From positions 186,001 through 250,000 of the forward strand of contig NZ_JAQTXM010000002.1 of the NCBI RefSeq assembly GCF_028688795.1: DNA of 64,000 bases, written 5' to 3'. A program made the position numbers and the translations under genes. How positions within the stretch are numbered: position 1 is the first letter of the stretch; each line of letters starts with the position of its first letter. The stretch comes from Rhodoferax sp. GTDB lineage: Bacteria > Pseudomonadota > Gammaproteobacteria > Burkholderiales > Burkholderiaceae_C. Positions 1-64,000 of the stretch are shown one piece after another. The notes beneath the pieces are model-generated. The model worked only from the letters and a program-made list of their open reading frames with translations, did no database searches and was not told the origin of the DNA.

Positions 1-2
1 TG

Positions 3-803
3 ATTGACGTGCGCGAAGTCAAGCGCAACACGGTAACGACGGCGTTGTCGGCACGTTATGGCGTCAGCAGGCGGCTGGAGTTGGAGCTTCGGGCCCCCTA
101 CGTTTACCGCACAGACTCCACCGTGAGCCGTGAAATCTTCCAGGGCAGCTCAAGTGAAAGCATCTTCTCAGCCAACGGCATGCACATGGGTGACCTGGAG
201 CTGGGCGCACGCTACCAATTAAATGACGGCGGCATAGACAAGCCTTTTTACGTGGGCAGCTTGCGGGTAAAAACACGCACCGGCACCGACCCGTTTGAAG
301 TGGTCACTGATTGCAAACAGCGCTGCATTGGCAACACCACAGGCACCGGCTTGCCACTTGATTTGCCAAGCGGCTCAGGCTTTTATTCTCTGCAAGCGGG
401 CCTGACCGTGCTCTACCCCTCAGACCCCGCGGTGTTTTTTGGCAGCGTGACTTACATGCACAACTTTGCCCGCGACAACGTCAGCCGCCTGGTGCTTGAT
501 GGCGAGCGTGAATTTTTGGGTACGGTCGCACCTGGCGACGTGCTTGGCTTTAACTTCGGGATGGGCGTCGCCTTGAACGAAAAGTCGTCGTTCAGCCTGG
601 GTTATGACCACAGCTCAGTGGCGCGTACCCGCCTCAATGGTGAAGTGGTCGCAGGGTCGGTCAGAACCCAGCTGGCCACCTTGCTGCTGGGCTACTCATA
701 TAGGTTCAGCCCCAATACCAGCTTGAATGTGTCAGTGGGTGCCGGCTTGACGCGCGACACGCCCGATGTGTCGCTGACAGTGCGCTTGCCCATGACCTTC
801 TGA
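3..803 (+). CDS. Outer-membrane beta-barrel protein, 5' partial
   Basis: The reading frame is already open at the left edge (codons for I-D-V precede the GTG at 9), so the true start lies outside the window. The visible part, about 266 residues, alternates polar and hydrophobic residues in short strands (ALSARYGVSRRLELELRAPY, LGFNFGMGVAL, LATLLLGYSYRF, LNVSVGAGLT) and ends in an aromatic residue (PMTF), as expected for an outer-membrane beta-barrel. The pattern resembles transporter-like proteins of the phenol-degradation meta-pathway type, but I cannot name a substrate. No partner gene is visible upstream. Confidence 0.6.
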   Translation: MDVREVKRNTVTTALSARYGVSRRLELELRAPYVYRTDSTVSREIFQGSSSESIFSANGMHMGDLELGARYQLNDGGIDKPFYVGSLRVKTRTGTDPFEVVTDCKQRCIGNTTGTGLPLDLPSGSGFYSLQAGLTVLYPSDPAVFFGSVTYMHNFARDNVSRLVLDGEREFLGTVAPGDVLGFNFGMGVALNEKSSFSLGYDHSSVARTRLNGEVVAGSVRTQLATLLLGYSYRFSPNTSLNVSVGAGLTRDTPDVSLTVRLPMTF

Positions 804-835
804 AGCGGGTAATGACTGGGGCACCGGAGGTTTTC

Positions 836-1543
836 ATGCAGTCAACTTACCAGACCGGCAGCGCCAGAGGCAAAAACCCGGTAGCGTGTTCGCCAACACC
901 TGCGTTGCTCAGCCAATTGATTCAGATACCGGCAGGTCAGGCCGTCATTGAAGGTCTGCTTGCACTCCCCGTCGAACCTATCGGCCTCGTCTTGTTTGCG
1001 CACGGCAGTGGCAGCAGCCGCCACAGCCCGCGCAACAATTTTGTAGCAAACGTGTTGCATGAAAAAGGCATGGGCACGCTGTTAATGGACCTGCTCACAC
1101 CGGTTGAAGACCAAAACTACGGGGTGCGTTTTGACATTGACCTGCTCACCCAGCGCCTGCTGTTGGCCACCAAATGGGCGCAAGACAATACGGCGACACA
1201 TCACCTGCCGATTGGTTACTTTGGCGCCAGCACCGGTGCAGCTGCGGCATTGCGGGCGGCTGCCGCTCTGGGCGACAAGGCGAAGGCTGTGGTGTCGCGC
1301 GGCGGACGGCCTGACTTGGCGGGGCACCTTGGGCTGGTGTCTGTAAAAGCCCCTACCTTGCTGTTAGTTGGCGGCCATGACACCGATGTTCTGAAACTCA
1401 ACCAGGCGGCCTATACCTTGCTTCCGTGCACCAAGAAGCTGAGCATCGTGCCCGGTGCCACGCATCTGTTTGAAGAAGCCGGCACACTGGAACAAATGTC
1501 GAGCCAGGCCGCCACCTGGTTCAGCCATTACTTGGCAGACTGA
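836..1543 (+). CDS. Dienelactone hydrolase-like alpha/beta hydrolase
   Basis: An alpha/beta hydrolase of about 235 residues. An HGSGSSRHSPRNN segment gives the oxyanion loop after the first strands, GYFGASTGAAAAL is the nucleophile elbow (Ser in GAS-T-G), a late VGGHDTDV supplies the probable acid and GATHLFEE the catalytic His. The length and the GASTGAAAA elbow fit the dienelactone hydrolase family; the substrate is unknown. I prefer ATG 836 because GGAGG lies just upstream at 826-830; an in-frame ATG at 812 would add eight residues and place the Shine-Dalgarno inside the gene. It converges on a phosphoribosyltransferase gene, a partner also seen fused or adjacent to this family in other bacteria. 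Confidence 0.8.
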   Translation: MQSTYQTGSARGKNPVACSPTPALLSQLIQIPAGQAVIEGLLALPVEPIGLVLFAHGSGSSRHSPRNNFVANVLHEKGMGTLLMDLLTPVEDQNYGVRFDIDLLTQRLLLATKWAQDNTATHHLPIGYFGASTGAAAALRAAAALGDKAKAVVSRGGRPDLAGHLGLVSVKAPTLLLVGGHDTDVLKLNQAAYTLLPCTKKLSIVPGATHLFEEAGTLEQMSSQAATWFSHYLAD

Positions 1544-1569
1544 AGCCAAACAGACCACTGCGCGCCCAC

Positions 1570-2202
1570 TCAGGTGCGTTGGCATTTACCCAGGATGTTG
1601 ATCACCTCGCTGTCATCCACCTGATCAAAGTATTGGTAAAACTGCCCAACCGCCCTGAAGAATGGCGGCGCCTCAAGACACACCACATCGTCTGCCAGGC
1701 TTGCCACCTTGGCCAGCGTGTCGGGTGGGGCTACCGGCACGGCGCAAACCAGCTTGGCGGGCTTAGAAGCGCGCAAGCTGTGCAGTGCTGCGATCATGGT
1801 CGCGCCCGTAGCCAAACCATCGTCCACCACAATCACAGTACGCCCAGTCGGGTTGATGGCGGGGCGAATGGGTGTGTATTGGGCACGGCGCTGGCGAATC
1901 GTTTGCAGCTGCAACTGCTTCTCGGATGCAAGGTATTCCGGGCCTGCCCCATAGTCTGAAGCGTAATCGGCCAGATAGGTCCAGCCGCTTTCGTCAACCG
2001 AGCCCACAGCCAACTCGGGCTGCGCCGGGGCTCGCAGCTTGCGCACCAACACCACGTCCAGCTCACCCTCCAGCTTTTCGGCAATCACCTTGCCAATAGG
2101 CAGCGCACCCCGCGGAATCGCCAGCACCAGCGGGTGGGAGCCGCGGTAAGGCATGAGCCTTTCGGCCAGACGCTGGGCCGCGTCAATACGATCATGGAAC
2201 AT
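1570..2202 (-). CDS. Phosphoribosyltransferase family protein
   Basis: A 210-residue type I phosphoribosyltransferase. The PRPP-binding loop is clear (VIVVDDGLATGATM, about residues 125-138), preceded by the PRGALPIG and DVVLVRKL strands of the family. Its base or acceptor is not evident. Such proteins are generally annotated only as a phosphoribosyltransferase and often sit beside, or are fused to, a dienelactone-hydrolase-like protein, which is the convergent neighbour here. It is downstream of the cytochrome c gene on the same strand with a 29-base gap, so the two may share a transcript. Confidence 0.82.
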   Translation of the reverse strand: MFHDRIDAAQRLAERLMPYRGSHPLVLAIPRGALPIGKVIAEKLEGELDVVLVRKLRAPAQPELAVGSVDESGWTYLADYASDYGAGPEYLASEKQLQLQTIRQRRAQYTPIRPAINPTGRTVIVVDDGLATGATMIAALHSLRASKPAKLVCAVPVAPPDTLAKVASLADDVVCLEAPPFFRAVGQFYQYFDQVDDSEVINILGKCQRT

Positions 2203-2231
2203 GGTGAGATCTTTTCAATGCTGAAAAAACG

Positions 2232-2645
2232 CTATTTTTCCTGGATGCGTGCCAGATAGTCGAGCAAGGAGGTGATGCGGTTACGGGCATGCAAATCAGA
2301 AGGCTGGGTGTCCTCGGCACGGTAGATGTAGCCCCAAACTGGCATTTCACGAGCGCCGTGTGAGCCAATAGCGGCGTAGGCCCTGCCGTCTATCACCTCC
2401 CAGAGGCGCTGGTTTGGAAACACGCCACCGTTGTCACGTGCCAAGCGCGTCAGGTCTGTTGCCGGCTTGGTGAGATATACCTTCATGGCACCGTCGCCTT
2501 TACCGCTCACACCGTGGCAACTGGCGCAACTTGCCAAGTACTCGTTCTTGCCGAAATCGACGCTGCTCTGTGCAAAAGTGGTGCCGCCTAACTGGGTGAT
2601 ACAGGCCAGAACACCAGCCTGAACCATGGTTTTATTTAGCTTCAT
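2232..2645 (-). CDS. Periplasmic class I cytochrome c
   Basis: A small c-type cytochrome of 137 residues. It has an N-terminal signal peptide (MKLNKTMVQAGVLACITQ...TTFAQS), one heme-binding CASCH motif near residue 40 and a methionine in EMPVWG that could be the distal ligand. It probably acts as an electron carrier in the periplasm; the partner is unknown. An upstream in-frame start at 2768 would add 41 residues before a normal signal peptide, and AAAGGG precedes the ATG at 2645, so I use the shorter form. The gene is divergent from the BON-domain gene at 2803, with about 157 bases between them for both promoters. Confidence 0.85.
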   Translation of the reverse strand: MKLNKTMVQAGVLACITQLGGTTFAQSSVDFGKNEYLASCASCHGVSGKGDGAMKVYLTKPATDLTRLARDNGGVFPNQRLWEVIDGRAYAAIGSHGAREMPVWGYIYRAEDTQPSDLHARNRITSLLDYLARIQEK

Positions 2646-2802
2646 GATGACCCTTTCATGTGTGAAATCAAATCTTGACTGAGCAGTTGAAGTGTGCTGT
2701 TGTGCCCGGCCTGTCAATTGATTATTCGCAACGCAGGGCCGCAAATCGTGGCTATTCTGGCAAGCCAAACCTGATCACCAAGGCGTTTAACCAGGAGGTG
2801 CC

Positions 2803-3456
2803 ATGAAGACCGATTCTGAATTGAAGAAAGAAGTGCTTTCTGAACTCTTATGGGATCCGCATGTGTCAGAAACCAGAGTGGGCGTCTCAGTCAATGAAGG
2901 GGTGGTTACCCTGACCGGACACCTTGACAGCTATGCCGAGAAGGTAGCCGCAAGGCGCGCCGCCGAGCGTGTCAACGGGGTCAAAGCGGTGGCTGTTGAA
3001 CTTGACGTGATTGTGCAAGGACCCCACCAACGCAGCGACACCGAAATTGCAATAGCTGTGGAACATGCTCTGGGCTGGAATACATCCGTGCCGCAGGACC
3101 GCGTCAGGGTAGCGGTAGAAAAAGGCTGGGTCACCCTGAGTGGCGAGCTCGACTGGAATTTTCAGCGCCGTGCTGTTGAACGCACGGTTCGCCAGCTCAA
3201 GGGTGTTGTTGGCATCACGGACAACATTCAGCTCAAGGCGCTGCCCGTACCCGCCCTGCTGAAAGATCGCATTCAAGACGCACTGACGCGTCAGGCCGTG
3301 CGGGAAGCCCGCCGCATCGAGGTGTCGGTGGATGGCAGCGTGGTCACACTGGACGGTCATGTGCACTCATGGGCCGAGCGCATCGCAGCCGAAGGCGCCA
3401 CTTGGTCAGCGCCCGGTGTAAGCCGTGTGGTCAACCAGTTGACGATTGAGTCATGA
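2803..3456 (+). CDS. Triple BON-domain protein
   Basis: A 217-residue protein with three BON repeats, roughly residues 3-70, 78-146 and 150-217. Each has the V-x-V-x-x-G-x-V-T-L-x-G core (VSVNEGVVTLTGHL, VAVEKGWVTLSGEL, VSVDGSVVTLDGHV). BON modules are small lipid- or membrane-associated folds found in osmotic stress proteins such as OsmY. No signal peptide is visible, so this form is probably cytoplasmic or exported by another route. AGGAGG precedes the ATG. It is followed within about 60 bases by hsp20 and lon, which suggests a protein-quality or envelope-stress transcript. Confidence 0.87.
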   Translation: MKTDSELKKEVLSELLWDPHVSETRVGVSVNEGVVTLTGHLDSYAEKVAARRAAERVNGVKAVAVELDVIVQGPHQRSDTEIAIAVEHALGWNTSVPQDRVRVAVEKGWVTLSGELDWNFQRRAVERTVRQLKGVVGITDNIQLKALPVPALLKDRIQDALTRQAVREARRIEVSVDGSVVTLDGHVHSWAERIAAEGATWSAPGVSRVVNQLTIES

Positions 3457-3519
3457 GCTGCCCAAGAACCTCCAACGAAGCCATTGCCAACCGACACCGA
3501 GACAGAAAAGAGGACTGAA

Positions 3520-3924
3520 ATGCGAAAGACTGACTCACCTGCATGGATGCTGGCCAAAGCCATAGATTTGCTTCGGAGTGCAGGCGGGATGCACCAACAG
3601 TTTTTCCAATTGGGGCAGGTGGACGACTCTCCGCGCTGGGAGCCACCAGTAGACATGTTTGGCGATGAGCGGGCACTTTGTCTGCTCATCGCGCTTCCTG
3701 GCGTGACGCCTGAGCGCCTTGACGTTACGCTGGAGCAGCAAACGGTGGTAGTGAACGGCGTGCGTTCATTGGGCTCAACCTTTGGCGCTGACATGATTAT
3801 TCAGCTAGAAATTCCTTATGGTCGCTTTGAGCGCCGTGTGCAATTGCCCCATGCCGACTACCGCATGGTTGACATGTTGCTACGAGACGGCTGTTTGCGA
3901 CTCACGCTTGAGAGAATGCCATGA
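3520..3924 (+). CDS. Small heat-shock protein, Hsp20/alpha-crystallin family
   Basis: A 134-residue protein with an alpha-crystallin domain: PVDMFGDERALCLLIALPGVTPERLDVTLEQQ gives the first strands, with the diagnostic A-x-L-P-G-V. A poorly conserved N-terminal arm precedes it. The C-terminal tail is short and lacks the usual I-x-I anchor, so oligomer assembly may differ from classical Hsp20. I chose ATG 3520, behind AGAGGA; the frame also opens at a TTG (3484). Its stop overlaps the start of lon in an ATGA junction, which implies translational coupling of holdase and protease. Confidence 0.85.
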   Translation: MRKTDSPAWMLAKAIDLLRSAGGMHQQFFQLGQVDDSPRWEPPVDMFGDERALCLLIALPGVTPERLDVTLEQQTVVVNGVRSLGSTFGADMIIQLEIPYGRFERRVQLPHADYRMVDMLLRDGCLRLTLERMP

Positions 3925-6380
3925 ATACCAGCCCACAACTCCTGGATACCGACGACACCACTACGCCGCCCAATGGCGACCAAAAGCTGTTGATATCGGA
4001 TGCATCGCAGCCCCTGCCCTCAGTGCCAGACGATGCCATGGTCATTCTTCCGGTGCGCAACATGGTGATGTTTCCTGGCTTGATCGTTCCTATCGGCATT
4101 GGCCGTGAGAGCTCGATCAACGCGGCCCAGTATGCCGTCAAAACAGAGCGCCCCGTGGGGATACTGATGCAGCGCAACCCGGATGCCGATGTCCCCACGG
4201 CTGATGATTTGTCCACCATGGGCACGGTGGCCGCCATCCTGCGCTACGCGACCTCGCAAGACGGCACACACCACATCATCTGCCAGGGGCAACAGCGCTT
4301 TCGTGTGCTCGGCTACTTGCCGGGCTTTGACTTCACGGTGGCGCGGGTGGAGCGCATCAGGGAAGACAGCGCTGGCATAAGCCCTGAGGACAAACGCGAA
4401 ATCGAGGCCCGCTTTTTGCAACTCAAGGCGCGCGCGACTGAAGTGCTGCAGCTGTTGCCGGGCGTACCCCATGAAATGCTGGAGGCCGTAAAAAATATTG
4501 AAGCACCCGGCATGCTGGCCGACCTGGTGGCGGGTTATGTGGACATCAAGGCCACAGAGAAGCAGGAACTGCTTGAAGAAATTGACTTGCGCAGGCGACT
4601 TGACCGGGTCATTGACATGCTGGTGCATCGTATAGAGGTGTTGAACCTGTCGCGCGACATTGACCAACGCACCAAGGCCAGCATTGGTGAGCGCGAACGC
4701 GAATTTTTGTTGCGTGAGCAGCTCAAGACGATCCAGAAAAAGCTCGGCGAGGGCGGGGCAGACAACTCAGCCGAACTGGATGACCTGAAAAAATTGATCG
4801 ATGAGGCCAACATGCCTGCGGACGTGGAGAAACAGGCCGTGAAGGAATTCAAGCGGCTGGAACGCATGTCGGACAACTCCACAGAGTATTCGATGGTGCG
4901 CACCTACCTTGATTGGCTGGTGGAGCTACCCTGGAAAACCCCAGCCCCTGATGACATTAACGTGGCCCGGGCACGCCAGGTGCTTGACGAAGACCATTTT
5001 GGGCTGGAGGCGGTAAAGAAGCGCATTCTTGAATTTCTGGCGGTACGCAAGCTCAAACCCGGTGGCCATGGCCCCATTCTTTGCCTGGCTGGGCCACCTG
5101 GCGTGGGGAAAACGTCACTTGGCCAATCCATCGCCCGGGCCTTGGGTCGCAAATTTGTCCGGGTGTCCCTGGGCGGCGTGCATGACGAGGCCGAGATTCG
5201 GGGGCACCGACGCACCTACATTGGCGCCCTGCCCGGCAACATCATTCAGGCATTAAAGAAAGCCGGCACGCGCGGTTGCGTCATGATGCTTGATGAAATT
5301 GACAAGCTTGGCACGGGCATTCACGGCGACCCCTCTGCCGCCATGCTGGAGGTGCTTGACCCCGAGCAAAACAACACCTTCAGGGACAATTACCTGGCCG
5401 TGCCCTTTGATTTGTCACAAGTGATCTTCATTGCCACTGCCAACATGCTTGACCCCATACCCGGGCCGCTACGCGACCGCATGGAGGTGCTGCATCTGGC
5501 CGGCTACACGCAGGAAGAAAAGCTTGAAATCGCCAAACGTTACTTGGTACACCGCCAATTTGAGGCCAATGGCCTGCGGCCAGAGCAGCTCACGCTCACC
5601 GACGAGGCCCTGATGGGCATCATTCGCCGCTACACCCGCGAGGCCGGTGTGCGCAACCTGGAGCGGCAAATTGGCGCGGTCTGCCGCCATGTGGCGGTGC
5701 GCCTGGCCGAGGGAAGTGCCCAATCACAACGTGTGGATGCGCCCGATCTGAGCGAGATTTTGGGTCAGTCCAAATTCGAGAGTGATGTGGCCTTGCGTGC
5801 CGGCATGACCGGCGTGGCCACCGGCCTGGCCTGGACACCAGTGGGTGGCGACATCTTGTTCATTGAAGCCACGCGCACGCCCGGCAGCGCCCGCCTGATC
5901 CTCACCGGCCAGCTTGGTGACGTGATGAAGGAGTCTGCCCAAGCGGCACTGACGCTGGTGAAATCCAGGGCATTGGCGCTCAACTTGGCGCCTGCAGTAT
6001 TTGAGAAAGCCGACGTGCACATTCACGTGCCGGCTGGTGCCGTTCCCAAGGACGGGCCGAGCGCAGGCGTGGCCATGTTCATTGCGCTGGCTTCGCTGTT
6101 CACCGGTCAACCGGTTCGCAGCCATGTGGCGATGACAGGCGAAATCAGCCTGCGGGGGCTGGTGTTGCCGGTGGGTGGCATCAAGGAAAAAGTGCTGGCA
6201 GCCCTGGCGGCAGGCATCAAGACGGTGATGCTGCCAGCGCGCAACCGCGCCGACCTGGAAGAAGTGCCGGCGCAAGCCAAGGCACAGCTTGAATTCATCT
6301 TCCTCGACAACGTCGAAGAAGCTTTGCTGGGGGCCCTTGGCCTGGCAGCGCCTGAGCAAAGACAGGTCGCGCTGCTTTAA
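3921..6380 (+). CDS. lon: ATP-dependent Lon protease
   Basis: A full-length 819-residue LonA-type protease that degrades misfolded and regulatory proteins in the cytoplasm. It has an N-terminal substrate-binding domain (from VMVILPVRNMVMFPG, about residues 38-230), an AAA+ module with Walker A GPPGVGKTS at 391-399 and Walker B MMLDEIDK, and a C-terminal peptidase with the Ser-Lys dyad at S714 (PKDGPSAG) and K757 (GGIKEK). The 43-residue dyad spacing equals that of E. coli Lon. It overlaps hsp20 by four bases. This may be a second, stress-linked Lon copy rather than the housekeeping one next to clpX, because no clp gene is nearby. Confidence 0.96.
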   Translation: MNTSPQLLDTDDTTTPPNGDQKLLISDASQPLPSVPDDAMVILPVRNMVMFPGLIVPIGIGRESSINAAQYAVKTERPVGILMQRNPDADVPTADDLSTMGTVAAILRYATSQDGTHHIICQGQQRFRVLGYLPGFDFTVARVERIREDSAGISPEDKREIEARFLQLKARATEVLQLLPGVPHEMLEAVKNIEAPGMLADLVAGYVDIKATEKQELLEEIDLRRRLDRVIDMLVHRIEVLNLSRDIDQRTKASIGEREREFLLREQLKTIQKKLGEGGADNSAELDDLKKLIDEANMPADVEKQAVKEFKRLERMSDNSTEYSMVRTYLDWLVELPWKTPAPDDINVARARQVLDEDHFGLEAVKKRILEFLAVRKLKPGGHGPILCLAGPPGVGKTSLGQSIARALGRKFVRVSLGGVHDEAEIRGHRRTYIGALPGNIIQALKKAGTRGCVMMLDEIDKLGTGIHGDPSAAMLEVLDPEQNNTFRDNYLAVPFDLSQVIFIATANMLDPIPGPLRDRMEVLHLAGYTQEEKLEIAKRYLVHRQFEANGLRPEQLTLTDEALMGIIRRYTREAGVRNLERQIGAVCRHVAVRLAEGSAQSQRVDAPDLSEILGQSKFESDVALRAGMTGVATGLAWTPVGGDILFIEATRTPGSARLILTGQLGDVMKESAQAALTLVKSRALALNLAPAVFEKADVHIHVPAGAVPKDGPSAGVAMFIALASLFTGQPVRSHVAMTGEISLRGLVLPVGGIKEKVLAALAAGIKTVMLPARNRADLEEVPAQAKAQLEFIFLDNVEEALLGALGLAAPEQRQVALL

Positions 6381-6386
6381 GTGATG

Positions 6387-6629
6387 TTAGTGGTGCCGGT
6401 GCTTGACGCCAGCCGTTGGCTTGACCTTGATGGCAAGGCCGCGCATGCCGGGCACGCGCCGCGCGGCACGCTCCACCTGAAACCGGGTTTGGTAGGTGTC
6501 TACCGCGCCTGACAAGGTGACCATGCCACCCTCTACGTTGACTTCGATGTCCGAGCCGTTGATGGCTGGAATCGCATCCAGTGATTCCATCAACTCGGCT
6601 TTCAAGTCTGCATCTGATCTCATCCCCAT
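6387..6629 (-). CDS. Single BON-domain protein
   Basis: An 80-residue protein consisting of one BON domain (IEVNVEGGMVTLSGAVD, then ERAARRVPGMRGLAIKVKP) and a His-rich tail (KHRHH). AGGAGG just upstream of the ATG at 6629 fixes the start; a second ATG two codons downstream (6623) is also possible. The open frame continues upstream to 6776 but that part has no BON similarity. The gene converges on lon with only six bases between the stop codons, so a second BON protein flanks the stress block. Confidence 0.8.
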   Translation of the reverse strand: MGMRSDADLKAELMESLDAIPAINGSDIEVNVEGGMVTLSGAVDTYQTRFQVERAARRVPGMRGLAIKVKPTAGVKHRHH

Positions 6630-6794
6630 ATCTCCTCCTGTGCAAAGCAGGCGCCAAGCGGGCGCGCTGTAGGTCAAACAGATGAGTGACTTTAGGGAAA
6701 CAGGGCCTTTTCCTGTTGAGAATTCGCAACGTCGCAGCAGACAAAGGCTTTGGCCAAGAGGACCAATCGGCGCCACATCAAAGCGCTTGTGCGG

Positions 6795-8243
6795 TTAATC
6801 GCGCGGCGGGGCAATCGCTTCAGCGTAGTCGTAGAGCGCACCCAAAATGGCCTCGCCACGCTCGTCCGCGCTCTCGGCCAGCTTGTCGAGTTCTTCAAAG
6901 AGTTGGTCAACGGTCATGGCGCCAGCATCACCGTCAAACAAGCGCGCTGCGCGCTGCGCTTCCCAGCGTTGCTGCTCCTCGGTGGTCAGGCTTTGTGGAA
7001 AATTGCGCGCGCGGTAGCGCCACAGCAGTTCTCCCAGGCGCGCATCGTCAAAGTTTGGCCTTGCGCTGGCAAGTTCTTGGGGGGAGCGCTGGCGCAAATC
7101 ATTGAGCCTGCGCCGGTCCGAGTTGCCGACAAAGCCACCATACAGGTCCTCATCCACATCGACCGGGCCAGCGGCAGCACGTTTGAACACCTCAACCCAA
7201 ATGGCGCTCATGTCGGGCAGATCGCGGGCTTTTGCAGCGTTTTGTTTTTGCGACTCAAGGTCAATGCCCCAACGCTGCGCCATCTCGGCACTGAGCACTT
7301 TCAGGTTACTCATCACCATGGGCGATTTGTTCAGGTGCACTGACTTGACCGGCAGGCGGCTCATGCCTTCGGGTAAATCGGCCGTTTTACTGAACAACCG
7401 CAGGCGGATTTTTTCGGCGTTCAGGCTGGCCAACTCGCTTGGGTCATGGGCCAAATCCCATGCCAGCAACTCGTTTTTGTTGCCTGGGTGCATGGCCAGC
7501 GGCCACATCAGGGCGATGCAGCCGCGCTCAGGTGAAAACATGCCGGAGATGTGCAAAAAAGGCTTGGCATGCGTCAACGTGGTGGGCAAGCCCAGCTCGG
7601 TCATGACGCGGTCTTTTTTGTGCAGCCCAAAGCAAAAGTCAAACAGCTTGGGCTGGGCGGTTTTGATGAGGCGCGCCAGGGCGATGGTGGCATGCACGTC
7701 GCTCAAGGCGTCATGCGCCGACTCGTGCGCCAGGCCGTTGGCGGCGGTCAGGTCGGTGAGTTTGAAGCTGGGTTTGCCCTCGGCGTTAAGCGGCCATTGG
7801 ATGCCCTCAGGGCGCAGGGCGTAAGCGGTGCGAACCACGTCAAGCAAGTCCCAGCGGCCACAGTCGTTTTGCCACTCACGGGCGTAGGGGTCGATCAGGT
7901 TACGCCAAAACATGAAACGGGTGATTTCATCGTCGAAGCGGATGGTGTTGTAGCCCACACCCACCGTACCAGGCCAAGCCAGGGCGTGTTCGATTTGGGC
8001 TGCAAACTGGTGCTCTGGCAGGCCTTTTTGCAAACATTCCTGCGGCGTGATACCGGTGATCAGGCAGGACTGCGGTTCAGGCAAAAAGTCATTGGCTGGC
8101 TGGCAGTAAAGCATGATCGCCTCGCCAATCTGGTTCAGCTCGGCATCGGTGCGAATGGCAGCAAACTGAGCTGGGCGTGCGCGTCGGGTATTGATGCCAA
8201 AAGTCTCGTAGTCGTGCCAGAGAAAGGTGTGGGTCATGGACAT
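6795..8243 (-). CDS. sbcB: Exodeoxyribonuclease I
   Basis: A 482-residue 3'-5' single-strand DNA exonuclease that acts in recombination and mismatch repair. The DEDDh exonuclease fold is at the N-terminus: D11 and E13 in HDYETFG, an Asp in NTIRFDDE near 103, and the H-x4-D pair in HDALSDVH near 181-186. The C-terminal half carries the SH3-like and helical regions of ExoI (GMSRLPVKSVHLNKSP). Its length matches E. coli SbcB (about 475). ATG 8243 and 8237 are both possible and neither has a strong ribosome-binding site. It lies downstream of relA on the same strand, separated by a repeat. Confidence 0.93.
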   Translation of the reverse strand: MSMTHTFLWHDYETFGINTRRARPAQFAAIRTDAELNQIGEAIMLYCQPANDFLPEPQSCLITGITPQECLQKGLPEHQFAAQIEHALAWPGTVGVGYNTIRFDDEITRFMFWRNLIDPYAREWQNDCGRWDLLDVVRTAYALRPEGIQWPLNAEGKPSFKLTDLTAANGLAHESAHDALSDVHATIALARLIKTAQPKLFDFCFGLHKKDRVMTELGLPTTLTHAKPFLHISGMFSPERGCIALMWPLAMHPGNKNELLAWDLAHDPSELASLNAEKIRLRLFSKTADLPEGMSRLPVKSVHLNKSPMVMSNLKVLSAEMAQRWGIDLESQKQNAAKARDLPDMSAIWVEVFKRAAAGPVDVDEDLYGGFVGNSDRRRLNDLRQRSPQELASARPNFDDARLGELLWRYRARNFPQSLTTEEQQRWEAQRAARLFDGDAGAMTVDQLFEELDKLAESADERGEAILGALYDYAEAIAPPRD

Positions 8244-8262
8244 ATCAATTAATTATTTGCCA

Positions 8263-8313
8263 TATATTAAATAGCTGCATGCGCTTACTTAAAAAGGGCT
8301 ACGGGCTGTTTTT
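8263..8313 (+). repeat. Dispersed repeat, family A copy 1
   Basis: AAATAGCTGCATGCGCTTA followed by an A-rich spacer and GGGCTACGGGCTG, lying between sbcB and relA and touching the relA stop codon. It matches the other family A copies in the AATAGCTnC...GCGCTTA core and the later GGnCTAnnGGCT block. Confidence 0.7.
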
Positions 8314-10546
8314 ACTTACGACGCACCGAACGTACACCAGACAACTCAGCCACCAGCCCCATCACCTTGTGCAGCCGGCCCGAGTCGGCCACCTCCACCG
8401 TAAAGGTCATCCAGGCTGTGCCTTTGATGGACTGGGTTTGCACCCCAATCACGTTCATTTTTTCTTTGGTAAAAACTTCAGATATATCACGCAGCAGGCC
8501 CGTGCGGTCTTGCGCCTGCACGGCCACATCCACCGGGTACACCGAGCTGCCAGCGGCCTGCTTTAGGCCCCATTCCACGTCGATCAGCCGCTCCCCATTT
8601 TTGGCCAGCATCTCGGCCAGATTGGTGCAATCGGCACGGTGCACGCTGACGCCTTTGCCACGCGTGACAAAGCCAACGATTGGGTCCGGCGGGGCTGGTT
8701 TGCAGCATTTGGCCATTTGCGTCATGAGCGAATCAACTCCTACCACCAGCAGGCCGCCCTTGCTGGGGTTGTCGCCGCTACGGGGTTTGCGAATCAGCGG
8801 TGCCTCGGCGTCAAACTGGGCGGGCTCGTTGGGGCGTAGCAGCTGCTCAATGGGACGCAACGAAAACTCGTCTTTGCCGACCGATTCAAACAGCGCATCG
8901 GCTGAGGTAAAGCCGAGTTGCGAGGCCAGGTCTTCCAGTTTGATGGCCGTCTTGCCCTCACGCTGCAGCAGCTTTTCAACCACCTCGCGGCCTTTGGCAA
9001 TGGTCTCTGACAGGGCCAGTGCATTGAACCAAGCACGCACCTTGGTTTTGGCGCGGTGGCTGACCAAGTAGCCCAATTCGGGGTTGAGCCAGTCACGCGA
9101 CGGGCCGCCCTCTTTGGTAACGGTCACCTCAACAGTCTGCCCGTTTTTAAGCGGCGTGTTGAGCGGCACCATGACGCCGTCGATCCGCGCGCCCCGGCAG
9201 CGATGGCCCAAACTGGTGTGAACGCTGTAGGCAAAGTCAACCGCCGTGGCACCCTGGGGCAGCTCAACGATGGCCGCGTCGGGCGTCAGCACGTAAATGT
9301 TGTCTTCGAACACGCCTTGCGTCTGGGTGCCTGACAGGTCACGCTCCCAGGCCAATAACTGGCGCAACACGGCAATCTTGGCATCGTATTCGCCGCTGGC
9401 CGACACCCCCGCGTAGCCTTTGGCCCCAGCTTCCTTGTAGGCCCAATGCGCGGCCACGCCGTTTTCAGCATGTTCGTGCATGGCCTGGGTACGGATCTGG
9501 ATCTCGGTTGGCAGGCCAGCGCTGTCGCGCACCACGGTGTGCAAAGACTGGTAACCGTTGACCTTGGGTTTGGCAATGTAATCGTCAAACTCTTCAGGAA
9601 TGGGTGTGAAGTGGCTGTGCACCCAGCTCAGGGCGCCATAACACTCAGGCACCGTCGCCACAGTGATGCGCATGGCCCGCACGTCATACACCTGCTCAAA
9701 ATCCAGTGACTTGCCACGCATTTTTTTCACAATGCTGTAGATGTGTTTGGGCCGGCCGGACACTTTGGCACTGATACCGTTGGCATTCAGGTCAGACTCT
9801 AGCTGAGCGCGCATGTGCTCCACATAGGTTTCACGCTCAACCCGCTTTTCATCGAGCAGCTTGGCCACTTGGCGGTAGGTATCGGGCTCCAGAAAACGAA
9901 AGGCCAAGTCTTCCATTTCCCACTTCAGTTCCCAAATGCCAAGACGGTTGGCCAGCGGCGCAAACACCTGTAGGGCTTCGGCGGCAATGCCTTCGGTCAC
10001 TGGCAGCTTGCTGGCGGCAAAAAAACGCAAGGTTTGCAGGCGTGAGGCCAGCCGCAGCATGACCACACGCAAATCACGCGAAAACGCCAGCAGCATCTTG
10101 CGCACGTTTTCGGTCTGCATCGCCGTGGTTTGCGCCATGGCGTGGGTGGCGACATCACCAGACAAGCGGGTCTGGCGCGCATGCCGCTGCACCCGCACCA
10201 GCTTGGTAGTTTCCATGGCCAGCGCGGCAAAGTTGTCGCCGAAGGCCTTGGCAATCACCTCTTGAGGCTTGTTCAGGTGATCGCAGGCATACACGAGGTA
10301 ACTGGCCGCTTGCATCGCCTCTGAGCCCCCAATACCGCGCAGGATGTGGGCCACGGCATCAGCATGGGCCAGAATGTTTTCACCGGTGTCGAGCGTTTCG
10401 CCCGCCAGCAGCGGCTCGGCAAAGGCGCGCGCGCGGGCCAGCGCGTTGGCCTGCTCGGGCAAGCTCTTGGCGGTGGCGGCCACCACTGGCAGCATCGGCT
10501 TATCGATGGTTGAGTTGGCGCAATCGTCTATGTAGAGGCTTTTCAT
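8312..10546 (-). CDS. relA: GTP pyrophosphokinase RelA, (p)ppGpp synthetase
   Basis: A 744-residue long RSH protein that makes (p)ppGpp on amino-acid starvation at the ribosome. The N-terminal hydrolase region is degenerate: the H-D pair of SpoT is replaced (YLVYACDHLNK), so it is RelA-type rather than bifunctional. The synthetase domain is intact (EVYDVRAMRITV, FDDYIAKPKVNGYQSLHT), followed by TGS (IYVLTPDAAIVELPQGATAVDFAY), a zinc-finger-like CCKPAPPDPI block and a C-terminal ACT domain (QAQDRTGLLRDISEVF). I chose ATG 10546, which avoids overlap with the upstream hydrolase gene; the open frame extends to 10645. Confidence 0.95.
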   Translation of the reverse strand: MKSLYIDDCANSTIDKPMLPVVAATAKSLPEQANALARARAFAEPLLAGETLDTGENILAHADAVAHILRGIGGSEAMQAASYLVYACDHLNKPQEVIAKAFGDNFAALAMETTKLVRVQRHARQTRLSGDVATHAMAQTTAMQTENVRKMLLAFSRDLRVVMLRLASRLQTLRFFAASKLPVTEGIAAEALQVFAPLANRLGIWELKWEMEDLAFRFLEPDTYRQVAKLLDEKRVERETYVEHMRAQLESDLNANGISAKVSGRPKHIYSIVKKMRGKSLDFEQVYDVRAMRITVATVPECYGALSWVHSHFTPIPEEFDDYIAKPKVNGYQSLHTVVRDSAGLPTEIQIRTQAMHEHAENGVAAHWAYKEAGAKGYAGVSASGEYDAKIAVLRQLLAWERDLSGTQTQGVFEDNIYVLTPDAAIVELPQGATAVDFAYSVHTSLGHRCRGARIDGVMVPLNTPLKNGQTVEVTVTKEGGPSRDWLNPELGYLVSHRAKTKVRAWFNALALSETIAKGREVVEKLLQREGKTAIKLEDLASQLGFTSADALFESVGKDEFSLRPIEQLLRPNEPAQFDAEAPLIRKPRSGDNPSKGGLLVVGVDSLMTQMAKCCKPAPPDPIVGFVTRGKGVSVHRADCTNLAEMLAKNGERLIDVEWGLKQAAGSSVYPVDVAVQAQDRTGLLRDISEVFTKEKMNVIGVQTQSIKGTAWMTFTVEVADSGRLHKVMGLVAELSGVRSVRRK

Positions 10547-10562
10547 CAGGTGAGGCTCGGGG

Positions 10563-11468
10563 TCAGTCCAGCAAAAAAGAAAGCACGGCCTGCACTTGGT
10601 CATCTGCCACAAACGTCGGCGCATGGCCGACCCCAGCAAATTCAAGCAGCCGGGCTTTTGGGCCGCGCTGGGTCATGGCCTGCGCCGTGGCTACCGAGAG
10701 CAAATCAGACTGGGCACCTCGAATCAACAAGGTTTGCGCGGTGATCTGGTCATAGGCCTGCCACAACAAGGCCTCACCCTGGGCCGCAGACTCTGCGGTG
10801 ATTGCCTTGAAAGGCTCAGCCAGCGCCGGGTCATAACGCAGCGTGAATTTGCCACTGCCGTCCGCCAGGGGTTTGAGTTGTGGGCGGCTCAAGGCCAGCC
10901 ACTGCGCGGGTGTGTGGGGGCCAAAACTGCTGGCAATGGCCCACAGCGCATCAGCGGCCTGCTGCTCGGAGTCAAACACGCCAATTTTTCCCAGGTACTG
11001 GCCAATGCGCTGCAAGGCTTGCCATTCAATCGCCGGCCCCACATCATTGAGCACCAGTCGGCGCACCTTGGCAAACGCCGGGGCTTGGGGGAACCCTGCC
11101 ACAGCCATGCCGATCAAGCCACCCATGCTGGTGCCCAGCCAGTCCAGCGTGGTCGGTTGCAGCTGTGCCAGCAACGCCAACATATCGCCAGCATAAGTGG
11201 GCACCTGGTACAACGCCGGGTCTTTCAGCCAATCACTCCGGCCGCGCCCGGCCACATCGGGGCAGACCACGCGAATGTTTTCGCCGCGATCAGCAGCGCG
11301 CTGGCACAAGGCCCGCGCCAGCACATCAAAGTCGCGACCCTGGCGTGTCAGGCCGTGCACACACAGCACCACGTGGGCGCTGTCAGGCTGGCCCCATTGC
11401 CAATAGGCCATGCTATGGCCGCCCTGCGCATCGGGACAGTTGACAAATTCAAGGGTGGGTTCAAACAT
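10563..11468 (-). CDS. Alpha/beta hydrolase
   Basis: A 301-residue alpha/beta hydrolase. CVHGLTRQGRDF is the oxyanion region, the nucleophile elbow is GTSMGG with S114, and VGHAP near the C-terminus supplies the catalytic His. It resembles esterases and acyl-hydrolases of the MhpC type, but the substrate cannot be inferred. I start at ATG 11468, where recognisable fold begins; the frame extends to 11594 without a clear ribosome-binding site. It ends 16 bases before the relA start, and is divergent from bdhA. Confidence 0.75.
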   Translation of the reverse strand: MFEPTLEFVNCPDAQGGHSMAYWQWGQPDSAHVVLCVHGLTRQGRDFDVLARALCQRAADRGENIRVVCPDVAGRGRSDWLKDPALYQVPTYAGDMLALLAQLQPTTLDWLGTSMGGLIGMAVAGFPQAPAFAKVRRLVLNDVGPAIEWQALQRIGQYLGKIGVFDSEQQAADALWAIASSFGPHTPAQWLALSRPQLKPLADGSGKFTLRYDPALAEPFKAITAESAAQGEALLWQAYDQITAQTLLIRGAQSDLLSVATAQAMTQRGPKARLLEFAGVGHAPTFVADDQVQAVLSFLLD

Positions 11469-11620
11469 GGGAAAGTCTGCAATCAAAATGAAGGCTGGAT
11501 AATGACCAGGTGGCATGTGCTTAAGGCTTGCGTCAGGCACATGGCAGCATCCTAATTCAAACTCTGCCGACGGCTTGGCTGCCGTCTGCTTCATTCAATT
11601 CATTTCACAAGGAAACCCCC

Positions 11621-12391
11621 ATGCTCAAAGGCAAAACAGCACTCGTCACCGGATCCACCAGCGGCATCGGCTTGGGTATTGCCAAGGCGCTGGCAGCACA
11701 AGGTGCCAATATCGTCATGAATGGCTTTGGCGATGTGGAAGGCCCCAAAGCTGAAATTGCGGCACTTGGTGTCAAAGTGGCCTACCACGGGGCCGACATG
11801 AGCAAGCCCACTGAGATTGAAGCCATGGTGGCCTTTGCTGCTGAACAATTTGGTCGCATTGACATTCTGGTCAATAACGCCGGCATTCAGCATGTGGCCC
11901 GCATCGAAAACTTTCCTGTAGACCGCTGGGACGCCATCATTGCCATCAACATGAGCAGCGCTTTTCACGCCACCCGCGCCGCCCTGCCCGCCATGCAGGC
12001 CGCGGGCTGGGGCCGCATCATCAACGTGGCTTCCGTTCACGGCTTGGTGGCTTCCGCTGAAAAATCAGCCTATGTCACGGCCAAACACGGCGTGATCGGC
12101 CTAACCAAGGTGACCGCACTAGAAAATGCAACAACGGGCATCACCTGCAACGCGATCTGCCCCGGCTGGGTGCTGACGCCGCTGGTGCAAAAGCAGGTAG
12201 ATGCCAAAGCAGCAGCACTTGGCATCTCCAATGACGAAGCCAAGAATCAGTTGCTGGGTGAAAAAGAGCCATCGCTGCAGTTCACCACACCCGAAGAATT
12301 GGGTGCGCTGGCAGTGTTTTTCTGCTCACCAGCTGGCAACAATGTGCGCGGCGTGGCGTGGAACATGGACGGCGGCTGGGTAGCGCAATAA
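11621..12391 (+). CDS. bdhA: 3-hydroxybutyrate dehydrogenase
   Basis: A 256-residue short-chain dehydrogenase that interconverts D-3-hydroxybutyrate and acetoacetate with NAD, used when polyhydroxybutyrate is mobilised. TGSTSGIG (10-17) is the cofactor loop, NNAG (85-88) the structural motif, and the catalytic triad is S138, Y151 and K155, with the 13-residue Ser-Tyr spacing of characterised enzymes. The ending (RGVAWNMDGGWVAQ) is typical of this subgroup. AAGGA lies before ATG 11621. A family A repeat begins three bases after the stop codon. Confidence 0.92.
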   Translation: MLKGKTALVTGSTSGIGLGIAKALAAQGANIVMNGFGDVEGPKAEIAALGVKVAYHGADMSKPTEIEAMVAFAAEQFGRIDILVNNAGIQHVARIENFPVDRWDAIIAINMSSAFHATRAALPAMQAAGWGRIINVASVHGLVASAEKSAYVTAKHGVIGLTKVTALENATTGITCNAICPGWVLTPLVQKQVDAKAAALGISNDEAKNQLLGEKEPSLQFTTPEELGALAVFFCSPAGNNVRGVAWNMDGGWVAQ

Positions 12392-12393
12392 CG

Positions 12394-12451
12394 CTATATA
12401 AAATATAGCTACTTGCACTTATTTAATAAGGTCTAGAGGCTTATTTTCTAT
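12394..12451 (+). repeat. Dispersed repeat, family A copy 2
   Basis: AAATATAGCTACTTGCACTT, an AT-rich spacer, then AAGGTCTAGAGGCTTATTTT, directly behind bdhA. This is one of the most complete copies in the window. Confidence 0.75.
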
Positions 12452-12615
12452 AAATTTCAAGAGGTGGGCCTGATGCCTGCTTCTTGCGTTCCATTTGCTT
12501 GGTGTGCCATCGCACAGACGGTGTTTCAGATGCCAACTTAACATGGTGAAAAATCGACAGCCAAAGCGGCTTGTCAATTCAATTCTTAACCCGCACATGC
12601 CCACCAGAGATGTCC

Positions 12616-13503
12616 ATGCACACCTTACAACGCCCAGCTTTCAGCGAGCAGCAGCAAGCTGCCATTGCACCCCAGTTCTCGGCCACAGGCTTGCAGATTC
12701 GTGTTGGCTTCGAAATGGTCTACGAGTGCCCAGCCCCGACACCCATGATTTTGTCGCTGCACGTCCACCACTCGCGCGCGCCTGATCTGATACGCCCGGA
12801 CATTCTCGTCACCAATCCGCCCCTGCCTGTGGTCGCCTACCGTGACATGTTTGGCAACTGGTGTAGCCGCATCGTGGCGCCTGCGGGGCGATTGGTGTTA
12901 AGCGCCGACGCGCTGGTGCATGACAGCGGCGAGCCTGACCCGATTGCCCTGGGTGCCCAGCAGGTGCCAGTCGAGCAACTGCCTGAATCCACGCTGGTGT
13001 TTTTGCTGGGCAGCCGCTACTGCGAAACCGACCAGTTGTCCAACGTGGCCTGGCAACTGTTTGGCAACGCGCCAACTGGCTGGGGCCGGGTACAGACCAT
13101 TTGCGATTTTGTGCACCAGCACATTGAATTTGGTTACCACCACGCCCGGCGCACCCGCACGGCGCTGGAGGCTTATAACGAAGGCCAGGGCGTGTGCCGC
13201 GACTACGCCCACCTGGCCATTGCCTTTTGCCGCTGCATGAACATTCCAGCGCGCTATTGCACGGGTTACCTGGGCGACATTCGTATTCCACCCATTCCTG
13301 GTCCGATGGATTTTGCCGGCTGGTTTGAGGCTTACCTGGGCGACCGCTGGTACACCTTTGACGCCCGAAACAACACACCACGCATTGGCCGTGTGCTGAT
13401 GGCCCGGGGCCGAGATGCCTGCGATGTGGCGCTGGCCAGCACCTTTGGGCAGAACGAATTGCGCCAGTTCACCGTGTGGGCCGACGAGGTCGTCGCGGCT
13501 TAG
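12616..13503 (+). CDS. Transglutaminase-like family protein
   Basis: A 295-residue protein with an N-terminal beta region (about 1-125) and a transglutaminase-like core. The catalytic Cys is C194 in GVCRDYAHL, and the Asp is D249 in WYTFDARNN. The position where the core His usually lies reads MDFAGWFEAYL, with G235 in place of His. I recall relatives of this type that also lack the His there, so it may be a subfamily property. No signal peptide is seen, so it is probably a cytoplasmic cysteine protease-like or amidase protein. The start is uncertain: ATG codons at 12610 and 12616 both have weak ribosome-binding sites. Confidence 0.78.
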   Translation: MHTLQRPAFSEQQQAAIAPQFSATGLQIRVGFEMVYECPAPTPMILSLHVHHSRAPDLIRPDILVTNPPLPVVAYRDMFGNWCSRIVAPAGRLVLSADALVHDSGEPDPIALGAQQVPVEQLPESTLVFLLGSRYCETDQLSNVAWQLFGNAPTGWGRVQTICDFVHQHIEFGYHHARRTRTALEAYNEGQGVCRDYAHLAIAFCRCMNIPARYCTGYLGDIRIPPIPGPMDFAGWFEAYLGDRWYTFDARNNTPRIGRVLMARGRDACDVALASTFGQNELRQFTVWADEVVAA

Positions 13504-13530
13504 ACAGAATTAAGCGTCATCCTGCGTCGG

Positions 13531-15945
13531 TCACACTTTTGACCGGGCCAACAGCTCGGGCACACGGGCTGCCACGGCGCCGAACTCTTCCACGGGCACG
13601 GGCCGCGAGAAATAGTAGCCTTGCAGGTACCGGCAGCCCAGGCGCTCAAGCGCCACCACATGGCTTTTCAGTTCGACGCCTTCCGCCACGATTTCCAGCC
13701 CAAGGCTGTTGCCCATGGCAATGATGGCACCAACCAAGGTGTGATCGTTGTTGCCATGATGCATGTCCTGCACAAAGGACTTGTCAACTTTGAGCGTGTC
13801 CACCGGGAACATCTTGAGGTAAGACAACGAGGAGTAGCCAGTGCCGAAGTCATCCAGGTAAACGCGAAAACCCATCTGGTGCACGGCGTTAAGCCACTGC
13901 AAGGTTTTTTCAACATCACGCAGCATCACGCCCTCGGTGATCTCAAGCGCCAGCTGGGCTGGTTCAATGCCGTAATGCGTCACGATCTGAAGCAGTTTGG
14001 CGGGCGCAAGGCCATCCGGTATCTGCCGCCCCGAGACATTCAGCGACAAGCTGTAATCCAGACCCTGATTCTTCCAGGCCAACAATTGCTGGCAGGCCGC
14101 GTCGACCACAAACAGGCCAATATCGACAATCAAGCCGGTTTTTTCCGCCAGCGGAATAAAGCTGTCGGGCGAAATCAGACCCCGCGTCGGGTGGCGCCAG
14201 CGAATCAGCGCCTCTGCCCCAGACAGGCGCTGGGTGTGCAGATCGATGACAGGTTGGTAAAACAGCACGAATTCACGGCGACTGATGGCGTTGCGCAGGT
14301 CACTTTCCATGTGCCTGCGGTGTTCCGCAGCAGCAGTCAGCGTGGCATCAAAAAACACATGTTTGTCGCCACCGGCAGATTTGGCGCTGTCCATGGCCAG
14401 TTCCGTCTGGCGTAACAACTGCGGCACATCAAATCCATCGTTGGGAAACAGCGTGATGCCCATGCTGGCATGCAAGCTGATGGGTGAACCGTCAACAAAG
14501 CAGGTTTGCCGGATGGCCCGCATGATGCGGCTCGCAACCCGGTCTACCGCGTCTCCTTGGGTGATGTGATTCAGGATGATGCTGAAATTGTCCGAACCCA
14601 GCCGCGCCAGGGTGTCCTCATTTTTGAGGCAAGCCGCCAGCCGCTTTTTAGTGGTCTGCAAAATCAGGTCACCGGCTGGCAAGCCCATGCCCTCATTGAT
14701 GCGCCGAAACTCATCCAGATTGACCAGCAGCAGGGCAAAGCCACCGGTTTTTTCGGTGGCAAAGTTTTGAACCAGGGTGTGCAAACGGGCCTCCAGCCCC
14801 TGCCGGTTGGCCACGCCCGTCAGCGGGTCTGTGATGGCAAGTTGCCTGGCCATGGCTTCTGATTCCTTAAGGTGGCTGACATCGTGCACCACACCTTGAA
14901 GCAGGTTTTCATCCACTGAGCGCAACACCAGGTTGACCCAGCTGCGCTCGCTGCCTGACATCAGCGTCTGCAAGTCTTTTGTCACCGCGGTGTTCTGCTG
15001 CAAGGCCGTTTGAACTAGCATGCTCACCTGATCCGGGTCTTGCCAAGGCAACTGGCGAATCTTGAGCACAGGCAAGTCACTGCCAAAGGGCTGCAAACTG
15101 AGGTCAAACAGACGGGCAAAAGCCGGATTCCAGGAACTCAGTACCCCTTGGCGGTCGATCAAAAACAGCCCGGACTCGGCATTATCAAAAATGGTGTGGT
15201 ACTTTTTCTCGTCAACTTCGCCCTGAATGCGCAATTGATGCTCGGTTGCCAACGCGCTAACCAGGCGCTCAGACAGGGCATTGATGTCCATGACCAACTG
15301 GCCAATTTCTGTCTTGGTGTGTCCTTGGGGCGTGGCCAGGCGCTCGCCAGCCGTGGGGTCCATGCGGTGCAAGCGGTCTGACATGGCCTTGATCGGTCGC
15401 ACAATAAAAAGCAACATGATCACCACCATGGCCACAGTCACCATGCCCAACTGCCAGCTCAATTGAATGGCAGCCAGCCAGACTTCTTGCCTGATGCCCG
15501 CGTCAATGACCAGCGGGTCAGGCGTCAATTGAATGTGACCCACCTGTTTTTTGCCATTGAAAGGCGAATAAATCAAACGATTGAGCGACAGGGTGGGGGC
15601 GGTCCCCAAGGCCCGGTCATGGCCCTTGTTGGCCAGCACTTCTTGATCACTTGTGATCCTGACCGACAACACATCAGAATTGCTCAACAAACCCTGCGCC
15701 AGTTCAGCAGCAAGGGTTTGGTCCTTGGCGAAACAGGCCACCGCCAGCGTGCTTTGGACCGTGTCGAGCAGTTCATTCAGCCTGGTTTGTGATGCCCGGT
15801 GGGCGCGTTGACTGGTGGCCTGAGCCGTGTAGGCCACCGCCACCACACCAGCCAGCAAGGACGCCAGAATGACCGTCAATACCGAGCGCCACAGCAGCCC
15901 GCGCATTCGCAGGGGTTCAAGCAGCGTCCAGGGGAAATTTGTCAC
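13531..15945 (-). CDS. Membrane GGDEF/EAL protein, probable c-di-GMP phosphodiesterase
   Basis: An 804-residue inner-membrane signalling protein: a membrane helix at about 18-40, a periplasmic domain to about 160, a second helix at about 165-187, HAMP, PAS (about 250-360), GGDEF-like and EAL domains. The cyclase motif is degenerate (LARLGSDNF instead of GGDEF) and lacks an RxxD inhibitory site (KNED), so cyclase activity is unlikely. The EAL domain keeps EALIRW, EITEGVML, DDFGTGYSSL and DKSFV. It probably hydrolyses c-di-GMP in response to a periplasmic cue. Its start overlaps the end of the binding-like protein gene by four bases. Confidence 0.9.
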   Translation of the reverse strand: MTNFPWTLLEPLRMRGLLWRSVLTVILASLLAGVVAVAYTAQATSQRAHRASQTRLNELLDTVQSTLAVACFAKDQTLAAELAQGLLSNSDVLSVRITSDQEVLANKGHDRALGTAPTLSLNRLIYSPFNGKKQVGHIQLTPDPLVIDAGIRQEVWLAAIQLSWQLGMVTVAMVVIMLLFIVRPIKAMSDRLHRMDPTAGERLATPQGHTKTEIGQLVMDINALSERLVSALATEHQLRIQGEVDEKKYHTIFDNAESGLFLIDRQGVLSSWNPAFARLFDLSLQPFGSDLPVLKIRQLPWQDPDQVSMLVQTALQQNTAVTKDLQTLMSGSERSWVNLVLRSVDENLLQGVVHDVSHLKESEAMARQLAITDPLTGVANRQGLEARLHTLVQNFATEKTGGFALLLVNLDEFRRINEGMGLPAGDLILQTTKKRLAACLKNEDTLARLGSDNFSIILNHITQGDAVDRVASRIMRAIRQTCFVDGSPISLHASMGITLFPNDGFDVPQLLRQTELAMDSAKSAGGDKHVFFDATLTAAAEHRRHMESDLRNAISRREFVLFYQPVIDLHTQRLSGAEALIRWRHPTRGLISPDSFIPLAEKTGLIVDIGLFVVDAACQQLLAWKNQGLDYSLSLNVSGRQIPDGLAPAKLLQIVTHYGIEPAQLALEITEGVMLRDVEKTLQWLNAVHQMGFRVYLDDFGTGYSSLSYLKMFPVDTLKVDKSFVQDMHHGNNDHTLVGAIIAMGNSLGLEIVAEGVELKSHVVALERLGCRYLQGYYFSRPVPVEEFGAVAARVPELLARSKV

Positions 15946-16367
15946 CGGGGAAACTCCAGAACAATTCGAAATCGCTTGTCAAGCTGGCTGCGGTCGATGT
16001 ACCCAATGCTGCTGGTGCTGCCGACCAGCAGACTGATGGTTTCGGCCGAATTCGCTGCTTGCAGCGGCGGCGAGGTCTTGCCAGAAAAAATCAGGCGTGC
16101 CCAATAGGCGTTGACTTCATTCAAATCCTTGTTCACCAGCCTGCGGTAAAACTCGGCTCTGAGCGGGCTGCTTTCGGGTTGGTCAATCGGCACTGCCGTG
16201 CCCCCGTTGGGCAGCCTGCGATAGCGCCCCAGAAAGATATTGGTAACGTCATCCTGGCTGAGCCCACTGATGGCGCTGGCGGCATTGACCACCACCACCG
16301 GCTCGGCACTGACAGCCTTGCACAGGGCGAGCAGCATGAAAAAAAGCGTCAATAGCAACGGTTTCAT
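15942..16367 (-). CDS. Small periplasmic PstS-like binding protein
   Basis: A 141-residue protein with a clear signal peptide (MKPLLLTLFFMLLALCKAVSA). The mature part resembles one lobe of phosphate-binding proteins (GLSQDDVTNIFLGRYRRLPNGG, then VGSTSSIGYIDRSQL). It is far shorter than true PstS (about 320 residues), so it is probably not a full ABC-transport receptor. It overlaps the downstream membrane GGDEF/EAL gene by four bases. I infer that it binds an anion or small ligand and passes the signal to that sensor's periplasmic domain. Confidence 0.8.
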   Translation of the reverse strand: MKPLLLTLFFMLLALCKAVSAEPVVVVNAASAISGLSQDDVTNIFLGRYRRLPNGGTAVPIDQPESSPLRAEFYRRLVNKDLNEVNAYWARLIFSGKTSPPLQAANSAETISLLVGSTSSIGYIDRSQLDKRFRIVLEFPR

Positions 16368-16373
16368 GACGGA

Positions 16374-17654
16374 CTAAAACACAAAATCCAGCGCCAAACT
16401 GAAAACGGTCATGTTGCCGTCCCAGCCTGGCTGATTGTTCTTGATCAGGAAAACCGATGTCGGCTTGCCGCGTACTGCGTCCACTTGCGCTTTCAGGGCC
16501 AGATTTTTCTGGAGGTCCCAGCGTCCACCCAGGGTGTAGGTGTTTTGGTCCATAACGCTATGTAACACCAGCGATGCCGTGATGGCATCAATGCCTGCCA
16601 ATCCGCTGGTGGGCAGTGCGCCCATGGTCGAGAAACTGCGTGACACACCCATATAAGGCGTTACCGCCCCCAACCGGTACGCCGCTTGCACATAGCCCGC
16701 TTTGGAGTCGGCATAGGCCGGGCTGTCGTGCCTGATCAGGTTCAGCATGAACTGAATATTGACCGGCCCCTGGTCGTACACCACGCCCAGCGAACTGAAC
16801 CGTGCGCGCTGGTTCGCCATTGCCATGTCTGGCACCAGCGACAGATAAGGCACACCACCAAGTGGATCGCCACTCGCCTGCAACAAGGTGTCTGTTGGGG
16901 CTTCATGCCCAAAACGCACTTGCGCATGGCTCAGTCGAACCTGCCAGGGGCCAGTTAAATAATCCAGATAAGCACCGACCAGGGTCGAGCCCTTCAATTC
17001 CCATGAAATACCCGGCGCAAAAGGTGACTTCTCGGGCGACCGGCCAGCAAACAGCTTGCCTTTGAGCAGCCCGGTCGCGACCGGAAAAGTAGCGCTGACA
17101 TCCACGCCATCGATGTAGGAGAACACCAAAGAGCCGTAAAAATCTGGTGGTGGCCTGACACTGAGGTTGGCATAGCCCACCAGCCTTGAGTCACCCAGCA
17201 TGTAGAACTCGGTCCCCAAGCGACCGCCACGCAGCGAGAAATCAGGTGAAAAATCATGGCGCAAAAAAGCCCAGGTCAACTCAGGCTTGTAGCTTTCGTC
17301 GGCATGGTACCGACTGACTGTTTGCAGCACAGCCTCTGTGCTGGAACTGAAATGAACATTGGCCTGAAAACCCAGCAGGCTGTCCACCTTGGCAGTCCAT
17401 TGGGTGCCCGCCCCTTGCGGCTGGGACAGGTCACGGACGAACTGGGCGCTGTCGGTGTTTGATCGGGTGAAGCCCAGTGTGCCAAAACCATGCAGGCTAA
17501 TCCCTGGCATGTCTGGTATGTCAGGCATCGCGTCATGACCGCTAGACCACGACACGGTCGGACAGCTCAGCATCATGCCCGCCAGCCAACCCATCACCCG
17601 CCTTTTACAGGACGCCGAAAAATCAACTGCACAGCATTTTCTAGCGAAAAACAT
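16374..17654 (-). CDS. Outer-membrane porin-like protein
   Basis: A predicted outer-membrane protein of about 426 residues. The N-terminus is signal-like (SCKRRVMGWLAGMMLSCP). It is followed by amphipathic strands (ISLHGFGTLGFTRS, FSLRGGRLGTEFYMLGD, VNIQFMLNLIRHD), and the protein ends with SLALDFVF, a terminal Phe as expected for BamA recognition. The repeated single-strand patterns and length suggest a 14-18-strand porin. The start is uncertain: ATG 17654 gives a positively charged n-region, ATG 17594 has a better ribosome-binding site. It is first in a three-gene operon with the binding-like protein and the GGDEF/EAL protein. Confidence 0.7.
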   Translation of the reverse strand: MFFARKCCAVDFSASCKRRVMGWLAGMMLSCPTVSWSSGHDAMPDIPDMPGISLHGFGTLGFTRSNTDSAQFVRDLSQPQGAGTQWTAKVDSLLGFQANVHFSSSTEAVLQTVSRYHADESYKPELTWAFLRHDFSPDFSLRGGRLGTEFYMLGDSRLVGYANLSVRPPPDFYGSLVFSYIDGVDVSATFPVATGLLKGKLFAGRSPEKSPFAPGISWELKGSTLVGAYLDYLTGPWQVRLSHAQVRFGHEAPTDTLLQASGDPLGGVPYLSLVPDMAMANQRARFSSLGVVYDQGPVNIQFMLNLIRHDSPAYADSKAGYVQAAYRLGAVTPYMGVSRSFSTMGALPTSGLAGIDAITASLVLHSVMDQNTYTLGGRWDLQKNLALKAQVDAVRGKPTSVFLIKNNQPGWDGNMTVFSLALDFVF

Positions 17655-17925
17655 GATGATTGAGTGACTCCAGATGCGAACTCCACCGAAACAAATAGAC
17701 GGCCAGCCCAGTGTATCTTTCCTGAACTGACAAAACGCTGAGTGTTGATGGGAAAGCACGTGGCCTCTCTGATTTTTGCGCCCCCAAATAGCAGCAAGAA
17801 ACAGCGGCACAGGGTGCGACAACGCACAGACTGATAGTGCTTGCCCAACCTACCATCGGCTCAGAAGTTCAGGGCATGCGCCGACGACGTCGGTCCGCTT
17901 TGAACAAATCCAACAGGAGCACTTG

Positions 17926-19017
17926 ATGACATCATCCGTTAAAACCCTCTTTGCTGTGGCCGCTGTGGCCATGGCTGCCCAGGCCTCGGCACAGGTCACC
18001 TTTTACGAGCAGGGCAACTTTCAGGGACGCTCGTTCACCACGCAGCGACAGATCAACAATTTTGAGCGTTTTGGTTTCAATGACCGCGCCTCGTCGGTTG
18101 AAGTGATCGGCAACCGCTGGGAAGTCTGCGAAGACACCCAGTTTCGTGGACGCTGCGTGGTGCTGCGGCCCGGCAAATACCCATCGCTGGCCGCCATGGG
18201 CCTGAACGACCGCGTGTCATCCGTGAAAGCCATTAATCGCAACGCCCGCGTTGACGAGCGTCGCTATGCACCTGCACCAGCCGTGACGCAAGTCACCTTT
18301 TACCAGCAAGAGAATTTTGGCGGTCCGTCTTTCAGCACCAGCCAGGGTGTGCTGAATTTCCAGACCCAGAACTTCAATGACCGCGCCTCATCGGTGTTGG
18401 TCACCGGCGGTCAGTGGGAGGTGTGTGAAGACGCCCGGTTTGGCGGTCGCTGCGCCATCTTGCGTGAAGGGCGCTACCCGTCCCTGGCGGCAGTGGGTTT
18501 GAGCAACCGAATCTCATCCACCCGACTGGTCAGCAACGAAGCGCCCAACGCCGCAATGGCGCCTGATTACCGTCAACGCACCAATGAACGCCTTTACGAA
18601 GCCACGGTGACATCGACACGCGCTGTCGTCGGCACACCCGAACAACGCTGCTGGGTTGAAAAAGAACAAATTCCCCAAGCCCAGAGCAATTCCAACGTGC
18701 CCGCAGCCATTGCCGGCGCCCTGATTGGCGGCATTCTGGGTCACCAAGTGGGCGGCGGAACCGGTAAAGACCTCGCCACAGTGGGCGGTGCCATCGCCGG
18801 TGCAGCGGTTGGCAACAGCGTGGGGCGCAACGGCAACACCGATCAAGCAACCACCCGTGATGTGCAACGCTGCGAAAACGTGAGCGGCCAGGCGCGGCCA
18901 CAGTATTGGGATGTGACCTACACATTCCGGGGTGTTGACCATCGGGTGCAAATGACCACGCCTCCTGGTCCAACCGTGACGGTTAACGCGCAAGGCGAGC
19001 CCCGCGCGCAACGCTAA
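17926..19017 (+). CDS. Secreted beta/gamma-crystallin and glycine-zipper protein
   Basis: A 363-residue protein: signal peptide (1-22, ending QASA), two tandem beta/gamma-crystallin domains (about 23-105 and 122-205) and a glycine-zipper region (IAGALIGGILGHQVGGGTGK, then GGAIAGAAVGNSVG) like the 17-kDa surface-antigen family. Both crystallin domains share VTFYEQGNFQGRSF-type openings and W-E-V-C-E-D hairpins with a conserved disulfide-like Cys pair. The two halves are clearly duplicated. Probable location is the periplasm or outer membrane. CAGGAG precedes ATG 17926; the frame extends upstream to 17776 without signs of coding. Confidence 0.85.
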   Translation: MTSSVKTLFAVAAVAMAAQASAQVTFYEQGNFQGRSFTTQRQINNFERFGFNDRASSVEVIGNRWEVCEDTQFRGRCVVLRPGKYPSLAAMGLNDRVSSVKAINRNARVDERRYAPAPAVTQVTFYQQENFGGPSFSTSQGVLNFQTQNFNDRASSVLVTGGQWEVCEDARFGGRCAILREGRYPSLAAVGLSNRISSTRLVSNEAPNAAMAPDYRQRTNERLYEATVTSTRAVVGTPEQRCWVEKEQIPQAQSNSNVPAAIAGALIGGILGHQVGGGTGKDLATVGGAIAGAAVGNSVGRNGNTDQATTRDVQRCENVSGQARPQYWDVTYTFRGVDHRVQMTTPPGPTVTVNAQGEPRAQR

Positions 19018-19033
19018 GCCTTAAAATTAGCTA

Positions 19034-19085
19034 CTAAAAAAATAGCTTCTATCGCTTATTTCATAAGGTCTAGAAGCTAAAAATA
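19034..19085 (+). repeat. Dispersed repeat, family A copy 3
   Basis: AAAAAATAGCTTCTATCGCT, then TCATAAGGTCTAGAAGCTAA. It fills the space between two convergent stop codons (19017 and 19095). Confidence 0.75.
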
Positions 19086-19094
19086 CATATAAAT

Positions 19095-21584
19095 TCACGA
19101 AGATTGCTTGAACGCCATCACGGCCTGGTTGCGCAGGGTGCGCAGCAGGGCCAGTTCTTTTTCATCGACTCTCAAGCCGCCTTTTTCTGCCTTGTCGGCG
19201 TAGATCAAGCCAAACGGTTTGCCTTTGATGGCCAGCGGCAAGATCAGGAAAGTCGGTGCGTTGTACAACTTGCGATACCAGCCTGGCAAGCGGTCGGCCA
19301 GCCGCGGGTCGCTGGCATCGCTGATCAAGGTGTCGGCGCCTTTGGTGCAGATGGTGGCAAACAGGTCTGGCACCGCGACGCCGCTCAAGGGCACGCAAAA
19401 CGATTTCACCACGCCTTCTACACCTTCGCCTAAGCCAAAGCGGCCCGTGAGGGTGTCGGTTTTGGCATCGCGCATGCAGAAGATGATGCGGTGAAAGTCC
19501 AACGCCCGAAACATGGCCTCAAGAATCATGCGCAACACATCACTGAGCTTGAAGTCTTCCACCATCACATTGGTGATGTCTTGGATGCCCGCAGCCAGGG
19601 TTTGCGACACGTGAGCAGAAGACGGCTGTGCCAACTTTTCAGCGGGGGTCAATTGACTGGCGGTTGCGGCTTTTGTGGCATGCAGCTCCGTGGCCGCCAG
19701 AGCATCATGGTGTTCCTGCTTGTATTCCGCGTGACTCACATCCGCAGCCTCTGAACCGGTGAGCAATTTTGCAGCCCGGGAGTTACTCTTGACCCTGAGG
19801 TCCATGGCTGCTGCCAATTCCACCAGCTTTTTTCGCGCCACGGTGGTGGCTGCCTGCACCTGAGTCACCGACAAACCCAGTGTTTTGCCAAATTTTTTGG
19901 CTGCTTTGTCCAGGTGCGCATCGACCTCTTTGGGGTCGCCATGCAGCATGGCATCGGCCATGTCGTTGGCTGCCCGCGCGGTCCAGCGCAGACGGCTTTG
20001 CGCCTCAAACGGCACGCGGCTGGGCGGTTCACCGGCTGGTAACTGCATGCAGCGCTGAATGCTTTCAGGCAAACCCCAGGCACGCGCCACACCCACACCC
20101 AAAGCCTCGAAACTCATACCCAAGACACGGTGCGACGCGGCCGCTTCGCTGGTTGGCTCACTGGTTGAGGCGGTCATGGCACGAATGCTGGCCGCTTCTT
20201 CGGGAAAATAAAACTGCGACAGCATGCGGCCCAGATTTTGAAACAAGGCGCCAATGAAGGCTTCTTCACCCTCGGCACTGGTACTGGAGAGTTCCGAGGC
20301 AATCGATCCGGCCATCAGCCCGCGCAAAAACTCTTCTTTGAGCAAGTGGGCGTTGGTTTTGTCCTGCATGTGCTCAAGCAGCACCAAGCTGAGCGCCATA
20401 TTGCGAATGCCATTGAACCCTACCAGGCTCACCGCCCGTGAGACCGTGCCAATGCTGCTGCCGCGCGAATAGTGCGCACTGTTGACCAGGCGCAGCAGCT
20501 TGTTGGTGAGCGCCACGTCTTTCAAGATTTCATTGGTGACGCTGCTGATGCTCTCGGTCTCGGAGGTGGCCATGCTCTGAATGCGCACCACCGATTCGGA
20601 CAGCGCCGGAAAGTCGGTCTTGTTGCGCATGCGGCGCAGCAAAAAATCCAGCGTGCTGGTGTTGCTGCCGCTGCTTGTGGCTTCTGCGCCCACAGCAGCC
20701 TCGCTCTGCTGTGCAGCCCAAGTTTTCAGGGCGCCCAAAAAGACATCGCTGGCCGGGTACCGCTGAGCGGCATCACGGTGCAGCGCACGCAATACGATGG
20801 CGCGAAGGCTGTCGTCCAGCCCTTCCAGCAAGGCTGCGGGAAGTTGCAGCGGCTCGTAAGCGGCGCGATAGATCGCGCGGTAAGCATCGGTACTGGTCTG
20901 CAAGGGCTTGCCCCACAGCAACTCGGCCAGCATCAGCCCGGCGGAATACACATCCATGACTGGCGACACTGGAGCGCCCCGCGCCGCCTCGGGCGCCATG
21001 TAAGCCGGCGTGCCAGCCACTGTGGCGCTGGTCGCGTTGGGGTTGGCGCCAGGACTGACGCGCTCGGCAATACCAAAGTCCATCACCCGAGCACGCCCAT
21101 TGGCATCGAGCATCACGTTCGACGGCTTCAAATCGCGGTGCACCACACCGGTGGCATGTGCGGCCACCAGTGCGCCAAGCACATCCACCATCAGCGCCAC
21201 CGCCCGCTCGGGCCTTTGTGCCCCCTGCGTGGCCAGCAGCTGCGCCAGCGTTTGCCCTTGCACATACTCAAACACCAAATAAGGCCGCTGGTCTTGCACA
21301 TCGGCCTCAAACACCGGCACGATGTTGGGGTGGGTCAGGCGGCTGACGCTGCGCGCCTCGGCCAGCCATTGGGTCAGCGCTGAGGCATCCGGGCCGCTCA
21401 TGGGTTTCATCAGCTTGATCGCCACCTCGCGCTCCAGCCGGGGGTCAAAGGCCAGCCAGACTTGGGCTTGGGCACCCTGGCCCAGCAAGCGCTTGAGCTC
21501 GAACCGCCCCAAATTAGCGGGCATGGCGTCTGCGCCACCCGCTGTCATGCGCCTCAATGTGGCAAGCGGCGAAAAATCAACCAT
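19095..21584 (-). CDS. Ser/Thr protein kinase-HDOD-GAF fusion
   Basis: An 829-residue cytoplasmic protein with three parts. Residues 27-290 form a Hanks-type kinase: glycine loop LLGQGAQAQVW, K57 in VAIK, catalytic HRDLKPSN with D151, and DFG at 169-171, so it looks active. Residues about 310-520 form an HDOD domain (FPALSESVVRIQSMATSE, LLRLVNSAHYSRG). The C-terminus (about 665-829) is GAF-like (VMVEDFKLSDVLRMILEAMF, FLILPLAIKGKPFGLIYADK). HDOD-GAF proteins appear in regulatory and motility systems; the kinase fusion suggests that phosphorylation is linked to a small-molecule sensor. No substrate is apparent nearby. Confidence 0.9.
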   Translation of the reverse strand: MVDFSPLATLRRMTAGGADAMPANLGRFELKRLLGQGAQAQVWLAFDPRLEREVAIKLMKPMSGPDASALTQWLAEARSVSRLTHPNIVPVFEADVQDQRPYLVFEYVQGQTLAQLLATQGAQRPERAVALMVDVLGALVAAHATGVVHRDLKPSNVMLDANGRARVMDFGIAERVSPGANPNATSATVAGTPAYMAPEAARGAPVSPVMDVYSAGLMLAELLWGKPLQTSTDAYRAIYRAAYEPLQLPAALLEGLDDSLRAIVLRALHRDAAQRYPASDVFLGALKTWAAQQSEAAVGAEATSSGSNTSTLDFLLRRMRNKTDFPALSESVVRIQSMATSETESISSVTNEILKDVALTNKLLRLVNSAHYSRGSSIGTVSRAVSLVGFNGIRNMALSLVLLEHMQDKTNAHLLKEEFLRGLMAGSIASELSSTSAEGEEAFIGALFQNLGRMLSQFYFPEEAASIRAMTASTSEPTSEAAASHRVLGMSFEALGVGVARAWGLPESIQRCMQLPAGEPPSRVPFEAQSRLRWTARAANDMADAMLHGDPKEVDAHLDKAAKKFGKTLGLSVTQVQAATTVARKKLVELAAAMDLRVKSNSRAAKLLTGSEAADVSHAEYKQEHHDALAATELHATKAATASQLTPAEKLAQPSSAHVSQTLAAGIQDITNVMVEDFKLSDVLRMILEAMFRALDFHRIIFCMRDAKTDTLTGRFGLGEGVEGVVKSFCVPLSGVAVPDLFATICTKGADTLISDASDPRLADRLPGWYRKLYNAPTFLILPLAIKGKPFGLIYADKAEKGGLRVDEKELALLRTLRNQAVMAFKQSS

Positions 21585-21604
21585 GACAATCTTCCTGCGC
21601 TCAA

Positions 21605-22312
21605 TTACTTCAAATGCACCGAACCGGACACCGTGACGGTGACCGAGGTCAAGCCTGCCTCCAGCGGCACAGGTGCGCTCTCCGCCACCGTGCGTGCGCT
21701 CATCGCCATCATGGGGGGGCGCCCACCACCCGAGTCGCCGGCGTTGATGTTGGCCTCAACCAAGCTGTAGCTTGAATAACCAAAGCTCTTGGCGGCCTCA
21801 CTGGCGCGTTGGCGAAACTGCGCAATGGCCTGGCTTTGGGCCAAGGTTTCAGCGCCCTGGCGTTGCTCCGGCGTCAGGCCAAAGCTGGCACTGGCCACGG
21901 TGAGGGTTTGCAACTTGCCGGCGATTTCACCCATGCGGGCAAAGTCACGACCCTGCAGCACCAGCTCGGCCGAGCCCTGCCAGCCGGTCATTTTGCCGTT
22001 GCGGTCGTAGCGCGGAGACAAGCCAAAGCGGCCGGTCCGCACCTCGGTGGCGCTGCTCTTGGCCTCGCGCCTGGCCAGCGTCAACGCGTCATCCAGCGCC
22101 GCCTTCAACTGGGTCTGCACGGTTTGCGCATCGGCCCCCTCACGCGTTGTGGTGAGGGACAGCGTCAGCACATCTTGCGCAATCTGCACACTGGCGCTGG
22201 CTGACAGGGTCACCCGCTGACTTAACTCTGGCGGTGTTAAATTTTGAGAAAAAGAAGCTGTAGCCCATATGAATAAAGTGCAAGCAGCTATTGATTTAAT
22301 AGTATTTTTCAA
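21605..22312 (-). CDS. SIMPL-domain periplasmic protein
   Basis: A 235-residue protein of the SIMPL (DUF541) family, whose role is unclear. The core is visible as VTLSASASVQIAQDVLTLSL, then SATEVRTGRFGLSPRYDRNG and QGSAELVLQGRDFARMGEIAG. I place the start at a TTG (22312) because GAGGA lies eight bases upstream and it yields a compact signal peptide (KNTIKSIAACTLFIWATAS). That signal peptide is encoded almost wholly by a family A repeat. A longer frame runs to 22408 but would put hydrophilic sequence before the signal and overlap the divergent ompR region. Confidence 0.75.
   Translation of the reverse strand: MKNTIKSIAACTLFIWATASFSQNLTPPELSQRVTLSASASVQIAQDVLTLSLTTTREGADAQTVQTQLKAALDDALTLARREAKSSATEVRTGRFGLSPRYDRNGKMTGWQGSAELVLQGRDFARMGEIAGKLQTLTVASASFGLTPEQRQGAETLAQSQAIAQFRQRASEAAKSFGYSSYSLVEANINAGDSGGGRPPMMAMSARTVAESAPVPLEAGLTSVTVTVSGSVHLK
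22251..22309 (-). repeat. Dispersed repeat, family A copy 4, inside SIMPL gene
   Basis: Read on the minus strand: AATAGCTGCTTGCACTTTAT, then ATGGGCTACAGCTTC. It is translated in frame as the signal peptide of the SIMPL protein. Confidence 0.75.
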
Positions 22313-22447
22313 TCTTTTTTTCCTCAGAATTAAACAATTTGTCAGTAATAAATTTGTAACAGCGTGTGAATGTCGACCAGAATCGGCCGGAACTGTTGAT
22401 TGAACCACGCAAAATCGCCCCTGTTACAAATTGACTGGACCGTAAGT

Positions 22448-23179
22448 ATGGCTGCAAACCCTGACCGTGTTGACAAAATTCTGGTGGTCGACGACGACTC
22501 GCGCATTCGCGACCTGCTGCGCCGCTACCTCACCCAAGAAGGGTTTGAGGTGCTGCAGGCTGAAGACGGCAAGGCGCTGACGCGTGTTCTGCTGCGCGAA
22601 CCGGTGGACCTGATCGTGCTCGATTTGATGATGCCTGGCGAAGACGGGCTGTCGGTGTGCCGGCGCTTGCGCGCGGCCAACGACCGCACACCGATCATCA
22701 TGCTGACCGCCAAGGGCGAAGACATTGACCGCATCGTCGGGCTTGAAGTGGGCGCCGACGACTACCTGTGCAAACCCTTCAACCCGCGCGAGTTGTTGGC
22801 GCGCATGCACGCGGTGTTGCGTCGTCGCCCACCGGTGGAAGCCCCTGGCTCGCCCTCCAGCGAAGACGAAACCGTTACCTTTGGCCCTTTCTGTTTTGAC
22901 CTGGGCGCACGCAAATTGCGCAAAGGCAAGGAAGAGCTGACCCTGACCACCGGTGAATTCGCCATGCTCAAGGCACTGGTGCGGCACCCGCGCCAGCCCC
23001 TGTCGCGCGAAAAACTAGCACAGCTGGCGCGTGGGCGCGACTTTGAGCCGTTTGACCGGAGCCTGGACGTGCAGGTCTCACGCCTGCGCAAGCTCATTGA
23101 AGAAGACGCTACCGTGCCGCGTTACATCCAGACCGTGTGGGGTGTTGGCTACGTTTTCATTCCTGATGACAATAGCTAA
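22448..23179 (+). CDS. ompR: OmpR-family response regulator
   Basis: A 243-residue response regulator: receiver domain (KILVVDDDSRIRDLLRRYL, phosphoacceptor D59 in IVLDLMMPG, conserved K in DYLCKPFNP) and winged-helix DNA-binding domain ([48 protein letters not shown]). Sequence and partner kinase fit OmpR of the osmolarity system, which controls porin and envelope genes. ATG 22448 is preferred; the frame opens earlier at 22400. It overlaps the kinase gene by 14 bases. Confidence 0.92.
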   Translation: MAANPDRVDKILVVDDDSRIRDLLRRYLTQEGFEVLQAEDGKALTRVLLREPVDLIVLDLMMPGEDGLSVCRRLRAANDRTPIIMLTAKGEDIDRIVGLEVGADDYLCKPFNPRELLARMHAVLRRRPPVEAPGSPSSEDETVTFGPFCFDLGARKLRKGKEELTLTTGEFAMLKALVRHPRQPLSREKLAQLARGRDFEPFDRSLDVQVSRLRKLIEEDATVPRYIQTVWGVGYVFIPDDNS

Positions 23180-24563
23180 ACCTGTGACCGCTGAATTGCA
23201 GTCGCCCAGACGTAACTCGTCTGCAACCAAACGTTCCGGGGTCAGCCTTTTCTGGCGGACGTTTTTCCTGCTCTCGGTGCTGCTGGCCGGCAGCGTCTGG
23301 GCCTGGACCGAAACCCTGCACGAACTGGAATTTGAACCCAGGGCCTTGCACGCGGCCAGGCAAATTGCCTCTGTGGTCAACCTGAGCCGGGCGGCCGTGA
23401 TGCACACCGATGGCATTGCCAGGGTGTCGCTGTTCAAGACCATGAAGGACCAGGAACACGTCACCATTCAGCTGCGTGAGCCCAAAGACCAGTTTGAGCC
23501 TTACGACAGCGACGACATCAACCTCCACGTCACGAAAGAGATTCAGGCCAGGCTGGGGGCAGATTCCATCGTGGCCCGCAGCGTGAACAAGGTTGAGGGG
23601 CTGTGGGTTGGCTTCAGCATTGAAAACGACCAATATTGGCTGCGCACCGAGCGCTCGCGCTTTGACGAGCCCGCTGCAAAAACCTGGGTGATCTGGATTT
23701 TGACCACCGCAGCGCTGTCCTTGGCGGGCGCCGCCTGGATCGCCAGCCTGATCAACCGTCCCCTGAAAGACCTGTCCAAAGCGGCACAGCGCGTGCGCGA
23801 GGGCGACTTTGAGGCCAGCACGCTCGATGAAAACGTCAGCACCCAGGAGATCAGGGCGGTGAATGTTGGGTTTAACCGAATGACACGCAAGCTGGCCAAG
23901 GTCGAGCAAGACCGCGCCGTGATGCTGGCCGGTATCTCGCATGACCTGCGCACGCCGCTGGCACGCTTGCGACTTGAAGCCGAGCTCAGCGTGGCCGACC
24001 CGGTGGCCCGCAACAACATGGCCGCCGACATTGAGCAGCTCGACGCCATCATTGACAAGTTTCTGGACTACGCGCGCCCCGGTGGCATCACGTTGCAGCC
24101 GGTGTCACTCAACCAGACCATCGAGACCTGCCTGGCGCCCATGCGCAAGCGCCAGGACATCACATTCAAGGTGGCGCTGCAAGATGGCCTGCTGGTAGAC
24201 GCTGACCCAGTGGAGCTGCAGCGGGTGATAGACAACCTGCTGCAAAACGCCGCCCGCTATGGCAAGGGCATCGACACGGGCATTGCCATGGTTGATATTT
24301 CGGCCAGATACCAGGACAACAACGTGCTGCTGCGGGTACGCGACCACGGCGCGGGTGTGGCGCCGGAACAGCTCAAGCAGCTCACCACACCATTTTTTCG
24401 TGGTGAAGCAGCGCGCACCTCGGCCAACGGCACCGGACTGGGCCTGGCCATTGTGGAGAAAACGCTGTCCCGCATGGGTTGCACGTTTGAACTGAGCAAC
24501 GCCAACAGCGGCGGCCTGTGCGCCAACATCAAGCTGCAGCGGGCCACCGCCAGATTGGCTTAA
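23166..24563 (+). CDS. envZ: EnvZ-type sensor histidine kinase
   Basis: A 465-residue inner-membrane kinase. Membrane helices lie at about 29-47 and 172-194, enclosing a periplasmic loop. HAMP follows, then HisKA with H259 ([16 protein letters not shown]) and a HATPase domain ([27 protein letters not shown]). It phosphorylates and dephosphorylates the OmpR-like regulator encoded just upstream. ATG 23166 overlaps ompR; a GTG at 23184 is an alternative start just beyond the ompR stop. Its stop overlaps the convergent YgiQ gene by four bases. Confidence 0.92.
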
Positions 24564-26989
24564 CGCGGCCGGTGGTTGTTGAAGTTCTTGGCAGGCGCCG
24601 TGCCAGTGACGCGCGGCGGCAAGCCGGTGTGCTGCGTCAGCAACTGGCCTGGCTTGGGCGCCTGAGCTGACTTGGGAACGAGCGCGGCCTTGACCGGCCC
24701 GGCCGTTGAGTTTTTACGCCGGGCACTGGTGTAGCTGCCATCCACCAAGGGCTGAAACGTCGGAATCAGGTGGTGTTTGCCATTGCCGACCAAGTCCGCC
24801 CGCCCCATGCTTTTGAGCGCCTCACGCAGCAGCGGCCAATTGTTGGGGTCGTGGTAGCGCAAAAACGCCTTGTGCAGGCGGCGGCGCTTCTCACCACGCA
24901 CCACATCCACTTTTTCGGCCCGATCATCGCGGTGAATGCCCTTGAGCGGGTTCAAATCAGTGTGGTACATGGCGGTGGCAGTGGCCATGGGGCTGGGGTA
25001 GAAGGTTTGCACCTGATCGGCCCGAAAGCCGTTTTTCTTCAGCCAGATGGCCAAGTTCATCATGTCTTCATCGGTGGTGCCAGGGTGGGCAGCGATGAAA
25101 TATGGAATCAAAAACTGTTTTTTGCCAGCTTCCAGGGTGAACTTGTCAAACAGCGTCTTGAACTTCTCGTACGTGCCCATGCCCGGCTTCATCATTTTGG
25201 ACAGTGGGCCGGATTCAGTGTGCTCGGGTGCAATCTTCAGGTACCCGCCCACATGGTGCTGCACCAGTTCCTTGACGTACTCGGGGCTTTGCACGGCCAG
25301 GTCGTAACGCACACCTGAGCCAATCAAGATTTTCTTGATGCCCTTCAAGGCGCGGCCACGGCGGTAGATGTTGATGAGCGGCTGGTGGTCGGTGCCAAGA
25401 TTCTGGCAAATGCCGGGGAACACACAACTGGGCTTGCGGCAGGCCGCCTCAATCTCGGGCGTTTTGCAGCCCAGCCGGTACATGTTGGCAGTCGGCCCGC
25501 CCAGGTCAGAAATGGTGCCGGTGAAGCCTTTGACCTTGTCGCGGATGTCTTCAATTTCCTTAATCACCGATTCTTCCGAGCGGCTCTGGATGATGCGCCC
25601 CTCATGCTCGGTGATGGAGCAAAACGTGCAGCCGCCAAAACAGCCGCGCATGATGTTGATGCTGAAGCGGATCATCTCCCACGCCGGGATTTTGGTGGCA
25701 TGGTCGTGGCTGCCGTTCTCGTCAGCGTAGCTTGGGTGGGGCGCCCGGGCGTAGGGCAGGTCAAACACCTGGTCCATCTCGGCCGTGGTGAGCGGAATGG
25801 GTGGCGCGGTGATCCACACATCGCGGGCGGTGGCACCTGTGCCGTGCGCCTGCACCAGCGCACGGGCGTTGCCGGGGTTGGTTTCCAGGTGCAGCACGCG
25901 GTTGGCATGGGCGTAAAGCACCGGGTCGCTCTTGACTTGTTCGTAGCTAGGAAGACGAATCACGGTGCGGTCGCGCGGCGGCATCAGGTGCTTGCCAGCG
26001 CGGGAAGGCAACGCCGGGTTGTGTATGAAGGTGATGGGCCGGGTGATGGATGCTTTTTCTGAATTTAAGTCTTTTTGACCTATAGCCACCGTACCCATTG
26101 CGCTAACAGCTATATTTTCAGTAGCGTTTGAAGCTGCCTCTTTTTCAGCATCTTCTTTGGCGCAAGTGCTGCCCTGCCCCGCCGCCTGCTCACTGGTCGT
26201 CTGGTAGGGGTTGATGTGCGACTCGACCGGGCCTGGCTGATCGACATCGCTTGAATCGATCTCAAACCAGTCCAAGCGCGAGTCGTCATCCGTGCGGCGC
26301 ACAAACGCGGTGCCGCGCACATCGGTGATTCTCTCTATGGGTTCACGGTGGCTCAGGCGGTGGGCAATTTCGACAATGGCGCGTTCGGCGTTGCCGTACA
26401 GCAGCAGGTCGCACTTGGCATCCACCACCACGCTGCGACGTACTTTGTCGCTCCAATAATCGTAGTGTGCAATGCGCCGCAGGCTGCCTTCAATGCCGCC
26501 CAGAATGATCGGCACATCTTTATAAGCCTCGCGGCAGCGCTGGCTGTAGACCAGGGCGGCACGGTCGGGGCGCTTGCCACCCACGTCGCCGGGGGTGTAG
26601 GCGTCATCGGTGCGGATTTTCCGGTCCGCCGTGTAGCGGTTGATCATGCTGTCCATGTTGCCCGCGGTCACGCCCCAAAACAGGTTGGGCTTGCCTAAAG
26701 CCTTGAAGGGTTCAGCGCTTTGCCAGTCAGGCTGAGCAATGATGCCCACGCGAAAGCCTTGGGCCTCCAGCATGCGGCCAATCACGGCCATGCCAAAGCT
26801 GGGGTGGTCCACATAGGCGTCACCCGTGACCAACACCACGTCGCAGCTGTCCCAGCCGAGCTGGGTCATTTCCTCGCGGCTCATCGGCAAAAAGGGCGCC
26901 GTGCCCAGGCGCGCAGCCCAGAACTTGCGGTAACTGTTCAGGGGCTTGGCGGCACGCGGAAAGAAGGAGACGTCAACAAGGGCGTTCAT
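24560..26989 (-). CDS. YgiQ family radical SAM protein
   Basis: An 809-residue radical SAM enzyme of the UPF0313/YgiQ family, whose reaction is unknown. The 4Fe-4S motif is C450, C454 and C457 ([10 protein letters not shown]). The N-terminal domain ([37 protein letters not shown]) and the late [17 protein letters not shown] are family signatures. The tail (about 740-809) is basic and Pro/Ala-rich. Residues about 287-307 are encoded by a family A repeat lying in a loop before the radical SAM core ([18 protein letters not shown]), which lengthens that loop without breaking the frame. Confidence 0.92.
26068..26130 (-). repeat. Dispersed repeat, family A copy 5, inside ygiQ-like gene
   Basis: On the minus strand: AAAATATAGCTGTTAGCGCA, then GGTGGCTATAGGTC. 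It is translated in frame, in the same frame as the SIMPL copy ([12 protein letters not shown]). Confidence 0.7.
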
Positions 26990-27144
26990 GGAAACTCACA
27001 CAATGGGAAGGGGGCGAGTGTAAGGTTTAGACGCTTTTTACACGGTTCGCAGGGGTACTTGCGGATTTCACCGCGCTTGATCTGTCCCGCCAGCCCGCCT
27101 GCTGGCCAGATGGTTTTGCGCTGCAGACCGCGCTCCGCAGACCC

Positions 27145-28278
27145 TCAGGTATTGAACACAGCCACGGCTTTCGAGAGAATTTTGGTCTGCCCCTTCAAAC
27201 TCTCGGCAGCTGCAGCTGACTGTTCCACCAAGGCAGCGTTTTGCTGGGTCATTTGGTCCAGGTGCGTGATGGCGGCGTTGACCGCCCCAATGCCATCGGA
27301 CTGGGCAGATGACGCGGCCATGATCTCGCCAATGATGTCGCCCACCTTGTTGACCGAGGCCACAATTTCGTCCATGGTGCTGCCCGCCGCTACAACCAGG
27401 CGAGAACCGGAATCCACCTTGTCGACCGACGCGCTGATCAAACCCTTGATTTCCCTGGCGGCCTCGGCGCTCCGGCCGGCCAGGCTTCGGACCTCGCTTG
27501 CCACCACCGCAAATCCCCGCCCCTGTTCGCCAGCACGGGCCGCTTCTACGGCGGCATTGAGCGCCAAAATGTTGGTCTGGAAAGCTATGCCGTCAATGAC
27601 ACCAATGATGTCCGCAATTTTCTTTGAACTTTGGTTGATCTCATCCATGGTGCGCACCACTTCACCCACCACTTGGCCACCGCGCGCCGCAACTTCAGCG
27701 GCGGTCGAGGCCAACTGGTTGGCCTGGCGAGCCGCGTCTGCAGACTGTCTGACGGCGCCGGTCAGGTCTTCCATGCTGGAGGCGGTGCGCTGCAGGTTGC
27801 TGGCAGTTTGCTCAGTGCGCACGCTCAAGTCCTGGTTGCCCGCGGCGATTTCACTCGATGCGACTGAAATACTTTGCGTGGCCAGATGAATGTCGCCCAG
27901 CGTCGATTGCAGCGCCAGTGACAGCCGCTTCAGGGAGTGCAACAGGCTGCCCTCTGACGCCGACGGAATGTTGACCGCCAGATTGCCATCGGCCAAGGCC
28001 GCCAATGCCTCGCTGGCCACCGATGGGTCACCCCCTAACACCGACATGGCGGTGCGCCGTATCCAGACCGTAAAACCAATGCAGGCGACCACACAGATAG
28101 CCGTCAGCAAAGCGGTGAGCCAGGCCCCCACCGTGAGGTATTCAACAATGGCTTGGGAAGCTTCAGCCTGTGCCCTGCCCTGCAACCACAAGGCACCAAC
28201 GACCACGGCAGACCCAGCCCCAGCCACCATGACAGTCGGCACCAGCATGGACAAAACCAGTTTTTGTGTGTAGTTCAA
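27145..28278 (-). CDS. Methyl-accepting chemotaxis protein
   Basis: A 377-residue chemoreceptor. Two membrane helices (about 8-30 and 48-72) are separated by only a short segment, so there is no periplasmic ligand domain. A degenerate HAMP-like stretch follows, then the signalling hairpin with its highly conserved tip ([40 protein letters not shown]). It should control CheA through CheW. I propose TTG 28278 as start because AAGGAG stands seven bases upstream and the next residues ([17 protein letters not shown]) begin the first helix; the frame extends to 28356 with non-membrane sequence. Confidence 0.88.
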
Positions 28279-28374
28279 GCAAATGCTCCTTGCGCCGAGA
28301 TGGCGCCATGGAGCCCAATGTATCAGCAAGCCATGATGCAGATTACCCGGCAACACACGGCCAAATCAATGGCG

Positions 28375-29505
28375 CTAACTGCGCAAGGCCACGAACTGCC
28401 CCGTGGCAGCGCTTTGCTCGCCCAATGACAGGACTTGCATCACCGCTCGAACTTGCGCTGGCGTCACGGCTGGTTCGGGCGCCAAGCCCCACAGATGGTC
28501 GCGCAGCTGGGCGTAATAACGCAGGTAATTACCTGCAGGGTTGGGCGCTGCGCGGCGCATTGACAGGGGCGCAGCAACGCCGGCAATGGTCTCAAAACTC
28601 AGCACGGCGCCGGGTTCCACGTCGACGCCCCAGCCTTGCGCGTCATCAAGCTGGGGCCGCTCGCCGGTTTTCAGCGCGTCTTCCTGTGTGTCGAGGCCAA
28701 ACTTGGTAAAGCTGCCGCGCGTGCCATGCACCGCCCAACGTGGGCCCAGTTCTGCGACCAACGTGCTGGCGTGCAGCACCACGCGCAAACCACCATGGCG
28801 CGTGGTGTAGCGCAGCACGGCATGAAACCAGTCGTTCACAAGTGCGCCATCGCGCAGCGCAGCCAAATCCAGCGACACCTCATCAGGCAGGCCAAACAGC
28901 ATCAGGGCCTGGTCCACCAAGTGCGCCCCCAAGTCAAGCCACAGTCCGGCGCCCGGCATGTTTTGCTCACGCCAACGCACTGGCACTGTCGGGCGGTAGC
29001 GGTCAAAGTGCGAGTCCACCTGCACCAAACGGCCCAGCGCGCCGCTTTCAATGACTTGCTGCAGCGCCAAAAAATCGCTGTCAAAGCGCCGATTCTGAAA
29101 CACCGTCAGCACCTTGCCCCGGACTTTTGCCAGGGCCAGCAAGGTGTCCGTTTCGGCCAGCGTGACGGTGCATGGCTTGTCCACCACCACATGTTTGCCG
29201 GCGTTCAAGGCGCTTTGAGCCAATTCAAAGTGGCTGGCATTGGGGGTGGCAATCACCACCAAATCAATGGCCGGGTCAGCCAGCGCCGCACTGGCGCTGG
29301 CCAGGCTGCGCACGCCAGGCCAGTCGGCCAGCACGGCAGCGTGCTGGCTGCTCACGATGGCGTTCAGTTGCAGACCGGGCACGCCTGAGATCAGCGGTGC
29401 ATGAAAAATGCGGCCGGCACCGCCATAACCAATCAAGGCCACCTGCAAGGCAGGGTGTTGGGCAGGTTGCGGGGCCGGGTGTTGGGGTAAATCAGTGGTC
29501 GTCAT
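28375..29505 (-). CDS. Gfo/Idh/MocA family oxidoreductase
   Basis: A 376-residue NAD(P)-dependent oxidoreductase. The Rossmann motif is GYGGAGRIFHAP near residue 26, the strand LVVIATPNASHFELA follows, and VDKPCTVT holds the conserved E/D-K-P lysine. The C-terminal alpha/beta domain has the LDLGAHLVDQALMLFG segment. The family acts on sugars, inositols and related polyols; the substrate cannot be deduced here. Sequence start to stop is uninterrupted. It is divergent from an acyltransferase gene. Confidence 0.87.
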   Translation of the reverse strand: MTTTDLPQHPAPQPAQHPALQVALIGYGGAGRIFHAPLISGVPGLQLNAIVSSQHAAVLADWPGVRSLASASAALADPAIDLVVIATPNASHFELAQSALNAGKHVVVDKPCTVTLAETDTLLALAKVRGKVLTVFQNRRFDSDFLALQQVIESGALGRLVQVDSHFDRYRPTVPVRWREQNMPGAGLWLDLGAHLVDQALMLFGLPDEVSLDLAALRDGALVNDWFHAVLRYTTRHGGLRVVLHASTLVAELGPRWAVHGTRGSFTKFGLDTQEDALKTGERPQLDDAQGWGVDVEPGAVLSFETIAGVAAPLSMRRAAPNPAGNYLRYYAQLRDHLWGLAPEPAVTPAQVRAVMQVLSLGEQSAATGQFVALRS

Positions 29506-29568
29506 GTCTTAATCATCCTCGAAAATATGCGCAGGTGTTACAAAGCCGCTTCAATCACATTTCAAACC

Positions 29569-30480
29569 ATGCTCTCTTTTTTACCCGCGCCCCTGCTTGG
29601 CCTGATCGCCAGCGTGCTGATGCTGCTGAACATTCTGCTGTGGGTGCCCATATTGTTGGTGGTGTCCTTTGTCAAGCTGCTGCTGCCCTTCAAGCCCGTG
29701 CGTTTGGCGGTTGACCCGCTGCTGCTGCGCATTGCCGAGGCCTGGATTGCTGGCAACAGCGGCTGGATGCGCTTGACGCAACGCATGGACTGGGACGTGA
29801 CCGGCATTGAGGCTTTGAGCCCGCGCCAGTGGTACCTGGTGGTGTGCAATCATCAAAGCTGGGTCGATATTTTGGTACTACAGCATGTGCTGAACCGGCG
29901 CATTCCGTTGCTGAAATTCTTTCTGAAACAACAGCTGATCTGGGTGCCCATCATGGGATTGGCTTGGTGGGCGCTGGAGTTTCCCTTTATGCGCCGGCAC
30001 ACCGAGGCCTATTTGAAACAGCACCCAGAAGCACGCGGCCAAGATGCTGCCACCACCCGCGCGGCCTGCGAAAAATACGCCTTGGTGCCCACCAGCGTGA
30101 TGAATTTCCTGGAGGGCACACGCTTTACGCTGCCTAAGCAGGCGCGCCAGCAGTCGCCCTACCGGCATTTGCTCAAGCCCAAAGCCGGCGGCCTAACGCT
30201 GGCACTAGACGCCATGGGTGAGAAATTTGGCGCCGTGCTCGATGTGACGATTGCCTACCCTGATGGTGCGCCGAACTTCTGGCAGTTTTTGCAAGGCCGG
30301 GTGCCACGGGTGATCGTGCAGGCCCGCACCCTGGCGGTACCGCAACTGCCTGCCCAAGGCACGCCCAACCCCGAACAAGCCCTGCGCGAATTGGGTCAAA
30401 ACTGGGTGAATCAGGTTTGGCGCGAAAAAGACGCATTGCTGGACACACTGCTTGCCACTCATAAATTTATAAAAAAATAG
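29569..30480 (+). CDS. PlsC-family acyltransferase, YihG-like
   Basis: A 303-residue membrane acyltransferase that probably acylates lysophosphatidate or a related glycerophospholipid. A strongly hydrophobic N-terminus (about 5-40) anchors it. The catalytic NHQSWVD box is at 94-100, followed by WWALEFPFMRRHT and the EGTR motif. ATG 29569 is taken as the start because the membrane segment begins there; ATG 29527 is also open. Its last residues (KFIKK) and stop codon lie within a family A repeat, so the original C-terminus has probably been replaced. Confidence 0.85.
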   Translation: MLSFLPAPLLGLIASVLMLLNILLWVPILLVVSFVKLLLPFKPVRLAVDPLLLRIAEAWIAGNSGWMRLTQRMDWDVTGIEALSPRQWYLVVCNHQSWVDILVLQHVLNRRIPLLKFFLKQQLIWVPIMGLAWWALEFPFMRRHTEAYLKQHPEARGQDAATTRAACEKYALVPTSVMNFLEGTRFTLPKQARQQSPYRHLLKPKAGGLTLALDAMGEKFGAVLDVTIAYPDGAPNFWQFLQGRVPRVIVQARTLAVPQLPAQGTPNPEQALRELGQNWVNQVWREKDALLDTLLATHKFIKK

Positions 30481-30528
30481 GCTGTAGACCTTTAAATATA
30501 TGCGCACGTAGCTATTTTTTATATAGCG
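30461..30528 (-). repeat. Dispersed repeat, family A copy 6, at acyltransferase 3' end
   Basis: On the minus strand: AAAAAATAGCTACGTGCGCA, then AAAGGTCTACAGCCTATTTT. The acyltransferase stop codon falls inside this copy. Confidence 0.75.
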
Positions 30529-30603
30529 TATTTTGCGCTAAATCAGAGCCTGCCCCGGGCTTGATCCATGGTTCGGCATGGCCCCCGGTCACCGCTTGCG
30601 CCC

Positions 30604-30888
30604 TTAAAGCTGGGACTTGAAGTAATTGAACGAATGAATGACGGCGTCGCGAACCTTCTCCATCTCAGAGACCAGCGCCTCCCATTTGTCTTCACCGGCC
30701 GCCTTGACCTCCTGCAGCTTGCCTTTGGCAACTTTGGATTGCTCGCGCAGTTTCGTCATTTCTTCCTTGTATTTCGCGCGAACATCTTCCTTGGCCAACA
30801 CCGCCTTGGCTTCCAATTTGTCCATCTTGCTGTCCAGCTCATCAAGCTGAAGTTTCATTTTTTCGATGTACTCGTCGCGTTTTGTCAT
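30604..30888 (-). CDS. Small coiled-coil protein
   Basis: A 94-residue, highly charged, mostly helical protein. Heptads are visible over nearly the whole length (MKLQLDELDSKMDKLEAKAV, KYKEEMTKLREQSKVAKGKL). It begins MTKRDEYIEKMK and ends IHSFNYFKSQL. GGGAG before the ATG supports translation. Similar short coiled-coil proteins are annotated as hypothetical or stress-associated; I do not know a function. It stands alone between a repeat and a possible terminator of the MOSC gene. Confidence 0.75.
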   Translation of the reverse strand: MTKRDEYIEKMKLQLDELDSKMDKLEAKAVLAKEDVRAKYKEEMTKLREQSKVAKGKLQEVKAAGEDKWEALVSEMEKVRDAVIHSFNYFKSQL

Positions 30889-30925
30889 GACAACTCCCTG
30901 CTGTTAAAAATGAACCGGGCCACTG

Positions 30926-30948
30926 AAAAGCCGGCCAATTCGCCGGCT
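30926..30948 (-). terminator. Possible intrinsic terminator for the MOSC gene
   Basis: On the minus strand a 7-bp perfect stem (AGCCGGC / GCCGGCT) with a six-base loop is followed by TTTT. It lies about 120 bases downstream of the MOSC stop and upstream of the coiled-coil gene. The T-tract is short, so the call is tentative. Confidence 0.4.
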
Positions 30949-31064
30949 GATTTCACTTGTTAGCCCCTGTGCAATGAGCGTAGCCAGGATGCGCTTGACG
31001 CCGCATGCGAATTGTCAAAGGCGATTCAAGAAGCCGCATCATCAAGAGCGGCCGTTCTCGCGCT

Positions 31065-31643
31065 CTAGCGCAAATGCTTGAACAGCTTGGCCTTGAACAT
31101 TTCCGGCAGACCCAAACGGCGCGGTCCGGGCACCAAGCGAAAGGCTTCACCGGCCTGCAGTGTGCCGGGCTCGTCCACGGCCAAATAAAAGCCACAACAG
31201 CCCTGCTGCGCCATCAACTTGGAGGCGATGGCAAAACCCATGGTGGCGTTGAACTTGTAACAAGGCTCGCGCGGCTGCGTCACGCGCAAGGCGCAGTGGG
31301 CAAACCGCAGCACGTCGCCGACCCACACGTCAGCCTCAGACAAGCCCTCAATACTCAGGTTTTCGCCCATACTGCCCCAGGGCAAGGCGTCATCGATACC
31401 GCCCAAACCCATCTGTGCCCTGGCATCTCGCCAAAACGCATAGTGTTCGCTGGGATAAGCGTAAACGGCTTTGTCCAAGCCACCGTGCACCGACAAGTCA
31501 GCCTGTTCATCACCCAGAATCCCCAGACGCAACACGGGCACCGGGCCAGGCACTGGCTGTTTTTGGATAGCAGTGAGCACGCTGCGGCCGTTGATCATGG
31601 CGCGCCGCGCGCGACCAACCTGCAGGCTTAAAAGTTGGGTCAT
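31065..31643 (-). CDS. MOSC domain protein, YiiM-like
   Basis: A 192-residue protein with a MOSC domain, a fold used to carry sulfur or act on molybdopterin-linked substrates. The VHGGLDKAVYAYPSEHYAFW segment and the conserved Cys C128 in REPCYKF are diagnostic, with the NLSIEGLSEADVWVGDVL strand pair before it. YiiM relatives reduce N-hydroxylated compounds. ATG 31643 is behind AAGAAG; the open frame extends to 31760. It is divergent from the lipase-like gene with about 115 bases between. Confidence 0.85.
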   Translation of the reverse strand: MTQLLSLQVGRARRAMINGRSVLTAIQKQPVPGPVPVLRLGILGDEQADLSVHGGLDKAVYAYPSEHYAFWRDARAQMGLGGIDDALPWGSMGENLSIEGLSEADVWVGDVLRFAHCALRVTQPREPCYKFNATMGFAIASKLMAQQGCCGFYLAVDEPGTLQAGEAFRLVPGPRRLGLPEMFKAKLFKHLR

Positions 31644-31758
31644 AAGGCTTCTTTTAACAATCAAGGGGGTTACCGAAGGTGCACGCCAGCCGATATCTCG
31701 CATTGGAGTGCCCTGGGGCAGGCATACTTGCCAGCACCCAATTATCAGGAACCCCGCC

Positions 31759-32673
31759 ATGCTTGCCCGTCTGCTCCGCTTTACTTACCTTGTCCAAGTG
31801 CTCACCGGGGCGCTGATTGGCACTTGGGGCGCGGTGGAAATGGCGCCCAAATGGGGCGCAGCATCACTTGGGCTGATTGTGCTGGGCGGACTTGGCTGGG
31901 TGGTGTTTTGGCAGGCCGTGATCATTGGGTGGTCGATGTTTTTGTCTCGCCCAGACGAGCCGCTGGGCCCCTGGCTGAAAGCTGCCACAGGTGAGTTCAA
32001 GGCAGCCCTGCTGATTTTTGGCCTGCGCATGCCCTGGACCAGGTCCAACCCGGGTATCTTGCCCCCCACTAGCCCCCCTGAGCCAGGCCAAACCGCACTG
32101 CCGGTGCTGCTGGTGCATGGCTTCTTGTGCAACCACCGCGTGTGGGACAACGTGGTGGTTGCGCTGCGCCAGTCCGGGCACACGGTGCTGGCCGTTGACC
32201 TGGAACCGGTTTTTGCCTCGATTGACGATTACGCACCGCTGATTGAGCGCGCCGTGGCGGATTTGCGCACCCGGACCGGCTTTGAAAAAGTGGTGCTGGT
32301 GGGCCACAGCATGGGCGGAGTGGCGATTCGGGCCTGGTTGCGCACCTATGGCGCGAAACGTGCTGCCAAAATCATCACGCTGGGCACCCCGCACAACGGC
32401 ACACAGGCCCCGCAGTGGGTCAGCACACCCAACGGCCTGCAAATGAAGTGGCGCAGTGCGTGGTCAGAAGCGCTTGCGCTGAGTGAAACTCCGCAAATAC
32501 GCCAGCTGATGCACCTGGCGTTCACGCGCCATGACAACATCGTCCACCCGCAAAGCGATCAGCTGCTTGACGGCGCCTCGGTCACCGAGTTCAGCGGCAT
32601 CGGGCACCTGCAAATGTGCCTGGACGACGGCGTCATCACCTGGCTTGTGAATCAGGTTGAAACGGCCAAATAG
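31759..32673 (+). CDS. Membrane-anchored lipase-like alpha/beta hydrolase
   Basis: A 304-residue protein with two hydrophobic N-terminal helices (about 5-25 and 35-57), then a linker and an alpha/beta hydrolase domain. The oxyanion HGFLCNHRVW, the elbow GHSMGG with S184 and an LGTPHNGT motif mark it as a triacylglycerol lipase/esterase-like enzyme; a late His in SGIGHLQM completes the triad. It is probably bound to the inner membrane. AGGAA precedes ATG 31759; the earlier open frame is the shadow of the divergent gene. Confidence 0.83.
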   Translation: MLARLLRFTYLVQVLTGALIGTWGAVEMAPKWGAASLGLIVLGGLGWVVFWQAVIIGWSMFLSRPDEPLGPWLKAATGEFKAALLIFGLRMPWTRSNPGILPPTSPPEPGQTALPVLLVHGFLCNHRVWDNVVVALRQSGHTVLAVDLEPVFASIDDYAPLIERAVADLRTRTGFEKVVLVGHSMGGVAIRAWLRTYGAKRAAKIITLGTPHNGTQAPQWVSTPNGLQMKWRSAWSEALALSETPQIRQLMHLAFTRHDNIVHPQSDQLLDGASVTEFSGIGHLQMCLDDGVITWLVNQVETAK

Positions 32674-32732
32674 CGCGCGCGGGGTTGGTTCTGTAGCCCT
32701 CGCGCATGGCACCGCGCAACGATAATGAACAC

Positions 32733-33356
32733 ATGGCTGACCTGATTTCTGACACCCTCGCGCCTCTGGCTGATTCCTCCCCACTCGCGCAGCCCCGCCC
32801 GCATTCCCTGACCGAACTGTTCTGGGCCTTCACTGCCCTAGCCCTGCAAGGTTTTGGCGGCGTGGTGGCAATTGCGCAACGCGAACTGGTGGACAAAAAA
32901 CACTGGCTCACACCCGCCCAATTTGTCGAAGACTGGGCGGTGGCCCAGGTGCTGCCCGGCCCCAACGTGGTGAATCTGTCGCTGATGGTTGGTGACCGAT
33001 ACTTTGGTGTTCGTGGCGGCTTGGTGGCGCTGGCCGGCCTGCTGACGTTTCCGATGGTCATCGTGCTGATTCTGGCGGCGTTGTTTGCGGGAGTGTCTGA
33101 CTCAGTAGCGGTGCAGGGCGCGTTGCGTGGCATGGGCGCGGTAGCCGCTGGCATGATTGTCGCCACGGGTCTGAAGCTGTTCGGCGCTTTAAAGCAAAAC
33201 GTGCTTGGAACCTTTGTATGTTATGCGCTGGCAGCTATTACCTTTGTAGCCATTGCCTTGCTGCGTCTGCCCTTGATTTGGGTGCTGCTGGGCCTGGGGG
33301 GCTTGGGTGCCTTATGGGCCTACCGCCAACTCGGCCGCCTGGAGAAAGCGGCATGA
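32733..33356 (+). CDS. Chromate transporter subunit, N-type half
   Basis: A CHR-family half-transporter of about 207 residues with five or six membrane helices. It shows the FGGVVAIAQRELVDKKHWLT and VLPGPNVVNLSLMVG signatures. With the next gene it makes a split two-subunit (short-chain) chromate transporter. ATG 32733 and 32706 are both possible and neither has a convincing ribosome-binding site. Residues about 156-173 (VLGTFVCYALAAITFVA) overlap a family A repeat copy. Confidence 0.85.
   Translation: MADLISDTLAPLADSSPLAQPRPHSLTELFWAFTALALQGFGGVVAIAQRELVDKKHWLTPAQFVEDWAVAQVLPGPNVVNLSLMVGDRYFGVRGGLVALAGLLTFPMVIVLILAALFAGVSDSVAVQGALRGMGAVAAGMIVATGLKLFGALKQNVLGTFVCYALAAITFVAIALLRLPLIWVLLGLGGLGALWAYRQLGRLEKAA
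33201..33250 (-). repeat. Dispersed repeat, family A copy 7, inside chromate transporter gene
   Basis: On the minus strand: AATAGCTGCCAGCGCATAAC followed by a diverged spacer. Only the core half is well preserved. It is read in frame as a membrane helix. Confidence 0.5.
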
Positions 33357-33958
33357 ACGCCCTGGCGATCACCATGAGCACGGCCGACTGGCTGGCGCTG
33401 CTAACGCATTTTTTGTCGCTGTCCTTGCTGGCCGTGGGCGGCGCCATCACCACCGTGCCCGACATGCACCGCACGCTGGTGGACCAGCACCAGTGGCTCA
33501 CTGACGGCCAGTTCAACGCCTCGATTGCCATCGCCCAAGCCGCACCTGGCCCGAATGTGCTGTTTGTTGCGTTGATGGGCTGGCATGTGGGCTTGAACGC
33601 CGGTGGGGGTTTGGGTGCAGGATGGGTCGGCTGGGGCAGTGCCCTGCTCGGGGTGCTGCTGTCGATGCTGGGCATTTTGTTGCCCAGCACCACGCTGACT
33701 TTTGCTGCCTCGCGATGGGGCCACCAAAACCGCGAACTGCGAGCCGTACGCGCCTTCAAGCAAGGCATGGCACCGGTGGTGGTGGCACTGCTGATTGCCA
33801 CCGGCTGGATCCTGACAGCCGCGCATGGCGCAGACTTGGCGCACTGGCCACTTTGGCTGCTTACCGCCACCGTGGCTGTGCTGGTGTGGCGTACTAAGCT
33901 GCACCTGCTGTGGTTGCTAGGCGCCGGCGCACTGGCCGGTGCTTTAGGCTGGGTTTAA
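33353..33958 (+). CDS. Chromate transporter subunit, C-type half
   Basis: A 201-residue second CHR half, with VGGAITTVPDMHRTLVDQHQ and AQAAPGPNVLFVALMGWHV giving the family motifs, and helices thereafter. Its ATG overlaps the TGA of the first half (ATGA), so the two are translationally coupled as expected for a heteromeric pair. Export of chromate is the usual role; other oxyanions are possible. Confidence 0.85.
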   Translation: MNALAITMSTADWLALLTHFLSLSLLAVGGAITTVPDMHRTLVDQHQWLTDGQFNASIAIAQAAPGPNVLFVALMGWHVGLNAGGGLGAGWVGWGSALLGVLLSMLGILLPSTTLTFAASRWGHQNRELRAVRAFKQGMAPVVVALLIATGWILTAAHGADLAHWPLWLLTATVAVLVWRTKLHLLWLLGAGALAGALGWV

Positions 33959-33989
33959 CCGATACAGTCCAGCCGCAATTCGCGCCAGA

Positions 33990-34469
33990 TCAGGCGTCTG
34001 CCGCAGTGACCGCCGCCGCAGCGGCGGCAGCCGCGTTGGCCGCCTGCAATTTCTTCCAGGCCTGAAACCCGCCCATGACCGACAGCGCCTTGGGGTAGCC
34101 CAGCGAACGCAGCATCTGCGCTGCCGACACGCTGCGCTTGCCGCTGTTGCAAATGCACAGCAGCATGTGGTCGCGCCCGTGGTGCAACTGGTTGATCATG
34201 GTGAAAAATGACTTGGCGTCCATGTCTTTGGGCTCACCGGCGTCAAGAATGTCCTGCTCGTCTTCGGTCAAGGCATGCCCGAGCATGACCTTGACCTCAA
34301 ACAAGGGCACATGCAGGCTTTGGGGAATCGCCCCTTTCATCTCAACCTCAAACGTTTGACGGATGTCGATCAGCGTCGCCAGGCCCAACTGCGTCAGCTC
34401 CAGGGCTGTGGGCAGCGTGATTTCAAGCTTGGCATTGTCTTTGAGGAGTTCGGTAGCTTCAGAGGTCAT
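33990..34469 (-). CDS. Rhodanese-like sulfurtransferase
   Basis: A 159-residue single-domain rhodanese. The N-terminal helix is followed by ATLIDIRQTFEVEMKGAIPQ (the DxR and G-H/A-I-P core); the catalytic loop is C107 in CICNSGKRS, and QMLRSLGYPKALSVMGGFQA follows. The C-terminus ends in an alanine-rich tail (NAAAAAAAAVTAADA) of low complexity. It lies next to the sulfur assimilation cluster, which suggests a sulfane-sulfur role, although it is on the opposite strand. GAGA upstream of ATG 34469 is a weak ribosome-binding site. Confidence 0.85.
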   Translation of the reverse strand: MTSEATELLKDNAKLEITLPTALELTQLGLATLIDIRQTFEVEMKGAIPQSLHVPLFEVKVMLGHALTEDEQDILDAGEPKDMDAKSFFTMINQLHHGRDHMLLCICNSGKRSVSAAQMLRSLGYPKALSVMGGFQAWKKLQAANAAAAAAAAVTAADA

Positions 34470-34622
34470 GGGGCATCTCGCAAATAAAGTACGACGCAAA
34501 AATGTGGCCGCGTCACCCATTATCTGTTCGACATCCAGACGATTCTTTATATCTAAATTAGCATATGGTAATCACAATAATGTAGTTTGATATCTAACGC
34601 TTGGACTTTACAGTCTGCGCCT

Positions 34623-35414
34623 ATGCATGACATCGCTTTCATTTTTGCTGGTTTTTTCGTAGGCATCGTGGTCGGTTTGACCGGCGTGGGCGGGGGCTCG
34701 CTGATGACGCCGATCCTGATCTTCGTGTTCGGCGTGAAGCCCTACATGGCGGTCGGTACCGACCTGCTGTTTGCCGCGTTCACCAAGCTCGGTGGCACGG
34801 TCAAAATGGCACGCTCTGGCCTGGTGCCGTGGCGCGTGGTGCTGCACCTAAGCGCTGGCAGCATTCCGGCCGCACTCATCACCCTGTGGGTTCTGAAAAC
34901 TGTGGGTCCGGCCGATGCCGCCATTCAACACCTGATGACCAGCAGCCTGGGCGTGGCCTTGCTGCTCACGGCGGCGGCCACCTTATACAAGGCTCTGCGT
35001 GGCAAAACTGCCCCCAGCCGCATCGCCGCGGGCCAGGAAACGCTGGCCACCACGCCGCGCCACTGGAGCTTGCCGCTGCTGTTTGGCGCACTGATTGGCA
35101 CGCTGGTGTCCATCACATCAGTGGGCGCCGGGGCCATTGGCGTCACGGTGCTGATGGTGCTGTACCCCTTGCTGCCGCTGCCGCGCATTGTGGCGGCTGA
35201 CATTGCCTACGCCGTGCCACTGACGCTGGTGGCCGGTGCCGGCCACGCCACGCTGGGCTCAGTCGACTGGTCCATGTTGATCCTGCTGCTGGCGGGATCG
35301 CTGCCCGGCATCTGGCTGGGTTCGCACTTCATGACCCGTGTGCCCGAGCGCGTGATCCGCTCACTCTTGTCCGTGCTGCTGGCCTATGCCGGTACCAAAT
35401 TAATCGCTTTCTGA
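34623..35414 (+). CDS. TSUP (TauE/SafE) family permease
   Basis: A 263-residue membrane protein with eight predicted helices in two homologous halves. It has the duplicated TSUP motifs GxxVGLTGVGGGSLMTPILIF and GALIGTLVSITSVGAGAIGV. Members move sulfite, sulfoacetate or related oxyanions. It is ten bases upstream of cysI, so it is probably the sulfate or sulfite transporter of this operon. ATG 34623 is used; a TTG at 34587 is open. The AT-rich stretch just upstream (about 34540-34600) is a likely promoter and regulator-binding region. Confidence 0.87.
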   Translation: MHDIAFIFAGFFVGIVVGLTGVGGGSLMTPILIFVFGVKPYMAVGTDLLFAAFTKLGGTVKMARSGLVPWRVVLHLSAGSIPAALITLWVLKTVGPADAAIQHLMTSSLGVALLLTAAATLYKALRGKTAPSRIAAGQETLATTPRHWSLPLLFGALIGTLVSITSVGAGAIGVTVLMVLYPLLPLPRIVAADIAYAVPLTLVAGAGHATLGSVDWSMLILLLAGSLPGIWLGSHFMTRVPERVIRSLLSVLLAYAGTKLIAF

Positions 35415-35423
35415 AAAATAACC

Positions 35424-37241
35424 ATGTACCAATACACCGACTTTGACCGCCAATTCGTCCAGAACCGCGCCGCCCAGTACCGCGACCAGCTTGAGCGCAA
35501 CCTCAGCGGCGAGCTGAAAGACGACGAGTTCCGCCCGCTGCGCCTGCAAAACGGCTGGTATGTGCAGCGCTACGCCCCCATGCTGCGGGTGGCCGTGCCC
35601 TACGGTGAGTTGTCCAGCCGCCAACTGCGTGTGTTGTCCAAAATTGCCCGCGACTTTGACCAGCCCAGCGCTGCGGTGTATGACCATGCCAGCAGCACCC
35701 AGGCCGAACTCGGCACAGCGCACCTGCCAGTGGGCTACGGCCACTTCAGCACCCGGCAAAACGTGCAGTTCAACTGGATTCCATTGATTAAGAGCGCCGA
35801 CGTGATGGACTTGCTGGCCAAGGTGGACATGCACGGCATCCAGACCAGTGGCAACTGCATTCGCAACATCACCAGCGACGCACTCGCCGGCATTGCCCCT
35901 GATGAAGTCATTGACCCGCGCCCCTATGCCGAAATCATGCGCCAGTGGAGTACGCTGCACCCCGAATTTGCGCACCTGCCGCGCAAGTTCAAGATAGCCA
36001 TCAACGGCGCACTGGAAGACCGCGCCGCCACCGCCTGGCATGACGTGGGCCTGCACCTGCGCCACAACGCGCTGGGGCACATCGGTTTCAAGGTGCTGGT
36101 GGGCGGCGGCATGGGCCGCACCCCGGTGATTGCCAGCACATTGCGCGAATTTTTGCCCTGGGACCAAATTCTGAACTATCTGGAAGCTGTGGTGCGTGTC
36201 TACAACCGCTTTGGCCGCCGCGACAACCTGTACAAGGCGCGCATCAAGATTCTGGTGAAAGCCGAAGGCCAGCGTTTTGTCGACGAAGTAGAAGCCGAGT
36301 TTGCCGACATCGTGAGCCATGACGGCGCAGCCCACACCATTCCACAAGCCGAGCTGGACCGGGTTTCCAAGCATTTTGAGCCTCCAACCCTTATAGAAAA
36401 AGCGCAAGCAGCTACAAAAAAAATAGCGCCAGAATTCACCGCCAAAGAGGCTGGCGAATACCAGCGCTGGCTGGCGCAAAACGTGCGCGCCCATAAAGAC
36501 CCCGCACTGCGCGCCGTCACCTTATCCTTCAAGCGCCTGGGCCATGCACCCGGCGATGCCACTGCAGACCAGTTGTGCGCCGCCGCTGACCTGGCCGAGC
36601 GTTTCAGCGCCGGCGAAGTGCGCGTCACACACGAGCAAAACCTGCTGCTGCCCTGGGTACAGATGAGCGACCTGCCCGCCTTGTGGCTGGCCGCCCGTGC
36701 CTTGGGCGTGGCCAAGGCCAACATTGGCCTGCTCACCGACATGATCACCTGCCCCGGCGGCGACCTGTGCGCGCTGGCCAACGCCCGCTCTCTGCCTCTG
36801 GCAGCCGCCATCACCGAGCGTTATCAAGACCTCGACGAGCTGTTTGACATTGGCCCAGTCGACCTGCACATCAGCGGCTGCATGAACTCTTGCGGCCACC
36901 ACCACACCGGCCACATCGGCGTACTGGGTGTCGACAAAGACGGCCGCGAGTGGTACCAAATCTCGCTGGGCGGCTCTGACGGCAGCACCCTCAGTGGCAT
37001 TGCGGTGCCCGGCAAAGTGATTGGCCCATCGTTTGCGGCGAGTGAGGTCAGCGACGTGGTGGAAGCCTTGCTTGACACCTACCGCCAACAGCGCCTGAGT
37101 GGTGAGACCTTCATTGACAGCGTACGCCGCCTCGGACTCGATCCCTTCAAACTGGCCGCCAACGCCGTGCGCCACGAAACCAAAGCTGGCGGCAAAGTGC
37201 TGCATGTGCACCTGGCCACTGCCGATGCCGCGACTGACTGA
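35424..37241 (+). CDS. cysI: Sulfite reductase hemoprotein
   Basis: A 605-residue siroheme sulfite reductase that reduces sulfite to sulfide. The siroheme/4Fe-4S ligands are C443, C449 (TCPGGDLC), C486 and C490 (GCMNSCGHH), with duplicated halves seen as IQTSGNCIRNITSD and NIGLLTDMITCPGG. The family in this group receives electrons from a ferredoxin-like donor rather than CysJ, and no cysJ is in the window. Residues about 322-335 (LIEKAQAATKKIAPE) come from a family A repeat in a loop before the second half. It begins the cys operon with DUF934 and cysH. Confidence 0.94.
   Translation: MYQYTDFDRQFVQNRAAQYRDQLERNLSGELKDDEFRPLRLQNGWYVQRYAPMLRVAVPYGELSSRQLRVLSKIARDFDQPSAAVYDHASSTQAELGTAHLPVGYGHFSTRQNVQFNWIPLIKSADVMDLLAKVDMHGIQTSGNCIRNITSDALAGIAPDEVIDPRPYAEIMRQWSTLHPEFAHLPRKFKIAINGALEDRAATAWHDVGLHLRHNALGHIGFKVLVGGGMGRTPVIASTLREFLPWDQILNYLEAVVRVYNRFGRRDNLYKARIKILVKAEGQRFVDEVEAEFADIVSHDGAAHTIPQAELDRVSKHFEPPTLIEKAQAATKKIAPEFTAKEAGEYQRWLAQNVRAHKDPALRAVTLSFKRLGHAPGDATADQLCAAADLAERFSAGEVRVTHEQNLLLPWVQMSDLPALWLAARALGVAKANIGLLTDMITCPGGDLCALANARSLPLAAAITERYQDLDELFDIGPVDLHISGCMNSCGHHHTGHIGVLGVDKDGREWYQISLGGSDGSTLSGIAVPGKVIGPSFAASEVSDVVEALLDTYRQQRLSGETFIDSVRRLGLDPFKLAANAVRHETKAGGKVLHVHLATADAATD
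36389..36427 (-). repeat. Dispersed repeat, family A copy 8, inside cysI
   Basis: On the minus strand: TGTAGCTGCTTGCGCTTTTT, then CTATAAGG. Here the coding strand is opposite to the one used in SIMPL, ygiQ-like, DUF934 and cysN. Confidence 0.65.
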
Positions 37242-37253
37242 GACGTGAACACC

Positions 37254-37688
37254 ATGAACAATACAATTAAATTAATAGCTGCTGACGCTTATTCAGCAGG
37301 GGCTACAAGCCAACAAGCCTTGAATATTCCAAACGACGCCGATCCGCGCGAATTGGCACTCAATGGGGTTGAGCGCATCGACCTGGACTTTCCGAAGTTC
37401 ACCGATGGCCGCGCTTTCAGCCAAGCTTATTTGCTGCGCCGCCGGCTGGGTTTCACCGGTGACATTCGCGCCACCGGCGACGTGCTGGTGGACCAGTTGC
37501 TGCAAATGCAGCGCAACGGCTTCAGCTCAGCCGTGTTGCGGGCCGACCAAAGCCTGGCCCATGCGCAACGCCAGTTGACCCAGTTTGACCATTTTTACCA
37601 GGGCGACGCCGCCCAGCCTGCACCGCTTTTCGCCGGCGCACCCGCTGCGGCCGCCTTGGCCCAACCCCACACCGGAGCCCCCACATGA
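37254..37688 (+). CDS. DUF934 family protein
   Basis: A 144-residue protein of the DUF934 family, always found beside cysI in proteobacteria. It has the family core RIDLDFPKFTDGRAFSQAYLLRRRLGFTGDIRATGDVL and ends in a Pro/Ala-rich tail. Its biochemical role is not established; the context suggests help to sulfite reduction, such as electron transfer or siroheme delivery. The first 20 or so residues (TIKLIAADAYSAGATSQQ) are encoded by a family A repeat. ATG 37254 or GTG 37245 may be used. It overlaps cysH by four bases. Confidence 0.87.
   Translation: MNNTIKLIAADAYSAGATSQQALNIPNDADPRELALNGVERIDLDFPKFTDGRAFSQAYLLRRRLGFTGDIRATGDVLVDQLLQMQRNGFSSAVLRADQSLAHAQRQLTQFDHFYQGDAAQPAPLFAGAPAAAALAQPHTGAPT
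37258..37312 (+). repeat. Dispersed repeat, family A copy 9, DUF934 N-terminus
   Basis: TTAATAGCTGCTGACGCTTA, then CAGGGGCTACAAGC. It supplies the N-terminal residues LIAADAYSAGATS. Confidence 0.75.
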
Positions 37689-38464
37689 GCGCCATTGACC
37701 TGAACGCCCGCGCCTCTGGCGACTATGCGCAAAAGCTGGCCCAGACTCAAGCCCTGCTGCAACAAGCCGCGCTGGACTACGCGCCGCTCAACGCCGATGA
37801 CGAACCCCGCGTCACCCTGGCTTGCAGCCTGGGCGCCGAAGACGTGGTGATTGCCCACCTGATCAACGCCCTGCAGCTCAACATCGGCATTTTTGTGCTG
37901 GAAACCGGGCAGCTCCACACCGAAACCCTGGCCTTGCTTGACCGCCTCAAAGCCACGTCACGCGCAAAAGTAGCGGTGTTCACCCCGGTGGCCGAAGCGG
38001 CTATTGCGTTCGTAGCACGCGAGGGCAAAGACGCGATGTACCAAAGCATCCCCCTGCGCAAAGCCTGCTGCCAGATCCGCAAAATGGAGCCACTGGCCCG
38101 TGCGCTCCAAGGCAAGGATGCCTGGATCACCGGCCTGCGCCGCGAGCAATCCGGCGCGCGCGCCGACGTGCCCTTGATAGACACCAGCGACGCCACCCGC
38201 GCCAAACTCAACCCGCTGGCCAACTGGACCTGGGGCGACGTGTGGTTTTACATTGCTGAAAACCAGGTCGACTACAACCCGCTGCACGACCAGTTCTACC
38301 CCAGCATTGGCTGCGCCCCTTGCACCCGCGCCATTAGCCTGGGCGAAGACTTCCGCGCTGGCCGCTGGTGGTGGGAAGACGAAGCCGCCAAAGAGTGTGG
38401 CCTGCACGTGAAAGCCAGCGCCCTGCCCAACACAGAACAAAACAACACAAAGGCCCCCGCATGA
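37685..38464 (+). CDS. cysH: APS/PAPS reductase, 4Fe-4S type
   Basis: A 259-residue adenylyl-sulfate reductase. Cys pairs C128-C129 (KACCQ) and C210/C213 (GCAPC) are the ligands of the 4Fe-4S cluster that marks APS-type enzymes; C238 (KECGLH) is the catalytic Cys. This fits the absence of a cysC kinase here: sulfate would be activated to APS and reduced directly to sulfite. It overlaps DUF934 upstream (ATGA) and cysD downstream (ATGA), which implies a tightly coupled transcript. Confidence 0.93.
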   Translation: MSAIDLNARASGDYAQKLAQTQALLQQAALDYAPLNADDEPRVTLACSLGAEDVVIAHLINALQLNIGIFVLETGQLHTETLALLDRLKATSRAKVAVFTPVAEAAIAFVAREGKDAMYQSIPLRKACCQIRKMEPLARALQGKDAWITGLRREQSGARADVPLIDTSDATRAKLNPLANWTWGDVWFYIAENQVDYNPLHDQFYPSIGCAPCTRAISLGEDFRAGRWWWEDEAAKECGLHVKASALPNTEQNNTKAPA

Positions 38465-39429
38465 ACGCCCCGATCAACGCCAACCTGCTGCAACCCATGA
38501 CGCACCACCGCCCAGACCATTTGAGCAACGCCCACCTGGACGCGCTGGAAGAAGAAACCATCTTCATCCTGCGCGAAGTGGCCGCTGCCTTTGAGCGCCC
38601 CACCCTGCTGTTCTCGGGCGGCAAGGACTCATTGGTGATGCTGAAATGCGCTGAAAAAGCCTTTGGCTCACCAGCCAATGGCGGCAAGATTCCCTACCCG
38701 CTGTTGATGATCGACACCGGCCACAACTTCCATGAAGTCACCGATTTCCGCGACGCGCGCGCCAAAGAACTGGGTGCGGATTTGATTGTGCGCAGTGTTG
38801 AAGACTCGATGGCCCGTGGCACGGTGCGACTGGCCCACCCGGGCGAATCGCGCAACGTGCACCAGTCCGTCACACTGCTCGAAGCCATTGAAGAATTCCG
38901 CTTCGACGCCCTCATCGGTGGTGCACGCCGGGACGAAGAAAAAGCCCGCGCCAAGGAACGCATCTTCAGCCACCGCGACAGCTTTGGCCAATGGCAACCC
39001 AAAGACCAGCGCCCTGAGCTGTGGAATTTGTTCAACACCAAACTGCAACCGGGTGAGCACTTCCGCGTGTTCCCGATCAGCAACTGGACCGAGCTCGACG
39101 TGTGGCAATACATTGCCCGCGAACAAATCGCCCTGCCATCGCTTTACTACACGCACAAACGCGAAGTGGTCGAACGCAAGGGTCTGCTCGTTCCTGTGAC
39201 CCCGCTGACCCCTTTGAAAACTGGCGAAGTGGCCGAGCTGCGCGATGTGCGTTTTCGCACCGTGGGCGACATCACCTGCACCTGCCCAGTGGAAAGCCTG
39301 GCCGCCACGCCCGAGCAGATCGTGCTGGAAACCCTGGCGGCCGACGTGAGCGAACGCGGTGCCACCCGCATGGACGACAAAACGTCTGAGGCGTCGATGG
39401 AGAAGCGCAAGAAAGACGGGTACTTTTAA
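38461..39429 (+). CDS. cysD: Sulfate adenylyltransferase subunit 2
   Basis: A 322-residue ATP pyrophosphatase-type subunit that forms APS from sulfate and ATP together with CysN. The PP-loop SGGKDS is near residue 50, and GGARRDEEKARAKERIFSHR and GRRIP-like loops follow. It ends KKRKDGYF-like (MEKRKKDGYF), normal for CysD. It overlaps cysH by four bases. A 220-base gap with a palindromic element separates it from cysN, which is unusual because the two are normally adjacent. Confidence 0.94.
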   Translation: MNAPINANLLQPMTHHRPDHLSNAHLDALEEETIFILREVAAAFERPTLLFSGGKDSLVMLKCAEKAFGSPANGGKIPYPLLMIDTGHNFHEVTDFRDARAKELGADLIVRSVEDSMARGTVRLAHPGESRNVHQSVTLLEAIEEFRFDALIGGARRDEEKARAKERIFSHRDSFGQWQPKDQRPELWNLFNTKLQPGEHFRVFPISNWTELDVWQYIAREQIALPSLYYTHKREVVERKGLLVPVTPLTPLKTGEVAELRDVRFRTVGDITCTCPVESLAATPEQIVLETLAADVSERGATRMDDKTSEASMEKRKKDGYF

Positions 39430-39468
39430 ATGAGCCCACGTTATCTGGCAATACCCCAGCAGCGTCAA

Positions 39469-39571
39469 GCAACGTGCGTTGGGTATCTAACGTAGCGAAA
39501 TCAAGGAGGAGGCTTGGGGCGTGCCCCAAGCCGGGGGACATTCGCGTAGTTAGATGCACAACGTGCGCTGC
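39469..39571. repeat. Palindromic element with attC-like core between cysD and cysN
   Basis: Two imperfect 23-base arms (39469-39491 and 39549-39571; 18 of 23 positions complementary) enclose a 10-bp perfect hairpin (GGCTTGGGGC, GT loop, GCCCCAAGCC at 39511-39532). The inner ends read ATCTAAC (39485-39491) and GTTAGAT (39549-39555), which match the integron consensus RYYYAAC and GTTRRRY. Next come a 3x3 unpaired GTA/GTA and a GCGAA(A)T / ATTCGC stem with one extra base. The complementarity continues outside these cores, which attC sites do not normally show, so a MITE-like hairpin is equally possible. Confidence 0.6.
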
Positions 39572-39649
39572 GGGTTAAAACTGCAAAAGCCCGCATACAA
39601 GACACCAAACCGTCACCACAAACTCTGCAAACAAATCACGAAAGCCACC

Positions 39650-41029
39650 ATGAACACTGCAACATCAATAGCTGCTCACGCAACAACCACAAGCGCTACA
39701 ACCCAATTCGACCAAAAATCAGCCCTCAAATTCATTACCTGCGGCAGCGTCGATGACGGCAAAAGCACCCTGATTGGCCGCCTGCTGCTTGACAGCAAAA
39801 GCGTGCTGCAAGATCAGCTGGCCAACGTCTCCAAAAGCGGCGAGGCCGACCTGGCCCTGTTCACCGACGGCCTGAGCGCCGAACGCGAACAAGGCATCAC
39901 CATCGACGTGGCCTGGCGCTACTTCAACACCGCCGACCGCAAATTCATCATTGGCGACGCCCCCGGCCATGAGCAATACACCCGCAACATGGTCACCGCT
40001 GCCAGCAACGCCGACGCCGCCGTGGTGCTGATCGATGCCACGAAGCTCGACTGGGCCAACCCCGCTTTGAGCCTGCTGCCCCAAACTCGCCGCCACAGCC
40101 TGCTGTGCCACCTGCTGCGCGTGCCCAGCATCGTGTTTGCCGTGAACAAACTCGACGCACTGGATGACAACGCGACGACCGCCTTTGCCCATATCCGCAG
40201 CGCACTGGAAACTTTTGCACAGGAAGCTGGCATTGAAGTCGCCGTCACCGTGCCCATTTCGGCGCTCAAGGGCCACAACGTGGTCGAGTCTGCTGAAGAG
40301 GGCTGGTGCGGCTACACCGGCCCCAGTTTGCTCGACATTCTGGCGCTGCTACCGGTCACCCCGGCAGACACCGTGTTGCCTTTCGCCTTTCCGGTGCAAT
40401 GGGTCGAAAAGTTTTCTGCCAGCGCCGACACCTCGCAAGGCCGCCGCATTTTCTGGGGCCGCGTCGCTGCCGGCGCAGCGCAAGTGGGACAAACCATCAA
40501 GGTGCTGCCAAGCGGACAAACCGCCACCGTGGCCCAAGTGCTGGGCACCACCCGCAAGCCTGGCACCGCGCAAGCCGGCCACAGCGCCGGCGTGGTGCTT
40601 GACCGTGAGGTCGACGTGTCACGTGGCGACTGGCTGCTGGCCCTGGATGCACCGGCAAACAGCGCAGCCCCTTCAGACGACGATTTCGCCGACACGCCGG
40701 CGCCGATCAGCCTGACCCCCAGCCGCGAGCTCAGTGCCACGGTGGCCTGGATGGACGACGAGCCGCTGGTGGCTGGGCGTGTTTACTGGGCGCTGCATGG
40801 CCACCGCTGGGTCAAGGCGCGCGTCAAGCGCGTGGTTCACCGACTGGAGATCAACACGCTGGCCGAAGAAGATGCCGATTCGCTGCCTGCCAACAGCATC
40901 GGCCACGTGGAACTGGTGCTGCAAGAAGGTATTGCCGCAAGGCCGTTCAGTGAATCACGTGTGCTGGGTGCGTTGGTGCTGGTGGACACTGCCAGCCACA
41001 GAACCGCAGGCGCAGTTCTGATCAATTGA
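39650..41029 (+). CDS. cysN: Sulfate adenylyltransferase subunit 1
   Basis: A 459-residue GTPase of the EF-Tu type. G1 is GSVDDGKST (32-40), G3 DAPGHEQY, and G4 NKLD; GTP hydrolysis drives APS formation by CysD. The C-terminus is a beta-barrel pair. No APS-kinase (CysC) domain is fused. ATG 39650 has GAAAG upstream; the frame opens earlier but crosses the palindrome. Residues about 5-18 (SIAAHATTTSATTQ) are encoded by a family A repeat, so the N-terminus has been extended before the GTPase core. Confidence 0.94.
   Translation: MNTATSIAAHATTTSATTQFDQKSALKFITCGSVDDGKSTLIGRLLLDSKSVLQDQLANVSKSGEADLALFTDGLSAEREQGITIDVAWRYFNTADRKFIIGDAPGHEQYTRNMVTAASNADAAVVLIDATKLDWANPALSLLPQTRRHSLLCHLLRVPSIVFAVNKLDALDDNATTAFAHIRSALETFAQEAGIEVAVTVPISALKGHNVVESAEEGWCGYTGPSLLDILALLPVTPADTVLPFAFPVQWVEKFSASADTSQGRRIFWGRVAAGAAQVGQTIKVLPSGQTATVAQVLGTTRKPGTAQAGHSAGVVLDREVDVSRGDWLLALDAPANSAAPSDDDFADTPAPISLTPSRELSATVAWMDDEPLVAGRVYWALHGHRWVKARVKRVVHRLEINTLAEEDADSLPANSIGHVELVLQEGIAARPFSESRVLGALVLVDTASHRTAGAVLIN
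39661..39702 (+). repeat. Dispersed repeat, family A copy 10, cysN N-terminus
   Basis: ATCAATAGCTGCTCACGCAA, then AGCGCTACAACC. It is read in the same frame as the SIMPL and DUF934 copies. Confidence 0.65.
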
Positions 41030-41130
41030 CACAAATCAAGGCCCACCCCGGCCCATATCGCTATGCTCGACAGCGTTTGGGCATGACCCTTTAAAATGCC
41101 GCTTTTGCATTCAACCGAAGAAATTTCAAA

Positions 41131-41460
41131 ATGACCCATACCGTCACCGAAGCCTGCATCAAGTGCAAGTACACCGATTGCGTCGACGTTTGCCCCGTGG
41201 ACTGCTTCCGCGAAGGCCCCAATTTTTTGACCATCGACCCCGATGAATGCATTGACTGCGCGGTGTGCATCCCCGAGTGCCCGGTGAACGCCATTTACGC
41301 CGAAGAAGACGTGCCAAAGGATCAGCGCCACATGACCAAGCTCAACGCCGAGCTGGCCAAATTGCCCACATGGAAAAGCATCACCAAGCGCAAATCGCCT
41401 CTGCCTGATGCAGATGACTGGAAAGACAAGACCGGCAAACTGTCGATGCTGGTTCGCTGA
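41131..41460 (+). CDS. fdxA: 7Fe ferredoxin FdxA
   Basis: A 109-residue ferredoxin with two cluster sites: cysteines at 9, 12, 17, 21 and 25 ([18 protein letters not shown]) and at 40, 43, 46 and 50 ([12 protein letters not shown]). The layout fits a [3Fe-4S]/[4Fe-4S] ferredoxin of the FdxA group. It sits between the cys genes and a ferredoxin-NADP reductase and could be the electron donor to CysI. The ribosome-binding site is weak (AAGAAAT). Confidence 0.93.
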
Positions 41461-41498
41461 GCCCGGCCTTTTCCGCACACAGCAGCAGCTAAAAGCCC

Positions 41499-41527
41499 CG
41501 TCATTGCGAGCCCAACGCGGCAATCCA
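41499..41527 (+). repeat. Dispersed repeat, family B copy 1
   Basis: CGTCATTGCGAGCCCAACGC followed by GGCAATCCA. It ends at the start codon of the ferredoxin reductase gene. It resembles a family of inverted repeats with the frame CGTCATTGCGAG...GCAATCC that is common in Betaproteobacteria. Confidence 0.6.
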
Positions 41528-42603
41528 TGCAGGGCTTAGCCACCATTGAAACCGATGCCGTGGTCATCGGTGCGGGTCCGGTGGGGCTATGGATGGTGTT
41601 TCAACTCGGGCTGCAAGGCATTCGCGCCCATGTGGTGGATGTGTTGGGTGAGCCCGGTGGCCAGTGCATCGAGCTTTATCCCGACAAACCCATTTACGAC
41701 ATTCCGGGCATTGCGCGCTGCACCGGGCGCGAGCTGACGCAGCGGCTGCTGCAACAAATTGCCCCATTCAAACCCGCGTTTCACCTCAACCAGCAGGTTA
41801 GCGAAGTTCTTGCGCAGGATGACGGCCGCTGGCGAGTGACAACCAGCGCGAGCCATCAGGCCGGCCAGCAGTTCTTGACCCGCACCCTGTTCATTGCCGC
41901 AGGGGTTGGCGCCTTCGCTCCCAAAGAACTCAAGCTGGACGGCCTGACCCCATTGCTGGGCAGCCAACTTTTTTACCGTAACGCGCCGCCTGAGGCCACC
42001 GCAGACAAAACGGTGCTGATCGTCGGCGGTGAAGATGCCGCAGTGGCCAATGCCATTGCGCTGGCAGCGGATGGTCCCAACCCAGCCAAAAGCGTCACGC
42101 TGGTGCACCGGCGCGATGTGCTGCAAGCCAGTGCCGCTGCCCTGGCGCAACTGGCCACCTTGCGCGATGCCGGAAAAGTCAAATTTCTGGCCGGCCAGGT
42201 CACTGGCATCCATGTGACTGATGGCCGCTTGGGCAGCATTGAGCTCAGCACGCCCGAAGATCAAACCGTCAATCTGCCAGTTGACACCCTGCTGGTGTGC
42301 ATGGGCGTCAGCCCCAAGCTCGGGGCCATAGCGCAATGGGGCCTGGCGATGGCGCGCAAGCAACTCACGGTAGACACCGCAAGCTTCGCCACCAGCGCAC
42401 CCGGCATTTACGCCGTGGGCGATGTCAACACTTACCCAGGCAAAAGAAAACTCATCGTCTGTGGTTTCCACGAAGCCACGCTGGCCGCCTTTGCCGCCGC
42501 CAGCTACCTGAATCCGCAAGCCAGCGGGGTGTTGCAGTACACCACCAGCAGTGCGCTGTTGCAGCAACGGCTTGGGGTTTTGGCAGACGACACGCCAGCC
42601 TGA
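41527..42603 (+). CDS. Ferredoxin-NADP+ reductase, thioredoxin reductase-like
   Basis: A 358-residue flavoprotein of the type II (TrxR-like) ferredoxin-NADP reductase group. FAD-binding VIGAGPVGLW is near residue 13, NADPH-binding LIVGGEDAAVANA near 160, and the late GIYAVGDVNTYPGKRKLIVCG is the second FAD motif. No CxxC redox pair is present, so it is not a thioredoxin reductase. With fdxA it can pass electrons from NADPH to ferredoxin and so to sulfite reductase. The ATG overlaps the end of a family B repeat and has no clear Shine-Dalgarno. Confidence 0.9.
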   Translation: MQGLATIETDAVVIGAGPVGLWMVFQLGLQGIRAHVVDVLGEPGGQCIELYPDKPIYDIPGIARCTGRELTQRLLQQIAPFKPAFHLNQQVSEVLAQDDGRWRVTTSASHQAGQQFLTRTLFIAAGVGAFAPKELKLDGLTPLLGSQLFYRNAPPEATADKTVLIVGGEDAAVANAIALAADGPNPAKSVTLVHRRDVLQASAAALAQLATLRDAGKVKFLAGQVTGIHVTDGRLGSIELSTPEDQTVNLPVDTLLVCMGVSPKLGAIAQWGLAMARKQLTVDTASFATSAPGIYAVGDVNTYPGKRKLIVCGFHEATLAAFAAASYLNPQASGVLQYTTSSALLQQRLGVLADDTPA

Positions 42604-42683
42604 AGCTGATCGAATGGCCATGCACGGGGCCAATCATCTTGAAGCGCGTGTCCGCTGATTTGACCAAGTCAACACATCGCACT

Positions 42684-44753
42684 TTAGGAAAGGTCAATTT
42701 TTTTGTGGGCGAGGTTCAGAAATTCGGCAGGCAGCAGCGGTTTGGCAAACAGGTAGCCTTGACCAAAGTCGCAGTCTGCCTCTATCAACAGGTCGCGTTG
42801 CAGGGTGTTTTCAATGCCTTCGGCAATCACCTGCATGCCCAGTTCATGAGCCATGCGGATGATGGCTTTGCACAGGGTGTGGTTCTTGGAGCCCGGGTGT
42901 AGGTCGCGCATGAAGGACTGGTCGATTTTCAGGACATCAATGTCGTACCGGTGCAGATAGGACAGCGACGAGTAGCCGGTTCCAAAATCGTCCAGCGACA
43001 AATGCATGCCGCTCTGGCGTGTGCTTAGCAATTGCTGTTTCACCCATTCCGATGCGTCAAGCAGCAGTCCCTCGGTAATTTCAACGACGATGGCGTCTGG
43101 TGTCAAATCAACGGAACGCAGGTAGTCTGCCCAGTCACTCGCCTGCCGCCGTTTGCTCTGGAATTGCAGCGGAGACTTGTTCACGGATATTTGAAAGCCA
43201 GGGTCAATCTGCGCGCGCCAGTCGCGCACCTTCTGCGCAGCCGTTTGGAACACCCATTCGCCGATGTCCTCAATCAGGCCGATGGACTCGGCCAGGGGGA
43301 TGAACTCGCCCGGAGACACCACGCCGCGGGCCTGATGCCTCCAGCGGATGAGTGCTTCGGCCTTGCGGATGTCGCCAGTGCGCAGATCCACGATGGGCTG
43401 ATACACCAGATAAAACTGTTGCTCCCGCAAAGCCACATGCAAATCCTCGGCCATTTGCAAGCGGTTACGGGCACGCTCTTGCAACGCACTGGTAAAGAAG
43501 TAAAACCCGTTTCTGCCGTTTCGCTTGGCCTCATACATGGCCTGGTCGGCCAATTTAAGCAGCTCATCAAAGGACTCGCCATCCTGGGGAAACAAGGTCA
43601 CACCGATGCTGGCCGTGACAAAAACCGTGTGGCCAGCCAGCTCATATGCAGCACCTAGGCAACCAATTACCTTGTGGGCAATATCGCCCACATCGGTTTC
43701 TGGGGTCAGATCTGTGAGGATGATGGCAAATTCGTCGCCACCCATGCGGGCCAATGTGTCAGTCACGCGAAGGCAGTCTTCTATGCGCTTGGACACCTGC
43801 ACCAGCAGTTCGTCTCCCACGGCGTGGCCAAGGCTGTCGTTAACTTCCTTGAAGTGGTCCAGGTCGAGAATGAGCAGCGCCAGGCCTTGATGGTTGCGCT
43901 TGTGGTTGTTGACGGCCTGCTCCCAGCGGTCGCGCAGCATTCGGCGGTTTGGCAGTCCGGTCAGTGCGTCGAAGTTGGCTTGCCGCCAGATGAGGGCTTC
44001 AGCCTTTTTGTGCTCGGTGATGTCGTGGGCGATACCGTAGGTGCCAATGATTTGGCCGTTGGCATCACGCAGCGGCATCTTCATGGAGACATTCCAAGCG
44101 GCTTTGCCGTCGTTCCAGACTTCATGGTGCAATTGGTTGAAGACGGGGGTGCCGGTCTGCATGATTTCCAGCTCTTCCGTGCGCGTTTGCGCCGCATGAT
44201 CGGCAGAGAAAAAATCAGCATCGGACTTGCCCACGGCTTGTGCCGGGTCATCCAGACCATAGCGTTTGGCCAGGCTGCTGTTGATGCGGATGAAACGGCT
44301 CTCCAGGTCTTTGAAGAAAATTTGATCGGGCACACTGTCCATCATGGAATGCATCAAGTCCCGTTCGTGCTGCGAGGCGATGACCTCCATATGTTGACCA
44401 GTGACATCCCGCCAATGGGAAACAATGCCATCGTGCCCTCCAATGGCTTTGTGGCGATAGGTGATCCGCTCCAACCAACGACCGTCTTTGAGCTCAAAGT
44501 AGCGCGGCGTTTGCGCATCCACCCCGTAGTTCAACAGGCGCAGGGCAAAGGCATCGCTTTCGGGTTTGGCGAGCAATCCAAGCTGGTATTCAAATCGCTC
44601 GCTGCCGGTCATGCCGTAGGCGCTTTTTTCCGAAAAGCCCCACATCTCCAGGTAGTTCTGATTTGCAAATTGCAACATATAGGCATCGTCCATCAGCGCA
44701 ATACCATCCGGATGGGCTCGCAACAGGGCCTCGGCCCAGTGATGTGCTACCAC
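42684..44753 (-). CDS. PAS-GGDEF-EAL protein
   Basis: A 689-residue soluble c-di-GMP enzyme. Two PAS domains (about 8-125 and 133-255) precede GGDEF, intact at 338-342 with an RxxD inhibitory site five residues before it (RVTDTLARMGGDEF), and a complete EAL domain (EALIRWRHQARG, EITEGLLL, DDFGTGYSSL, DQSFM). It could make and degrade c-di-GMP; PAS ligands are unknown. The start is GTG 44753 with AAAGGA upstream. No membrane segments. It stands between the sulfur and thiamin clusters and has no obvious operon partner. Confidence 0.92.
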   Translation of the reverse strand: MVAHHWAEALLRAHPDGIALMDDAYMLQFANQNYLEMWGFSEKSAYGMTGSERFEYQLGLLAKPESDAFALRLLNYGVDAQTPRYFELKDGRWLERITYRHKAIGGHDGIVSHWRDVTGQHMEVIASQHERDLMHSMMDSVPDQIFFKDLESRFIRINSSLAKRYGLDDPAQAVGKSDADFFSADHAAQTRTEELEIMQTGTPVFNQLHHEVWNDGKAAWNVSMKMPLRDANGQIIGTYGIAHDITEHKKAEALIWRQANFDALTGLPNRRMLRDRWEQAVNNHKRNHQGLALLILDLDHFKEVNDSLGHAVGDELLVQVSKRIEDCLRVTDTLARMGGDEFAIILTDLTPETDVGDIAHKVIGCLGAAYELAGHTVFVTASIGVTLFPQDGESFDELLKLADQAMYEAKRNGRNGFYFFTSALQERARNRLQMAEDLHVALREQQFYLVYQPIVDLRTGDIRKAEALIRWRHQARGVVSPGEFIPLAESIGLIEDIGEWVFQTAAQKVRDWRAQIDPGFQISVNKSPLQFQSKRRQASDWADYLRSVDLTPDAIVVEITEGLLLDASEWVKQQLLSTRQSGMHLSLDDFGTGYSSLSYLHRYDIDVLKIDQSFMRDLHPGSKNHTLCKAIIRMAHELGMQVIAEGIENTLQRDLLIEADCDFGQGYLFAKPLLPAEFLNLAHKKIDLS

Positions 44754-44927
44754 AATTGATTCCTTTCTGGCGCAAGTGCAATGGCGCCAGACAGAGGCGC
44801 AGTCACTGTCGACTTATAACAGAGCCGACCACTCTGCCCCCAAACAACTCACGCGACTGCCAAGAAATCTGGCACCGTCAACAACGACCTGATTAAAATC
44901 CACACCGCGCCAAAACAACGGCGTATT

Positions 44928-45018
44928 CGCTAGGGGTGCTGACCCGCAGTTCACGCTGCAAGTTGGCTGAGAAAGTCCCTTTGAACCTGATTGAGGTAAT
45001 CCTCGCGCAGGGAAGCAT
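44928..45018 (+). promoter_or_regulatory. TPP riboswitch upstream of cytX-thi operon
   Basis: The THI-box landmarks are all present: AGGGGTGC, the GGCTGAGAAA loop, CCCTTTGAACCTGATTGAGG, and AATCCTCGCGCAGGGAAGC. It lies about 90 bases upstream of cytX. Binding of thiamin pyrophosphate should switch off expression of the transporter and thiazole genes. Confidence 0.93.
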
Positions 45019-45109
45019 GTTGAATTCGGGGTTCCGGCCGCCTTCTCTGGCCAGAACGTCACCCCAGCCGACACCGCCGACCTGCCAACTTTTTGCATGG
45101 AGCAAACTG

Positions 45110-46441
45110 ATGGCAATTTCACATCCTTCCGAGTCAAACCAACCGGCCTCAAAACCTGCGCCAAATTCGGCGCTGTCACCGGTTCCAAATTCCGAGCGGG
45201 TTTTTAACTGGCACAACCACGCCTCGTTGTGGTTCAGCTTGGGCGTAGGCCTGCTGGTGATGCAGGTGGGCGCCTACCTGGTGCCCGCCGTGGGCAGTCG
45301 TGATGCGGCGATTGCCATCGTGCTGGGCTCCTTGATTGGCTCAGGTTTATTGGCCTGGACGGCGCGGCTGGGTTGCCAGACCGGTTTGTCCAGCGCCGCA
45401 TTGATGCACGCCACCTATGGCAGTGCCTTCGCCCGCCTGCCGGTGCTACTGAACATGGCGCAACTGATTGGTTGGACCACGTTTGAGCTGGTCATCATGC
45501 GCGACGGTACCGCCGCCATTGGCAAGCAATCGTTTGGCCTGGGGCTGGACGGCATCGATGGCCGCGTGCTGACCACGCTGCTGTGGGGCGGTGTGTTGGT
45601 GTGGTTGCTCTCGGGTTCGATGACCCAACGTGTGCGCAAACTGGTGAGTCGTTTTGCGCTGCCGCTGGTGATTGCCTCGCTGTTGTGGCTGACCTGGCAG
45701 TTTGGTGGTCAAGTCCAAGCGCAAGGGCTAGCAGCTTTTTGGGCGCGCCCGGGTGACGGCAGCATGGGGCTTTTGTCAGCCATGGATTTGGTCATTGCCA
45801 TGCCAGTGTCGTGGCTGCCGCTGGTGGCCGACTACGCGCGTTACGGCAAAAGTGGCCGCAGCGCCATGAGCGGCACTTGGCTAGGTTACGCGCTGGCCAA
45901 CATCTGGTGTTATGCGCTGGGCGTGATGGTGGTCACTGTGGCACAACCCGGCACGGATCTGGTGACAGCGCTGCTGCTGGCCCAGGGTGGCTTGCTGGCG
46001 TTAACTCTGATTCTGGTGGACGAAATCGACAACGCTTATGGCGATGTGTACTCGGGCGCAGTGTCGGGCCACAGCCTGAAGCCGACTTTGAGCGTGCGCC
46101 AATGGGGCATGGGGCTGGCGGTGTTGTGCACTGGGCTGGCGCTGGTGCTGCCCATGCACAGCCTGGAGCCGTTTTTATTGATGTTGAGCTCGGTATTTGT
46201 GCCGCTTTACGGGGTGATTTTGGGGCGACTTGCCACAGCCAATGACCCGATAGCGACCCGTGCCCGCGCTGTGGACTGGAGCGCGGCCTTGCTTTGGCTT
46301 GGCGGCATTGCCTGCTACCACTTGCTGGCGCAATTCGCGCCGCAATGGGGCGCGGCTCTGCCGACACTTGGCGCCACCTTTGTGCTGGCCTGGCTGACAC
46401 GCCCTGCCACATCACTGGCACTGGTTGGCCAAAAGGCATGA
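45110..46441 (+). CDS. cytX: NCS1-family thiamin precursor transporter, CytX-like
   Basis: A 443-residue membrane protein with about 12 helices of the nucleobase-cation symporter-1 family. WHNHASLWFSLGVGLLVMQ opens the first helix, and VSWLPLVADYARYGKSG is the family loop. Under a TPP riboswitch it is probably the hydroxymethylpyrimidine importer CytX. ATG 45110 is preceded by GGAG; the open frame extends upstream through the riboswitch to 44936 only by chance. Its stop overlaps the thiO start. Confidence 0.9.
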   Translation: MAISHPSESNQPASKPAPNSALSPVPNSERVFNWHNHASLWFSLGVGLLVMQVGAYLVPAVGSRDAAIAIVLGSLIGSGLLAWTARLGCQTGLSSAALMHATYGSAFARLPVLLNMAQLIGWTTFELVIMRDGTAAIGKQSFGLGLDGIDGRVLTTLLWGGVLVWLLSGSMTQRVRKLVSRFALPLVIASLLWLTWQFGGQVQAQGLAAFWARPGDGSMGLLSAMDLVIAMPVSWLPLVADYARYGKSGRSAMSGTWLGYALANIWCYALGVMVVTVAQPGTDLVTALLLAQGGLLALTLILVDEIDNAYGDVYSGAVSGHSLKPTLSVRQWGMGLAVLCTGLALVLPMHSLEPFLLMLSSVFVPLYGVILGRLATANDPIATRARAVDWSAALLWLGGIACYHLLAQFAPQWGAALPTLGATFVLAWLTRPATSLALVGQKA

Positions 46442-47568
46442 AGATCGTCATCCTGGGGGCGGGCCTGATGGGTCGCCTGCTTGGCTGCGAGTTGGCGCGT
46501 TCGGGCCATACTGTGGAAGTTTTCGAGGCCGGTGGCCCACAGGCACTGAACTCGGCGGCGCGGGCGGCAGCAGCCATGCTGGCACCGCTGGCTGAATCTG
46601 CTGTGGCAGAAGATTCTGTTGTAAAAATGGGGCTGTATGGCTTGCAACGCTGGCCTGAAATGCTCCTTAATTTAAAGCAACCGGTGTACTTTCAGCAGCA
46701 AGGCACGATGGTGGTCTGGCACCGGCAAGACCAAGCCGAAGCGACGCGGTTTGCCCTGCAGCTTGAGGCCACCAATTCACGGTTGCCGCAGTTGCCGTCG
46801 CTGCAAAAGCTAGATGCCCAAGGTTTACAACAACTGGAGCCTGGCTTGGCCGAGCGTTTTAGCCAAGGCCTGTATTTGCCAGGTGAAGGCCAGCTGGACA
46901 ACCACCAATTGCTTGATGCCCTGCTGCTTGCGCTGCAGCAGCATCCAGGCGTGACCCTGCATTGGGACAGCCCGCGTCAACCCGGCGACTTTGCCCCCGG
47001 CACCACAGGACAGCCCAACTCAGCCGACTGGCTGTTGGACTGCCGTGGCCTGGGCGCCCAACCACAATGGCCGCAAGTGCGCGGCGTGCGGGGTGAGGTG
47101 GCTCTGTTGCTCGCGCCAAACGTGCGCCTGTCGCGTCCCACCCGGCTGATTCACCCGCGGTACCCGATCTACATCGCGCCCAAGGAAGATGGCATGTTCA
47201 AGATTGGGGCCACCGAGATTGAGTCCGACGACGTGTCGCCAGTGAGCGTGCGCTCATGCCTTGAACTGCTCAGCGCCGCCTACACGGTAGACCCGGCTTT
47301 TGGCGAGGCCCGCATTCTGGAGTTGGTGGCGCAGTGTCGCCCCACCCTGCCCGACAACCTGCCCGCCGTGCGCCGCCTGAGCGAGCGCTGCCTGCAAGTC
47401 AACGGCCTGTACCGCCATGGCTACCTGATTGCCCCGGCCATGATGGACGTGGTGCTGCAACTGATGCAGGGTGCTGACTCGGCGCTGGCAGAGCAGTTTG
47501 ATGTGCAAGTGACTGCCCCGGCCCCAACTGTCATGACAAACACAAGCGAATCAGTCCATGACTTCTGA
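46438..47568 (+). CDS. thiO: Glycine oxidase-like FAD protein, ThiO
   Basis: A 376-residue FAD-dependent amine oxidase. FAD-binding ILGAGLMGRLLGCELARSG is at the N-terminus and SARAAAAMLAPLAE follows; the late RPTLPDNLPAVRR and YRHGYLIAPAM match ThiO. It oxidises glycine to the imine used for thiazole formation. It overlaps cytX upstream by four bases and thiS downstream by 11 bases in the longest form. Confidence 0.88.
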   Translation: MKIVILGAGLMGRLLGCELARSGHTVEVFEAGGPQALNSAARAAAAMLAPLAESAVAEDSVVKMGLYGLQRWPEMLLNLKQPVYFQQQGTMVVWHRQDQAEATRFALQLEATNSRLPQLPSLQKLDAQGLQQLEPGLAERFSQGLYLPGEGQLDNHQLLDALLLALQQHPGVTLHWDSPRQPGDFAPGTTGQPNSADWLLDCRGLGAQPQWPQVRGVRGEVALLLAPNVRLSRPTRLIHPRYPIYIAPKEDGMFKIGATEIESDDVSPVSVRSCLELLSAAYTVDPAFGEARILELVAQCRPTLPDNLPAVRRLSERCLQVNGLYRHGYLIAPAMMDVVLQLMQGADSALAEQFDVQVTAPAPTVMTNTSESVHDF

Positions 47569-47839
47569 ACCCATGAATCACCACGCAGGCCGTCCTTGCG
47601 AGAGGCGGAGCGACGCAGCAATCGCTGTGGCGGCAAGTACCATCACAGTACGCATTAATGACATACCTACAGCGCTGCGCGCACCTGCCACGCTGGCCGA
47701 TGCAGTGAAGCAGTTCGGCATTCAGCCGCCTTTTGCGGCGGCCGTCAACCTGCAGTTTGTGCCCAACACCCGCTACCACCAGACACCGCTGCAAGAGGCC
47801 GACCGCATCGATCTGATCGCACCGGTCACTGGCGGCTGA
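47558..47839 (+). CDS. thiS: Sulfur carrier protein ThiS with repeat-derived N-terminus
   Basis: A 93-residue form of a protein that is usually about 66. The ThiS fold begins at ITVRINDIPTAL near residue 29, and the C-terminal diglycine (PVTGG) needed for thiocarboxylate formation is intact. The first 25 residues (GRPCERRSDAAIAVAAS) are encoded by a family B repeat. Possible starts are ATG 47558 and 47573 and a GTG at 47627 after the repeat; none has a strong ribosome-binding site, so the true N-terminus is open. It lies between thiO and thiG, as usual. Confidence 0.85.
   Translation: MTSEPMNHHAGRPCERRSDAAIAVAASTITVRINDIPTALRAPATLADAVKQFGIQPPFAAAVNLQFVPNTRYHQTPLQEADRIDLIAPVTGG
47591..47623 (+). 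repeat. Dispersed repeat, family B copy 2, within thiS
   Basis: CGTCCTTGCGAGAGGCGGAG, then CGACGCAGCAATC. It shares the CGTCnTTGCGAG...GCAATC frame with the copy at 41499. Confidence 0.6.
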
Positions 47840-47852
47840 TTTTTTTACGCCT

Positions 47853-48692
47853 ATGAACATGCTCACAACCCAGCCAATTACTGCTGCAGCAAACCCAACA
47901 GCTGATGACGCGCTGGTGCTCTATGGCCAGCGCTTTGCCAGCCGCCTGCTGCTGGGCACCTCGCGCTACCCGTCACCCAATGTGCTGCAAGCGGCCGTCA
48001 GACTGGCACAACCTGCCATGCTGACAGCCTCTTTGCGGCGGCAGAATCTGCAAACTGGCGAGGCGACGCCCAACCACTTCTGGGCCATGCTGAGCGAGTT
48101 GAACGTGCCCGTGCTGCCCAACACCGCCGGCTGCCACAGCGTGCAAGAAGTCATCACCACCGCTGAGATGGCGCGGGAGGTGTTTGGCACACCCTGGCTC
48201 AAGCTGGAGCTGATTGGCGACGACTACACGCTGCAGCCTGACACACTGAACTTGGTGGATGCCGCCAGTCGCCTGATCAAAAGTGGATTTCAGGTGCTGC
48301 CCTACTGCACCGAAGACCTGGTGCTGTGCCAACGCCTGGTCGATGTGGGTTGCCAGGCCATCATGCCGTGGGCCGCACCCATCGGCACCGGCAAGGGGCC
48401 GATCAACCCCTATGCCTTGCGCACCCTGCGCGAGCGGCTGAACGTGCCGATGCTGGTGGACGCCGGGCTGGGCTTGCCATCTCACGCATGCCAAGTGATG
48501 GAATGGGGTTTTGACGGCGTGCTGCTCAACACGGCGGTGGCGCTAGCGCAAGACCCGGTGCGCATGGCCGGGGCCTTTGCCAACGCCACGCAAGCCGGGC
48601 GCGCGGCATTTTTGTCCGGTGTGATGTCCGAACACCACAGCGCCCAGCCCAGCACGCCGGTGATGGGCACACCATTTTGGCATCAAGCCTGA
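47853..48692 (+). CDS. thiG: Thiazole synthase ThiG
   Basis: A 279-residue (beta/alpha)8 thiazole phosphate synthase that joins deoxyxylulose phosphate, dehydroglycine and ThiS-sulfur. The Schiff-base Lys is probably K117 (WLKLELIGDD), with NTAGCHSVQEV, PWAAPIGTGKGPINP and VLLNTAVALAQDP as family blocks. The N-terminal 20 residues are variable. It follows thiS by 13 bases. Confidence 0.95.
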   Translation: MNMLTTQPITAAANPTADDALVLYGQRFASRLLLGTSRYPSPNVLQAAVRLAQPAMLTASLRRQNLQTGEATPNHFWAMLSELNVPVLPNTAGCHSVQEVITTAEMAREVFGTPWLKLELIGDDYTLQPDTLNLVDAASRLIKSGFQVLPYCTEDLVLCQRLVDVGCQAIMPWAAPIGTGKGPINPYALRTLRERLNVPMLVDAGLGLPSHACQVMEWGFDGVLLNTAVALAQDPVRMAGAFANATQAGRAAFLSGVMSEHHSAQPSTPVMGTPFWHQA

Positions 48693-48741
48693 GCCTGCAG
48701 AACTGCGCCCAGCCACAAATAAAACACCAGAGTTCATACTG

Positions 48742-49719
48742 ATGCACACACCTGAACACCTGCTCGCCCTGGCCCAAGAGATCACCGCCTGCCACAGCCC
48801 GCTGGCCCTGCAACCTGATCCCTTGCAACGCTTGCCGCATAACGCAGCAAGCTTCTCGCAACAGGCCATGGACCAAGTACTGACCGAGGCGAACACGGTC
48901 AAAATGGCCGTCAGGGCTGCGTGCCGCGCGCTCGATTTCATCGACGCAGATGCGCAATGTGTCGCCAGCGCCTGGCAATCGCAAACCGAACGCAGCGGCC
49001 AGTTTGACGCCACCGCCTGGCCCTGCGAACCACAAGACTTCGGCCTGCGACCGCTCCCGCGCAAAGATGCTTTTGCCGCGTGCCCACATCAACTGGGCCT
49101 GTACGCGGTGCTGCCCGATGCCCCCTGGGTCGGCCGCATGGCGCGCGCCGGTGTGCCCACGCTGCAACTGCGCTTCAAGTCGGATGACGCTGCCGCTGTT
49201 CAGCGCGAAGTAGCCGCAGCCGTGCAGGCCGTTCAAGGCACTGGCGCCCTGTTGTTCATCAACGACCATTGGCAAGCCGCGCTTGACACAGGTGCCTACG
49301 GCGTGCACCTGGGGCAGGAAGACCTGGAAGGCGTGGGCAAAGCCGACTTGGCCGCCATCCGCGCGGCGGGCCTGCGGTTGGGGCTAAGCAGTCACGGTTA
49401 TGCCGAAATGCAACGCGCCGACGCGGTCAGCCCCAGCTACATCGCCTTGGGCGCGGTGTATGCCACCACGCTCAAGCGCATGGCAACCCCGCCACAAGGC
49501 CCGGCCCGCCTGACGATGTATGCCCAATTGCTGCGCAACCACAGCACGGTGGCGATTGGTGGGGTCGATGCCGCACGCCTGCCCGAGGTGCTGGCCAGCG
49601 GCGTCGGCTCAGTGGCCGTGGTGCGGGCGCTGGTGGCAGCAGATCAGCCAGAAGCCCAGGCGGCAGAACTCCAAAGAATCATCACGGCACATCAGCTGCA
49701 CCGACAGACCGCCCGGTAG
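48742..49719 (+). CDS. Thiamine-phosphate synthase-like protein with N-terminal extension
   Basis: A 325-residue protein. The C-terminal part (about 118-315) is a ThiE fold: LQLRFKSDD, FINDHWQAALDTGAYGVHLG, GLSSHGYAEM, YIALGAVYATTLKRMATPP and VAIGGVDAARL. The first 115 residues are not part of ThiE and have no motif I recognise; a decayed kinase-like domain or a linker is possible. The operon position after thiG suggests a role in joining thiazole and pyrimidine, yet a more canonical ThiE is encoded at 52415, so it may be a second or specialised synthase. Confidence 0.82.
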   Translation: MHTPEHLLALAQEITACHSPLALQPDPLQRLPHNAASFSQQAMDQVLTEANTVKMAVRAACRALDFIDADAQCVASAWQSQTERSGQFDATAWPCEPQDFGLRPLPRKDAFAACPHQLGLYAVLPDAPWVGRMARAGVPTLQLRFKSDDAAAVQREVAAAVQAVQGTGALLFINDHWQAALDTGAYGVHLGQEDLEGVGKADLAAIRAAGLRLGLSSHGYAEMQRADAVSPSYIALGAVYATTLKRMATPPQGPARLTMYAQLLRNHSTVAIGGVDAARLPEVLASGVGSVAVVRALVAADQPEAQAAELQRIITAHQLHRQTAR

Positions 49720-49720
49720 A

Positions 49721-50098
49721 TCAAGCCGCTGCGGCACCCACCACCTCGGCAGCACTGCGAAAGGCTTCGACGGACGTGGGCACACCGCAGTAAACGGCGG
49801 CGTGCAGCAACACCTCCTGGATTTCCTGCACGGTGGCACCGTTGTTGAGCGCACCCCTGACATGGCCTTTCAACTCATGCTGCTTGCCCAGCGCAGTGAG
49901 CATGGCCACGGTCACCAAGCTGCGGGTTTTCAGGTCGAGCCCGGGGCGTTGCCACACGTCGCCCCAGGCGTTGCGGGTGATGTGCTGTTGCAATGGGGCC
50001 GTGAAGTCGGTCGCACCCGCAAAAGCGCGGGCCACAAAGTCTTCACCCATCACTTGCTTGCGCATGGCCAAGCCAGCTTCAAATTGTGTGTCACTCAT
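49721..50098 (-). CDS. Carboxymuconolactone decarboxylase family protein
   Basis: A 125-residue all-helical protein of the CMD/AhpD superfamily (PcaC-like length). FDLKTRSLVTVAMLTALGKQHELK-type segment and HVRGALNNGATVQEIQEVLLHAAVYCGVP are the family signatures. No CxxC is present, so AhpD-like peroxidase function is unlikely. I use ATG 50098; a TTG at 50113 adds five residues. It converges on the thiE-like gene with a one-base gap, and has no catechol-pathway neighbours, so the substrate is uncertain. Confidence 0.85.
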   Translation of the reverse strand: MSDTQFEAGLAMRKQVMGEDFVARAFAGATDFTAPLQQHITRNAWGDVWQRPGLDLKTRSLVTVAMLTALGKQHELKGHVRGALNNGATVQEIQEVLLHAAVYCGVPTSVEAFRSAAEVVGAAAA

Positions 50099-50330
50099 TT
50101 CAATCGCTTTCAAAAAAACATGAGCATAGCGACTGAAATGGATCTACGGTCATCCCGTCAGATGGCGCCTGTGTCCCTGCGCCGTCATCAAATCGTCATT
50201 TCATTGACTTGTGGGCGTCTTACCATGAGTCCCCGCTGACATTCGCTGAACCCTTAGACCAAGGGATAGGCCCACGCGCAGCGTTGAACAACGGCCTGGT
50301 TATTGAACGCACAACAAAAAATTAGTAACG

Positions 50331-51482
50331 ATGACCCAAAATCCTCAAGAAAATTGGACACGCCGCAGTCTTTTGCGCAATGCGGCAGGACTGGCCGCGC
50401 TCAGTACAGCGTCGTCTTGGTCACAGACCACAAAAAAGACCCCCCTGCAACGCACCTTGGCTCTTGCACAAATCGTAGACAACACGGCTGGCCAGGCCGA
50501 CGTGGCCAAAGATTTTCTGATTGGCTGCCGTGCGGCATGGCAAGAGGTCAACAACCAGGGTGGCATCAACGGGTATGCGGTTGAGCACCTGGTGATAGAA
50601 ACCGATGCAAGTGCGGGCAGTCTTCGGGACGCACTGGACCTCGTCAAAAAAACAGCTCACTGTGTGGCGCTTTCTGGCACGGTGGGTGACCGTGCCGCCG
50701 GTCAACTGGTGGGATTGCTGAAACAAACCCAATTCAACATGGCGCACGTTGCGCCCTGGATGCAAAACTCTGAACTTGATGGGGATGCATTCACATTCCC
50801 CATCTTTGCCTCACGCCAGGAACAAATTGCCAAGGCGTTCCAGCAGCTGTCCGTGATGGGGGTTGCCGAGCTGGCAGCCATCTATGCGTCAGAGCAAGAG
50901 TACACACAGTACCGCAGCGATGTCGAGCGCGCGGCGGCATCGCTGAACATTCGTCTGCAGACCTATAAACCCGCGGGTGACCTGGCACTTGTTGGGAAAA
51001 AACTGACCGTCAACACGCCTCGAATCCTGTTGTTTTTGGGCGGAACGCCTGAACTGGTTCAGTTTCTGCGGGGCATCGACAAACAAGCCCGCCAGCGCTA
51101 CGTCATTGCGCTAGCTGATGTCAATTTGCAAACCATGATGCAAATGGGTGCGAGCCGCATCACACCGGTGATGGCCACCCAAGTGGTGCCCATGGTCAAT
51201 GCGTCTTTTGGGGTGGTGAGGGCTTACCGGGATACGCTGGGACGGCTGTATGACGAACCGCCCACGCCACAAAGCCTGGCGGGCTATATTGCCGCCCGTT
51301 ATACCGCTGCGGTACTCAAACGCATCGACGGGCTACCAACACGCCAAAGCGCATTATTGGCTTTTCAGCAGCGCCAGCCGATTGATTTGGACGGTTTCCG
51401 GGTGAGTTTCAATGCCCAGGGCCGCAGTGGCGCATATGTGACGCAGAGCATGATCACGCCGGACGGACGCTTGATTGGTTGA
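50331..51482 (+). CDS. ABC-type periplasmic binding protein, Leu/Ile/Val type
   Basis: A 383-residue type I periplasmic binding protein. The N-terminus has a twin-Arg-like signal (TRRSLLRNAAGLAALS), so Tat export is possible. The mature part shows QIVDNTAGQADVAKDFLIGCRAAWQEVNNQGGING, typical of the branched-chain amino acid and amide receptor group. No permease or ATPase genes adjoin, so it may serve a distant transporter or work as a sensor input. It is preceded by about 230 bases with no gene. Confidence 0.83.
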   Translation: MTQNPQENWTRRSLLRNAAGLAALSTASSWSQTTKKTPLQRTLALAQIVDNTAGQADVAKDFLIGCRAAWQEVNNQGGINGYAVEHLVIETDASAGSLRDALDLVKKTAHCVALSGTVGDRAAGQLVGLLKQTQFNMAHVAPWMQNSELDGDAFTFPIFASRQEQIAKAFQQLSVMGVAELAAIYASEQEYTQYRSDVERAAASLNIRLQTYKPAGDLALVGKKLTVNTPRILLFLGGTPELVQFLRGIDKQARQRYVIALADVNLQTMMQMGASRITPVMATQVVPMVNASFGVVRAYRDTLGRLYDEPPTPQSLAGYIAARYTAAVLKRIDGLPTRQSALLAFQQRQPIDLDGFRVSFNAQGRSGAYVTQSMITPDGRLIG

Positions 51483-51498
51483 GCGGGCGACGCGTGCG

Positions 51499-52332
51499 CT
51501 ATGAAAGGCGCATCGGCAGCGGCGCAAACCCATGGTTCAGCGGGCCGCTGCACTGGCCGGTTTTGACCGTTGCACCGGCTTGTAGCGCTTGGCGCACAAA
51601 GGCGCGGGCCTTTTGCACGGCCTCTGGCAGCGCAGCACCCAGCGCCAGATGCGCGGCAATGGCGCTTGAAAGTGTGCAACCCGTGCCATGGGTGTTGGCA
51701 GTGTGAATACGTGGGGCATGCATCCACAACGGCTCTTTTGCCGCTTCCAGCAGTAAATCCGTCACCGTGTCACCGGCCAGGTGCCCGCCTTTGAGCAGCA
51801 CCGCCCGCGCACCGCGCCCAATGAGTTCAGCCGCCGCCAGCGCCATGTCCTGCGGGCTACTTAATGGCCGCCCGACCAGCAAAGCCGCTTCATCCAGGTT
51901 TGGGGTGATCAGCATGGCACGCGGAAACATCTCGGCCACCAGCACGGCAATCGCCGGGTCATCAATCAACTTGGCGCCGCTGGTGGCGACCATCACCGGG
52001 TCAAACACCACGCGTTGCATCTGGTGGCGGTCAATTGCCTGGGCCACAGTGCGCACAATGTGGGGCGAATGCAGCATGCCCACCTTGACGGCATCCACCC
52101 CAATGTCTTCCAGCACCGCGTCGATCTGGTCACGCAGCATCTCAGGCGGTACGCCATGAATGCTGCGCACGCCGCAGGTGTTTTGGGCGGTGAGTGCGGT
52201 GATGGCCGTCATGCCATAGCAGCCTAACGCAGCAAAGGTTTTCAGGTCAGCCTGAATGCCGGCACCGCCGCCGCTGTCTGAACCCGCAATGGACAAGACC
52301 CGGGCATAGTGGTAAATTAGTTCAGTATTCAT
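51499..52332 (-). CDS. thiD: HMP kinase/HMP-P kinase ThiD
   Basis: A 277-residue ribokinase-fold enzyme that phosphorylates hydroxymethylpyrimidine twice. Motifs: VLSIAGSDSGGGAGIQADLKTF, VFDPVMVATSGA, LITPNLDEAALLVG, VLLKGGHLAGDTVTDLL, and the catalytic HGTGCTLSSAIAAHL. It is the third gene of a minus-strand thiM-thiE-thiD operon; a family A repeat covers the 82-base space before it and touches its start codon. Confidence 0.95.
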   Translation of the reverse strand: MNTELIYHYARVLSIAGSDSGGGAGIQADLKTFAALGCYGMTAITALTAQNTCGVRSIHGVPPEMLRDQIDAVLEDIGVDAVKVGMLHSPHIVRTVAQAIDRHQMQRVVFDPVMVATSGAKLIDDPAIAVLVAEMFPRAMLITPNLDEAALLVGRPLSSPQDMALAAAELIGRGARAVLLKGGHLAGDTVTDLLLEAAKEPLWMHAPRIHTANTHGTGCTLSSAIAAHLALGAALPEAVQKARAFVRQALQAGATVKTGQCSGPLNHGFAPLPMRLS

Positions 52333-52388
52333 AGCTACTCACGCTTATATATAAAGGTCTATAGCCCAAAAAGGCATATATTTTTTAA
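52325..52388 (+). repeat. Dispersed repeat, family A copy 11, thiE-thiD gap
   Basis: TTCATAGCTACTCACGCTTA, then AAAGGTCTATAGCCC. It overlaps the thiD start codon region and fills most of the gap to thiE. Confidence 0.7.
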
Positions 52389-52414
52389 CTTAGCCACAAG
52401 CCATGCCACTGAAG

Positions 52415-53089
52415 TCATGGATACCGGATCGGGTCCGACCTTTCATCTTCACTGAACGGCTGAAACAACCAGCCGAAAGACTGCGCTGCCGCGCTTGGGT
52501 CTGGCGCCGAACAAATGGCGCTGACCACTGCCAGCCCGTCAGCCCCCGCCAGCAGTACCTCCGCCGCGTTGGTCACATGCACACCGCCAATGGCCACCAG
52601 GGGCAACGCGGTCATGGCGCGCACCTGGCGCAAACCTGCCAGCCCCCAAGGCGCCGCCGTGTCGGTTTTGGTGGGCGTGGCATAAATCGGACTGACCCCC
52701 AGGTAGTCCACCGCTTGACCCGCTGCGCGCACCACATCGTCCAAAGATTCCACAGAAAGGCCAATGAACACCTCAGGCGGCAACAGCTGCCGGGCCAAGG
52801 CCACTGGCATGTCGGACTGCCCCAAATGCACACCCTGCGCACCACACGCCAGCGCCACGTCAATGCGGTCATTGATCACCAGCGGCACACCTGTGGGTGC
52901 CAGCAGGTCTTTCATGGCACGAGCCAGCGCCACGAAGTCGCGCGAACACAAGTCTTTTTCGCGCAGTTGCACGCAGGTCACACCGCCTTGCACAGCGGAC
53001 AGCACCACGTCGGTCAGGCTGCGCCCGCGCAGGTTTTTTTGGTCTGTCACCAGGTACAAGCGCAAGCTGGCAAGTAAATTAACTGACAT
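52415..53089 (-). CDS. thiE: Thiamine-phosphate synthase
   Basis: A 224-residue canonical ThiE barrel: LYLVTDQK, VQLREKDL, VINDRIDVALACGAQGVHLG, SVESLDDVVRAAGQAVDYLGVSPIYATPTK and VAIGGVHVTNAAEV. It couples HMP-PP with thiazole phosphate to form thiamin phosphate. It lies between thiM and thiD on the same strand. Confidence 0.93.
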   Translation of the reverse strand: MSVNLLASLRLYLVTDQKNLRGRSLTDVVLSAVQGGVTCVQLREKDLCSRDFVALARAMKDLLAPTGVPLVINDRIDVALACGAQGVHLGQSDMPVALARQLLPPEVFIGLSVESLDDVVRAAGQAVDYLGVSPIYATPTKTDTAAPWGLAGLRQVRAMTALPLVAIGGVHVTNAAEVLLAGADGLAVVSAICSAPDPSAAAQSFGWLFQPFSEDERSDPIRYP

Positions 53090-53222
53090 GGCTGCTCAGC
53101 CCCCAATGGATAAAAAGAGCGCGGTCATTGCAGAACCCGGAAATGGGCTTGGGCTAGATCGCCATGGCGACACGTATTCATGTGAAATGGGCCTGCAGCG
53201 TAGGAGCGAATGACAGCCATCG

Positions 53223-54056
53223 TCAATGCGCCGCCACTTCCAATTTCAAATGGCGCTCAAAGGTCGGTTCGTCCAACAACTGCAACTGGTCCAGCAGTGC
53301 AATTTGCAAGCTGCCCACGCCTCCGCCATGCGCCTGAACTTGCTGCGTGGCCACTTCGCCCACCACACCCAGGTAAGCCATGGCCGACAACGTGGCGCGC
53401 CAGGCATCTGGCTGCACGGCGCAAAACGCACCCACCAAGGCCGTAGCCGAGCAGCCCACGCCAGTGATGCGTGTCATCCACTCATGGCCGTTGGCCAGGC
53501 TGGCATGGCGGCCTTGTGCATCCAGCACATGGTCCACCGGGCCGCTGACACACACCACGCCGCCGGTGCGTTGAGCCAGGTCACGCGCGTATTGCAATGA
53601 ATCCGCCACCTCAGCACCGCTGTCGACACCCCGGGTTTGCGCAGCGCTGCCCGCCACACTCATGATCTCCGAGGCATTGCCTCGAATCACGCTTGGCATG
53701 GCCACATCCAGCAGCGCTGAAATACTATTGTTTCGATAGCTGGTAGCGCCCGCCCCTACTGGGTCAAGAACGGTTTTTATGCCTCGTTCTTTGGCTACTT
53801 TGAGGGCCAATTTCATGGCCTCGATCCAGTACGGCTCCAGCGTGCCAATGTTGAGCACCAGGGCTTGGGCGATGGCGGCCATGTCGGCCACTTCCTCATG
53901 CGCGTGCGCCATGACGGGTGCGGCACCCATGGCCAGCAGCACATTGGCATTGAGGTTCATCACGACAAAATTGGTGATGGAATGAACCAGGGGGTGCTGC
54001 TTGCGCACCGCCAGCACGTCAGCCCAGAGGTCAGAAGGTAAAAGTTGATTAGCCAC
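53223..54056 (-). CDS. thiM: Hydroxyethylthiazole kinase
   Basis: A 277-residue thiazole kinase for salvage. Motifs include [46 protein letters not shown] and [17 protein letters not shown]. The start is a GTG (54056) with GGAA about six bases upstream. It is first in a salvage operon thiM-thiE-thiD and is preceded by a TPP riboswitch. Confidence 0.94.
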
Positions 54057-54072
54057 GACAGATTCCTATTTG

Positions 54073-54108
54073 TGATCTGGGGGCCGCTTCAGCACAACCT
54101 GGGTTGTG
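54073..54108 (-). promoter_or_regulatory. Predicted expression platform of thiM riboswitch
   Basis: TGATCTGGG at 54073-54081 is perfectly complementary to CCCAGATCA at 54132-54140, inside the TPP aptamer core. A perfect 7-bp hairpin (CACAACC / GGTTGTG, 54093-54108) lies between the two. The leader could therefore form an anti-aptamer helix that excludes the TPP-bound fold, placed just ahead of the thiM ribosome-binding site. Confidence 0.5.
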
Positions 54109-54190
54109 AACGCTTTCCTACGCTGGGATGACCCAGATCAGGTTCGAAGAGTGTTTCTCAGCCGACCGACCGGGCGGCACCTCTAGCGGG
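54108..54190 (-). promoter_or_regulatory. TPP riboswitch upstream of thiM
   Basis: On the minus strand: GCTAGAGGTGCC, GGTCGGCTGAGAAACACTC, TTCGAACCTGATCTGGGTCA and CCCAGCGTAGGAAAGCG give the THI box. It should repress thiM-thiE-thiD when thiamin pyrophosphate is high. Confidence 0.92.
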
Positions 54191-54787
54191 ATGAATTATG
54201 ACGGACGCACGACACCGCCGGGCGAATGCAAATTGACGAAATTTCTGGCCCAACTGGAAGCCTTTGACCCGCTGCTTTTGATTGACTGTTGACCGACACC
54301 AATGGGGCGGTTATGGTGGCAGGGGATGGGTTGGGGCGGCGTCTTTGTGGCGACCATTTTGTCAAAGTAGGCCCCAGCCATCGACCAAATGCGGGTGCTC
54401 CCTGATGGCAGCTTTCTGGTTGCCCAATCTGTTTGGCCAGAAATAATTGATCATCTCAATGTAAGTCGACAGTTTCCTATCAAAACAACTTGCACAAAAC
54501 CTCTCGTACGCCCCATTGCAGTGGCCGCAAGCAAACGCAGTCAGCCAACCATCGCTGCTGGCTTATAGAATCAACCACATCTCCCGCTAACCCTTGACAC
54601 TGGTTTCGGGCCTTATAGGCCAAGAACCCGCCTTACTTGCAATTTGTGCTTGATAGATTTATTCGACCAAGCACTCTGGCGTGCAAGAGATTCCAGTTGG
54701 ATTAGTGATCAATCTTCAAGAAAATATCCCTCCGGGTTCCACGGGTGGCTTATCAAGCATGGGCCTGTACCTTGACGTCAAAAGTCA
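54191..54787. other. 597-base region with no recognised gene
   Basis: Between the thiM riboswitch and the hybrid kinase I see only short frames. One of 59 codons opens at ATG 54389 (MRVLPDGSFLVAQSVWPE...) and another of about 33 at 54191 (KLTKFLAQLEAFDPLLLIDC); a minus-strand frame of 60 codons crosses the same DNA. None has convincing homology or a ribosome-binding site. TTGACA occurs at 54593 without a good -10 partner. The region may be decayed coding DNA and the promoter area of the kinase gene. Confidence 0.5.
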
Positions 54788-57700
54788 ATGTGTTGGACTG
54801 AAACCATGAATTTCATACGCCAGATGTCCGAACGGGTGCGCATGTTGGGCCAATCCTTCCAGGCCAAGCTCACATTTATGCTGCTGCTGCCACTGATGGT
54901 CATTTGGACCAGTATTTTTCTTACATCAGCGACGATGCTGGAGCGGCAGCATCATTTTGTCGGCGATCAGCAAGTGTCCGCCACGAAGTTGCAGGCCGAT
55001 GAACTCAATGAAAAAATCAAAAATCTGTTGGCCATTCTTGAAGCAATTGCTGCCAGCATGGACCTTGCAGATTTGACCGGTACCCAAAATGCAACCGATT
55101 ACCTGTCCCAAAGGTACGCGCTAAAGCCGATGTTTCCTGCCGGCACCGTCATTTACGACCGCTCGGGAACGGCGCTGGGGGACTATCCGGTGGCGGCGGG
55201 GCGCAAGGGTAGCAACTTTGCGGATCGTGAATATCTGCAGCGCGTTTACGCCACCGGCAAGTCCTCTGTCAGCCAGCCCTTTATGGGTCGCTTTCTGAAC
55301 GTCATGCAAATCAGCATGTGCGTGCCCATAGTGGGGGCCGATCGGCAAGTCAATGGCGCGCTGTGCGGCAACTTAGACATGCAGGCGACTAACTTTTTTG
55401 GGCGTCTGTCCGCACCCCAATACATGGGCAACAACGGGTTCTTTCTGATATCGACTCGCGACCGCGTCCTCATTGCGTCCACCGACGGCAGCCGCGTCAT
55501 GTCTCAACTGCCAGACAACCCCTTGGTGCAACAACTGATGGCCGGCAGCGGTAAGGCCTTTGTGGCAAAAAACATCGCTGGCGTAGAGAAGCTGTATGCC
55601 AGTGCTCCAGTGGTCTCCGCCGGTTGGGCACTGGCGTTGGGCTTGCCCACAGACATTGCCTACGCCCCCGTTCGGACCACCGTGGGTGAGCTAAAAAGAG
55701 ATGCGTTACTGGCAACGCTGTTGGTCATTCTGGCCGCCTTCTTTTTTGCCCAGCGCATGCTAAGGCCCTTGCAGCAAGCGGGACTCAAGATGGATGCCAT
55801 GTCCAGCGGCCGCGAACCCCTGCAGCGTGTGGAGGAGACCGGTGACAACGAAGTACACCGACTGCTGACCAGCTTCAACCGACTGAGCGACAGCATGTCC
55901 AGTCAGCAAACCCAACTGCAAAGCGAGCGCAATGCACTGTTGCTGGCCAAGAGCGAACTGAGCCACCTCAATCAGGAACTGGAAGCCAGGGTGATGGGCG
56001 CAGCTGCAGATTTCACAGCGCTCAAAAATGCTGAGCAAAGGGTGAAGCAAGCCCGCAATGAGTTGTTGGGCATTTTTGACAACCTGGCTGAAGCTGTTTT
56101 TGTATTCGACAAACACGGAAAGATTCTGCGCATCAACCGCGTTGGCCGAAGCATGCACGGGCTGTTTGACCCCAGCACACCGCCTGCAGAGGTGATGGCG
56201 CAGATTGAAATCCTGCAGCCCAACGGCGAGGTGATGTCGCCTGAGCAGTGGCCGAGTCGCCGGGGCTTGCGCGGTGATTTTGTGACCGACCTTGAACTTC
56301 AAGTACGACGCAAAGACACCCGCACATTTGTTTGCAAGGAAGACAGCTCGGTGCCGATATTCGACGAGTCCGGTGAACTGCTCATGTATGTCGTTACCTC
56401 CAGAGATATCACCGAGCGAAAGCGTCACGAAAATTTGCTACGCGAAAGCGAGTTGAATTTACGCCAGAGCCATGCAGACCTCGAACAGCGCGTGAAAGAG
56501 CGCACTTCTGACCTTTTGACGGTCAATCGCAAGCTGGCCGAGACCCAATTCGCGATGGACAGCGTCGGTATTGGCATCCACTGGGTGGATGCGGATTCAG
56601 GCCGCTTTATCCAGGTCAACAAGATCGCCGCAGAAATGCTAGGTTATTCTGATGAGGAGATGCTTAGCCTGCGGGTGTCTGATATTGATCCGAATTTTCC
56701 GGAGGAGTCGCTTCTTCAGGCGTTGGGCGACTTTCGCCAGCAAGGAACGGCGCACTTTGACTCATCTAATCGAACTAAAGAGGGTCGCACAATCCCCGTC
56801 GATCTCACGCTCTATTTCCTGCCAGAGGTTGCAGACGAGCCACCACGTTTCATCGTGTTTGTAACAGACATTTCCAAGCGCAAGGATGCCGAGTTGGCTC
56901 TGATTCATGCCAGGAAACTGGCAGATGCAGCGAATCTGGCCAAGACCAATTTTTTAGCCAATATGAGCCACGAAATCCGATCGCCACTGAATGGCATTTT
57001 GGGCATGGCCTATTTGCTGGAGCAATCCAAACTGGACCATGATTCACACAGCATGGTGCGCAATATCAGAGCCTCGGGGCGTGCACTGCTGAGCCTGATC
57101 AACGACATACTGGACATGTCCAAAATCGAAGCCGGTCAGATGATGATCGAGCAAGCCCCGTTTCGGTTGGGTGATGTGATGGACAACGTGGCCGTGGCTT
57201 TGGGCGTGGCCGTTGGCGAGAAAGACATTGAGCTCGTTATTTCACCACTGCCAATCGGGGTTTCAAATACAGTGGGAGACGCCTTGCGGCTGGAACAGGT
57301 GCTGATCAACCTGATCAGCAATGCGGCGAAGTTCACGCAGACCGGCAGCATTCAAGTTCTCGCCGAGGTTCTCAGCGGTGTTAACACACTCAGCATCCTG
57401 CGTTTTTGTGTAAAAGACACCGGAGTTGGTATTGCGCCCGAGCTGCAAAATGGCATCTTCTCAGCTTTTGCACAGGCCGATACGTCAACCACCCGACGCT
57501 TTGGCGGCACTGGCCTGGGGCTAACGATTTGCCGTCAACTGGTGAGTTTGATGGGCGGTGAAATTGGCGTCATTAGCACGCCGGGCGAGGGCAGTGAATT
57601 CTGGTTTACCGTGCCACTGCTACAAGCGGAGGGTCCGAACTATTCACCTGCCAACATGATCGCTGTCAGCGTGCTGATTGCCGACGACAGCGACATTGCC

Positions 57701-59137
57701 TTGCGGGCCATTGCAGACACGGCTAAGGGCTTGGGCTGGAAAGTGAGCGCTGTGGACTGCGGTGCTGCCGCCCTGGCACATGTGCGGGAGTGCAAGCAGG
57801 GCCAGCTGCCCGATGTGGTGGTGCTGGACTGGCAAATGCCGGGTCTGGACGGGCTTGCCGCAGCGCGTTTGATTCGCGAGGGCGTGGCGCCGGACGAATG
57901 CCCGATCGTGATCATGGCCACGGCCCACTCACTTACCGGCCTAGCCGCTCAGCCAGGCGCAGCGCTGGTCGATGCCATTCTGCATAAACCAGTGACTTCA
58001 TCTGGCTTGTACAACGCGGTGATGGAGACCCAAAATCGGCGAGCCGCTACGGCAAAGGTTCTGCCGGTTGCCATGCAAGCGACCAGCGACAGTTTGGCAG
58101 GGCTGCGGGTGTTGGTAGTGGACGACAGCGACATCAACCGCGATGTAGCGCGACGCATTTTGGTCGGTGAAGGTGCCGTTGTGACGCTGGCAGAGGATGG
58201 CCAGCAGGCCATTGACTGGCTGCTGGCGCATGCAGGCGAGGTAGACATTGTGTTGATGGATGTGCAAATGCCGGTGCTCGATGGCATGGAGACAACCCGC
58301 AGATTGCGTCGCATGCCCAAATTCGCTGGTCTGCCCATCGTGGCGCTGACGGCAGGAGCCTTCAAGTCGCAGCAAGACGCTGCGATGGCAGCGGGCATGA
58401 CGCACTTTGTCAGCAAGCCGTTTGATATCCCATCCACCATTGCATTGATTCAACTGCTCTGCCGACCGTTACAGTTGGCGCAGGCCACGCAACCATCGCC
58501 AATAGTTAGGGCTGATTCATCAGCCACTGTCCAGGTTATGGACGTGGCGCAGGGGCTGAATCTTTGGACCGACACCCAAACCTATCAGTCCTATCTGCGC
58601 CGTTTTGCGAATGATTACTGCGATGTCGGCGTGCAGATACAGACCTGCCTGTCGCGGGGCGAGCGCGAAAGCGCTGCTTCCCTCGCGCACAAACTCTCTG
58701 GGGTCGCTGCCAACTTGGCCTTGCCCGACACACGCAGTGCAGCGCAAGCGCTGGAGCAAGTGTTGGGTACCCAAAACGACCCCGCGCTGACACTAACTCT
58801 ATTGAGTGAATCTCTGGCGGCCACAGTTGCAGAGATTAATCGTTACGCTTCACCTGCGACCGATGCCAATGAAGTGCCCAATACTGCCACGCAGGACCTG
58901 CAGACTTTGACCTCTGAACAGCAGCAAGCGCTCAAACCACTGCTGGTCCTGCTACTGGCAGCCCTTGATACTGACAATGCAACGCCTGTTAAAAAATGCC
59001 TGGCAGTGATGTCGCACCACTTGCCACCTGAGGCGTTGACCGCTATTTGGGCCAGCGTGTTGGGTTACGACTTTCGGGGCGCGGAAGCCCAGACCAGGCA
59101 ACTTGCCAGCTATTACAAAGCAGATTTAGGGACGTAA
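54788..59137 (+). CDS. Hybrid sensor histidine kinase with two receivers and Hpt
   Basis: A 1449-residue membrane phosphorelay protein: a helix at about 28-48, a Cache-type periplasmic domain (about 50-295; RKGSNFADREYLQRVYATGK), a second helix near 305-325, HAMP, a coiled coil, a PAS domain (about 425-550), a second PAS (about 590-700), HisKA with H728 (MSHEIRSPLNGIL), HATPase, receivers with D1014 (VLDWQMPG) and D1158 (LMDVQMPV), and an Hpt domain with H1301 (AHKLSG). All relay residues are intact. ATG 54788 or 54806 may be the start. It is followed directly by an HD-GYP regulator, its probable partner. Confidence 0.93.
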   Translation: MCWTETMNFIRQMSERVRMLGQSFQAKLTFMLLLPLMVIWTSIFLTSATMLERQHHFVGDQQVSATKLQADELNEKIKNLLAILEAIAASMDLADLTGTQNATDYLSQRYALKPMFPAGTVIYDRSGTALGDYPVAAGRKGSNFADREYLQRVYATGKSSVSQPFMGRFLNVMQISMCVPIVGADRQVNGALCGNLDMQATNFFGRLSAPQYMGNNGFFLISTRDRVLIASTDGSRVMSQLPDNPLVQQLMAGSGKAFVAKNIAGVEKLYASAPVVSAGWALALGLPTDIAYAPVRTTVGELKRDALLATLLVILAAFFFAQRMLRPLQQAGLKMDAMSSGREPLQRVEETGDNEVHRLLTSFNRLSDSMSSQQTQLQSERNALLLAKSELSHLNQELEARVMGAAADFTALKNAEQRVKQARNELLGIFDNLAEAVFVFDKHGKILRINRVGRSMHGLFDPSTPPAEVMAQIEILQPNGEVMSPEQWPSRRGLRGDFVTDLELQVRRKDTRTFVCKEDSSVPIFDESGELLMYVVTSRDITERKRHENLLRESELNLRQSHADLEQRVKERTSDLLTVNRKLAETQFAMDSVGIGIHWVDADSGRFIQVNKIAAEMLGYSDEEMLSLRVSDIDPNFPEESLLQALGDFRQQGTAHFDSSNRTKEGRTIPVDLTLYFLPEVADEPPRFIVFVTDISKRKDAELALIHARKLADAANLAKTNFLANMSHEIRSPLNGILGMAYLLEQSKLDHDSHSMVRNIRASGRALLSLINDILDMSKIEAGQMMIEQAPFRLGDVMDNVAVALGVAVGEKDIELVISPLPIGVSNTVGDALRLEQVLINLISNAAKFTQTGSIQVLAEVLSGVNTLSILRFCVKDTGVGIAPELQNGIFSAFAQADTSTTRRFGGTGLGLTICRQLVSLMGGEIGVISTPGEGSEFWFTVPLLQAEGPNYSPANMIAVSVLIADDSDIALRAIADTAKGLGWKVSAVDCGAAALAHVRECKQGQLPDVVVLDWQMPGLDGLAAARLIREGVAPDECPIVIMATAHSLTGLAAQPGAALVDAILHKPVTSSGLYNAVMETQNRRAATAKVLPVAMQATSDSLAGLRVLVVDDSDINRDVARRILVGEGAVVTLAEDGQQAIDWLLAHAGEVDIVLMDVQMPVLDGMETTRRLRRMPKFAGLPIVALTAGAFKSQQDAAMAAGMTHFVSKPFDIPSTIALIQLLCRPLQLAQATQPSPIVRADSSATVQVMDVAQGLNLWTDTQTYQSYLRRFANDYCDVGVQIQTCLSRGERESAASLAHKLSGVAANLALPDTRSAAQALEQVLGTQNDPALTLTLLSESLAATVAEINRYASPATDANEVPNTATQDLQTLTSEQQQALKPLLVLLLAALDTDNATPVKKCLAVMSHHLPPEALTAIWASVLGYDFRGAEAQTRQLASYYKADLGT

Positions 59138-59140
59138 ATC

Positions 59141-60157
59141 ATGGGAACACAAACAATATTGATCGTGGACGACGAGCCAGCCAACCTGGCCATCATGGAT
59201 GGCATTTTGCAGGCCAGTTACCGGCTGGCATTTGCACGCAACGGTGCTGAAGCTGTGGCGGCGGTGGCTAAACACCGACCAGCGTTGGTTTTGCTGGATG
59301 TTGGCTTACCAGACATCGATGGCTATGACTTATGCCGACAGATCCGGCAGATTGACCCTACGCAGGCTGTGCAAGTCATCTTTATCACCAGTTACAACGA
59401 TGCTGCACATGAAGCAGCTGGTTTTGATGCTGGCGGCGTGGACTACATCGTCAAACCAGTGTTGCCCCAGCTTGTACGCGCCAGAGTGAGCGCCCATTTG
59501 GCGCGGGTACAAGCCACGGTATTGGCGCAAAGCTACCGCGACGCCATTTTGATGCTGGGACATGCGGGACATTACAACGACACCGACACCGGTGCCCACA
59601 TCTGGCGCATGGCCGCCTACGCACGTGCGCTGGCACTGGCATGCGACTGGAGCATTGAGCGCAGTGACCAACTGGAACTCGCCGCCCCCATGCACGATAC
59701 CGGCAAGCTGGGGGTGCCACAAGCAATTTTGCGCAAACCGGGGCCTCTCGATGCGCAGGAGTGGGTCGTGATGCGCACCCATCCAAAGGTGGGCTTTGAT
59801 ATCTTGAGCAAAAGCCAGGCGCCAGTTTTTCAACTGGCGGCGGAGGTGTCTTTGCGCCATCACGAAAAATGGGATGGCAGTGGCTACCCCGATGGGTTGC
59901 GAGGCCATGACATACCGCAATCGGCCCGCATCGTGGCGCTGGCCGATGTGTTTGATGCGCTCAGCATGAAGCGGCCTTACAAGGACGCTTGGCCCATCGA
60001 GAAAATCATGGCGCACATCCAGACCGATGCGGGCAAGCACTTTGACCCTGAACTGGTGGCGGTGTTCACCCGAATCCTGCCAGAGATTCTTGGCATACAG
60101 AGTCGTTGGGCCGATGCGGACAACAAGCCGCAGGGCGAGGCGGTGAGTGTCATTTGA
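59141..60157 (+). CDS. Response regulator with HD-GYP phosphodiesterase domain
   Basis: A 338-residue regulator: receiver domain (1-120) with phosphoacceptor D53 (LLDVGLPDIDG) and K105, and an HD-GYP domain (about 130-330) with H185-D186 (MHDTGKLG), HHE at 240-242 and GYP at 248-250. All metal and motif residues are there, so it should hydrolyse c-di-GMP in response to phosphorylation. It starts three bases after the kinase gene, which makes the hybrid kinase its likely donor. Confidence 0.93.
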   Translation: MGTQTILIVDDEPANLAIMDGILQASYRLAFARNGAEAVAAVAKHRPALVLLDVGLPDIDGYDLCRQIRQIDPTQAVQVIFITSYNDAAHEAAGFDAGGVDYIVKPVLPQLVRARVSAHLARVQATVLAQSYRDAILMLGHAGHYNDTDTGAHIWRMAAYARALALACDWSIERSDQLELAAPMHDTGKLGVPQAILRKPGPLDAQEWVVMRTHPKVGFDILSKSQAPVFQLAAEVSLRHHEKWDGSGYPDGLRGHDIPQSARIVALADVFDALSMKRPYKDAWPIEKIMAHIQTDAGKHFDPELVAVFTRILPEILGIQSRWADADNKPQGEAVSVI

Positions 60158-60198
60158 GTCCATGGGTGAACCATAAAAAATAATTAGAGGATGTTGAA

Positions 60199-60468
60199 GT
60201 GACAACCACACAAATTCAAGATGCTCAGCCCACGGTTCTGGTGGTGGATGACGATGAATACAGTCAGGATCTGGCTCGTCTTACGCTAGGCAAACTGGGT
60301 TTCACCAGAATTCAAGTCGCACAGGACGGTAAAGATGGCCTGCGCGCTTTAGACGCGCTGGCGCAAGCACCTGACTTTCTCATTTGTGACATCTTTATGC
60401 CAAACAAGGATGGCATTGAATTCATGGCTGAGTTGGCGAAACGCAGTTACCGAGGGGTGTCGTGCTGA
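60199..60468 (+). pseudogene. Frameshifted receiver-domain remnant
   Basis: An 89-codon frame (GTG start, AGAGG upstream) encodes the first three quarters of a receiver domain: VLVVDDDEYSQDLARL, phosphoacceptor D64 in FLICDIFMPN. It then ends in RGVSC, before the switch residue and conserved Lys. Shifting frame at the G-run 60454-60457 restores VVLISGG, as expected for the next receiver strand, but that frame also stops at about 60529 with unrelated sequence. A one-base loss followed by decay of the rest is the simplest reading. Confidence 0.7.
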
Positions 60469-60564
60469 TCAGCGGGGGGTCAATGCCGCTAGTTGCGCCA
60501 TTCCACGTCAAAGTGAATGCCCCATGATTGGGCGACAATGGCTTTCACAATTGATGGGGGGTCC

Positions 60565-61392
60565 ATGCTGAATCAAGAAAAAATTCCAAACATCCTTGCC
60601 AGAAACAACGTCAAAGTCCTCGCAGGTGCTGGTCCGGTGCTTTTGTACGCCCATGGATTTGGCTGCAACCAAAACATGTGGGATCGTGTGACGCCAGCCT
60701 TCACTTCTACGCATCAACAAGTACTATTCGACTACGTGGGCAGCGGCAAGTCCGACATATCGGCGTTTGATCCAGACAAATATGCAAACCTGACTGGCTA
60801 TGCGCAAGACGTTCTAGATATCTGCGATGCCTTGGATTTGAAGAGTGGCGTCACCTTCGTCGGTCATTCGGTCAGTTGCAGTGTCGGCATACTGGCTTCC
60901 ATCGCCCGCCCTGGCCTCTTCGACAAGTTAGTTCTGTTGGGCGCCAACCCCTGCTTCGTCAATCATCCGCCATCATATGTTGGCGGCTTTGAGAAAGAAG
61001 ACCTCGATGGTCTACTTGACCTGATGGATCAAAACTACATTGGCTGGGCCAACTACCTTGCACCGGTCGTATCAGCACAAGATGGCCAAGGGTTGGTGAC
61101 CAAAGAGCTTTCAGAAAGTTTTTGTTCGACCGATCCAATGGTTGCAAAAGTCTTTGCCCGCACGACGTTTTTTTCAGACAACAGGAAGGACCTGCCCAAG
61201 GTTGCTATGCCCTGCCTGATTCTTCAGCATCGCGCAGACTCGCTCGCCCCGATCAGCGTCGGGGAATACGTCCACACACACTTGGCAGGTAGCACCCTCA
61301 AGGTGTTGGAAGTGCATGGCCACTGCGCTCACATGAGCGACCCACAGTTGGTGGTCGAAGCAATGCGCGAGTTTATTGATATGCCTGCCTAG
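60565..61392 (+). CDS. RsbQ-type alpha/beta hydrolase
   Basis: A 275-residue alpha/beta hydrolase of the RsbQ/KAI2/D14 type. It opens NILARNNVKVLAGAGPVLLY and AHGFGCNQNMWDRV, then FDYVGSGKSD; the triad is S102 (GHSVS), D225 and H253 (HGHCAHMS). Triad spacing (123 and 28 residues) equals that of Bacillus RsbQ (S96, D219, H247). RsbQ is the partner of a PAS-domain regulator, and here the next gene encodes a PAS protein with a GGDEF output. ATG 60565 stands behind GGGGGG and gives the RsbQ N-terminus; upstream ATGs at 60517 and 60538 are open. Confidence 0.9.
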   Translation: MLNQEKIPNILARNNVKVLAGAGPVLLYAHGFGCNQNMWDRVTPAFTSTHQQVLFDYVGSGKSDISAFDPDKYANLTGYAQDVLDICDALDLKSGVTFVGHSVSCSVGILASIARPGLFDKLVLLGANPCFVNHPPSYVGGFEKEDLDGLLDLMDQNYIGWANYLAPVVSAQDGQGLVTKELSESFCSTDPMVAKVFARTTFFSDNRKDLPKVAMPCLILQHRADSLAPISVGEYVHTHLAGSTLKVLEVHGHCAHMSDPQLVVEAMREFIDMPA

Positions 61393-61406
61393 CGATTGGA
61401 ATAGGC

Positions 61407-63044
61407 ATGCCTACTTTTGACCAACTGCCTTGCCCGGCTTTAGTGACGGACCGGGCGGGTGTAGTTCAATTGATCAACCAGAGCTTGCTTCAACTTGTGG
61501 GGGGCGTCACAAACACCTGGTTCTCGAAACCGATGGACCTCATGTTTCCCGGCGCAAGCCGGATATTCCTGCAAACCCATGTTTGGCCCATGGTGCTGCG
61601 TGAAGGCCAAGTCCGTGAAATCCGTCTGCAAGTTTTGGGCGATACGGGCAACCGGGTTCCAGTGTTCGTGAACTGTCAAAGATCAACTATTGAGACGACT
61701 GACAGCTACACCTGGGTCTTCTTTGTGACGGTCGAGCGCAGTCGGTATGAGCAGGAGTTGCTGGAAGCCAAGCAAAGGGCAGAGGCAATATCTGCTGAAC
61801 TTGCCAAAAGCGACAAATTCATCCGAACGGTTGCAGATGCATTGCCCAGCTTGATTTCACGCTGGGACCTTCAGATGCAGTGTCAATTTGCAAACAAACC
61901 GTTCCTGCAGTGGTTTGGACGAACACCGCAGGACATGGTGGGCCTATCTCTTTCAACAATGTTAGGCGCTAGTCTGTTTGAGAAGAACTTGGCCCATATA
62001 CAGGGCGTGTTGGCCGGTGAGCGTCAGGAATTCGAGCGCGCAATTGCACGGCCGGATGGTTCTGTTGGATACGTCTTGACCAATTACATCCCTGACATTG
62101 ATCCGAATGGTCAAGTCCAAGGATTTTTTGTGCTTGCGACCGACATCACTGGCCTGAGGGAGGCTGACGCAGCGATTCGACTGTCTGCCAGTGTCTTTGA
62201 GGCCACGGCCGAAGGCATCATGGTGACTGATACAGCCGCAACGATTGTTTCTGTGAACTCTGCATTTACCGCGCTTACGGGCTACACATCAATGGAGGTA
62301 GTTGGGGTGAATGCACGCATCCTGAAGTCCGGCCGCCATGATGCAGCCTTCTTTGGCGACATGTTTGCGCAATTGCAGGCAACCAAATTGTGGAAGGGTG
62401 AGGTCTGGAGTAAGCGAAAGGACGGTTCGATCTTTCTAGCGCGACTCAGCATTTCTTCTATATGCAACGAAGCCGGAGATGTAAGTCGCTATGTCGGCGT
62501 AATTGCCGACATAACTGAACACTGGGACAAAGAACAGCTTGTGCAGCATATGGCGCTGCACGATGGCCTCACAGGGTTGGCAAATCGCACGCTCTTGATG
62601 GAGCGACTCAGTCAGTTGATCGCCAAAACGGTCCGTGAGTCGAGAAACATCGCATTGATGTTTCTCGATTTAGACGGCTTCAAATCCATCAATGACACTT
62701 ATGGTCACGAAGTCGGTGATTTGGCCTTGAAGACCGTTTCAGCACGGCTTTTAGGGTTGCTTCGCAACTTAGACACAGTAGCGCGCCTGGGTGGTGACGA
62801 GTTTTTGATTTTGCTCGACAACCCGGAAAGTTGTGAAAAAATTGCCATGGTGGCCTCGCGTGTGATCGAAGTGGTAAATGGCCCCATGAATCTTGATGGC
62901 ACGACTGTCCATGTCGGTACATCCATTGGAATCGCAACTTTTCAGAATGATGGAATGTCGGCAACTGATCTGCTCAAGCGGGCTGACGATGCCATGTATG
63001 TTGCCAAGAAATCCGGTAAGAATTCCTTCCGGTTTTCCGGCTGA
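61407..63044 (+). CDS. PAS-GGDEF diguanylate cyclase
   Basis: A 545-residue soluble protein: three PAS-like domains (about 1-115, 130-250 and 258-378) and a C-terminal GGDEF domain. The active motif GGDEF is at 462-466, and RNLD precedes it by five residues, the RxxD inhibitory site. The first PAS domain (LPCPALVTDRAGVVQLINQS) lacks obvious cofactor residues. The gene begins 14 bases after the RsbQ-like gene. I infer that the hydrolase's product, or its conformational change, is sensed by a PAS domain, coupling a small hydrophobic ligand to c-di-GMP output. Confidence 0.92.
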   Translation: MPTFDQLPCPALVTDRAGVVQLINQSLLQLVGGVTNTWFSKPMDLMFPGASRIFLQTHVWPMVLREGQVREIRLQVLGDTGNRVPVFVNCQRSTIETTDSYTWVFFVTVERSRYEQELLEAKQRAEAISAELAKSDKFIRTVADALPSLISRWDLQMQCQFANKPFLQWFGRTPQDMVGLSLSTMLGASLFEKNLAHIQGVLAGERQEFERAIARPDGSVGYVLTNYIPDIDPNGQVQGFFVLATDITGLREADAAIRLSASVFEATAEGIMVTDTAATIVSVNSAFTALTGYTSMEVVGVNARILKSGRHDAAFFGDMFAQLQATKLWKGEVWSKRKDGSIFLARLSISSICNEAGDVSRYVGVIADITEHWDKEQLVQHMALHDGLTGLANRTLLMERLSQLIAKTVRESRNIALMFLDLDGFKSINDTYGHEVGDLALKTVSARLLGLLRNLDTVARLGGDEFLILLDNPESCEKIAMVASRVIEVVNGPMNLDGTTVHVGTSIGIATFQNDGMSATDLLKRADDAMYVAKKSGKNSFRFSG

Positions 63045-63136
63045 GTTGCGCAATAGTGATGTGTTGATATGCGATGAACTTGCGTAGTACCTTCAAGAAC
63101 CTATGGATCGGGTTACTTGAAAGCTGCCTTTTTCGA

Positions 63137-63350
63137 TCAACCGCATCTGCTGATTTCGAGTTGCTCATATTCCAGAAACGCCTGAACAATATCCGGTACC
63201 AATGTGGTCAGATTCACCATTCGGCTGGTGTAGCTGTTGTCGACACCTTCGCGCTTGGCGATCTCCCTCAGCGACTTCACCTCGCCCCGAATTAATCGCG
63301 CAATTGACTTACTCGAAAGCTGCCAGTGGCGAACGACTCTAAACGCTACT
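63137..63350 (-). pseudogene. Fragment of a serine recombinase/resolvase-type protein
   Basis: With no start codon, the minus strand encodes SIARLIRGEVKSLREIAKRE, then GVDNSYTSRMVNLTTLVPDI and VQAFLEYEQLEISRCG. This resembles the helix-turn-helix region near the end of large recombinases (GEVKS-I-x-E-IAxREGV...LAPDIVEAIL). An in-frame stop lies immediately before. Only this piece remains, so it is a relic of a former mobile element or prophage. Confidence 0.65.
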
Positions 63351-63567
63351 CAAGAGTCGGACAGGTAAGAAAACTGGCAACCTTGTTTGGTTGACAGTTT
63401 CCAAGTTCTTTGCACTGCCGATGAGCGACTGCTTCCGGCGAAATTGGAAGTCAGCTTTCCACATTTCGACGGGATTCATGCTGTTCCGGTGAGCGTCGGG
63501 TATGGGTCTTAACCTGACCCAAACCTTATTGGCGATGAGCATTCATCTCTGTCGACATTCAACAGGA
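63351..63567. other. Unassigned DNA between recombinase relic and dnaQ
   Basis: A 217-base stretch with a minus-strand open frame (63339-63542, MNPVEMWKADFQFRRKQSLI...) that shows no convincing homology. It probably belongs to the same decayed element as the recombinase fragment. Confidence 0.4.
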
Positions 63568-64000
63568 TCAGCTGGCCGCAACAGGCTCCAGCATGCGCCA
63601 GACGGTTTTGCCTTTGCTGTCCTTGTCGATTTGCGCCAGCACACCTTCATGGGCGACGGCCTCTTGCGCGCTGGCCTGGATCACCGATAGCACAAAACCA
63701 CTCAAATCCATGGCCGGTGGTTTGTTGCCACTGGCATCCAACGCAGAGGCGTCGTCCATCAGCAGCGCTTCTTGCCCGCGCGTGAGGTTGATGTACACAT
63801 CGGCCAGCAATTCTGCGTCCAAGAGCGCGCCGTGCAGCGTGCGGCCCGAGTTGTCGACTTCAAGGCGGTCGCACAAGGCATCAAGCGAGTTGCGTTTGCC
63901 TGGAAACATCTCCTTGGCCATGACCAGTGTGTCGGTCACGCTGGCCACCACATTTTTCACCGGTGGCTGGCCCAGCTGCGCCAGTTCCATGTTCAGAAAA
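63568..64000 (-). CDS. dnaQ: DNA polymerase III epsilon subunit, 3' part
   Basis: The frame runs off the right edge, so the N-terminal exonuclease motifs I and II are outside the window. The visible 144 residues contain the late DEDDh segment FPGKRNSLDALCDRLEVDNS and HGALLDAELLADVY (His and Asp of motif III), and the C-terminal tail that binds the polymerase (about 60 residues, ending EPVAAS). It is the proofreading subunit of the replicative polymerase. Confidence 0.92.
   Translation of the reverse strand, partial: FLNMELAQLGQPPVKNVVASVTDTLVMAKEMFPGKRNSLDALCDRLEVDNSGRTLHGALLDAELLADVYINLTRGQEALLMDDASALDASGNKPPAMDLSGFVLSVIQASAQEAVAHEGVLAQIDKDSKGKTVWRMLEPVAAS

Follow-up and report, generated by a model that had tools for sequence, protein, structure and literature searches.

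The 64,000 nucleotides of Rhodoferax sp. DNA analyzed here (the window) contain a gene for an RsbQ-family hydrolase followed, 14 bases after its stop codon, by the start of a gene for a PAS-GGDEF protein. These two genes, the domains of the second and the genes preceding the pair are as follows:

54788-59137, upstream of the pair: hybrid kinase (dCache, HAMP, PAS, PAS, HisKA, HATPase, two receivers, Hpt)
59141-60157, upstream of the pair: RR-HD-GYP gene
60199-60468, between the HD-GYP gene and rsbQ: receiver-domain gene that stops early
60565..61392, + strand: RsbQ-family alpha/beta hydrolase, 275 residues, triad S102, D225 and H253
61407..63044, + strand: partner protein, 545 residues, with RsbP-type PAS, linker helix, PAS, PAS and GGDEF
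61407..61727, + strand: PAS1 (residues 1-107), RsbP-PAS class, no DIT motif at its end
61728..61841, + strand: predicted helix joining PAS1 to PAS2 (residues 108-145; from a structure model, uncertain)
61836..62159, + strand: PAS2 (about residues 144-251), an ordinary PAS domain carrying DIT close to its end
62193..62519, + strand: PAS3 (about residues 263-371), an ordinary PAS domain that ends in a DIT motif
62553..63023, + strand: GGDEF domain (residues 383-539), with the GGDEF signature at residues 462-466 and the inhibitory-site motif RNLD at residues 453-456

The hydrolase and its partner protein

Among solved structures, the hydrolase matches RsbQ from Bacillus subtilis best (1wom, over residues 8-271, E 2.3e-92), followed by 3qvm (E 5e-77) and 7ukb, both of which we take to be bacterial, with KAI2-like chains ranking after these. 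The triad aligns to positions 98, 221 and 249 of the 1wom chain, all shifted by 2 from what we take to be the RsbQ numbering (S96, D219 and H247), and across 90 aligned RsbQ rows the serine is kept in 89, the aspartate in 89 and the histidine in 88. A reading of this DNA made from the sequence only had named the triad and an HGFGCNQ loop; the loop reads AHGFGCNQ, with F32, G33, C34 and Q36 each present in at least 95% of the 90 rows and N35 in 64 of them. With near full-length similarity to RsbQ and a Ser-Asp-His triad, the product of 60565-61392 is, as judged from its sequence, a clear RsbQ homologue, as that reading had proposed. The start at 60565 is also taken from it, and a second in-frame ATG, at 60517, is possible. 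Metabolic names for the hydrolase were rejected, all 23 NCBIfam matches being under their cut-offs. In the window's genome a single RsbQ match reaches E 0.001 or better.

The plant hormone receptors KAI2 and D14 share their fold and triad with RsbQ, and the hydrolase belongs to the same family by sequence. Its closest relatives among solved structures, however, are not of plant origin, the best plant KAI2/D14-type chain scoring E 3.8e-57, far behind RsbQ, and its partner is a PAS protein, whereas the plant proteins work with F-box and repressor proteins.

The partner protein ends in a GGDEF domain (PF00990, E 1.8e-48) with RNLD five residues ahead of the signature (RNLD-TVARL-GGDEF), which gives it both sequence marks of a diguanylate cyclase with product inhibition, the GG(D/E)EF signature and RxxD at five-residue spacing. 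The 14-base gap, the three PAS domains and the GGDEF domain with its RxxD site had all been read from the sequence beforehand, and the Pfam, profile and structure-model results bear the domains out: PAS2 and PAS3 are above the Pfam cut-off, and PAS1, which falls below it when scanned alone, adopts a PAS fold in the model of the whole protein (mean pLDDT 84, pTM 0.43). The helix at residues 108-145 is predicted with low confidence, pLDDT staying at 50-63 across the 10-residue blocks that cover residues 111 to 150.

Adjacent pairs of this kind were described by Nadezhdin, Brody and Price (2011; PMC3183031), who listed 45 RsbQ/RsbP-PAS pairs whose output is a phosphatase, a histidine kinase or a diguanylate cyclase, some of them with one or two additional PAS domains. 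A coiled coil of at least 21 residues leads to the output in 36 of the 45, the exceptions including proteins with extra PAS domains, and the RsbP-PAS class lacks the DIT motif that ends the PAS domains of its outgroup (PMC3183031). The coupling of the RsbQ-PAS module to kinases and cyclases was restated in a 2025 eLife paper, and an AlphaFold2 model of RsbP/RsbQ places RsbQ between the PAS domains and linkers (PMC12143880). Among the literature matches listed, none examines an RsbQ-cyclase pair by biochemistry or genetics, and none on strigolactones and diguanylate cyclases is on topic by its title.

PAS1 carries matches at nine positions of the RsbP-PAS class, C9, L12, F47, R52, F54, L55, H58, E71 and P85, all at a constant offset of -1 from C10, L13, L48, Q53, F55, C56, Y59, E72 and P86 of RsbP, the consensus types being taken from the figure legend of the 2011 paper (PMC3183031) and from our own alignment of 78 first PAS domains, four rows of which are second copies from the same genomes. 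P61 likewise corresponds to P62 of RsbP. Across these rows E71 is kept in all 78, P61 and P85 in 75 each and F54 in 71; R52 is arginine in 65, and position 58 is histidine in 57 and tyrosine in 19. The outward-facing pair of the F-alpha helix, F55 and Y59 in RsbP, is thus kept in the window as F54 and H58, while the C56 position shows the most residue types of the tested positions (at least eight). PAS1 ends in VFFVTVERSR, without DIT, and PAS2 and PAS3 have TDIT and ADIT. Against a profile of RsbQ-linked first PAS domains, PAS1 scored 187 bits and PAS2 and PAS3 about 13-14 bits; the profile contains PAS1 of the window by construction, so that the contrast counts and not the score, and on this contrast we rejected an assignment of PAS1 as an ordinary PAS domain.

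The window pair therefore resembles the published RsbQ-PAS-cyclase module in the rsbQ gene directly upstream, in an RsbP-type PAS domain that is the most N-terminal one, with the class residues and without DIT, and in a GGDEF output, extra PAS domains being known there too; it departs from the plain PAS-coil-output plan in its two further PAS domains and weakly predicted helix (PMC3183031). With B. subtilis RsbQ/RsbP it shares the near full-length RsbQ match and a PAS1 with the RsbQ-contact residues, but its output is GGDEF where that of RsbP is a PPM phosphatase. The sequence-only reading was right to name RsbQ, to give it a PAS partner and to see c-di-GMP as the output; the pairing and both models of signalling had, however, already been published in 2011, in a paper whose main text does not name Rhodoferax (PMC3183031). 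We conclude that the pair is a sound new example of the module described then, and not a discovery.

RsbQ loci in other genomes

We collected 93 RsbQ loci: 73 came from 77 pattern matches in genome contigs, and 18 of 198 related genomes, that of the window among them, supplied the other 20. Removal of four second copies, of locus L055 and of three loci whose contigs end at the hydrolase or within 150 bases of it, and addition of the window, left 86 distinct loci. An RsbP-type PAS domain of at least 110 readable residues is encoded next to RsbQ in 74 of the 86, in a survey whose searches favour close relatives of the window's RsbQ, so that its shares do not describe all RsbQ. With this many loci having the partner next door, the adjacency is far beyond chance, and the conservation of the pair outside the window's genome, on which the sequence-only reading depended, holds. 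At one further locus (L038) the neighbouring RsbP-type PAS frame stops after 35 residues. No RsbP-type PAS was found in the stretch examined at 11 of the 86, which means that RsbQ occurs also without such a neighbour.

The outputs of the 74 partners are 56 cyclases, 13 kinases (nine by motif, L014 and L088 by Pfam, L089 and L093 from the Pfam tally) and five that have no assigned output, in two of which the frame stops early (L008, L026), in two the stretch ends (L010, L025) and in one no output domain was found (L078). Cyclases are thus the commonest output (56/74) in this sample biased to close RsbQ relatives. RxxD is present in 49 of the 56 cyclases. Of the 79 partner proteins, 59 were searched with Pfam, and 48 of these have GGDEF, 10 HATPase and four EAL. 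For 73 of the 75 pairs, RsbQ and partner are separated by -20 to +56 bases; the outliers are L048 and L092, where stops in the hydrolase frames upset the measurement. On the RsbQ tree the kinase label requires at least six changes, or three if only starred branches are trusted, in a count that used the nine motif labels and predates the four Pfam additions. Relatives of RsbQ below 60% identity are also carried on plasmids; of the 59 such records, 34 have a mobilizable or conjugative type.

Several loci differ in arrangement. In Paenibacillus (L078:6816-7412), RsbQ is followed by a 199-residue open reading frame with an RsbP-type PAS and no Pfam output domain. In Bdellovibrionales (L085:4444-6807), a PAS histidine kinase lies 3 bases upstream of RsbQ, in reversed order; we rejected it as a reversed pair, its PAS domains fitting the RsbP-PAS profile weakly (best stretch 12 bits). 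Five Marinomonas homologues (L074, L077, L079, L080 and L086) cluster together (SH-aLRT 100), and the stretches examined around them show no RsbP-type PAS; a Na/H exchanger gene lies upstream of RsbQ in L074 and an open reading frame of equal length in L080. At L048:6001-6816 and L092:164-871 the RsbQ frame contains stops although the PAS-GGEEF frame of the following gene is open, the stops reflecting either a decayed hydrolase or an assembly error. In Hydrogenophaga (L054:1300-5082), a 1261-residue protein with a SIR2_2 domain is encoded about 900 bases ahead of rsbQ, and the stretch examined there shows no RsbP-type PAS. Long open frames were noticed by their length at L008, L010, L017 and L038; Pfam matches nothing in the first ~480 residues of the one at L017.

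The co-variation check proposed with the sequence-only reading was carried out on 52 cyclase pairs, whose RsbQ distances follow those of PAS1 closely (r 0.91) and those of GGDEF less so (r 0.49), with PAS1-GGDEF at 0.61. Rank correlations for RsbQ-PAS1, RsbQ-GGDEF and PAS1-GGDEF, taken in this sequence, are 0.88, 0.25 and 0.34 (Spearman); the three values are 0.80, 0.43 and 0.57 within the 44 closer pairs and 0.87, 0.35 and 0.40 with corrected distances. In random-half controls the halves of RsbQ correlated at 0.88 and those of GGDEF at 0.90. The partial correlation of RsbQ with PAS1 given GGDEF is 0.85, and that of RsbQ with GGDEF given PAS1 is 0.006; none of 999 permutations, which ignore relatedness, reached the RsbQ-PAS1 value or its partial. 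Because PAS1 and GGDEF lie in one gene, linkage alone predicts a PAS1-GGDEF tie at least as strong as that between RsbQ and PAS1, and this was not found. From these sequence distances we read RsbQ and PAS1 as one inherited input unit whose outputs would have been exchanged. Adjacent genes share their history, so the RsbQ-PAS1 correlation is no proof of contact.

Surroundings of the pair

The receiver-domain gene at 60199-60468 is probably a remnant, to judge from a receiver-like reading that continues briefly in another frame and then fades. Of the 12 HD-GYP loci that were fetched, none but the window's copy gives a good match to the receiver gene, or a match to the junction DNA at 60150-60580; receiver-like stretches also lie upstream of several HD-GYP relatives in the genus. 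Downstream of the pair, no frames of at least 80 codons are listed between 63054 and 63567; a minus-strand stretch of 70 codons at 63140-63349, with no significant Pfam match, resembles a recombinase tail. Further upstream, three open reading frames at 51499-54056 on the minus strand resemble the thiamine genes thiD, thiE and thiM. The scan for promoters and terminators returned 3 and 4 sites, where shuffled sequence gave means of 2.3 and 3.4. GC content is 0.49-0.54 over the pair and 0.50-0.62 upstream, which gives no clear sign of a foreign origin.

A proposed route from hydrolase to cyclase

In B. subtilis, the PAS domain is necessary and sufficient for RsbQ binding in the yeast two-hybrid assay, and the outward-facing F55 and Y59 of its F-alpha helix are required for RsbQ contact and signalling, the F55A and Y59A variants being null (the Y59A protein is also less abundant); the cleft-facing Q53 and C56 are dispensable, and the RsbQ triad is needed (PMC3183031). 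The 2011 paper offered two models, delivery of a hydrolysis product to the PAS domain or contact by the occupied hydrolase (PMC3183031). From this work we infer that the window pair, too, would rely on contact between RsbQ and PAS1 and would need the triad.

On balance we consider it probable that the pair is a bipartite sensing module with a cyclase output, in which a ligand-responsive RsbQ contacts the first PAS domain and so sets c-di-GMP synthesis. The hydrolase would bind, and probably slowly hydrolyze, a small hydrophobic ligand, and its ligand state would be read through direct contact with the F-alpha helix of PAS1 (F54 and H58). The change would then travel through helix 108-145 to PAS2 and PAS3 and on to the paired GGDEF domains, which would set c-di-GMP synthesis, with product feedback at the RxxD site. 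The partner protein probably makes c-di-GMP under the control of the hydrolase, with PAS2 and PAS3 probably contributing inputs of their own. Given the weakly predicted coiled coil and the two PAS domains between PAS1 and GGDEF, PAS1 may be a minor input.

Small-ligand binding is common in PAS domains, which counts for a different route in which the hydrolase product would be placed in the cleft of PAS1 as a signal or cofactor, PAS1 itself being the sensor. The cleft-facing R52, arginine in 65 of the 78 rows, is what such a hand-over would allow, and so is a triad conserved in nearly every row and required in B. subtilis; the route is Model 1 of the 2011 paper (PMC3183031) and was also the idea of the sequence-only reading. 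It sits poorly with the dispensability of the cleft-facing Q53 and C56 of RsbP, when the outward F55 and Y59 are required (PMC3183031), and with the C56 position being the most variable of those tested, and we hold it to be rather unlikely. We favour contact because, by analogy, B. subtilis needs F55 and Y59 and not Q53 and C56, and the window keeps F54 and H58.

The hydrolase might instead be an esterase of metabolism, encoded in one operon with the cyclase but not signalling through it, input coming from PAS2 and PAS3, which have the features of ordinary sensory PAS domains and end in DIT. RsbQ loci that have no RsbP-type PAS in the stretch examined (11/86), as well as the two loci with stops in the hydrolase frame and open cyclase frames (L048 and L092), would suit this; yet PAS1 retains the residues that bind RsbQ in B. 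subtilis and tracks RsbQ rather than its own GGDEF domain, and the RsbQ-PAS1 unit is joined to kinases at other loci, so that we give the esterase very little weight. Hardly any weight goes to the pair being part of a larger operon that would also take in the hybrid kinase, the RR-HD-GYP gene and the receiver gene upstream. All of these genes lie on one strand within about 8 kb, but the intervening receiver gene looks broken, and within the genus the 13 genomes (of 89) with an HD-GYP relative at E 1e-90 or better and the 11 with RsbQ at E 1e-50 or better have only the window's genome in common. Moreover, among the RsbQ loci only the window's copy (L001) exceeds 37.1% identity in an HD-GYP match, in stretches of which many span only 1.5 kb. 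The pair's system probably does not include the upstream kinase and HD-GYP genes.

We know of no ligand for cyclase-paired RsbQ-type hydrolases; a 2024 Curr. Biol. study by Melville et al. reportedly deals with butenolide hydrolysis and with effects on sigma-B and biofilm. It is conceivable, and in our view distinctly unlikely, that the pair serves bacteria as a receptor by which a butenolide, a strigolactone-like compound or another plant- or smoke-derived lactone is turned directly into a c-di-GMP decision over biofilm or motility through the hydrolase-receptor chemistry of KAI2 and D14, with an input unit that moves between bacteria and between outputs. To the work of 2011 the survey adds that cyclases are the commonest output in a sample biased to close relatives, and that RsbQ and the first PAS domain change together while the cyclase domain follows loosely. 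The cyclase output of such pairs would offer an easy c-di-GMP readout for ligand screening.
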